In this document: one piece after another, positions 1 through 33,884 of the stretch
Numbering within the stretch: position 1 is the stretch's first letter
Layout: every line of letters begins with the position of its first letter
Origin: Actinomycetota bacterium
Lineage (GTDB): Bacteria; Actinomycetota; CADDZG01; WHSQ01
Direction: 5' to 3'
Length of the DNA: 33,884 nt
NCBI GenBank assembly: GCA_009377815.1
Contig: WHTI01000017.1
Span: 1 to 33,884, forward strand
Notes under the pieces: model-generated
What the model saw: only the letters and a program-made list of their open reading frames with translations
What the model was told of the DNA's origin: nothing
The model's database searches: none
Program-made: the position numbers and the translations under genes

Positions 1-134
1 TCGACGGACGGAGGGGCGCATCGCACCATCTCATCTCCCCCGGGCGTCTGCTCGGGCCAGATTTGGCACCTTCCCCCTCATTGGGGTGGGTTGCCGGGGC
101 TTCGCAGGGCTGGATCCCTCTGCCCCCTCTTGAT

Positions 135-145
135 GAGGTGACCTC
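135..145. repeat. Short inverted repeat in the 5' non-coding stretch
   Basis: GAGGT-g-ACCTC is a perfect 5-bp inverted repeat with a one-base centre, about 40 bp beyond the 3' end of the anti-sigma gene. It could be an operator half-site pair or chance. The rest of bases 1-184 holds a few small C/G-rich hairpins but no gene, tRNA or recognisable riboswitch. Confidence 0.2.
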
Positions 146-184
146 TTTGTAACCGAACCGGGCACCAAAAACAAACGAGTCCTG

Positions 185-913
185 CTATTCGATGCTCCGC
201 GCTATCTCCAATGTCGCCTCCAGCGACAACATCGACTCGATCCGGTAGGTGATCTCACCCTCCTGCCAGATCAACGCGTTGCCCGAGACCCTGACGTTCC
301 CTTCGTAGGTGAGCCGGTGTTCGGTGCCCTTCGTCCAGAGACCCTCGAACCCATTGACCTCCACTGCCCGAACGGTGCCGTCGGCACCCAGCGTCTTGTC
401 GAGATAGCCACTTGGCGGGATCCCGGGGAGACGGATGAAGATCAGGCCGGCATCGATGTCGTCGATCTCCGGGAGCGCATCGCTCGGCTCGTAGACGAGG
501 GCAGTGATGTCGCCGAAGTCGGAGAGGAACACGGCATCGGGCTCGCCGACGGACCTGGGGTATTCGAAGTCACCGAACCTCTCGAGCGCCTCCTGGAGGC
601 TTATCTCACGTCCCAGCCCGATATCGGGAGCGGTCGTCGTCGGCTCGGGGACGTTCCCCCGCACCTCGACCCTGACCCGCCCCAGACCGAGGAAATCGGC
701 GACCGCCTCACGAGCCCCCGACGACAAGACTAGGGGGGCGACCAGCGCGATGACCGCGGCGGCAGCAACGAGCGCGCCCCTGCGAGACCAGGGGGCCGGG
801 CGGGCGGATATCCGGGCGACGACGTTCGCCGAGACATCGGGGGTCTCCGGGAACTCGACCGACAAAGCAAGCTCGCCGAGCGCGGCTTCGAGGTTGACCG
901 CGGACCAGTTCAT
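185..913 (-). CDS. Probable anti-sigma factor, single-pass membrane protein
   Basis: This 242-residue protein has a short cytoplasmic N-terminus (about residues 1-44), one hydrophobic segment (about 46-66, rich in Ala/Val/Leu after an Arg-Arg) and a roughly 175-residue extracytoplasmic part with no cysteines. Its start codon overlaps the stop of the ECF sigma gene by 4 nt (ATGA type), so the two are translationally coupled. That is the usual arrangement of a sigma factor with its membrane anti-sigma factor. The common zinc-binding anti-sigma motif (HxxxCxxC) is absent, so the sigma-binding part is of another type. The role is inferred from position and topology; no family was recognised for the outer domain. 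Confidence 0.6.
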   Translation of the reverse strand: MNWSAVNLEAALGELALSVEFPETPDVSANVVARISARPAPWSRRGALVAAAAVIALVAPLVLSSGAREAVADFLGLGRVRVEVRGNVPEPTTTAPDIGLGREISLQEALERFGDFEYPRSVGEPDAVFLSDFGDITALVYEPSDALPEIDDIDAGLIFIRLPGIPPSGYLDKTLGADGTVRAVEVNGFEGLWTKGTEHRLTYEGNVRVSGNALIWQEGEITYRIESMLSLEATLEIARSIE

Positions 914-1461
914 TCGCGCTCCTGCCCATCCGTTAGGGCGTCCCGCAACCGGGCCATCGCGCGGAAGAGGCGCGACTTGACCGTCCCCGGCGGGCAGTCG
1001 AGCGCGGCGGCGGTCTCCGCTTCGCTCATCTCGAGCAGGTAGCGATAGGAGATCACGAGGCGGTCGTGCTCCCGCAGCGAGGCGACCGCCGCGAGCAGTT
1101 CGCCCTTCGATTCGGAATCAAGGACCACCGTTTCGGAAGACGGGGCCGCGTCCTCCGAACGGCGATCCCCCGCAACTCGCAAGGCAAGTCCGGCGCGGCG
1201 ACCCGCCGAGCGCGCTCGGTTGCGGGCTTCGTTCCCGACGATGGTCAGGAACCAGGTTCGGAACGAGGCTCCCTCCCGGAAACCTCCAAGGGCTCGATGC
1301 GCTTTCACGAATGCCTCTTGCACTACGTCCTCGGCCTCTCTCTCATCGCGAACGATGAGGTAAGCAACACGATGTCCGACGCCCTGATGCAAGCGAACGA
1401 GGCGCGCGAAGACGTCCACGTCACCCCGTCGCGAGCGCCCCACGAGCTCGGCGTCATCCAT
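910..1461 (-). CDS. ECF-family RNA polymerase sigma factor
   Basis: This is a 183-residue sigma-70-like factor of the extracytoplasmic-function group. Region 2 is clear: an acidic [13 protein letters not shown] segment followed by [15 protein letters not shown], the core-binding and -10 recognition part. After a linker, region 4 is a helix-turn-helix ([22 protein letters not shown] is its core) for the -35 element. There is no sigma-1.1 or region 3, as expected for this group. The frame stays open upstream to 1527, but the ATG at 1461 fits the family start (DDAELVGRS...) and keeps the gene clear of the divergent MogA-type gene. The next gene overlaps its stop and probably encodes its anti-sigma factor, so it likely answers an envelope signal. 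Confidence 0.9.
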
Positions 1462-1550
1462 GGCTCCATCATCCAGTGGTCGGCCCTCCACCGTCGTGCA
1501 TCTCTCCACATACACCGGCAGAGTCATCCGGGTTCCCGGCCGGCGTGGGG

Positions 1551-1556
1551 GACAAT
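1551..1556 (+). promoter_or_regulatory. Candidate -10 box of a leaderless MogA/MoaB gene
   Basis: GACAAT lies 6 nt before the ATG at 1563, and no purine-rich ribosome-binding site lies between. The spacing puts the transcription start at or next to the start codon. No convincing -35 was seen. Confidence 0.4.
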
Positions 1557-1562
1557 GGCCGG

Positions 1563-2066
1563 ATGGGAGCAGCCGCGGGTCGGGTGGCCGTAGTGACGAT
1601 CAGCGATGGGGTGAGCGCTGGAACGAGGGACGACACCTCGGGGGACCTGGCCGTGGAACTCCTAGGGGCCGCCGGATTCGACGGCCCTCTCCGCTCCGTG
1701 GTGCCGGACGATCGCGCCGCTATAACGGGGGAGCTGCGCCGGTTGTGCGACGCGGGTCTCGCCCTGATCGTTACGACCGGGGGAACCGGGTTCGGACCGC
1801 GCGACGTGACCCCGGAGGCCACCAAGGACGTGATCGATCGGGACGCCCCAGGTCTCGCCGAGCTGATCCGGGCCAAGGGGATCGAGAAAACGCCGTTCGC
1901 GGCACTATCCCGCGCCGTCGCCGGAGTGGCAGGTTCCACCCTGATCGTCAATCTTCCCGGGAGTCCCAAAGCTGTTGGCGAGGGCCTCGAGGTGCTCGTG
2001 CCGCTCCTCTCGCACGTACTCGACCTGCTGGCCGGCAACACCGAGCATCGCTCGGGTAACTCTTAG
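1563..2066 (+). CDS. mogA: MogA/MoaB-type molybdenum cofactor biosynthesis protein
   Basis: This 167-residue protein belongs to the MogA/MoaB family, which binds molybdopterin and adenylates it (MPT + ATP to MPT-AMP) before molybdenum insertion. The substrate-site signature [16 protein letters not shown] is present around residues 74-90, and the C-terminal NLPGSPKAV motif is intact. Family members of this length are single-domain. The frame is open upstream to 1476, but the ATG at 1563 gives the normal N-terminus ([13 protein letters not shown]). MogA and MoaB cannot be separated by eye, so the symbol is tentative. Its stop overlaps the convergent LuxR gene by 4 nt. With FdhD nearby, it suggests a molybdoenzyme elsewhere in the genome. 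Confidence 0.88.
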
Positions 2067-2728
2067 GATCCGCGGCCCCAGCGCTCCATGGCCTCACTGC
2101 GGTCGTTCACCTGAAGCTTCCGGTAGATGTGGTTGATGTGGTTCTTCACGGTCTTCTCGGACAGGAACAGAGCGGCTGCAATCTGCCGGTTCCGCAACCC
2201 CTGAGAAACCAAGCCCATGATCTCGCGCTCCCGCTCAGTGAGGTCTCCCCCGGGTCCGGAGATGTTCTTCGGGGACCGTCGGAACTCCTCGAACAGGCGG
2301 GTGATGATCGCCGGAGCGAGATAGCTGTCCCCAACGGCCGCCTTGGTGACGGCCTCCACGACCTGTTGAGGGGTGATGGTGTCGATCACCAGACACGCGG
2401 CAGCTCCCGCCTGCAACAGGCTAGGGATCTCGGGGTCATCGTTGCTACGGGCGATGACGACGACCGGGAAGGACACCGCACACTCGCGGGCGGCCGCGGG
2501 TGGGTCCTCGAACCCACGGAGGTCCAGGACGATCACGGGACGGTCTCTGCGCCCGCGGGCCGAATCCACGGCATCCCCCGGGGTGGCCGCAGACGCCGCC
2601 ACCGACACCCGGGGGTGGTTCCCAATGAGTTCTGTTATCCGAGAGCGGCTGGCCGCCTCGGCGCCCGCCACGATCACGGACACGACATTTTCAGGATCCA
2701 AATTCGTCTCCTCAGCCAGTGCAATCAC
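2063..2728 (-). CDS. LuxR/NarL-type regulator with degenerate receiver domain
   Basis: This 221-residue protein has a receiver-like N-terminal domain (about residues 15-135) and a LuxR helix-turn-helix at the C-terminus (about 160-215, with [15 protein letters not shown] and [16 protein letters not shown]). The phospho-acceptor position is kept (Asp69 in VIVLDLR). The paired acidic residues after strand 1 are replaced by Ala-Gly (about 21-22), the Thr/Ser after strand 4 by Ala, and the conserved Lys before the last helix by Ile. Such pseudo-receivers often work without phosphorylation. The start is GTG, with a TAGTTT box 5 nt upstream. No histidine kinase lies next to it. FdhD is encoded 51 bp upstream on the same strand. 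Confidence 0.85.
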
Positions 2729-2779
2729 GGGTGAAACTATGCCGCGATGGGGCTTATGTGAAACATGTGGCGATAGCGT

Positions 2780-3661
2780 CTAGCCCGTTCCTCCGGCCGT
2801 CCCGATCCGTTCGGGGTGTGAGTAGATATTGAATCCATCGTCCCGCAGGAAGCCGACCAAAGTCAGTCCGAAGCGGTTCGCGGCCTCGACGGCCAGGCTC
2901 GACGGCGCCGAGATGGCACACATAACACCGGCGCCGGCAGCGAGGGCCTTCTGTACCAACTCGTAGCTCGCTCGGCCCGAGACTGCAACGATCCGATCGG
3001 CAAGCGGGAGCTCTCCCGCGAGGAGCTTCGCTCCGATGGCCTTGTCCAGGGCGTTGTGCCGCCCAACGTCCTCACGAACGACCTCGGCGGTCCCGTCGGC
3101 GGTGAAGATGCCTGCCGCGTGAAGGCCTCCGGTGACCTCGAACACGCTCTGCGCGGACCTCAGGGCGGCCGGCAGCGACGAGATGGTCTCCGCGAGGACC
3201 CGAAGGTGGCTCGTGACCGGATGGCACATGTCCTCGAGCTGATCGAGCGACGCCTTGCCACAGATCCCACAACTCGACGTCATGAAGAAATTGCGTTGGA
3301 GCGTAGAGGTGTCGATCTCGCTCCGGCTTCGAACCGTCACGACGTTGAACTCACTGGGGTCGTCGCCGTCGCCGGGGACCCGAGCGTGCAATGGTGGCGA
3401 GAAGCCGACATCGCAGTAGCTGACCCTCGAGACATCCTCGGCCGAGACCAGGCCCTCGGAGAACAGGAAGCCGGCGGCGAGCTCGAAATCGTGGCCCGGG
3501 GTCCGCATCGTTACGGCGACCTGGACGGGAAGCTGGGACATCCCGGCGGCACGGATCTCGAGAGGCTCCTCGCCGGCAAGGCGATCCCGTCGTTCCCCCC
3601 CGGCCACGCCGTCTGAGCCGACGCTGATGATGCCGGCGCGCACGACCTTCAGATGGGGCAT
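2780..3661 (-). CDS. fdhD: FdhD, sulfurtransferase for formate dehydrogenase maturation
   Basis: This 293-residue protein matches FdhD, which carries sulfur from the cysteine desulfurase IscS to the molybdenum/tungsten bis-MGD cofactor of formate dehydrogenases. The conserved CxxC loop is visible as SSCGICGKAS (Cys131 and Cys134), with the family segments TPGHDFELAAGFLFSEG near residue 60 and EDVGRHNALDKAIG in the middle. It acts in the cytoplasm. No formate dehydrogenase structural gene is in the window; the MogA/MoaB gene nearby belongs to the same cofactor pathway. A GATAAT box 6 nt before the ATG suggests a leaderless transcript. The gene is divergent from acetyl-CoA synthetase. Confidence 0.93.
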   Translation of the reverse strand: MPHLKVVRAGIISVGSDGVAGGERRDRLAGEEPLEIRAAGMSQLPVQVAVTMRTPGHDFELAAGFLFSEGLVSAEDVSRVSYCDVGFSPPLHARVPGDGDDPSEFNVVTVRSRSEIDTSTLQRNFFMTSSCGICGKASLDQLEDMCHPVTSHLRVLAETISSLPAALRSAQSVFEVTGGLHAAGIFTADGTAEVVREDVGRHNALDKAIGAKLLAGELPLADRIVAVSGRASYELVQKALAAGAGVMCAISAPSSLAVEAANRFGLTLVGFLRDDGFNIYSHPERIGTAGGTG

Positions 3662-3667
3662 GGGGCC

Positions 3668-3673
3668 ATTATC
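3668..3673 (-). promoter_or_regulatory. Candidate -10 box of leaderless fdhD
   Basis: On the minus strand GATAAT (5 of 6 matches to TATAAT) ends 6 nt before the fdhD ATG, with no Shine-Dalgarno sequence between. A -35 at normal spacing is weak. This points to transcription starting at or near the start codon. Confidence 0.45.
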
Positions 3674-3752
3674 CTCTCGATGCGACGTGTCCTACCTCAA
3701 TGCATCTACCGTAGGCTCGATCGAAATTCCAACCATTTGAACGGGGGCGAGA

Positions 3753-5723
3753 ATGGTCGAGCGGGATGTCGAGAAAACGATCGAGGCACTGCTCGAGGAG
3801 CGGCGTACCTTCGTGCCGCCCGAGGAGTTCACTAAGCAGGCCAACGTCAGCGACGATTCCTTCTACGAGCAAGCCGAGGCCGATCCCGATGCGTGGTGGG
3901 CATCGCAGGCGGAGCGGCTCCACTGGTTCCAGAAGTGGGACCACGTTCTTCGGAGGGATCCTCCCCATCACGAATGGTTCGTGGGCGGGAAGCTGAACGC
4001 GTCCTACAACTGCCTCGACCGACATCTCGAGGAGAACGGCGAGCGGGTCGCGTACCACTGGATCGGTGAACCCGGCGACAAGCGAACGATCACGTACGCC
4101 GAACTCCATCGGGACGTCAGCAAGCTGGCCAACGCGCTCAAGTCACTCGGAGTGAGGAGAGGCGATCGCGTCGCCATCTACCTGCCGATGATCCCCGAAC
4201 TCCCCGCCGCGATGCTGGCGTGCGCTCGCATCGGAGCGGCGCACTCCGTGGTATTCGGTGGCTTCTCGGCCGAATCGCTCAAGGACCGCATCAATGACGC
4301 TGACTGCAAGGTCCTGATCACCGCCGACGGGAGTTACCGTCGAGGGGGCCTGGTCCCCCTCAAGCAGAGCACGGACGAGGCCGTCAAGGACTGCCCCTCG
4401 ATCGAGAAGGTCGTCGTCGTCCAACGAACCGCCGAGGACATCGACTGGATCGACGAAAGAGACGTCTGGTACCACGAGCTTCTCAAGGACGCCTCGATCG
4501 ATTGCCCGGCCGAGGAGATGGACTCTGAGGACATGCTGTTCATCCTCTACACGTCCGGAACCACCGGGAAACCGAAGGGTATCGTGCACACCACCGGCGG
4601 CTACATGACCGGGGTCAGTTCGACGCACAATCTCGTGTTCGATCTCAAACCCGAGGTCGACGTGTATTGGTGCGCGGCGGACATCGGTTGGGTCACCGGC
4701 CACTCGTACATCGTCTACGGACCTCTTGCCAACGGCGCCACCTCGGTGATGTACGAAGGCGCTCCCGATCATCCCGACAAGGACCGCTGGTGGCAGATCA
4801 TCGACGAGTACGACGTCTCGATCCTCTACACGGCCCCCACCGCGATCCGCACGTTCATGAAATGGGGCACCGACTACCCGGCCAAGCACGACCTGTCGTC
4901 CCTGAGGCTGCTCGGCAGCGTCGGCGAGCCGATCAACCCGGAGGCATGGATCTGGTACCAGGAGTTCATCGGCGGCGGGAAGACTCCCGTCGTCGACACC
5001 TGGTGGCAGACGGAAACCGGTGCGATCGCGATCACGGCACTCCCCGGCGTCTCGACCCTCAAACCGGGTTCGGCCACCAGGCCGTATCCCGGTGTGTTCG
5101 CGGATGTCGTAGACGAGAAGGGTGAGTCGGTCGGACTTGGCGGCGGTGGCTACCTCGTACTTACGCGACCCTTCCCCTCGATGTTCCGCACGATCTTCGG
5201 AGACGACGAGCGGTACGTGAAGACATACTTCGACAAGTACGGCAACGAGACGTACTTCCCCGGTGACGGCGCCAAGCTCGATGAGGAGGGGTACTACTGG
5301 TTGCTCGGCAGGGTCGACGACGTCATGAACGTGAGCGGCCACCGCATCTCCACGTACGAGGTCGAGAGCGCGCTGGTCGATCACCATGGAGTCGCCGAGG
5401 CGGCCGTCGTCGGACGTAAACATCCGAAGGAAGGCGAGACGATCGTCGCGTTCGTCACTCCCAAAGGTGATGTCACCGGCGATGAGTCGCTGATGAAGGA
5501 GCTGAGGGAGCACGTGGGAAAGGTGATCGGCAAGATCGCCCGCCCGCAGTCGATCATCTTCACCGACGATCTCCCCAAGACGCGCTCCGGCAAGATCATG
5601 CGCAGGCTGCTCCGCGATGTCGCCGAAGGCCGAGACCTCGGGGATGTCACGACGCTGCAGAACGCCCCGATACTCGATGAGATCCGTGCCAAGTCCGAGT
5701 CGCAGAAAGCATCCGAGGGTTAG
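3753..5723 (+). CDS. acsA: Acetyl-CoA synthetase (AMP-forming)
   Basis: This 656-residue protein has the length and order of domains of Acs, which makes acetyl-CoA from acetate, ATP and CoA through acetyl-AMP. An N-terminal cap ([19 protein letters not shown]) is followed by the AMP-binding P-loop [11 protein letters not shown] (about residues 265-275), then DTWWQTETG (about 414-422), whose Trp limits the acyl pocket to acetate. The hinge and C-terminal domain end in [14 protein letters not shown]; the Lys near residue 614 is the catalytic one that protein acetyltransferases modify in Acs. The start follows GGGGGCGAGA. It is the first gene of a six-gene same-strand run; the next start is 8 nt beyond its stop. 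Confidence 0.95.
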
Positions 5724-5731
5724 GAGACCTG

Positions 5732-6649
5732 ATGGCGCAGACGGTAGAAGCGGTGATCGAAACGGAGGCCCCTCTCGGGAGGCGCCTCCTGGCCGAGTTC
5801 GTCGGGGCCGGACTCCTGGTGGCGATCGGTGCCGGTGCGGTGACGACCTTCCTCCTCGGTCCCCTGAAAGAGCAGGCGGCGAGGACCGCGGAGATAACCC
5901 AGGGACTAGCTCCTGAACAGATCCAGCAGCTCGAGGCCGACACCGTCATCCAATCGCTGCTTCGCGGAGGGTCGGCCGACCTCCTGCCGATCGCGCTCGC
6001 GTTCAGCCTGATTCTGGCCGTCATCGTGTACGCGTTCGGGGGGGTCTCGGGAGGGCACTTCAACCCGGCCGTCACGTTCTCGCTCGCAGCGGTCCGCAGG
6101 TTCCCGTGGACCGAGGTAGGCCCCTACATGGTGGCCCAGATCGCCGGAGGTATCGTCGGCGCCCTCCTCATCGCCGGGGTCTACGGGCAGGACGGAGCCG
6201 CCTTCGCCGATGTCGACATCCTGTTCGGTGCCACCACGATCGCCGCAGGCGTCAGCCAGTGGCAAGCATTACTCGCCGAAGCCCTAGTCACCTTCGTGTT
6301 GGTCACCGCGATCATGGCCGTGGCGATCGATCCCCGGGGGCCGAAGGCGGTCGCCGGCCTGATCATCGGTCTGTCCCTCGGCGCCGGCATCCTCGTGGTC
6401 GGACCGGTTACCGGGGCGTCGGCGAACTTCGCACGGAGTCTCGGCCCGATCGTTGCGTCCCTCTTGTACGAGACAGGTGACCCCGAGTGGGGGGATCTCT
6501 GGATCTACGCGGTGGGTCCGGTGGTGGGAGCGTGCGCGGCGGTCTTCATGTACGAGAGCGTCGCAGGACTCGAACGGATCCCTCCGGCCGCAGCACCCGA
6601 GCCCCTCGGCGAAAGCTCGGTCTCGGTCTCCGAGGAGGGTGACGGCTGA
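5732..6649 (+). CDS. MIP-family channel (aquaporin / glycerol-facilitator type)
   Basis: This 305-residue integral membrane protein has about six membrane segments and two half-helix loops. The first loop has the standard signature SGGHFNPAVTF (NPA at 111-113). The second reads TGASANFARSLGP, so its NPA is NFA (232-234); the pore Arg that follows (Arg235) is kept. A longer, charged loop between helices 1 and 2 (about residues 43-82) and a polar C-terminal tail are additions to the usual 230-280 residues. AGGAGA 5 nt before the ATG is a good ribosome-binding site. Its stop overlaps the CTG start of the next gene. Water, glycerol or another small neutral solute could be the substrate; the sequence does not decide. 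Confidence 0.85.
   Translation: MAQTVEAVIETEAPLGRRLLAEFVGAGLLVAIGAGAVTTFLLGPLKEQAARTAEITQGLAPEQIQQLEADTVIQSLLRGGSADLLPIALAFSLILAVIVYAFGGVSGGHFNPAVTFSLAAVRRFPWTEVGPYMVAQIAGGIVGALLIAGVYGQDGAAFADVDILFGATTIAAGVSQWQALLAEALVTFVLVTAIMAVAIDPRGPKAVAGLIIGLSLGAGILVVGPVTGASANFARSLGPIVASLLYETGDPEWGDLWIYAVGPVVGACAAVFMYESVAGLERIPPAAAPEPLGESSVSVSEEGDG
6632..6638 (+). promoter_or_regulatory. Shine-Dalgarno that decides a CTG start
   Basis: GAGGAGG lies 7 nt before the CTG at 6646 inside the 3' end of the channel gene. No ATG, GTG or TTG in the frame of the polymerase domain occurs between the upstream in-frame stop (6640-6642) and the GTG at 6748. That later GTG would cut off conserved N-terminal sequence. 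Confidence 0.6.
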
Positions 6650-7626
6650 CCGCGACCTTCCCGGTCGACCTGCCGGTTGAGAAGAAGGGCGGTCACTGGC
6701 ACGCACGCGCCGGCGATCGCAACCTGAGGCTGTCCAACATCGACAAGGTGTTCTGGCCGGAGCACGGCTACACGAAAGGTGATCTCCTCACCTATTACTT
6801 CAACATCTCGCCGTACATGCTCCCCCACCTCGAGGAGCGTCCCCTGACCATGAAGAGGATGCCCAACGGGATCCATGGGGACTTCTTCTACGAGAAGAAC
6901 GCTCCGGTACATACGCCCGCGTGGATGCCGAGGCTCCCGGTCAGAGCCGAGGGCGATACGAAGACGATCAACTACCTCGTTGCCAACGACGTCGCCGAGA
7001 TGCTGTGGGTGGCCAACCTCGGGTGCATCGAGTTCCACCCTCTTCACGCCAAGGGCGAGGATCAACTGCATCCCACCTACGCGTTCTTCGACCTCGACCC
7101 GTTCGAACCCGCCGGTTACGACGAGGTCCGCCACGTCGCTAAGTTGATCAAGGTCGTTCTCGATCAACTTGGTCTCGAGTCGTATCCGAAGTGGTCCGGC
7201 GCCACCGGCATGCAGATCATGCTCCCCCTCGATCGCTCGCATACCTACGACGAAGTTCGCGGCGTCATCGGAACGATCTCCGACCTCGTGCATGAAGCGG
7301 ACAAGCAGGCGACGACGCTCGAATGGGAGGTCAAGCGCCGAACCGGCAAGGTCTTCCTCGATGTCAACATGAACCGGCAGGGTGCCAACATCGCGGCCGC
7401 GTACTCGGTCCGGCCGGAGATCGGTGCGCCGGTCTCAACCCCGGTGACCTGGGACGAGATCGACGATCTCGATCCCTCCGACTACAACGTCGAAACCATC
7501 TTCGACCGCCTCGCCGAGGTCGGCGATCTCTTCCTCCCGGTCGCCGAAGGACCGGGGCAATCCTTGAACGATGCGATCGAGAGACTCGGGGCCACGCCTC
7601 GGAAGGCACGCGAGATCAAGCGGTAG
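6646..7626 (+). CDS. ligD: LigD-type polymerase/primase domain protein (stand-alone PolDom)
   Basis: This is a 326-residue stand-alone version of the LigD polymerase domain, an archaeo-eukaryotic-primase fold enzyme that adds nucleotides (often ribonucleotides) at breaks during end joining. The metal-binding Asp pair is in FFDLDPFEP (Asp149 and Asp151) and the third Asp in VFLDVNMNRQGANIAAAYSV (Asp239). At the normally conserved His of SGxxGxH the sequence is SGATGMQ, so Gln190 replaces it. The conserved N-terminus (NLRLSNIDKVFWPEHGYTKGD) lies partly upstream of the first standard start, GTG 6748. CTG 6646, with GAGGAGG 7 nt before it and a CTGA overlap with the channel stop, is therefore the best start. 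Gene partners are the DUF72 protein and the phosphoesterase-ligase. Confidence 0.87.
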   Translation: MTATFPVDLPVEKKGGHWHARAGDRNLRLSNIDKVFWPEHGYTKGDLLTYYFNISPYMLPHLEERPLTMKRMPNGIHGDFFYEKNAPVHTPAWMPRLPVRAEGDTKTINYLVANDVAEMLWVANLGCIEFHPLHAKGEDQLHPTYAFFDLDPFEPAGYDEVRHVAKLIKVVLDQLGLESYPKWSGATGMQIMLPLDRSHTYDEVRGVIGTISDLVHEADKQATTLEWEVKRRTGKVFLDVNMNRQGANIAAAYSVRPEIGAPVSTPVTWDEIDDLDPSDYNVETIFDRLAEVGDLFLPVAEGPGQSLNDAIERLGATPRKAREIKR

Positions 7627-7635
7627 CCTTTAGAG

Positions 7636-8355
7636 ATGACCCTCTTCGTCGGTACCTCGGGATGGGCGTACAAGGAATGGAAGCCGGACTTCTATCCCCA
7701 GGAGGTCCCGCAGAGAGCGTTCCTCGAGTTCTACGGCTCGAAGCTGACCGCCTGCGAGATCAACGCGACCTTCCGTCGCATGCAGTCCGACGAGACGATC
7801 GCGAAGTGGCGAGACACCGTGCCCGAGACCTTCCGGTTCTCGACCAAGGCCCACCGCGGACTGACCCACACCAAGCAACTGACGCCCTCCGAGGAGAAGA
7901 GCGAGTTCTTCAACGCGTTCGTGAAGTCGGTTGGAGGGCTCGACGGAAAACTCGGGGTGATCCTGTGGCAGTTCCCCCCCTTCCGGAAACGCGACGACGA
8001 GGACCTCGCCGGGTTGCTCGAAGCACTCAAGGGCGGTCCACGATTCGCGCTCGAGTTCCGCGACGACTCGTGGGCGGCCGACGACGTTTATCGCGCGATC
8101 GCAGACGCGGGAGGGACCGTGTGCATCTCGGAGACGAAGGGTGAGGTGCCGGTAGCTTTTCCGCCGGGGCCACTCGCCTACGTGCGGATGCGCGCCGAGC
8201 GTTACTCGGACGCCGCCCGAGGCGGATGGCTCGAACTCCTGCGCGCAACGGCCGCCGAACGCGACGTCTTCGCCTTCACGAAGCACGAGGGCATCCCGGC
8301 CGGCGATCCGTTCGGAGGCATCGGCCTCGCTCAGTGGTTGGTCGCGGAGCTCTAG
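7636..8355 (+). CDS. DUF72 family protein
   Basis: This 239-residue protein is of the DUF72 (YecE-like) family, predicted to be a TIM barrel, with no established biochemical function. Family features are the opening LFVGTSGWAYKEWKPDFYP, EINATFRRMQS near residue 50, FRFSTKAHRGLTH near 75, LGVILWQFPP near 110, FALEFRDDSW near 140 and AYVRMRAERY near 180. The start is 9 nt after the polymerase-domain stop and its own stop is 3 nt before the ligase start, so it is inside the repair operon. A TAGCCT sequence 6 nt before the ATG could also be a leaderless promoter, though it overlaps the previous stop. A nucleic-acid role is suggested only by the neighbours. Confidence 0.85.
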   Translation: MTLFVGTSGWAYKEWKPDFYPQEVPQRAFLEFYGSKLTACEINATFRRMQSDETIAKWRDTVPETFRFSTKAHRGLTHTKQLTPSEEKSEFFNAFVKSVGGLDGKLGVILWQFPPFRKRDDEDLAGLLEALKGGPRFALEFRDDSWAADDVYRAIADAGGTVCISETKGEVPVAFPPGPLAYVRMRAERYSDAARGGWLELLRATAAERDVFAFTKHEGIPAGDPFGGIGLAQWLVAEL

Positions 8356-8358
8356 GCA

Positions 8359-9888
8359 TTGCCGGCCGAGCGCTCGAAGACGTATTCGGAGAAACGCTCC
8401 TTCGATGTAACCCCTGAGCCGGGCCCTGAGGTCGAGGGCAACGTCGACCCCGGGACCGCCATTCCGGGAGAGACCTTCGTGATCCATCAGCATCACGCTC
8501 GCCGGCTTCACTTCGATCTGCGGCTCGAGATGATGAACGGTGACGTTCCCGTGCTCGTCTCGTGGGCGGTCCCCAAGAATCTCCCTCGACACCCCGGTGA
8601 CAAACACCTCGCGGTTCACGTGGAGGACCACCCGTTCGACTACGGGTCGTTCGAAGGCACGATCCCAGAGGGTGAGTACGGAGCCGGGGAGGTCCGCATC
8701 TTCGATCGCGGGGCCTACGAGGTGCTCGAGCAGGAGCCCGGCAAACTGACGATCCGCTTGCATGGCGAACGCCTCTTCGGCGAGTACCACATGTTCCGTC
8801 CGGGCTCGTCGTCGAAGTCGTCGAAGTACGGAGACAACGACTGGCTCGTGGGGCTGGGTGAGGACCACCGGCCCGAGCCCGAGCCCCTACCGGAGATGAC
8901 TCCGATGCTCGCGACGCTCGATCGCGAGCCGTTCGACGACGACCGCTACCTGTTCGAGGTGAAGTGGGACGGGGTGCGAACACTCGCGATGTGCACCGAC
9001 GAGACGATGCTGTTGTCGCGCAAGGGCAACGACATCACGGCGACATATCCGGAACTGGGGCGCACTCACCAGCGTCTGGTCGCCTACGACGCCATCCTCG
9101 ACGGCGAGATCGTCGCGTTCGAGGGCGCTCGACCCTCATTCGAGAAACTCCAGAGCAGGATCAACCTTCAGAACGCGAAGGACATCGAGCGCGTCGTGAG
9201 CAAGATCCCGGTTCAGTTCATCGCTTTCGACCTCCTCTATCTGGACGGTCGCTCGCTCGTGGGAAAGCCGGTCGAAGAACGCCGCGCCTTGCTCGAGAGC
9301 ATCGTGGTGCCGGGGGAACGGGTGGTGGTCTCCGAGGCGGTACGCGGTGACGGCGTGGCGCTGTTCGCGGCGGCCGAAGCCGCCCGACTCGAAGGCATCA
9401 TCGCTAAACGCCTGGGGTCCCCCTATCGGGCTGGGAAGCGGACCAGGGAGTGGATCAAGATCAAGGCGGTCCACGACGCCGACCTCGTCGTCGGAGGATG
9501 GTCCCGAGGCGAGGGATCCCGATCGCACTCCTTCGGGGCCCTCCTGATGGGCGCCTATGACGGTGACGAACTCCACTTCGTGGGCGCGGTTGGCACGGGG
9601 TTCTCGGACACGACGATCGCTACCATCATCGATGCTCTCAAGACGATCGAGACCGACGACTCGCCCTTCGCCGGGGGGATCGAGGCCGTCGGGGCCGGAC
9701 GATTCGGGAAACCGATCAAAGACCCGCACTGGGTCGAGCCCCTGGTCGTTGCTCGCGTCGAGTTCCGCGAACTGACGGCCGGCGACCGCTTGCGGGCTCC
9801 ATCGTTCAAGGGCCTTGCCATGGACCGCGATCCGTCCGACGCCACCCTGACGGAGCTCCGGACAGTCGCAGGTAACGATGAGTCGTGA
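8359..9888 (+). CDS. ligD: LigD-type 3'-phosphoesterase / ATP-dependent DNA ligase
   Basis: This 509-residue two-domain end-joining protein lacks only the polymerase part of LigD, which is encoded separately two genes upstream. Residues about 35-160 are the 3'-phosphoesterase domain (HHARRLHFDLRLE with His45, His51 and Asp53; EDHPFDYGSFEG with His91; PEGEYGAG), which trims 3'-phosphates and ribonucleotides. Residues about 178-500 are the ATP-dependent ligase: VKWDGVR holds the adenylated Lys202, followed by LDGEIVAF, FDLLYLDGR, EGIIAKR and the motif V WIKIKA. The C-terminal OB fold ends in EFRELT and LRAPSFKGL. The start is TTG, 3 nt after the DUF72 stop, with a modest GGAG 9 nt upstream. The methyltransferase start overlaps its stop. 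Confidence 0.93.
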   Translation: MPAERSKTYSEKRSFDVTPEPGPEVEGNVDPGTAIPGETFVIHQHHARRLHFDLRLEMMNGDVPVLVSWAVPKNLPRHPGDKHLAVHVEDHPFDYGSFEGTIPEGEYGAGEVRIFDRGAYEVLEQEPGKLTIRLHGERLFGEYHMFRPGSSSKSSKYGDNDWLVGLGEDHRPEPEPLPEMTPMLATLDREPFDDDRYLFEVKWDGVRTLAMCTDETMLLSRKGNDITATYPELGRTHQRLVAYDAILDGEIVAFEGARPSFEKLQSRINLQNAKDIERVVSKIPVQFIAFDLLYLDGRSLVGKPVEERRALLESIVVPGERVVVSEAVRGDGVALFAAAEAARLEGIIAKRLGSPYRAGKRTREWIKIKAVHDADLVVGGWSRGEGSRSHSFGALLMGAYDGDELHFVGAVGTGFSDTTIATIIDALKTIETDDSPFAGGIEAVGAGRFGKPIKDPHWVEPLVVARVEFRELTAGDRLRAPSFKGLAMDRDPSDATLTELRTVAGNDES

Positions 9889-10535
9889 GAACGATCCGGC
9901 GGATCTGGACCCGCTTGTTCCGCGGGATCTATTCGGCGATCGCCGACAACATCTACGAACCGCTGGTCGTCAAAACCGCCTTCCCGCTCTTCGGTAAAGA
10001 CCTCCCCGGCCGGGTCCTCGAGCAGGGACGGCGCGCGGTTGCATCGGCGGCCGGCGGTCCGATCATCGATCTGCCGGTCGGGACCGGATACTTCGCCGTC
10101 GACCTCGCGACCGCCCATCCGGGGATCGTGGTCGGCGCCGACGTCGCCTGGGGGATGGTCGAGCGCACGCGGCGCACGGCGACCGAGGCTGGGGCGAGCC
10201 GGTTGATCCCCCTGCAGGCGGATGGCTTCCATCTGCCGTTCGCGGACGGAACGTTCGCGGCGGTCGTGTCCTCCAACGGTCTCCAGGTGATGCCCGATCT
10301 GGCCGGAGCGGTCGCCGAGCTCCACCGTGTCACCCGCCCCGGCGGGTCGATCTACGTCTCGATCCCGACGATCCCTATCGGCGCGCTGCTCCCCCGAGCA
10401 ATCTCCTCGCGCCTTCCCACGTTCTTCCGTTCGGGGCGCGACGTCAGAGACGCGCTCTTCGCAGTGGGGTTCACCTCATCGATCCTCACGAGGACACGCT
10501 TCGCGTATCTCATCATGGCAACGCGCGAGAACTGA
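9885..10535 (+). CDS. Class I SAM-dependent methyltransferase
   Basis: This 216-residue protein has a Rossmann-type SAM site: IIDLPVGTGYFAVDLA (motif I, about residues 64-79), an acidic GADVAWGMV at the second strand, LQADGFHLPFADGTF and the post-motif LHRVTRPGGSIYVSIP. This order is typical of the UbiE/Methyltransf_11 type that acts on small molecules or lipids. The substrate is not evident. The GTG start overlaps the ligase stop (GTGA), making it the last gene of the acsA run. About 165 bp of non-coding DNA follow. A role in DNA repair is not implied by the sequence. Confidence 0.8.
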   Translation: MRTIRRIWTRLFRGIYSAIADNIYEPLVVKTAFPLFGKDLPGRVLEQGRRAVASAAGGPIIDLPVGTGYFAVDLATAHPGIVVGADVAWGMVERTRRTATEAGASRLIPLQADGFHLPFADGTFAAVVSSNGLQVMPDLAGAVAELHRVTRPGGSIYVSIPTIPIGALLPRAISSRLPTFFRSGRDVRDALFAVGFTSSILTRTRFAYLIMATREN

Positions 10536-10624
10536 TCCTCAGACGAGGCGCACCCTGATGCCGGACCCTCAGCCACAATCAACGCAGCTTCTGTGTCGCA
10601 GGTCAGAAGTAGACTGAAACGACA

Positions 10625-10658
10625 GTCGGTCATCGGCTGGTGTCGGTCATGGGTTGGT
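10625..10658 (+). repeat. 17-bp tandem direct repeat upstream of the deaminase gene
   Basis: Two adjoining 17-bp units (10625-10641 and 10642-10658) share 15 of 17 bases and both begin GTCGGTCAT. They lie about 45-75 bp before the GTG of the intein-bearing deaminase gene, in the 165-bp gap after the methyltransferase. They may be regulator binding sites. No clear -10/-35 pair was found beside them. Confidence 0.5.
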
Positions 10659-10700
10659 AGTGGAGACCGAGTTTCGAACTGACTACAAGGGGGACTTCGG

Positions 10701-12095
10701 GTGAGTTTGGCGAACGGTCCGGGAGACAGCGGGGGGCGCACGGGCTGGGATCGGTACTTCTTGAACCTTGCTGCTGAAACCGCCGCTAGGTCTAACTGCA
10801 TCCGCAGGCAACATGGGGCCGTGATCGTAAAAAATAGGCGCATCCGCTCGACGGGGTACAACGGCCCGCCAAGCGGTCATCCACATTGTGACGAGGGCGC
10901 CTGCCCTCGCGCGACGTCCACCGAGGAATCCGGCTGGGGTCATGACAACTGCTTCCATGGCGATACCGAGTTCCTCACAAGACAGGGAGTTCGCCGCCTG
11001 CGCGAAACAGCCGGCGAGGTAGTGGAAGTGTTGACATCACGTGGATGGAAGCAAGGCAAGATCGAACACTTCGGCAGGCAGCAATTGCTTTCGGTGAAGC
11101 TCAAGCGCTACGCGCAAGAACAGACCATCCTGGCAACCGCCGAGCATCGCTGGTTCATTGCTGACTCACATCGCAAACAGAGGGTCATCCTCACGCGCGA
11201 CCTAAGGGCCAGTCATTACCTTGCAAATGCCTACGTGAACCTTGGCAACGTCAAACCCAGCATCGAGGGCGTGCGAGCCGGCCTGGTTTTCGGGGACGGC
11301 TCCTGCAACTATCACCAGCCCGGGTCAGGCGCGTTCATTCATCTGTATGGAGCGAGCGCAACTGACCTGAGGTGGATCTGGGAGGGTCATCCGCATACCT
11401 CGGGTGACCGCATCCTGAATCTTCCTCGTCGCTGGAAAACGGAGCGGCCGCCGCTCGACGAAAGTCTCGGATATCTATATGGGTGGCTCCAGGGTTATTT
11501 CGCTGCCGACGGATGTCTCTCCCACTCAACCCCAGTGTTAGACAGTGCGAACCGCGAGAACCTCGAGTACGTGATCGAGCTCTGCTACATCCTCGGCATC
11601 CCAACGCTTGGAATCAGGACCACCATGCGGCAGGGATTCGGGGAAGAACCCACTTGCATCTATCGACTCACTTTCCCCCAAGGATCCCTGGAACCCGACT
11701 TCTTCCTGATTCCCCATCATCGGGAGAAAGCAGGGATCCGCAGTCGGAGACGCGATCTTCCGCGCTGGAGAGTCGTCTCGATCGAGGAAACCAAGGGCGA
11801 GCACGATGTCTATTGTGCGGTTGTTCCTGACCTACATGAGTTCACCCTCGCAGGGAACATCCGGGTCGGGAACTGCATCGCAATCCACGCTGAGGCGAAT
11901 GCGATCCTCTACTCATCACCAGAGCAACGAGAGGGAGCAACGATCTACATCACCGGAGTCCCGTGCTTTGGGTGTGCCAAGCTCATAGCTAACTCCGGTA
12001 TCCAGGAGGTCGTTACGGAAGGAGAGGTCTACCAGAACTGGAAGAATGTTCGCAGCTTTCTTCTGAACTCGAACGTTCGGGTGCGTCTCCTGTAG
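10701..12095 (+). CDS. dCMP/deoxycytidylate deaminase-family protein interrupted by an intein
   Basis: The 464-residue precursor contains a zinc-dependent deaminase split by a 308-residue intein (residues 84-391). Joined, the exteins give about 156 residues: GWDRYFLNLAAETAARSNC, RRQHGAVIVK and GYNGPPSGHPHCDEGACPR, then the catalytic HAE (His396, Glu398) and PCFGC (Cys422, Cys425). This matches the dCMP deaminase/ComEB family, which makes dUMP from dCMP for dTMP synthesis. The intein sits four residues before the HAE, so the zinc site forms only after splicing. The start is GTG with AAGGGGGA 6 nt upstream. The gene stands alone, and its sequence looks less GC-rich than its neighbours, hinting at transfer at least of the intein. 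Confidence 0.92.
   Translation: MSLANGPGDSGGRTGWDRYFLNLAAETAARSNCIRRQHGAVIVKNRRIRSTGYNGPPSGHPHCDEGACPRATSTEESGWGHDNCFHGDTEFLTRQGVRRLRETAGEVVEVLTSRGWKQGKIEHFGRQQLLSVKLKRYAQEQTILATAEHRWFIADSHRKQRVILTRDLRASHYLANAYVNLGNVKPSIEGVRAGLVFGDGSCNYHQPGSGAFIHLYGASATDLRWIWEGHPHTSGDRILNLPRRWKTERPPLDESLGYLYGWLQGYFAADGCLSHSTPVLDSANRENLEYVIELCYILGIPTLGIRTTMRQGFGEEPTCIYRLTFPQGSLEPDFFLIPHHREKAGIRSRRRDLPRWRVVSIEETKGEHDVYCAVVPDLHEFTLAGNIRVGNCIAIHAEANAILYSSPEQREGATIYITGVPCFGCAKLIANSGIQEVVTEGEVYQNWKNVRSFLLNSNVRVRLL
10950..11873 (+). mobile_element. Intein with LAGLIDADG-type homing endonuclease motifs
   Basis: This 308-residue in-frame insert begins with Cys84 (CFHGDTEFLTRQGVRRL, splicing block A), has a block-B-like ATAEHRW near residue 146, and ends in block F/G DLHEFTLAGNIRVGN directly before Cys392 of the C-extein. 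Cys at both +1 positions fits standard splicing through two cysteine nucleophiles. The usual His before the final Asn is Gly here. In the centre, AGLVFGDGS (Asp199) and GWLQGYFAADGC (Asp270) resemble the two LAGLIDADG motifs of a homing endonuclease. They stand only about 70 residues apart, so the nuclease may be compact or decaying. I could not judge whether it is active. Confidence 0.9.
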
Positions 12096-12134
12096 GAGCG
12101 CCGACACCGGACCCTCCTAGGCCCGGCGCCGCCG

Positions 12135-12140
12135 TATCCT
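12135..12140 (+). promoter_or_regulatory. Candidate -10 box of the phosphoesterase gene
   Basis: TATCCT ends 7 nt before the ATG at 12148 and no Shine-Dalgarno sequence intervenes, fitting a leaderless transcript. No clear -35 was found. Confidence 0.4.
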
Positions 12141-12147
12141 CGGCGTC

Positions 12148-13473
12148 ATGACGGACGACCTTGCGAACGACATCCTGACCGACCTCGTCCGCTCCGCGTG
12201 GATCGTCGAGCGGAGCCGTGCGTCGATCTACGAGGCCTGGACCGAGCACGACTCTCGTTTCGGGGCCTCTGCCGAGCGCGCCCTCAAGCGAGCGAGCATC
12301 ATCGAGCGCTCGATCGAGTCCCGGAACCGGACACCCGACGACTCCTTCATCGAGCCACATGCCGGATGGATCGGGAATCTCGTAGGCGCCCGGCCGGACG
12401 AGGTCGCCTTCGGTGAGCTGTTCATGATCCGGCTGGCAGACTGGGTCGATGGCCACGCGGGGCCGTTCCTCGACGATGGGGTCGACGAGATCGCGGCAAT
12501 CAACGAGGAGGAGAAGAGCTTCGTGCCCTTCCCAGAATCGATCCCCGAGGCCCCGCCGTTCGTTCCCCTCGAGACCATCGAACTGGAACCCCCCGGAGAG
12601 GTGCGCTTCACCTTCGGGATCCTTGCGGACACGCACATCGGATCCCCCCGTGCCGAGGCCATGACTAGGGCTGCGGTGGCCGATCTGAACGCATCCGGCG
12701 CCGAGATGGTCGTCCAGCTGGGGGACATAACCAACCACGGGAACGAGCGAGAATTCATCCGCGCCGCCGAGGTCCTCTCCGAACTCGAGATGCCCTATCT
12801 GACGACGATGGGGAACCACGACGTCTACTCGTATCGGAAGGAAGCACTGATCGGGCGGCGCCTGTACGAGAAGTACTTCGGCCGGGCCCCCGACGGGCTC
12901 CTCCACGAACACAAGGGCATCAGGTTCGCGGTCCTCGACTCGGCCGAAGACCTCGCATCTCCGTTCCCTCCATTCAATCTCGTCACCGGCACATTCATGG
13001 AGGGCAAGGGAGGAGCGGTCGTCCGCGGCGTCCTATCAACTCCGCAGCACGAGATCCTCGCCGACATCGCGGCGCCGGGTTCCCCACCCGCATTCGTGTT
13101 CCTCCATCACCCGCCGCAGCCGTTCCACGGATTCCCTCCGATCCTGTTCGGGCTGCGAGACACGGACTCAGGAAGGCTTCACGCGGTGTGCGACTCGGGC
13201 AACGTCTGGGGCATCTTCGCGGGCCACACCCATCGCAACACCATCACGACTCGCTTCGGCGACGTGCCGGCGGTCGAGGTCGCCATCCCGCGGGACTTCC
13301 CGTTCGGCTACGCGCTGGTGGACGTCACCGACGAGGGCTACTCCTACCGTTGGGTGCAGTTATCCAACAAGGAACTGTGCGCGGAGGGTCACAAGACGGT
13401 GAGCGAGATCCACCATCGCTACGGACTGGGACAGCCCGAAGAACGCGCCTTCGTGTGGAGGAAGTCGGGGTAG
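12148..13473 (+). CDS. Calcineurin-like metallophosphoesterase with extra N-terminal domain
   Basis: In this 441-residue protein, residues about 150-410 carry the five metal-binding motifs of the calcineurin-like phosphoesterase fold: ADTHIG (Asp161, His163), LGDITNHG (Asp193), GNHD (222-225), FLHHPP and GHTHR. This gives a two-metal phosphomonoesterase or phosphodiesterase; the substrate is unknown. The first 110 residues are helical, charged and not part of the enzyme fold (for example WIVERSRASIYEAWTEHDS); their pattern recalls ferritin-like helices, but I do not recognise a family. There is no signal peptide, so it acts in the cytoplasm. It stands between the intein gene and a convergent membrane protein, with no operon partner. 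Confidence 0.82.
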   Translation: MTDDLANDILTDLVRSAWIVERSRASIYEAWTEHDSRFGASAERALKRASIIERSIESRNRTPDDSFIEPHAGWIGNLVGARPDEVAFGELFMIRLADWVDGHAGPFLDDGVDEIAAINEEEKSFVPFPESIPEAPPFVPLETIELEPPGEVRFTFGILADTHIGSPRAEAMTRAAVADLNASGAEMVVQLGDITNHGNEREFIRAAEVLSELEMPYLTTMGNHDVYSYRKEALIGRRLYEKYFGRAPDGLLHEHKGIRFAVLDSAEDLASPFPPFNLVTGTFMEGKGGAVVRGVLSTPQHEILADIAAPGSPPAFVFLHHPPQPFHGFPPILFGLRDTDSGRLHAVCDSGNVWGIFAGHTHRNTITTRFGDVPAVEVAIPRDFPFGYALVDVTDEGYSYRWVQLSNKELCAEGHKTVSEIHHRYGLGQPEERAFVWRKSG

Positions 13474-13479
13474 GACTTC

Positions 13480-13935
13480 CTACGCGCGACTGTTCTCGGG
13501 CTCGTCGAGAACGATCTCTCGCCGGCCCTCGGAGGTCACTACGGTGATGTCACCTTCGGTCCGAACGCGCGGCGGAGGCGGGGGCGGAGGAGCGGATGCA
13601 ACCACCCCGGCCGTCTCCTGCCGTACCGCGCCTTCTTCGGTCGCTTCGGAGGAAGGCGCCGCTACCGGCGCCGGACGGCTCGCCCGGCGTGTGCTGCTAC
13701 TGCCGGGAGGCTTCCATTCGACGACTCGATACGAAGCGGGCTCGGCGGTGCTGAGCCCCTCGGCGAGTTCGCGCGTGCCGCGGTCCGTTCCGTGCTCGAA
13801 CCCTGGGTAGAGCCCGCCGCGCGTACGGCTGTTACGGAACCCGCGCAAGGCGAACAGGATGATCAAGACCGCGCCGACGATGACTACCGTTACGGCGACG
13901 CCGATGATGAACGTCGCAAGCTGCGTATTCGTCAT
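13480..13935 (-). CDS. Small membrane protein with proline-rich tail, unknown function
   Basis: This 151-residue protein begins with one strong membrane segment (about residues 8-30) followed by Arg-rich residues, which would place the rest in the cytoplasm. The remaining part is low in predicted structure: a Ser/Ala/Pro/Glu-rich linker, a run of seven prolines near residue 118, and a short beta-like end (DITVVTSEGRREIVLDEP). No family was recognised. Its stop lies 6 nt from the convergent phosphoesterase stop. Codon use is normal for the window, and the N-terminal segment with an acidic C-terminus looks like a real protein rather than a shadow frame. Confidence 0.6.
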   Translation of the reverse strand: MTNTQLATFIIGVAVTVVIVGAVLIILFALRGFRNSRTRGGLYPGFEHGTDRGTRELAEGLSTAEPASYRVVEWKPPGSSSTRRASRPAPVAAPSSEATEEGAVRQETAGVVASAPPPPPPPRVRTEGDITVVTSEGRREIVLDEPENSRA

Positions 13936-14147
13936 TTCCCCACCTACCTCCGGCCGCCCCGGCCGGTTCGTGCAACGTCGCGATGCAGCATGTCGATCGT
14001 ACCTTGCTGCAACCTGCGAACCCTTACAGGAGCCAACTTCGCCGTCCCCCGCACCAGACCTGCCGGGAACCCAGAACCTGCAAGAAACAGGAAAAGTCTA
14101 CCGGTTTACTCGCTCTCCTGTCCGGCGTTTCGTGCTTTCTTGGGCCC

Positions 14148-14173
14148 GTTTCCCCCCGCCCCCGTGCGGGTAG
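14148..14173 (+). promoter_or_regulatory. Possible SigB-type stress promoter of the GlsB/YeaQ gene
   Basis: GTTT at 14148-14151 and GGGTAG at 14168-14173 are separated by 16 nt. This resembles the actinobacterial SigB-type consensus GTTT-N14-16-GGGTA(T/C), about 45 bp before the ATG. The match is partial and the region is C/G-rich, so this is tentative. Confidence 0.3.
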
Positions 14174-14218
14174 GGATTCGCTCGGCCGTTCAGCGTCGAA
14201 CAGTGGAAAGGGAAGGAA

Positions 14219-14482
14219 ATGGACAATCTGCTCGTATTGATCATCGTCGGTGCCGTGATCGGCGTGCTCGCCCGGCTTCTGATGCCGGGAAGCGACCCGA
14301 TCGGCATCATCGGAACCATCGTCGTGGGGATCGTCGGAGCCATCATCGGCGGCTATCTGTGGAAAGCCCTCTTCGGGAACACCGAAGGTGTCGAGTGGAT
14401 CGGCGGCATCCTCGTAGCGATGGCGCTCCTATGGATCTACCGCAAGCTCACCTACAGCGGTAACCGTCGCACCCCGGTCTAA
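14219..14482 (+). CDS. GlsB/YeaQ/YmgE family membrane protein
   Basis: This 87-residue, very hydrophobic protein has three membrane segments with Gly-rich turns: a first helix LVLIIVGAVIGVLARLLMPG, a second GIIGTIVVGIVGAIIGGYLW with the small-residue spacing typical of the family, and a third around GILVAMALLWIY. This is the transglycosylase-associated (GlsB/YeaQ) family, often induced by general stress; its biochemical role is not settled. GGAAGGA before the ATG is a good ribosome-binding site. The 283 bp upstream hold a possible SigB-like promoter and otherwise no gene. It converges on the L,D-transpeptidase gene. Confidence 0.9.
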   Translation: MDNLLVLIIVGAVIGVLARLLMPGSDPIGIIGTIVVGIVGAIIGGYLWKALFGNTEGVEWIGGILVAMALLWIYRKLTYSGNRRTPV

Positions 14483-14520
14483 GCAACTTCGTCCGACTCC
14501 GGCGGGCCCGGCTAGAACGT

Positions 14521-15720
14521 CTAGTGGTAGACGTAGACCGTGTCACCGATCTCGGTCAGCGAGTACATCCACGTCGCCGACCACATCGGTATACGGGAAC
14601 AGCCGTGGCTCGCCGGATAGGTCGGGACCTCAGGCCATCCGTGAAACGCCCGGCCCCCGTCCCAGTAGCTCGGGTAGTAGAGACGGCCCGGGCTGTAACC
14701 GGCGAGCTTCCTGAACACGGTGAAGGTTCCGTCATGGGTTGCTCCGTTAGCACCAGTTGAGGTGTGCAGGATCCACTTGACCTTGCCCTTCTGCACGACG
14801 AACACCACCTGGCGGGTCTGATCGATCTCGAAATGCCGCCCCTTACCGCCATATCGCGCCTTGGGCTTCTTCGGTGACACCAGTCTGTTCCACGTCCCCG
14901 AGCTGACCGATCCAACGCGCGACATCCTCTGCACTTTGTGGAACGCGAGCAGTGCATCGCTGGTCTTCTCGTCGAATGTCTGGTTCGCCGAGGGGAGGTA
15001 GTACCCGAGCTGGATCAAGCGCTTCTCCAAGGACTTCACGAGAGAGCCGCTCGAGCCCTGGGACAGGCTCCGGAAGTCTTCCGTCGTCCTGGATGCGGTC
15101 CACCCGGCCGCAGGTGCGAGCTGAGCGTGCGTGAGCACGGCCTTGGACCTGAACGTGCCGGTGTTCGGCACCCTGAACTTCGTCCGGAAGCGACGGCCCT
15201 CGTTCAGCTTCACCGTCTTCTTGGCAACAACGTTTCCGTGGCGACGGAAAGATAGGTGGACGCGACCACCTGGTGCCGCCGGGCGGACCCACCCGCTGAC
15301 CTTCGCCCTGCCGAACACCGAAACGTCTTCCAGCCTCACGTGGACCTCAGGCTTGACCCGGACCCTCACCTCTTCACTGGAGACCAGTCCCCACTCGGCA
15401 TGGAGGACGCGGTTCTTGGCAGGAGCGAAGCTCATCTTGTACTTCCCGTCGGGGTCGGTGAGCACAGTACCGACCTCTTTGCCTTCGGCATCGAGGATCG
15501 TCACTTCCTCCCCCTCCGCCGGAGGGTCGATGGTCCCCGAGAGGGTGACCGAGTCGCCGATCGCAACCAGAGCGGGCTTCGCTTCCAAGGTCACGGTCGT
15601 GAGCTCTTCACCGGGACCGGAGCCCTTCGCTTTCTTGTCCGAGGCAACGGCGATACCAGCCGGCCATAGGGATAGCGCCACGATGACGCCGATCAACACC
15701 GGCATGGAACGGACCTGCAC
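14521..15720 (-). CDS. Secreted L,D-transpeptidase (YkuD) with peptidoglycan-binding domain
   Basis: This 399-residue exported protein has a signal peptide (about residues 1-26, VLIGVIVALSLWPAGIAVAS). Two Ig-like beta segments follow (about 40-210), then a peptidoglycan-binding helical repeat (about 220-285, VKSLEKRLIQLGYY) and a C-terminal YkuD catalytic domain. The active site is HGWPE (His360) and SHGCSR (catalytic Cys374). Such enzymes make 3-3 cross-links in peptidoglycan or attach proteins to it. The GTG at 15720 is the start because AGGAGG lies 6 nt before it (15727-15732 on the plus strand); the ATG five codons in has no such site. A fair -35/-10 pair is upstream. Confidence 0.92.
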   Translation of the reverse strand: MQVRSMPVLIGVIVALSLWPAGIAVASDKKAKGSGPGEELTTVTLEAKPALVAIGDSVTLSGTIDPPAEGEEVTILDAEGKEVGTVLTDPDGKYKMSFAPAKNRVLHAEWGLVSSEEVRVRVKPEVHVRLEDVSVFGRAKVSGWVRPAAPGGRVHLSFRRHGNVVAKKTVKLNEGRRFRTKFRVPNTGTFRSKAVLTHAQLAPAAGWTASRTTEDFRSLSQGSSGSLVKSLEKRLIQLGYYLPSANQTFDEKTSDALLAFHKVQRMSRVGSVSSGTWNRLVSPKKPKARYGGKGRHFEIDQTRQVVFVVQKGKVKWILHTSTGANGATHDGTFTVFRKLAGYSPGRLYYPSYWDGGRAFHGWPEVPTYPASHGCSRIPMWSATWMYSLTEIGDTVYVYH

Positions 15721-15791
15721 CCGAAGCCTCCTGGAGTTCGAGATGGGAACTCGCGTCGTTCGCCCGACTTGAGTCTTGCTACTACATGGCG

Positions 15792-15820
15792 AGTATCGAT
15801 AACCCCCAGTGCGCCGTCAA
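15792..15820 (-). promoter_or_regulatory. Promoter of the L,D-transpeptidase gene
   Basis: On the minus strand TTGACG (15815-15820) and GATACT (15792-15797) are separated by 17 bp, matching 5 of 6 and 4 of 6 bases of the housekeeping consensus. The predicted leader is about 65 nt. This is the best -35/-10 pair seen in the window. Confidence 0.55.
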
Positions 15821-15913
15821 TGTTCCGGGGGCCCATATCGCCTCCCGGAGCAGGATCACCCGCTATCCTCGACCCGTAATCGATAATGAACACCGATAGT
15901 TGGGAGTGAGCTT

Positions 15914-16546
15914 ATGGCTTTCAAGAGGATTGCCGCGCTGGAGGAGAAGGGCTACGTCGAACTCAGGCCGTTCGACGGGGACCTGGACCCTTCGGAGTGG
16001 GAATCGCTCGAGTACGTCGACTGGAAGTCCGGTGGAGACACCAACTTCGCGATCCTGGCCTCGGCCAACGGAGAGCACGACCCCCGTGGCTTCTGGGAGT
16101 ACGGCAAGCCCGACAAGGGTGGGGTCTGGGTCGAGGACAACGTCGAGAAGAGCCCGACCTTCAAGAAGTGGACGGAGTCGGTCGGAGCGGACTTCGGCCG
16201 GGTTCGGGTCATCAAGCTGAACAAGTCGGTCGACTACGACGAGGCCGTCCGCAACATGCACAAGGACGACAACAACCGGCTCACCGAAGACGGCACGGGC
16301 TGGGTCGTGCGAGCGTGGCTACAGCTCACCGACAACCCCGACAGCTACATGATCCTGCGCGAGAGCAAGGACGATGTGGACTCCGAAGTGCGCGTCCACC
16401 TGCCCAAGGGTGCGATCTTCCTCGTCGACTCCGAGCGGCTCGACCACGCGGTCTACCACCCGGGCGACGAGCCCCGCTACGCGGTCATCGCGAGCTTCGA
16501 ATCCGGCCCCGAACTGGAAAGCTGGGTCGAAGCCAACAAGAAATAA
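15914..16546 (+). CDS. Aspartyl-hydroxylase-like (cupin fold) protein, function unknown
   Basis: I do not recognise an exact family for this 210-residue soluble protein. The second half resembles the double-stranded beta-helix of aspartyl/asparaginyl beta-hydroxylases: an HxD (His116, Asp118 in MHKDDNN), a strand WVVRAWLQLTDNPDSYMIL, then VHLPKGAIFLVDSERLDHAV with a possible distal ligand His178 and HPGDEPR with Arg188 where 2-oxoglutarate could bind. If the match holds, it would be an Fe(II)/2-oxoglutarate oxygenase. The first 100 residues are acidic and rich in Trp/Asp/Gly without a clear motif. GGGAG lies 7 nt before the ATG, and a GATAAT box at 15882-15887 may be its -10. It is divergent from the L,D-transpeptidase gene. 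Confidence 0.5.
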   Translation: MAFKRIAALEEKGYVELRPFDGDLDPSEWESLEYVDWKSGGDTNFAILASANGEHDPRGFWEYGKPDKGGVWVEDNVEKSPTFKKWTESVGADFGRVRVIKLNKSVDYDEAVRNMHKDDNNRLTEDGTGWVVRAWLQLTDNPDSYMILRESKDDVDSEVRVHLPKGAIFLVDSERLDHAVYHPGDEPRYAVIASFESGPELESWVEANKK

Positions 16547-16556
16547 CTCCCTCTCC

Positions 16557-18014
16557 CTAGCACCCAGGTAAGGGTGAACTTGCCGGGCTTTCTACTTCTA
16601 CGTGCACGTGCGGGTGGCCGCCGGGAACGTAGCGGTCGACCTGGTCCGCGAACGACGCGAACGAACGCGGGGTGCCGAGGACGGTGTAGGCGTACCACAG
16701 GCGCTGGCCGGCGTGGACCCGCACGTCCCTGACGTGGAGGACCATGACCCGGATATCGGGGCGACCGCGAGGCTTGATTAGGATGCGGACATCGCTCTCG
16801 CTCCCGCAGTACAAGCGGTAGGGAGTCACGCTCACAACCTTGCCCGACACGGGCGCCAGGACCTTGGCCCCCGAACGCATCACGACATCCGCCGCCGACG
16901 TTGCCGGCGTGCCGCGACCGCGCGACGACATCACGAAGAAAGCATCGGAGCGCGAGGTCATGGCAGCCGCGGTCGAGAACAGTGACTCGTGGAACCCGAC
17001 GCCCTCGATCCGGCGCCCCGGGAGGAACACCTCGAGCCCGACGGCTCCGGCGAGAGCGAGGGGTCGCCACCGCCGTTCGCATCGAGCGAAAACCGGGCCC
17101 TTGAGACACGTGTCTACGCCGGTTCCTCCGTCGAGATGATCCCGACCGGGACCTCCCGACAGGTCGTCCTCTCCGCTCCCACCGATCAACGCGTCCGGCC
17201 CCCGGCGACCGACGATCTTGTCGTGTCCGGCACGACCGTCGAGGATCTCGCCCGAACGACTCCCGAGCAGGAAGTCGTCTCCAGCGGTGCCTCGCACCAC
17301 TTCGATCGATGCGAACCGTTTGCGTCCTCCCCCGTTGGAACGACCGGTAGCGACGTCTACCACCACCCCGCTGCCCTGGTCGAACACCAGCGTGTCCGGG
17401 CCGCCATCGCCGTCAATGCGGTCATCGCCCCAGCCAGCGAGGATCAGGTCCGATCCCCCACCGGCGAAGACCCGGTCGTTACCGGCTCGTGCTTCGATCC
17501 GATCGTCTCCCGGTCCTGCACAGATCACATCCGCATTCGGCGTGCCCTGCAGGACGTCCGCGGCGAGCGTTCCAACGAGAGTGCAGGCGGGGCCACTGGC
17601 GTCGATCGATGCGCCCCCGGTGCTGACCACCTCACCGCTGATCACGGTCCCTTCGGCGGTCACCGATCCGGGTACCGCCACGATCCCGGACAGCACCACC
17701 GAGCGCGTCTCGGTGGGCGGGATATCCCCGAGGGAACAGGAGACGCCTGCCCACGGCTCCATGCATCCCTCCAGCTCGATCGCCGCGAGTCCATCAACCT
17801 CGAAGGTGATCTCGATGCCGGTAGCCGTGTCCGATGACGGATTGGTCACCGTCACGTCGATACCCACCGCCTCACCGGTGCGAGCCTCGTGGGAGCGGGG
17901 GCTGAGAACGATCTCAAGTGCGATGTCGTCGGCCGCGCTCGCGGGGAAGAAACTCGCCGCGGTAGCCACCGCGGCGAAGAGCACCACGGAGATCACCGCC
18001 GGCCACTTACGCAT
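16557..18014 (-). CDS. Secreted RTX-repeat protein with M23-peptidase-like C-terminal domain
   Basis: This 485-residue protein has a signal peptide (about residues 1-27, ending ASA). A DUF11/CARDB-like beta domain (about 30-140) matches surface-protein modules (VTVTNPSSDTATGIEITFEV). Then come two blocks of RTX calcium-binding nonapeptides (about 150-215 and 240-302; units such as GPGDDRIEA, GGGSDLILA, GGSGEDDLS). The C-terminus (about 380-480) resembles an M23 peptidase: GAKVLAPVSGKVVSV, VLHVRDVRVHAGQ and the final HxH in HPHVHVEVE. The first zinc His of M23 (HxGxD) appears to be missing (TSAAD). The frame extends to 18161, but the upstream part overlaps the HELVH gene and lacks a signal peptide, so ATG 18014 is preferred. 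Confidence 0.75.
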   Translation of the reverse strand: MRKWPAVISVVLFAAVATAASFFPASAADDIALEIVLSPRSHEARTGEAVGIDVTVTNPSSDTATGIEITFEVDGLAAIELEGCMEPWAGVSCSLGDIPPTETRSVVLSGIVAVPGSVTAEGTVISGEVVSTGGASIDASGPACTLVGTLAADVLQGTPNADVICAGPGDDRIEARAGNDRVFAGGGSDLILAGWGDDRIDGDGGPDTLVFDQGSGVVVDVATGRSNGGGRKRFASIEVVRGTAGDDFLLGSRSGEILDGRAGHDKIVGRRGPDALIGGSGEDDLSGGPGRDHLDGGTGVDTCLKGPVFARCERRWRPLALAGAVGLEVFLPGRRIEGVGFHESLFSTAAAMTSRSDAFFVMSSRGRGTPATSAADVVMRSGAKVLAPVSGKVVSVTPYRLYCGSESDVRILIKPRGRPDIRVMVLHVRDVRVHAGQRLWYAYTVLGTPRSFASFADQVDRYVPGGHPHVHVEVESPASSPLPGC

Positions 18015-18078
18015 CAAGCCATGGATAACACCCTCCAGGTCCCTGCGGAAGGGCGTCGAGCAAGTAGTGGGCCGTCCC

Positions 18079-18444
18079 CTAGGGATCTTCCTTCGGTTCG
18101 GACCGCGCGGCGATCTCGAAGCGGTTGTCGCGGTAGTAGTGACCTCCGCGAGCGGCGGCAACGATCGACGCCCCGAGATAGGCGGGGAGCATGAACGGAC
18201 CCCAGCGCTCGTACTGGCGGACGTGGACCAGCTCGTGGCGCATCATCTCGTCGCCGATGTCATCGACCGACAGAACCACGTGGCCCAGAGTTATGGCGGA
18301 GAATCTCCACCCGAGCTTGCGCGGCCACGATGCGCCTTCGCACAACAGGACGCCCTTGATGACGCGACGGCGGCGGAAGAACGGCGCCAGCAGCAGGCCC
18401 ACCAGAGAGGCCGGCGATGCCCAGATCAACCGAAGAGCGCGCAC
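18079..18444 (-). CDS. Small membrane-associated putative zinc peptidase (HELVH)
   Basis: This 121-residue protein has the zinc motif HELVH (70-74) in MRHELVHVRQYERWG, and a possible third ligand Glu110 in DNRFEIAAR. Hydrophobic segments lie around residues 8-22 and 84-98. This looks like a compact gluzincin-type peptidase at the membrane; I cannot name a substrate. The start is GTG, 4 nt after the aldehyde dehydrogenase stop, so the two genes are co-transcribed. The RTX/M23-like gene begins 64 bp downstream on the same strand. Its overlap with the upstream extension of that frame helps fix the RTX start. Confidence 0.65.
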   Translation of the reverse strand: MRALRLIWASPASLVGLLLAPFFRRRRVIKGVLLCEGASWPRKLGWRFSAITLGHVVLSVDDIGDEMMRHELVHVRQYERWGPFMLPAYLGASIVAAARGGHYYRDNRFEIAARSEPKEDP

Positions 18445-18448
18445 GGCA

Positions 18449-19879
18449 CTACAGAGCGATGTTGGACAGCACGAGGATCCGGGGCTCGGTCATCTCCTTC
18501 ATCGCGTACCTCAACCCCTCGCGGCCGGCGCCCGAGTCCTTGCTGCCCCCGTAAGGCATCTGGTCCGCCCGGAACGACGACACGTCGTTGACAACCACAC
18601 CTCCGGTAACGATGTCCCGGTGGGCGAGCATGATCCGCTCGAGATCGTTGGTGAATACTCCCGCCTGGAGGCCGTACTTCGAGTTGTTGACCTCGGCGAT
18701 GGCATCTTCGAAGTCGGAGTACTCCCCGACCGTGATCACCGGACCGAAGATCTCCTCGCAGCGAACCTTCATCCGCTCGTCGGTCTTAGTCAGAACCGTG
18801 GGTGAATACGCCGGATCCTCGCGCTTGCCTCCGATCAAGATCTCGGCCCCCGATTGCACCGCCTCATCGACCCACGCGGAGATCCGTTCGAGCGAGTCAT
18901 GATCGATCACCGGGCCGACGTCGGTGTCCGGGTCCATCGTGTCGCCGGTCTTCAGGCTTCCGACCTCGGCAACGAGCAACTCGTTGAAGGCCGCGGCGAC
19001 GTCCTTGTGGACCAGGACCCGTTGCACCGAGATGCACGACTGCCCCGCCTGGTAGTAACCCCCGAAGGCGATCCGCTTGGCCGCGTGCGCGAGATCGGCA
19101 TCGGAGTGAACGATGACGCCCGCGTTCCCCCCGAGCTCGAGGGTGACGGCCTTCGTCGGTGCGTCGCGCTTGATCCCCCACCCGACCTCCGAAGAGCCCG
19201 TGAACGAGATCTTGGCGAACCGATCGTCCTTCGCCATCTCGCCGGCCTCACTCCCGCCGATCGGGAGTACCGACAGCATCCCCGGGGGCAGATCCGTGGC
19301 CCCGAACAGCTCACCGAGGAACAGGGCTCCCAGAGGGGTCTTGGTCGCCGGCTTGATCACGATCGGCGCGCCGACCGCGAGAGCTGGTGCCATCTTGTGC
19401 GCCACGAGGTTGATCGGGAAGTTGAACGGGGTGATCGCCAGGACCGGCCCCAGCGGGAAGTACCGAACGATCCCCATGCGCGAGCCGAGAGCGGCCTCGG
19501 TGTCGAGACGCATCACCTCGTCGTGGCCGCGCCTGACCTCCTCGGCAGCCCAGCGGAACGTCGACACGGCGCGCGCCGCTTCGCCCTTCGCCCACTTGAG
19601 AGGCTTGCCGCCCTCGCGAACGATCAGTTCGGCGGCTTCATCCGACCGTTCCTCGAGAGAACGCGAGATCTTCATCAACGCCTCCGCACGAGCGTGTACC
19701 GGTAGCTTGCGAGCCTCGTCGAAGCTGTCATGCGCAGCCTGGACCGCGGCTTCGGTGTCGGCCGCGGTCGGCGTCGCCACCTCCGCCACCAGCGCGCCGT
19801 CGTAGGGGTTGCGGACCTCGAACGTCTCGTAGCCGGTGCGCCATTTTCCCGCCACCAGGTACTTCTTCGTCTCGGTCAT
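18449..19879 (-). CDS. NAD(P)-dependent aldehyde dehydrogenase
   Basis: This 476-residue member of the aldehyde dehydrogenase superfamily oxidises an aldehyde to the acid with NAD(P)+. The nucleotide site (TPFNFPINLVAHKMAPALAV, KPATKTPL), the general base Glu248 in TLELGGN and the nucleophile Cys282 in GQSCISVQR are all present, 34 residues apart as expected, with EEIFGPV and GGVVVNDVSSFR toward the C-terminus. It resembles the non-phosphorylating glyceraldehyde-3-phosphate or succinate-semialdehyde type, but the aldehyde cannot be assigned by eye. ATG 19879 is chosen over the open extension to 19987 because MTETKKYLVAGKW is the normal N-terminus. It is divergent from a polymerase-domain gene and followed by the HELVH gene. 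Confidence 0.9.
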   Translation of the reverse strand: MTETKKYLVAGKWRTGYETFEVRNPYDGALVAEVATPTAADTEAAVQAAHDSFDEARKLPVHARAEALMKISRSLEERSDEAAELIVREGGKPLKWAKGEAARAVSTFRWAAEEVRRGHDEVMRLDTEAALGSRMGIVRYFPLGPVLAITPFNFPINLVAHKMAPALAVGAPIVIKPATKTPLGALFLGELFGATDLPPGMLSVLPIGGSEAGEMAKDDRFAKISFTGSSEVGWGIKRDAPTKAVTLELGGNAGVIVHSDADLAHAAKRIAFGGYYQAGQSCISVQRVLVHKDVAAAFNELLVAEVGSLKTGDTMDPDTDVGPVIDHDSLERISAWVDEAVQSGAEILIGGKREDPAYSPTVLTKTDERMKVRCEEIFGPVITVGEYSDFEDAIAEVNNSKYGLQAGVFTNDLERIMLAHRDIVTGGVVVNDVSSFRADQMPYGGSKDSGAGREGLRYAMKEMTEPRILVLSNIAL

Positions 19880-20029
19880 CAGGGCCACCCCCAAAGGTGT
19901 AGTCGTCGTCGCTCGGCTCGATGGTAGCGCCGTGGCCGGGGCCAGGAACCGCGCCGGAGGCGGAGTCATCCCGGAACGGTTGTACAAACTGGCTGGCTAC
20001 GTCGTGACGATGTTGCCGCCCTCGCTTGG

Positions 20030-20035
20030 TAGCGT
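20030..20035 (+). promoter_or_regulatory. Candidate -10 box of the second polymerase-domain gene
   Basis: TAGCGT ends 7 nt before the GTG at 20043, fitting TANNNT of a leaderless transcript and supporting that start over the ATG at 20010. Confidence 0.35.
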
Positions 20036-20042
20036 CACTTCG

Positions 20043-21050
20043 GTGGCAACCCAAGCGGAGCTGCTCGAGGTCGACGGGCGCGAGGTGAAGGTCGGCAACC
20101 CGGACAAGATCTTCTTCCCCGCGGACACCATCATGAAGCTCGAGCTGGTCAAGTACTTCATCGCGGTAGGCTCCGGCGCGCTCAATGGCGCGCTCAACCG
20201 CCCGACGACCCTGCATCGCTTCCCGGACGGCGTCGCGGGCGAGGACTTCTATCAGAAGCGCATCCCGAAGCACCGGCCGGATTGGATCGAGAGCACGACG
20301 ATCCGGTTTCCCTCCGGTCGCTCTGCGGAGATGCTCCGGGTCGTCGACGTCGCTCACATCGCATGGGCGATCAACCTGGGGTGCCTCGAGATCAATCCGT
20401 GGCCCGTTCGGGCCGCAGATGTCGACCACCCCGATGAGCTGAGGATCGACCTCGACCCCACCCCGGAGATCCCGTTCGCCGACGTGCGGGACGTGACCCT
20501 GGTTCTCAAGGAGGTTCTCGACGAGCACGGCCTGACGGGGTGGCCGAAGACTTCGGGGAAGCGTGGCATGCACGTCCTCGTCAGGGTGGTTCCCGAATGG
20601 GAGTTCACCGAGGTCCGGCGCGCTGCCCTCGCCATCGCCCGCGAGGTGGAACGACGCGCTCCCGGGGTCGCGACGACCGCATGGTGGAAGGAAGAGCGCG
20701 TCGGGGTGTTCCTCGACTTCAATCAGAACGCGCGTGACCGAACAGTTGCGTCCGCGTACTCGGTCAGACCGATGGAGGACGCGCGGGTGTCGTTCCCGAT
20801 CACTTGGGACCTCGTGGCCGACGTTGAACCCGAGACCTTCACGGTGAGGACCGTTCCGGACCTGTTCGCCACGAACGGTGACGCTCACGCGGGGATCGAT
20901 GATTCGATGGCACCGCTAGATAGCGTCTTGGAGATGGCGCTGGAGGACGAACGCGGGGGGCTGGGAGATGCGCCGTGGCCCCCGCACTTCCCGAAGATGA
21001 AGAACGAGCCGAAGCGCGTGCAACCCTCGAAGGCGAAGAAAGAGGACTAG
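20043..21050 (+). CDS. ligD: Second LigD-type polymerase/primase domain protein
   Basis: This 335-residue stand-alone LigD polymerase domain has all standard catalytic residues: Asp136 and Asp138 in RIDLDPTPE, His177 in TSGKRGMHVLVRV and Asp225 in VFLDFNQNARDRTVASAYSV. The N-terminus (LLEVDGREVKVGNPDKIFFP) is the usual one. The frame is open up to 19836; GTG 20043 is chosen because it leaves the conserved start with a short lead and has a TANNNT box 7 nt before it, but ATG 20010 is possible. It differs strongly from the first copy (6646-7626), so they are not recent duplicates. The tail after about residue 290 is Lys/Pro-rich. It converges on a phosphotransferase gene with a 4-nt stop overlap. 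Confidence 0.9.
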   Translation: MATQAELLEVDGREVKVGNPDKIFFPADTIMKLELVKYFIAVGSGALNGALNRPTTLHRFPDGVAGEDFYQKRIPKHRPDWIESTTIRFPSGRSAEMLRVVDVAHIAWAINLGCLEINPWPVRAADVDHPDELRIDLDPTPEIPFADVRDVTLVLKEVLDEHGLTGWPKTSGKRGMHVLVRVVPEWEFTEVRRAALAIAREVERRAPGVATTAWWKEERVGVFLDFNQNARDRTVASAYSVRPMEDARVSFPITWDLVADVEPETFTVRTVPDLFATNGDAHAGIDDSMAPLDSVLEMALEDERGGLGDAPWPPHFPKMKNEPKRVQPSKAKKED

Positions 21051-21814
21051 GCGGATCGCATCAGAGCGTCGACGTTCTTGCGGACGTAGAGCAGGTCCCG
21101 CTCGTAGATGTTCCGGTGCTCCTTCAGCCCGTCGCGCAGTTCATCCTCTTCCGTCTCGGCGCGCACCCCGGTGAACTCGATCAGAGCTTCGAGACGCGCC
21201 GGCAGGAGTTCCACGACCCGCTCGCGCGATATCTCGGAGCCGTAGTTCTCGAGGAACAGATCCAAGCGCCCGGACTGCACCGGGAGCGGCACGAACGGAA
21301 CGTCGGGGTTCTCTGGATCCGCCAGAGGCACGAACCGATACGCGGCATAGGCGAGGTCCCATTCCCGCGGCCCCGGTGACGCGTTGTCGAAATCGATGAC
21401 CCCGACGGGTCGACCACCACGGAACACGACGTTGTAGGGGGCCAGGTCGTTGTGGCAGATGATGTCCGCCGGTCGGCGCTCCGGGAGCCGCCAGTGATCG
21501 GCGTCGCTCGTGGGGAGATCGGCCGAGGCATCATGCAAGCGCCGTATCAGCCGGGCGATGTCACCCAGCATCTCCGCGCTCCAGACGTAGGTCGGCAATG
21601 GGTAGTACCCCACCTCACCCTCGATGAACTTGAGGGTCTCGCGTCCCTCACTATCGAAGCCGAGAGGCTCGGGGACACCCTCGAAACCGCGCTCACGTAG
21701 ATGGGTGAGCAGACGACGGACCGTCGGTGTCCAGGGGCCCGCCGGGTGCCTGACCGTATCGCCCACCCGGACGTACGGCGTCAGGTCTCCGCCCAGGAAC
21801 CTCTCTTCATCCAC
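21047..21814 (-). CDS. Aminoglycoside-phosphotransferase-family kinase
   Basis: This 255-residue protein has the protein-kinase-like fold of the APH/choline kinase family. The catalytic loop is CHNDLAPYNVVF (Asp base and Asn metal ligand) and the metal Asp follows in GVIDFDNASPG, then EWDLAYAAYRFVPL. The N-terminal lobe is short. Substrates in this family range from antibiotics to sugars, amino acids and alcohols, so resistance should not be assumed. The frame extends to 21994, but GTG 21814 begins just after the ligase stop (21829) with GGAGAGGA before it. It follows the LigC-type gene on the same strand by 14 nt. Confidence 0.75.
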   Translation of the reverse strand: MDEERFLGGDLTPYVRVGDTVRHPAGPWTPTVRRLLTHLRERGFEGVPEPLGFDSEGRETLKFIEGEVGYYPLPTYVWSAEMLGDIARLIRRLHDASADLPTSDADHWRLPERRPADIICHNDLAPYNVVFRGGRPVGVIDFDNASPGPREWDLAYAAYRFVPLADPENPDVPFVPLPVQSGRLDLFLENYGSEISRERVVELLPARLEALIEFTGVRAETEEDELRDGLKEHRNIYERDLLYVRKNVDALMRSA

Positions 21815-21828
21815 CGGAGGATCCTCTC

Positions 21829-22848
21829 CTAGAGTGCCTGGTTGTAATCGCAGTCTTCCGGGTTCTTGTCGGCGCGCCATCGCACGAAACCCACCGCATG
21901 CCGAAAGCGGCCGTCCATCATCCGGTCGTAGGCGACCTCGCAGACGAGCACCGGGATCAAGGGGAACCACGACGCGTCCTTGCCGCTGCTCCACCGGCTC
22001 TGGCCCCCGGGCGTGCGTCCCTCGCCGAAACCGCCCCCACCCTCGAACTCTCTGAGTCGCTCGAGGAGCTCGACCCTTTCATTCGCTTTGAACCCGGAGG
22101 TGTGGCCGACGTACTGGAGCACTCCGTCATCCGTGTAGAGGCCGAGTAAGAGCGAACCGACACCGCCTCCATCCTTCGAGAGCCGATAGCCGCCGACCAC
22201 GCACTCGCAGGTGCGCTTGCGCTTGACCTTCACGAGCGATCGCTTGTTCGGCTGATACGTGTCGGCGAGTTTCTTGGCGACAACCCCGTCGAGGCCCTTG
22301 TCCTCGTAGCGCGTCAGCCACGTGCGCGCCTCGGCCGCATCGGACGTCCGGGGTGTCGTCGTAAGCAACGGCGAGGACGACGCCACCCTGGCGAGCACCT
22401 CATCGATGCTCCGCGGCGCGCCGAAGTGCTCGTCGAGCAACGCGAGCCTCTCGGAGAGAGGACGATCCATGACCTCGTCATCCAGCGCCAGCACGTCGAA
22501 CAGCAACACGCTGGCTGGAACCTCCGCCGACAGCATGCGGACGCGCGACTCGGCGGGATGGATCCTCATCTGCAGCCCGCCAAACGACAGCCCGTCCTCG
22601 ATGGCGACGACGATCTCTCCGTCAAGCACGCAGTCGGTCGTGAGTTCCTCGGTTAGGAGCGCTACCAGTTCCGGGAAGTAACGATTCATCGGGCGGGCGT
22701 CCCGGCTGATGATGTCGAGTGAGTCCCCGCGGCGATGGATCAGGGTTCGGAACCCATCCCACTTCGGCTCGTAGCTCCAGCCGTCTCCTTCGGGAACGTC
22801 GTCCTGCAGCTTGGCCAGCATCGGCTTGGTCGCCAGGGTCACGGTCAT
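21829..22848 (-). CDS. ligC: ATP-dependent DNA ligase (LigC type)
   Basis: This 339-residue ligase has only the core nucleotidyltransferase and OB domains, as in LigC. The adenylated Lys29 lies in YEPKWDGFR (motif I), with LDGEIVV (motif III), LFDVLALDD (IIIa), DGVVAKK (IV) and LVKVKRKR (V). The OB end carries EVAYDRMMDGRFRHAVGFVRWR, the family's C-terminal signature. It seals nicks using ATP and often serves in repair beside LigD-type enzymes. ATG 22848 lies 3 nt after the PucR regulator stop with GAGGG upstream, so the two are probably translated together. It is a different subfamily from the phosphoesterase-ligase at 8359. Confidence 0.92.
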   Translation of the reverse strand: MTVTLATKPMLAKLQDDVPEGDGWSYEPKWDGFRTLIHRRGDSLDIISRDARPMNRYFPELVALLTEELTTDCVLDGEIVVAIEDGLSFGGLQMRIHPAESRVRMLSAEVPASVLLFDVLALDDEVMDRPLSERLALLDEHFGAPRSIDEVLARVASSSPLLTTTPRTSDAAEARTWLTRYEDKGLDGVVAKKLADTYQPNKRSLVKVKRKRTCECVVGGYRLSKDGGGVGSLLLGLYTDDGVLQYVGHTSGFKANERVELLERLREFEGGGGFGEGRTPGGQSRWSSGKDASWFPLIPVLVCEVAYDRMMDGRFRHAVGFVRWRADKNPEDCDYNQAL

Positions 22849-22851
22849 CGA

Positions 22852-24429
22852 TCAGCCCTCGAGGATCTCGAGCGCCTTCAGCGCGAGCCAGACCTCGAGC
22901 CGATCCTCTGCCCGCGACAGGTCCCTGCCGAGCAGTTCCTCCGCCTGCCGCACGCGGTAGCGCAAGGTGTGGCGGTGGACCCCGAGCTCCGCGGCACCGG
23001 GCTCCCAACGGCCTCCGGCCGCGATGAACGCACGGACCGACGTGACCAGCTCCGAGTCCTTGTCCTCGTCTCGATCCATGAGCGAACCCAACACCGAGCG
23101 AACGTAGCCATCGAGGACGCCGGTGGGCCGAGCCCCCAGAAGGAATCCATACGATCCGAGATCACGGGGGGTGACGATCTGGCGCGAGGGAGGCGCGGCC
23201 CGCAGGGCGAAGACCGCGGTCAGGTATGAGTGTCGAGCCGACGCGGACGCGACCGGTTCGCCGGCCGAAACGCGGACCCCCTCCAGATCGACACCGGTCT
23301 CGCCGAGGGCCGCGAGAACTTCCGACAGAACCTCGGAGCCGACCGTACCTTCCTCTCCGGCGACCACCAGGGCCGCGACCCGGCCCCCGGTCGCAACCGT
23401 CCTGACATCCGGGAAGCGCAAACCAAGGGCGGCATCCACAGACCAGACGATGTCTTCCATCACCGAAGCGTCGTTGCCCGCGGGAGCCTCGACGACCACC
23501 GCGGTCGTCGGCCGGCCGGCCGAGAACCCCACGAGGTCGAGCCGGCGTTCGAGTTCGTCACCCTCGGTCCTGCCCTCGAAGGCGTCGGCCAGGATGTCTC
23601 CCGCAACCCGGCGCTCGGCCTCGATGACCGCTCTACGAGATGACAGGAGCAAGCCGAGCACGGTCACCGCGTGTCGAACGACGATCCGGTCGCGCTGATC
23701 GAGCCGTCGCTCCTTGCCGAACACCAGGATCCCCTCGTGACGCTTGTCGGCCACGACGGCGAGGCCGACCTGCGCCCCCTGCGGCCCCATGTCGGCACTG
23801 GTCGTCGGCCCCCGGCGCTCCACGAGTCCGCGCGGGAGACGGTCCCAGATGGCTTCGGGGTCGAGAGCCCCTGGCGCAAGATCGACCGATCGCGCGATCA
23901 GATGACCGCGGTTGTCGAACAGGAGCGCCCAGCCGCCGGCGAGCGAAACGACTTCGTCGAGGACGTCGGCCGGACCGGATCCTCCCCCGACCAGGGCGGC
24001 CAGCCGCTCGTGCACCTCGACCGACATCTGGGCGTCACGCAAGCGCTCCTCGCCGAGGTGAGACGAGATCGCCTCGGAGATCGCGATGAAGGGAACCGGA
24101 TACGGGACCGCGAGGATCGGGAACCCGGCGCGATCGGCGGCTTTGCAGACGGCCGCCGGGACCTCATCGAAACCGAAGCCGAGACCGAAGCCCAACCCGG
24201 CGAGGTCGGCCTTGATCAACCTCTGCAGGTACGCACGCTGCTGGGCGGGAGAGCCCTCGAGGGCCATCCCGGTGGTGAGGAGAAGTTCCCCTCCGTTCAG
24301 CCACGGGGTGGGGTCCTCGAGTTCCGAGGTGTGGACCCACCGGATCGGGTTATCGATGCCGCCCGCACCCGCGACGACGTCCAGCCGAAGGCTGGGGACT
24401 TCCGTCAGATCTCGCAAGGTGAGTGGCAT
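22852..24429 (-). CDS. PucR family transcriptional regulator
   Basis: This 525-residue protein has an N-terminal PucR ligand domain (about residues 1-125; LTLRDLTEVPSLRL, IRWVHTSELEDPTPWL, GGELLLTTGM). A GGDEF-like CdaR middle region follows, and a C-terminal PucR helix-turn-helix (about 460-520; AAELGVHRHTLRYRVRQAEEL). These regulators respond to nitrogen compounds such as purines, GABA or other amines. It is divergent from the class III aminotransferase and amine ABC transporter genes, the usual place for their regulator. ATG 24429 is chosen; a TTG six codons upstream is possible. A LigC-type ligase follows 3 nt downstream, which is an odd companion. Confidence 0.9.
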   Translation of the reverse strand: MPLTLRDLTEVPSLRLDVVAGAGGIDNPIRWVHTSELEDPTPWLNGGELLLTTGMALEGSPAQQRAYLQRLIKADLAGLGFGLGFGFDEVPAAVCKAADRAGFPILAVPYPVPFIAISEAISSHLGEERLRDAQMSVEVHERLAALVGGGSGPADVLDEVVSLAGGWALLFDNRGHLIARSVDLAPGALDPEAIWDRLPRGLVERRGPTTSADMGPQGAQVGLAVVADKRHEGILVFGKERRLDQRDRIVVRHAVTVLGLLLSSRRAVIEAERRVAGDILADAFEGRTEGDELERRLDLVGFSAGRPTTAVVVEAPAGNDASVMEDIVWSVDAALGLRFPDVRTVATGGRVAALVVAGEEGTVGSEVLSEVLAALGETGVDLEGVRVSAGEPVASASARHSYLTAVFALRAAPPSRQIVTPRDLGSYGFLLGARPTGVLDGYVRSVLGSLMDRDEDKDSELVTSVRAFIAAGGRWEPGAAELGVHRHTLRYRVRQAEELLGRDLSRAEDRLEVWLALKALEILEG

Positions 24430-24551
24430 CTGTTCCAGAGTGTACAAATCTCGATCGGCCGGTGCGACGGAAAGACCCTAAGCACCTCCTCGGCCGCCTG
24501 TACCGTGCTGGACGGGACACGGTTACGCTCTTGATGGTTGGGGGATCGGTG

Positions 24552-25895
24552 ATGACGGCCGAACGAGAGATACCGGGGGCGAACTCCTCCGAGCTTCTTA
24601 AACGACGCGAGACAGCGGTCCCCCGCGCCGTCTTCAACACGGTCCCCATCTTCGTCGACGGCGGCTCCGGAGCCGATGTCGTCGATGTCGACGGCAACCA
24701 CTTCATCGATCTCGCCGGTGGTCTTGGCGTCCTCAACATCGGTCGCGGGAACAAACGGATCCTCGATGCGGTGCACGCACAGGTCGATCGCTACATCCAT
24801 GAGTGCTTCCACGTCTCCATGTACGAGGAGTACGTCGAACTCGCGGAAACCCTGAACCGGATCACCCCCGGCGACCACGACAAGAAGACGATGCTCGCGA
24901 ACTCGGGGGCCGAAGCGGTCGAGAACGCGGTGAAGATAGCGCGCTACGCGACCGGTCGCGATGCCGTTGTCGGATTCACCAACGCGTTTCACGGACGAAC
25001 CCTCCTCGGCATGACCTTGACCGCCAAGGAGATGCCCTACAAGCACGGGTTCGGGCCCTTCGCTCCAGAGACCTATCGGGTGCCGTTCGCTTACTGCTAC
25101 CGCTGTCCCTTCGGTAAGGAATACCCGTCCTGCGGGATCGCCTGCGCCGAGCACACTGCCGATGTGATCGATTCCCAGATCGGTCGGGACAACGTCGCGT
25201 GCATGGTCTTCGAGCCGGTCCAGGGTGAAGGCGGTTTCGTTGTGGCTCCCGACGAATACCTTCCGGCGCTCGAAGAGATCTGCGAGGAACGCGACATCGT
25301 CTTCATCGACGACGAGATCCAATCTGGGATGGGCCGCACCGGCACGATGTTCGCCGCAGAGCACTACGGCATCACCCCGGACATCGTCACGACCGCGAAA
25401 TCGCTCGGCGCGGGGTTCCCGATCTCCGGGGTCACCGGACGCGCCGATCTGATGGAGGCGCCGCACGTCGGGGGCCTGGGCGGCACTTACGGCGGCAACC
25501 CGGTCGCCTGCGCCGCCGCTCTCGCGGTCATCGAAGAACTGACCGAGACCGACATCCTCGATCGGGCGAAGGCACAGGGTCGCCGGATCCGGGATCGTCT
25601 CGACCCGCTCGTGGATGAACTCGAGATCGTGGGCGAGGTCCGCGGCCTCGGTCCGATGGTCGGGATCGAGCTCGTCACCGACAAGGGCACCAAGGAGCCG
25701 CACAAGGCCGCGACAGGAGCCATCGCCAAGCGCTGCCACGAGAGAGGCGTCCTGATCCTCAAGACCGGCACCTACGACAACGTAATCCGGCTGCTGGCTC
25801 CGCTTGGCATCGCCGACGACGAACTCGATGCCGGACTGGACGTACTGGAGGAATCACTGCGTTGGGCACAGACGGGAGCCGAGGGCGGGAGATAA
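24552..25895 (+). CDS. gabT: Class III aminotransferase, GABA/putrescine type
   Basis: This 447-residue PLP enzyme of the omega-aminotransferase class has a cofactor-loop NSGAEAVENAVKIARY, FHGRTLLGMTLTAK, DEIQSGMGRTG and the PLP-binding Lys283 in TTAKSLGAGFP. The sequence is closest to GabT/putrescine aminotransferases, which pass the terminal amine to 2-oxoglutarate and give a semialdehyde. It carries an extra Cys-rich piece (YCYRCPFGKEYPSCGIACAE, about residues 178-197), found in some GabT-like proteins. Substrate assignment is by context: it precedes a spermidine/putrescine-type transporter and is divergent from a PucR regulator. ATG 24552 has GGGGGA 7 nt upstream; in-frame ATG 24534 lacks one. 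Confidence 0.87.
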   Translation: MTAEREIPGANSSELLKRRETAVPRAVFNTVPIFVDGGSGADVVDVDGNHFIDLAGGLGVLNIGRGNKRILDAVHAQVDRYIHECFHVSMYEEYVELAETLNRITPGDHDKKTMLANSGAEAVENAVKIARYATGRDAVVGFTNAFHGRTLLGMTLTAKEMPYKHGFGPFAPETYRVPFAYCYRCPFGKEYPSCGIACAEHTADVIDSQIGRDNVACMVFEPVQGEGGFVVAPDEYLPALEEICEERDIVFIDDEIQSGMGRTGTMFAAEHYGITPDIVTTAKSLGAGFPISGVTGRADLMEAPHVGGLGGTYGGNPVACAAALAVIEELTETDILDRAKAQGRRIRDRLDPLVDELEIVGEVRGLGPMVGIELVTDKGTKEPHKAATGAIAKRCHERGVLILKTGTYDNVIRLLAPLGIADDELDAGLDVLEESLRWAQTGAEGGR

Positions 25896-25898
25896 CCT

Positions 25899-25943
25899 AT
25901 GAAACTTGCTCGAGAACCGCTCGACAGAACCCGGGGAGCCTGA
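25899..25943 (+). CDS. 14-codon upstream ORF before the transporter ATPase gene
   Basis: This ORF runs from an ATG 4 nt after the aminotransferase stop (preceded by GGGAGA at 7 nt) through 14 sense codons to TGA, 2 nt before the potA ATG. The peptide is MKLAREPLDRTRGA. Its good ribosome-binding site and placement suggest a coupling leader that delivers ribosomes to potA, but such short frames also occur by chance. Confidence 0.35.
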   Translation: MKLAREPLDRTRGA

Positions 25944-25945
25944 CC

Positions 25946-27070
25946 ATGTCGTCCGTCCACCTCGAAGGTGTCACGAAGTCGTTCAAGGACATGGTCGCGG
26001 TCGACAACATCGACCTCGACGTCAGAGAAGGTGAGTTCCTCTCCTTCCTCGGCCCCTCCGGGTGTGGCAAGACCACGACGCTGAGGATGATCGGCGGCTT
26101 CGAGCAGCCGACCTCCGGGAAGATCTTCCTCGGAGAAGATAACGTCGCCGGGCTCCCGGCCTACAAGCGCAACGTGAACACCGTGTTCCAGTCATACGCG
26201 CTGTTCCCCCACCTCGCCGTCGCCGAGAACGTCGGCTATGGGCTTAAGCGCAAGAAGGTCGGAAAGGACGAGACTAAGAAGCGGGTCGAAGAGATGCTGG
26301 AGCTTGTCGACCTTCCCGGCTACGGGGACCGGCGCATCAATCAGATGTCCGGGGGCCAGCAACAGCGCGTCGCCCTCGCCCGGGCGCTCGTGAACCGCCC
26401 CGGCGTCCTGCTGCTCGATGAGCCGCTGGGAGCCCTCGACCTCAAGCTTCGCAAGCAGATGCAGCTCGAGCTGAAGCGCATCCAGAGCGAGGTCGGCATC
26501 ACCTTCATCTACGTGACTCATGACCAGGAGGAAGCGATGACGATGTCCGATCGCATCGCGGTGATGAACGCCGGTCACTTCGAGCAGATCGGTGCGCCGC
26601 AGGACATCTACGAGTTCCCCGCGACCGAGTTCGTGGCCTCGTTCCTCGGCGCCTCCAACCTCCTCGACGGCGACGTCGAATCCGGGGACGGAGGCATGAC
26701 CCGGGTGAAGCTTGCCGTCGGCTCGACCGTCTCCGTCCCGACCAACCGCATGCCGGCCGGGGCCGGCCACGTGCGGGTTGGCGTGCGTCCCGAGAAACTC
26801 CACATCACGGGAGCGGGAGCGACTGGGGACGGAGGAGGCACGTCCGCCAACGGACACGGCGCGAACGCGGTGGAGGCACAGGTCATGGTCTCGACCTATA
26901 TCGGAGTGAGCACGTCCTACGAGTGCCGCACCAGCGACGGATCCAAGATCGTCGTCTACGTACAGAACCTGGGCAACTCCGCCCAGCCCATCGGAGCCGG
27001 GGCCACCGTGCGCCTGTCCTGGGATCCCGAGCACACATTCGCCGTCGGCGCCAACGGAGGGGGCAAATAG
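25946..27070 (+). CDS. potA: Spermidine/putrescine-type ABC transporter ATPase
   Basis: This 374-residue ATPase has Walker A GPSGCGKT (36-43), Q-loop VFQSYALFPHL, signature MSGGQQQRVALARAL, Walker B LLLDEPLGALD and H-loop THDQEEA, all intact. A C-terminal TOBE regulatory domain (about 240-365) contains a Gly/Asn-rich low-complexity insertion near residue 300. It powers import of polyamines or related compounds with the three genes that follow. The start has GGGGAG 7 nt upstream. The last base of its stop codon is the first base of the potD GTG (TAGTG), so translation is coupled. Confidence 0.93.
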   Translation: MSSVHLEGVTKSFKDMVAVDNIDLDVREGEFLSFLGPSGCGKTTTLRMIGGFEQPTSGKIFLGEDNVAGLPAYKRNVNTVFQSYALFPHLAVAENVGYGLKRKKVGKDETKKRVEEMLELVDLPGYGDRRINQMSGGQQQRVALARALVNRPGVLLLDEPLGALDLKLRKQMQLELKRIQSEVGITFIYVTHDQEEAMTMSDRIAVMNAGHFEQIGAPQDIYEFPATEFVASFLGASNLLDGDVESGDGGMTRVKLAVGSTVSVPTNRMPAGAGHVRVGVRPEKLHITGAGATGDGGGTSANGHGANAVEAQVMVSTYIGVSTSYECRTSDGSKIVVYVQNLGNSAQPIGAGATVRLSWDPEHTFAVGANGGGK

Positions 27071-28296
27071 TGGATCGAGAACGAGAGTTCGCGAAGCTTC
27101 TCGCAGAGGCACCTCGTCGTGGGATGACACGGCGCGATCTTCTCCGGCGCGTCGGACTGGGGGCCGGCGCCGCGTCCTTAACCGCCTTCCTGGCCGCCTG
27201 CGGTATCTCGAAGGAAGACACCACCACCGAAGAAGGCGAGAAGAACACGCTGACCACGACCGAAGAGGTTGGCAATCTCAACTTCGCCAACTGGCCGCTG
27301 TACATCGACCGGTCCCAGGGCACGAGGCCGACGATCGACGACTTCACCGAGGCGACCGGCATCACGGTCAACTACAAGGAGGTCATCGACGACAACGAGG
27401 GCTTCTTCGGCACGATCCAGGAGCCACTGTCCAACGACCAGGCCGTCGAATGGGACATGATCGTCGTGACCGACTGGATGATCGCAAAGATGGCACGCCT
27501 CGGCTACCTCGAGGAGCTCGATCACGAGCAGCTTCCCAACTTCACCGCCAATGCCGGCGCGATCTACAAGGACCCCGGTTACGACCCCGGCAACAAGTAC
27601 AGCGTTCCGTGGCAGTCGGGGATCACCGGCGTCGCCTACAACCCGGAACTTACGGGCCGGGAGCTCACCAGCTTCGACGACCTCTTCGACCCCGCGTTCG
27701 CCGGCAAGGTCGGCATGTTCAAGGAGATGCGCGACACCATTAGCCTCACCATGTTGAGCATGGGGGTCGAGCCTTCCGAGTCGACCGAGGACGATCTGGT
27801 TGCAGCCCAGCAGAAGCTCCTCCAGCAGCGCGACGACGGCATCGTGCGCAACTACTACGGCAACGAGTACGCCGACGCACTCGTGCGCGGCGATATCTGG
27901 GCGACGATGGCATGGTCGGGCGACGTGTTCCAGCTTCAGTTCGACCAGCCGGAGTTGCAGTTCTACGTGCCGGACACGGGCGGCATCCTGTGGGTCGACA
28001 ACATGGCGATCCCGGACAACGCCGCCGCACCGATCGACGCGATGAGGTTCATGGACTACGTCTACGACCCCGAGGTCGCAGCTCAGATCACCGCATGGGT
28101 CAACTACATCTGCCCGGTACCGGCCGCTCAGGAGATCCTCGCCAGCGCGAAGGACAAGTACACACAGACGGTAGCTAACAGCCCACTGGTGTTCCCGACG
28201 CCCGAGATGGAGGCCAACCTCCACCACTACAAGGACCTCGACGAGGACGAGGAAGCGCGCTGGAACGATCTCTTCGGAGAGATCATCCAGGGCTGA
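27070..28296 (+). CDS. potD: Polyamine-type substrate-binding lipoprotein (Tat-exported)
   Basis: This 408-residue protein has a twin-arginine signal (TRRDLLRRVGLGAGA, Arg21-Arg22) and a lipobox LAAC with lipidated Cys44. After a Thr/Glu-rich linker comes the PotD/PotF type-2 periplasmic-binding fold (FANWPLYIDRSQGTRPTI, DMIVVTDWMIAKMARLGYL, VPWQSGITGVAYN, GILWVDNMAIPD). It should bind the amine outside the membrane and hand it to the permeases. The GTG start at 27070 shares a base with the potA stop and has GGAGGGGG about 8 nt before it; longer versions of this frame run through potA and are not real. Substrate class follows from family; the exact amine is unknown. Confidence 0.92.
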   Translation: MDREREFAKLLAEAPRRGMTRRDLLRRVGLGAGAASLTAFLAACGISKEDTTTEEGEKNTLTTTEEVGNLNFANWPLYIDRSQGTRPTIDDFTEATGITVNYKEVIDDNEGFFGTIQEPLSNDQAVEWDMIVVTDWMIAKMARLGYLEELDHEQLPNFTANAGAIYKDPGYDPGNKYSVPWQSGITGVAYNPELTGRELTSFDDLFDPAFAGKVGMFKEMRDTISLTMLSMGVEPSESTEDDLVAAQQKLLQQRDDGIVRNYYGNEYADALVRGDIWATMAWSGDVFQLQFDQPELQFYVPDTGGILWVDNMAIPDNAAAPIDAMRFMDYVYDPEVAAQITAWVNYICPVPAAQEILASAKDKYTQTVANSPLVFPTPEMEANLHHYKDLDEDEEARWNDLFGEIIQG

Positions 28297-28310
28297 TCGG
28301 GACTCTCTAG

Positions 28311-29165
28311 GTGGCCGGCGAGGGACGAAGGAAGCTAACGCCCTATCTGCTGACGCTTCCCGGCGTCGGCTTCCTCGTCGTGTTCTTCGCCATCCCTATG
28401 GCGACGGTCTTTTCGGTCTCGTTCCAGGAGGGCTCACTATCCCAGGGATTCACGTTCACCGGTCACTGGCAGAACTACACCGATACCCTCGCGCGCTACG
28501 ACACGCAGCTGATCCGGTCACTGATGGTCGGGTTGATCGTCACGATCATGACGCTCGTCATCAGCTATCCGATGATGTACTGGATCGCGTTCCGGGGCGG
28601 ACGCCGGAAGAACATCTACCTGCTGTTGATCCTGCTTCCGTTCTTCACGCCGTTCCTCATCCGAACCCTTATGTGGAAGACGATCTTCGCCGACGAGGGC
28701 ATCCTGCTGGGGTTCCTGAAGGACGTCGGGCTCGTCTCCGACAGCTATCAGGTGCTGGCGACCATGACGGCGGTCATCTCCGGGATGGTCTACAACTTCC
28801 TTCCGTTCATGGCGCTGCCGCTGTACGTATCGCTGGAGAAGATGGACCCGAGACTCCTCGACGCGGCCGCCGACCTCTACTCGAGCAAGCGGCAGGCCTT
28901 CCTCAAGGTCACCCTGCCGCTGTCCTACCCGGGTCTGTTCGCCGGGTCTCTGCTGACGTTCATCCCCGCGGTCGGCGACCCCATCAATCCAGAACTTCTC
29001 GGTGGGGTTAACACAACCATGATCGGTCAGGTCGTCCAGCGCGAGATGCTCACGAACAACGCATACCCGCGCGGCTCGGCGATCTCCTTCATGCTCATGG
29101 CCGTGATCCTCATCGGGGTCTTCCTCTATGCGCGCGTGCTCGGCACCGAGGAGATGACGGGCTGA
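28311..29165 (+). CDS. potB: Polyamine-type ABC transporter permease 1
   Basis: This 284-residue inner-membrane permease has about six membrane segments (first at about residues 11-35). The cytoplasmic EAA loop that contacts the ATPase reads DAAADLYSSKRQAFLKVTLP (about residues 184-203). This matches PotB/PotH-like permeases. The start is GTG, 14 nt after the potD stop, with only a weak GGGA upstream. Its stop overlaps the potC ATG (TGATG), so the pair is translated together. Confidence 0.9.
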   Translation: MAGEGRRKLTPYLLTLPGVGFLVVFFAIPMATVFSVSFQEGSLSQGFTFTGHWQNYTDTLARYDTQLIRSLMVGLIVTIMTLVISYPMMYWIAFRGGRRKNIYLLLILLPFFTPFLIRTLMWKTIFADEGILLGFLKDVGLVSDSYQVLATMTAVISGMVYNFLPFMALPLYVSLEKMDPRLLDAAADLYSSKRQAFLKVTLPLSYPGLFAGSLLTFIPAVGDPINPELLGGVNTTMIGQVVQREMLTNNAYPRGSAISFMLMAVILIGVFLYARVLGTEEMTG

Positions 29166-30004
29166 TGGTGAAAGCGGCGCAGGAGATGAAACCGGAGGCG
29201 ATTACGGAGCGCCGCCGCGGATGGTTCCTGAATATCTACACCAAGCTCGCGATCGCCTACCTGTTCGCTCCCGTCATATTCATGATCGTCTTCGGGTTCA
29301 ACGATCCACAGGGGCGGTTCAACCTCTCGTGGCAGGGCTTCACGCTGAAGTACTACTCGCCTTCCCGGCTCTTCGAGTTCGAGGAGTTGAACCAGGCGAT
29401 CACCCACTCTCTTACGATCGCGTTCCTCACCGCGCTCCTCGCAACGATCCTCGGAACCTTGATCGCCCTAGCCCTCACGCGGTTCACGTTCAAGGGCCGA
29501 TCCGCCCTCAACCTACTGCTGTTCGTTCCGATGGCGAGTCCGGAGGTCGTGCTCGGTGCCGCTCTCCTATCGCTCTTCGTCACGCTCAACTTTGCCCGCG
29601 GGTTCACCACCGTTCTGATCGCGCACATCATGTTCTCGATCTCGTACGTTGTCGTGACCGTCAAGGCCCGAACAGCAGGGTTCGATCAGAACCTCGAGGA
29701 CGCCGCCGGGGATCTCGGCGCCAGTCCGTGGGTGGCGTTCTGGACCGTGACCTTCCCCTTGATCTGGCCGGGCATCATGGCGGCCGCGCTCCTGGCGTTC
29801 GTGTTGTCGCTCGACGACTACGTGATCACGCTGTTCAACAACGGCGGCTACATCACCCTGCCGTTGTGGATCGCCGGCGCCTCGAGACTGGGCGTTCCGG
29901 TCCAGGTCAACGTGTTAGGGACCCTGATCTTCATGATCGGCGCGGTCTACGCGATCGTCAGCATCATCCGCACGCGCGGAGAGCGAGTCTCGAGCATCCA
30001 CTGA
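29165..30004 (+). CDS. potC: Polyamine-type ABC transporter permease 2
   Basis: This 279-residue inner-membrane permease is the PotC/PotI partner. It has about six membrane segments, the first after a short charged N-terminus (about residues 24-43). The EAA loop reads EDAAGDLGASPWVAFWTVTF (about residues 178-197) and the following helices end near ARGERVSSIH-type charged residues. It pairs with PotB to form the channel. ATG 29165 overlaps the previous stop (TGATG), and its own stop overlaps the AlaX ATG in the same way, so five genes from potA to alaX form one coupled unit. Confidence 0.9.
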   Translation: MVKAAQEMKPEAITERRRGWFLNIYTKLAIAYLFAPVIFMIVFGFNDPQGRFNLSWQGFTLKYYSPSRLFEFEELNQAITHSLTIAFLTALLATILGTLIALALTRFTFKGRSALNLLLFVPMASPEVVLGAALLSLFVTLNFARGFTTVLIAHIMFSISYVVVTVKARTAGFDQNLEDAAGDLGASPWVAFWTVTFPLIWPGIMAAALLAFVLSLDDYVITLFNNGGYITLPLWIAGASRLGVPVQVNVLGTLIFMIGAVYAIVSIIRTRGERVSSIH

Positions 30005-30714
30005 TGGCAACCGAGATGATCTTCCAGAAGGACGCTTATGTGCGCGACTTCGACGCGTCGGTGGTCGCCTCCGAGGGCGATGGCGTCGCCCTGGACCGCA
30101 CCGCGTTCTTCCCGGGAGGCGGAGGCCAGCCGGCCGATGAGGGCACGATCATGTTCGGGGATTCCAGCCGTGCGGTGCTCAAGTCGCGCCGGGATGGAGA
30201 TCTCATCTGGCACGAGCTCGACGGACCGGCCCCCGAGGTGGGGGCGGAGGTCGAGGGAACGCTCGACTGGGATCGCCGCCACAGGCTGATGCGAACGCAC
30301 ACCGCTCTACACATCCTCTGCGGGGTCGTGTGGCGCGACTACAGCGCCAAGGTCACCGGCGGGAACATGCAGCCTCTATCCGGGCGCATGGACTTCGAGT
30401 TCGAGAACATGTCCGGGGAACTGGTCGGTGAGATCGAGGACAAGATCAACCTCGAGGTCGGTGCCGACCGCCCCATCTCGGTCAGGTTTCTCCCCCGCGA
30501 TGCGGCCGACAGGGACCCCGACCTGATCCGCACCAAGATCAACCTGCTCCCCGCCGGCATCACCGAGGTGCGCGTGGTCGACATCGAGGGCCTCGACCTC
30601 CAGGCCGACGGCGGCACGCACGTCGCCTCGACCGCCGAGGTCGGTCGCATCAACGTCACCGGCTACAAGAGCAAGGGCAAAGCCAACAAACGCATCGAGA
30701 TCGCCATCGCCTAA
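30004..30714 (+). CDS. alaX: AlaX-type alanyl-tRNA editing protein
   Basis: This 236-residue stand-alone relative of the alanyl-tRNA synthetase editing domain hydrolyses Ser- or Gly-tRNA(Ala) in known members. It has the Gly-rich entry FFPGGGGQPADEG (35-47), the zinc motif HTALH (His99, His103) and the second zinc half ADGGTHVAS with His206. Where the synthetase has Cys in this second half (CGGTH), this protein has Asp202. The ATG overlaps the potC stop (TGATG), so it is translated with the transporter. A hairpin follows the stop. Whether it edits tRNA or deals with another amino-acyl ester is not decided by sequence. Confidence 0.88.
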   Translation: MATEMIFQKDAYVRDFDASVVASEGDGVALDRTAFFPGGGGQPADEGTIMFGDSSRAVLKSRRDGDLIWHELDGPAPEVGAEVEGTLDWDRRHRLMRTHTALHILCGVVWRDYSAKVTGGNMQPLSGRMDFEFENMSGELVGEIEDKINLEVGADRPISVRFLPRDAADRDPDLIRTKINLLPAGITEVRVVDIEGLDLQADGGTHVASTAEVGRINVTGYKSKGKANKRIEIAIA

Positions 30715-30719
30715 CCAAC

Positions 30720-30746
30720 CCTCTGGGACCTCTCAAGTCCCTCAGG
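30720..30746. terminator. Hairpin between convergent alaX and aminotransferase genes
   Basis: GGGAC (30725-30729) and GTCCC (30737-30741) pair around a 7-nt loop, extended after a 2x2 mismatch by CCT/AGG. It sits in the 83-bp gap between two convergent genes, where a bidirectional terminator is expected. There is no T-tract, so strength is doubtful. Confidence 0.35.
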
Positions 30747-30797
30747 TGCCAGCAAGCAAGCCCCTGGGACCACAGAAGTGCGAACTGGCTCGTGCTG

Positions 30798-32162
30798 CTA
30801 CTTGCCGACGGCCTCGCAGTATTCCGCCAGGATCTCGATCGACCGGTCGATGTCGGCCTCGGTGTGCTGCACCGAGATCGTCCACTGCTCTTCTTTGCCG
30901 GGGGTCTGGTAGATGCCGCGGTTCACGACCCAGTACCAATAGGCCTCGAAGAGCGAGCCGTCCACCTCCTTGAAGTCCCGGTAGTTCTCGAGCGGCTTGT
31001 CGCGGAACGTGATCGATCCCTTGCAACCGAGATCCGTGGTCACCGCCGGGATGCCGTGACGATCGAGAACCTCTTTGCAGCCGGTCGCGAGGCGCGTGCC
31101 GAGAGCCTTCAGGTGCGCGTAGCCGTCGGGGGTCAGGACCTCGGTGAGCGAGGCGAGACCGGCGGCGGCGGACAGCGGGTTCCCGTTGAAGGTCCCCAGC
31201 GCGGCGACGCCGTGCTCGATCTCGTCCATGAGATCCGCCCGGCCCCCGAAAGCTCCGGTCGGGATCCCTCCGCCGATCGACTTGGCAAGGCAGACGAGGT
31301 CGGGCTGGACGCCGAAGTACTCGGTGGCACCGCCGGCAGCGATCGTGACACCGGTTTTCACCTCATCGAAGATGAGGACGACGTTGTGCTTGGTGCACAG
31401 GTCGCGCACCGCCTCGAGATAGCCGGGCTTCGGAAGCACGATGCCGATGTTCATCATCACCGGCTCGAGGATCATCGCCCCGATCTCATCCCCGTGCTCG
31501 GTGAGCATCTCCTCGAGTGACGGGATGTCGTTGAACGGCACGACCTTCGTGTACTTGGCGGCGTCGGGCGGGATCCCGCGTGAGAACGGCACCGTCCAAG
31601 GCCGATCGCCGCCATCGCCGGAGTCGAGGGACGGGACGACCGAGAACATCACCGCGTCGTGGTGACCGTGGTACGAGCCCTCGATCTTGAGCAGCGTGTC
31701 CTTGCCGGATGCGGCGCGCCCGAGCCTCACCGCGTCCATCGTCGACTCGGTGCCCGAGTTCGTGAAGCGGATCTTGTCGAGATTGAACCGTCGTTTCAAC
31801 TCCTCCGCGAATTGCACGGCGGTCTCGGTCGTGGTCGCGAACTGCGTGCCCGACCGGGCGGTCTTGACGATCGCCTCGGTGACCCTGGGATGGGCGTGAC
31901 CGACCGCCATCGAGCCGAAGCCGTTATGGAAGTCGATGTACTCGTTGCCGTCGATGTCCGTAACTTGGCTTCCGTGGCCTTCGGCGAGATAGATCGGGTA
32001 CGGGTCCCCCGCCTGGAACGACGACGTGACGCCGAACGGCATCGAGTTCTCGGCCCGGTCGTAGAGGGCCTTGGAGGCCTTGGTGCGGCCCTCGAAGGTG
32101 GCGACCTCGTTCTCCCGGATCGCCTCCGCGCGTGCGTCGATGGCCTCGTTCGGTGCCGTCAC
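30798..32162 (-). CDS. HemL-like class III aminotransferase
   Basis: This 454-residue PLP enzyme is of the glutamate-1-semialdehyde aminomutase-like branch: NSGTESTMDAVRLGRAASGK, EGSYHGHHDAVM, LIFDEVKTG and PLP-binding Lys294 in CLAKSIGGGIPTGAFGG, followed by LGTFNGNPLS. It is longer than true HemL (about 430) and sits by an amine transporter rather than haem genes, so it is more likely a catabolic aminotransferase. The GTG at 32162 has GAGGAGG 4 nt upstream, while the ATG six codons earlier (32180) has none. The GTG is therefore preferred, although the spacing is short. It converges on alaX and is divergent from corA. Confidence 0.85.
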   Translation of the reverse strand: MTAPNEAIDARAEAIRENEVATFEGRTKASKALYDRAENSMPFGVTSSFQAGDPYPIYLAEGHGSQVTDIDGNEYIDFHNGFGSMAVGHAHPRVTEAIVKTARSGTQFATTTETAVQFAEELKRRFNLDKIRFTNSGTESTMDAVRLGRAASGKDTLLKIEGSYHGHHDAVMFSVVPSLDSGDGGDRPWTVPFSRGIPPDAAKYTKVVPFNDIPSLEEMLTEHGDEIGAMILEPVMMNIGIVLPKPGYLEAVRDLCTKHNVVLIFDEVKTGVTIAAGGATEYFGVQPDLVCLAKSIGGGIPTGAFGGRADLMDEIEHGVAALGTFNGNPLSAAAGLASLTEVLTPDGYAHLKALGTRLATGCKEVLDRHGIPAVTTDLGCKGSITFRDKPLENYRDFKEVDGSLFEAYWYWVVNRGIYQTPGKEEQWTISVQHTEADIDRSIEILAEYCEAVGK

Positions 32163-32327
32163 GGTTCCTCCTCTGGTCATGGGGATGTAGTCGGTCGAAA
32201 ACTGAATGGCAATTCAAAGACGAGGCTAGCGGTCTGATCGGGTTCCCGGTATCGACAATACGAACAAAAGCGGCCCACCCGACCTCACGAACGGGTGAAT
32301 CTCCTCCCCCGCCCGTGGGTCCCGCCT

Positions 32328-32333
32328 TATGCT
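32328..32333 (+). promoter_or_regulatory. Candidate -10 box of leaderless corA
   Basis: TATGCT ends 6 nt before the corA ATG (32340), with no ribosome-binding site between. This fits leaderless transcription and argues for this start over the upstream in-frame codon at 32295. Confidence 0.45.
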
Positions 32334-32339
32334 CCCGAC

Positions 32340-33299
32340 ATGCTTGCGATGTATCAACGGGACGGACACTGGAACACGGTGACCGATATCGACTCCCTCT
32401 CGGATCTCTGTCTCGACCACAACAATCTCGTCTGGGCCGAGGTCGATACGAACGACATCCCCGACGGGCTACTGCCTAAACTTGCTGAGGAGTTCTCGCT
32501 CCACGAGCTCGCCGTGGAGGACGCCGTCCACGCACGGCAGAGGCCCAAGCTCGAGCGCTACCCGAACCATCTCTTCGTCGTCTTCCAGCAACTCAACGAG
32601 GAGGACGACCAGCTCGAGGCGTCGCAGATCGCATGCTTCATCGGCGACCGGTGGATCTTCGCTCTCCACTCGGGAGCAGACCGTTCGCTGGCCGAAGCTC
32701 GACGCCGCTGGAACGAGGACGAGATGGAAGTGACCGATGGTGCGCTGTCGCTCCTCCACACCCTGCTCGACGTTGTGGTCGACGACTACCAGGGCGTTGC
32801 CGACCGGCTCGAGGCGACGACGGAGGATCTCGAAGAGATCGCACTCGCGACGTTCAATGCTCCGATCCAACGGCAGGTGTACCAGGTGAAACAGCACCTC
32901 GCTCGATTGCGGCGCTACGCACTTCCCGCGTCCAGAGTGCTCGACCCGCTGCTCGACCACGTCGAGACCGCCTCCGACGAGACCCGGCACTACTTCCGCG
33001 ACATCTCCGACCATCTCAGCCGGATCTCAGAACAGGTCAGGCAGCTCGACGATCTCATCCAGGCGGTTCTCGATCTCGTGCGAGGCGAGCAGTCCAACGC
33101 CCTGAACGAAGTGACCAAGAAGCTCACCTCGTGGGCCGCGATCATCGCGGTTCCGACCTTTATCGCCTCGGTCTACGGGATGAACCTCCACCTCCTTCCC
33201 GACGGACCCGACATCATTAACTTCTACTTCGTGCTCGGAATGATGGGTGGGGCCGCGGGATGGCTCTACTTCGTGTTCAAGAAGAAGCACTGGCTCTAG
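32340..33299 (+). CDS. corA: CorA-family divalent cation (Mg2+/Co2+) channel
   Basis: This 319-residue member of the CorA pentameric channel family has a large cytoplasmic N-terminal domain (about residues 1-255) with long helices (RDISDHLSRISEQVRQLDDL). Two C-terminal membrane helices follow. The first ends in the pore signature YGMN (in FIASVYGMNLHLLP) and the second is about FYFVLGMMGGAAGWLYFVF with a Lys-rich tail inside the cell. This order is complete and intact. The start is chosen from the TATGCT box 6 nt before it. A short G/C hairpin follows the stop. Confidence 0.92.
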   Translation: MLAMYQRDGHWNTVTDIDSLSDLCLDHNNLVWAEVDTNDIPDGLLPKLAEEFSLHELAVEDAVHARQRPKLERYPNHLFVVFQQLNEEDDQLEASQIACFIGDRWIFALHSGADRSLAEARRRWNEDEMEVTDGALSLLHTLLDVVVDDYQGVADRLEATTEDLEEIALATFNAPIQRQVYQVKQHLARLRRYALPASRVLDPLLDHVETASDETRHYFRDISDHLSRISEQVRQLDDLIQAVLDLVRGEQSNALNEVTKKLTSWAAIIAVPTFIASVYGMNLHLLPDGPDIINFYFVLGMMGGAAGWLYFVFKKKHWL

Positions 33300-33313
33300 G
33301 GGGGCCCGCCAGG

Positions 33314-33328
33314 GGAGCGCACCGCTCC
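33314..33328 (+). terminator. Hairpin after corA
   Basis: GGAGCG and CGCTCC pair with a 3-nt loop, 15 bp after the corA stop. No T-tract follows, so this may be a weak terminator or RNA stabiliser only. Confidence 0.3.
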
Positions 33329-33353
33329 GAAACCCTGCTACCCTTCCTCCGCT

Positions 33354-33593
33354 ATGGCAGAAGGCAGACAGAAGAAAGTCACCCAGAAGATCACCCTCGA
33401 CGTCTATCTGACGTCGCCGGGCGGCAAACCCCGAAAGTCCTACGCGGGCGAGATCAAGCGCCTCTCGAAGATGGGCTTCCGCGAGATCGACCGCCGCATC
33501 GCCTCCCGGGAGGATCACCTCAAGATCACCCTCGAGCGCGAGATCGACCGCTACCCGGGGGTCCCCCTGGCTTCGGTCCACCCCTACATCTAG
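33354..33593 (+). CDS. Small basic protein, unknown function
   Basis: This 79-residue soluble protein is rich in Lys/Arg (KKVTQKITLDVYL, RKSYAGEIKRLSKMGFREIDRRI). It looks like two beta strands followed by two helices, with no Cys, signal peptide or membrane segment. I do not recognise a family. A TACCCT sequence 9 nt before the ATG may be a -10. Its charge and size would allow nucleic-acid binding, but nothing more specific can be said. It follows corA by 54 bp. Confidence 0.6.
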   Translation: MAEGRQKKVTQKITLDVYLTSPGGKPRKSYAGEIKRLSKMGFREIDRRIASREDHLKITLEREIDRYPGVPLASVHPYI

Positions 33594-33611
33594 AGGTTTT
33601 TTGAGAACCTC
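33593..33611 (+). terminator. Hairpin at the end of the small basic gene
   Basis: GAGGTT and AACCTC form a 6-bp stem with a 7-nt loop (TTTTGAG), beginning at the last base of the stop codon. The T-run is in the loop rather than after the stem, so it is not a classical intrinsic terminator. Confidence 0.3.
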
Positions 33612-33778
33612 GTCCGCATAGGGCTATCAACCCAGGTCCCGCGCTACCGTCCCTGTGCTTCAGGCTCTCAGCCACTGGCCATCTGCCCGACCGAAAAAAG
33701 TTGAGAAATCTCAGGAAAACTCCTCGAAACGCCCCGTTTCGGCAGTCTCGTGTCTCACCCCCTCATCAGAATGAAGGG

Positions 33779-33884
33779 ATGGAAACAAGCTACGTCGACG
33801 ATGCGGTCGAGCTGCTCGAGAAGGCAAATGCCGATCTCGACCCCGAGCTGATGAGCATCCCCGAAGCCAAGCGTCAGCTCGAGA
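33779..33884 (+). CDS. Partial CDS cut by the window end
   Basis: An open frame begins at ATG 33779 (METSYVDDAVELLEKANADL...) and runs off the window after 35 codons. The acidic helical start with PELMSIPEAKRQLE resembles the N-terminus of actinobacterial DUF222/HNH (13E12-type) proteins, but too little is present to be sure. The 185-bp gap before it includes a small inverted repeat TGAGA-aa-TCTCA near 33703 and an A-rich stretch that may be its promoter region. Confidence 0.45.
   Translation, partial: METSYVDDAVELLEKANADLDPELMSIPEAKRQLE

Follow-up and report, generated by a model that had tools for sequence, protein, structure and literature searches.

Strong Shine-Dalgarno (SD) sequences are known to accompany the weak start codons GUG and UUG, and among about 68,900 ancestral starts in a reconstruction a change to CUG was found in only 4 (PMC5622118). 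A preliminary description of the locus analysed here called CTG initiation rare in bacteria. Annotated bacterial genomes contain almost no CTG starts. Conserved AUA and AUU starts combined with an extended SD have been described in Staphylococcus aureus, namely in infC (AUA), ccpN (AUA) and cvfC1 (AUU) (PMC13009471), and the combination of a rare start codon with a strong SD is already known as a kind. In a mycobacterial reporter selection ATT was enriched and CTG was not (0.03%; PMC4633059), and CUG may thus initiate weakly in related bacteria. Against this background we describe a well-supported new case, a CTG start in the gene of a DNA-repair polymerase, together with signs that near-cognate starts occur repeatedly in the same family, including a family-wide ATA start of ispD.

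The gene is located in a stretch of 33,884 nucleotides from an Actinomycetota metagenome-assembled genome (MAG), referred to as the window. The relevant features are as follows.

5732 to 6649, forward strand: aquaporin/MIP family channel gene with the stop codon TGA at 6647-6649 (open reading frame; PF00230, E 6.2e-51)
6632 to 6638, forward strand: Shine-Dalgarno sequence GAGGAGG (core AGGAGG at 6633-6638), 7 nt 5' of the CTG and within the last aquaporin codons (sequence and duplex energy)
6634 to 6661, forward strand: predicted mRNA hairpin whose stem joins 6634-6640, including most of the SD, to 6655-6661 (RNA fold)
6640 to 6642, forward strand: in-frame stop that bounds the polymerase reading frame on its 5' side (sequence)
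6646 to 6648, forward strand: CTG, the probable start codon of the polymerase, with no plausible alternative from TGA 6640 to the conserved N-terminus
6646 to 7626, forward strand: stand-alone LigD primase-polymerase (PolDom) of 326 aa (PF21686, E 1.5e-81; TIGR02778; solved PolDoms)
6748 to 6750, forward strand: GTG, the first canonical start codon, rejected because a start here would cut the conserved N-terminus and the LRLSNIDK segment
7636 to 8355, forward strand: DUF72 protein, the next gene (PF01904, E 9.2e-49)
8359 to 9888, forward strand: LigD phosphoesterase and ATP-dependent ligase, i.e. the rest of LigD as a separate gene (PF13298, PF01068, PF04679)

The polymerase matches PF21686 over the whole domain (positions 1-254 of 254, 274 bits), scores above the curated cut-off of TIGR02778 (217.2 against 214.7 bits) and matches the solved PolDoms 5dmu, 5op0, 6sa0, 2iru and 2fao. 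Its acidic motifs DLDP and FLDVN are intact, and D149, D151 and D239 are invariant among 21 sequences. The product of 8359-9888 exceeds the cut-offs of TIGR02777 and TIGR02779. Besides the cluster at 6646-9888, the window contains a second LigD primase-polymerase (19836-21050) and a second ATP-dependent ligase (21829-22848). It also contains a ComEB/dCMP deaminase-like gene (10701-12095) split by an intein, whose splicing and LAGLIDADG-type domains lie between the two deaminase halves.

Reading of the sequence shows that the polymerase frame is closed on its 5' side by the TGA at 6640-6642, continues with CGG 6643, CTG 6646 and ACC 6649, then GCG ACC TTC CCG, and ends at TAG 7624-7626. The first ATG, GTG or TTG past TGA 6640 is GTG 6748-6750, as had been claimed. 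A stretch of about 33 codons devoid of canonical starts is not unusual alone (P about 0.15 from the codon usage of this genome), and what lifts the start claim above chance is that the conserved N-terminus falls wholly 5' of GTG 6748. We dropped the genome-wide count of the motif AGGAGG-N4-9-CTGA as proof of CTG starts, as it is barely above its reversed control (54 vs 43).

The preliminary description had proposed that the conserved N-terminus extends upstream of GTG 6748 and had called for a comparison of homologous N-termini. Our comparison, which covered 16 genomes of the same family, bears this out: the block TxxFPVxLPVxxxGxHWxARAG..LRLSN is carried by all 11 homologues in which the region is present (64-73% identity to the window polymerase), and none begins at the position of GTG 6748. 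In each of these 11 homologues a candidate canonical start lies 1-6 codons 5' of the position aligned with codon 1 of the window gene. At the level of the phylum, the block TxxFPxxLPV...HW...LRLSNxxK is kept in many larger LigD proteins; in the alignment of 21 sequences P6 and W18 are invariant and L9 and G15 nearly so, and the LRLSNIDK segment, also 5' of GTG 6748, aligns with the solved PolDoms 5dmu, 5op0, 2iru and 2fao. Comparison of codons 2-34 with three relatives gave 15, 14 and 11 identical, 7, 10 and 8 synonymous, and 11, 9 and 14 non-synonymous codons, a pattern that fits translated sequence. An AlphaFold2 model of the polymerase calculated from 10 sequences is poor (mean pLDDT 61) and, with residues 1-12 and 17-36 below 50, uninformative on the N-terminus.

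Because the conserved N-terminus lies 5' of GTG 6748 and leaves no canonical codon available, CTG 6646 is the only plausible start, and we consider it very probable that the polymerase gene initiates there; the main doubt arises because base 6646 is known from one MAG assembly. The gene is absent from G001, the sole genome of the same genus that was compared. We infer that initiation takes place at CUG in cells. The product predicted from CTG 6646 has 326 aa and begins (M)TATFPVDLPVEKKGGHWHA..., and the predicted N-terminal peptide is (M)TATFPVDLPVEK or TATFPVDLPVEK.

The initiation signals described earlier, GAGGAGG at 7 nt and a CTGA overlap of 4 nt with the preceding stop, are both found as claimed. 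AGGAGG stands at a working distance from CTG 6646, and its calculated duplex with the anti-SD (-12.9 kcal/mol, for an assumed 16S 3' end rather than that of this genome) is equalled by only 4% of the 171 genes with ATGA, GTGA or TTGA overlaps of 4 nt in the same genome; such a strong SD may offset the weak CTG codon. The overlap is exact, with CTGA 6646-6649 shared by the polymerase CTG and the aquaporin TGA, as in coupled gene pairs. The predicted fold of 6612-6680 (-34.6 kcal/mol, z -2.44) exceeds in stability about 99% of the folds computed for overlap genes and for random coding windows. In it most of the SD is base-paired (mean unpaired probability 0.11) and the start codon is left unpaired, an inner stem 6643-6645/6650-6652 enclosing a loop that consists of CUGA 6646-6649, the start/stop overlap itself. 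We read this hairpin, predicted from one sequence and without covariation, as a putative coupling device opened by the ribosome that finishes the aquaporin, and the 4-nt overlap together with the predicted hairpin over the SD makes translational coupling of the polymerase to the aquaporin gene plausible. The CTG start itself may lower expression of the polymerase.

Any such coupling would be specific to the lineage of the window, because relatives with the same gene order lack the overlap. Three of them (G010, G007, G008) have the order acs - aquaporin - PolDom with a spacer of about 60-320 nt between the last two genes, which holds G+C-rich inverted repeats of the terminator type; the C-terminus of the window aquaporin differs from that of the relatives. 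As the genes overlap by 4 nt in the window and are spaced in relatives, an ancestral arrangement acs - aquaporin - spacer - PolDom has probably lost its spacer in the window lineage, and the old PolDom start with it. The aquaporin frame now ends at a TGA whose first two bases are bases 2-3 of the CTG and whose last base opens codon 2. A ribosome ending the aquaporin would open the predicted hairpin and expose the strong SD, after which reinitiation, or binding of a 30S subunit, could occur at CUG with an ordinary initiator tRNA. Position 1 of the window protein usually corresponds to Thr in relatives, and recruitment of a new codon is therefore a more likely origin of the CTG than mutation of the old ATG.

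In about 1.13 Mb of the genome of the window (G000), made up of 101 stretches with 840 genes whose 5' side is complete, we looked for coding signal 5' of the first ATG, GTG or TTG; the survey of the relative G004 covered 400 kb. Beyond the PolDom, clear rare starts were found in pyrE (CTG), a GH94-like gene (CTG), the glycerate kinase gene (ATT) and ispD (ATA), i.e. 5 clear cases among 840 genes (0.6%, 95% interval 0.2-1.4%). The start of pyrE is CTG in G000, in the same-genus G001 and in G004, which belongs to another genus (L163:11750 in contig C189 of G000, L209, L216), and ATG, GTG or TTG in most other relatives; the PyrE query, in which about 15 residues at the end had not been taken from the genome, served as bait only, the start codons themselves coming from the DNA at each locus. 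The GH94-like gene has CTG in both genomes of the genus (L150:15454, i.e. G000:C30:35454, and L255). The glycerate kinase gene, whose family profile begins at residue 2, has ATT in G000 (L070:14143, C13) and ATC in G001 (L224), and canonical starts elsewhere in the family. ispD (L070:1137-1820, G000:C13; L239-L252) has no ATG, GTG or TTG start: in each of the 15 family genomes in which the carD/ispD junction was found, its ATA, with GAGG about 7 nt upstream, overlaps the stop of carD (GG-ATA-A or GG-ATA-G), and 14 of the 15 have no nearby canonical in-frame codon, while other families of the class have canonical ispD starts. The Gly codon at the carD/ispD junction is GGA in 15 of 15, against a share of 17% for GGA among Gly codons here. 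This suggests that the A of the ATA is under selection, the 15 genomes being related and thus not an independent count. A non-canonical start of infC is a known special case, and in this family infC starts at ATC or ATA; the gene is present in 14 of the 16 family genomes and was not found in the G000 assembly (96.6% complete), where it is probably missing due to an assembly gap. These conserved CTG, ATT, ATC and ATA starts in the genus and family, the homologous N-termini and the geometry of SD and overlap all support the proposed use of CTG 6646.

Overlaps of the common form are numerous in G000 (82 ATGA, 77 GTGA), and the majority of CTGA overlaps among the genes are merely CTGATG, in which the next codon is ATG. 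Possible further CTG starts over an upstream TGA were seen in fmt, a glycosyltransferase gene and a sufU-like gene (L163:18527, L177:15665, L187:2739). Several survey candidates with apparent upstream coding signal turned out to be antisense reading frames or frameshifted genes. A YceI-like gene (L115:12391-12603, G000:C28) appears frameshifted, its coding continuing in another frame past the stop. We rejected the idea that an altered initiator tRNA is generally responsible, as the anticodon arm is normal (CGGGCTCATAACCCG, with three G-C pairs) in 14 family genomes including G000.

The best surviving alternative is an error of sequencing or assembly, with ATG, GTG or TTG as the true codon 6646 of an ordinary gene with a 4-nt overlap. 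Each of these codons is one base from CTG, the sequence comes from a single MAG in 485 contigs, and the ATGA and GTGA overlaps counted above are the usual form; a consensus error at exactly this base has, however, a low prior, and relatives that were assembled independently have CTG or ATH starts at the homologous positions of pyrE, the GH94-like gene and ispD, which makes this explanation unlikely. Still less probable is a decaying or unexpressed polymerase gene that lost promoter and start codon with the spacer. The relatives do have terminator-like sequence and their own start upstream, and the second PolDom at 19836-21050 could take over, but the reading frame of 326 aa is intact, with conserved motifs and no frameshift, and the strong SD is in exact register with the 4-nt overlap. 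Initiation at CTG 6670 or at GTG 6748, the latter being the first canonical codon, would yield a shorter protein and is hardly credible, since residues conserved across the phylum would be lost (with GTG also the LRLSNIDK of solved PolDoms) and no homologue starts there. Finally, programmed frameshifting into an aquaporin-polymerase fusion, conceivable in that the frames overlap at CTGA, can be dismissed almost entirely: visual inspection of the stop showed no slippery heptamer, a protein joining a membrane channel to a DNA polymerase is implausible, and the SD and overlap account for the arrangement.

With initiation at CTG 6646 as the preferred reading, a broader proposition can be put forward tentatively, as one that we regard as possible and somewhat less probable than its negation: near-cognate initiation (CUG, AUA, AUU/AUC) could be ordinary and conserved in this uncultured Actinomycetota family, often at stop/start overlaps, with standard annotation truncating or missing such genes. 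If this is true, the family-wide AUA of ispD, locked to the carD stop, is the clearest case. Gene callers limited to ATG, GTG and TTG would mis-start a measurable share of genes (5 of 840 as clear cases here), and a lineage with recurrent conserved CTG and ATA starts would offer natural tests of how SD strength, stop/start overlap and RNA structure rescue a poor codon.

Compared with known systems, the locus resembles the Staphylococcus aureus cases in that a near-cognate start would be made usable by a strong SD and in that the rare codon is conserved in some genes (here ispD and pyrE); it differs in that the codon is CUG, the start overlaps the upstream stop, and CTG 6646 is found in one genome, from sequence only. 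With the rare start of infC it shares a start other than ATG, GTG or TTG preceded by an SD, but the feedback logic of IF3 autoregulation is inapplicable, since the PolDom is not a translation factor. The geometry is that of coupled ATGA and GTGA pairs with a 4-nt overlap and an SD inside the upstream gene, except that CTG replaces ATG, GTG or TTG and that the predicted SD hairpin is unusually stable. In domain family, motifs and neighbour the protein is like other stand-alone LigD PolDoms (PF21686) encoded beside a phosphoesterase-ligase LigD gene, from which only its start codon and its overlap with the aquaporin gene set it apart.
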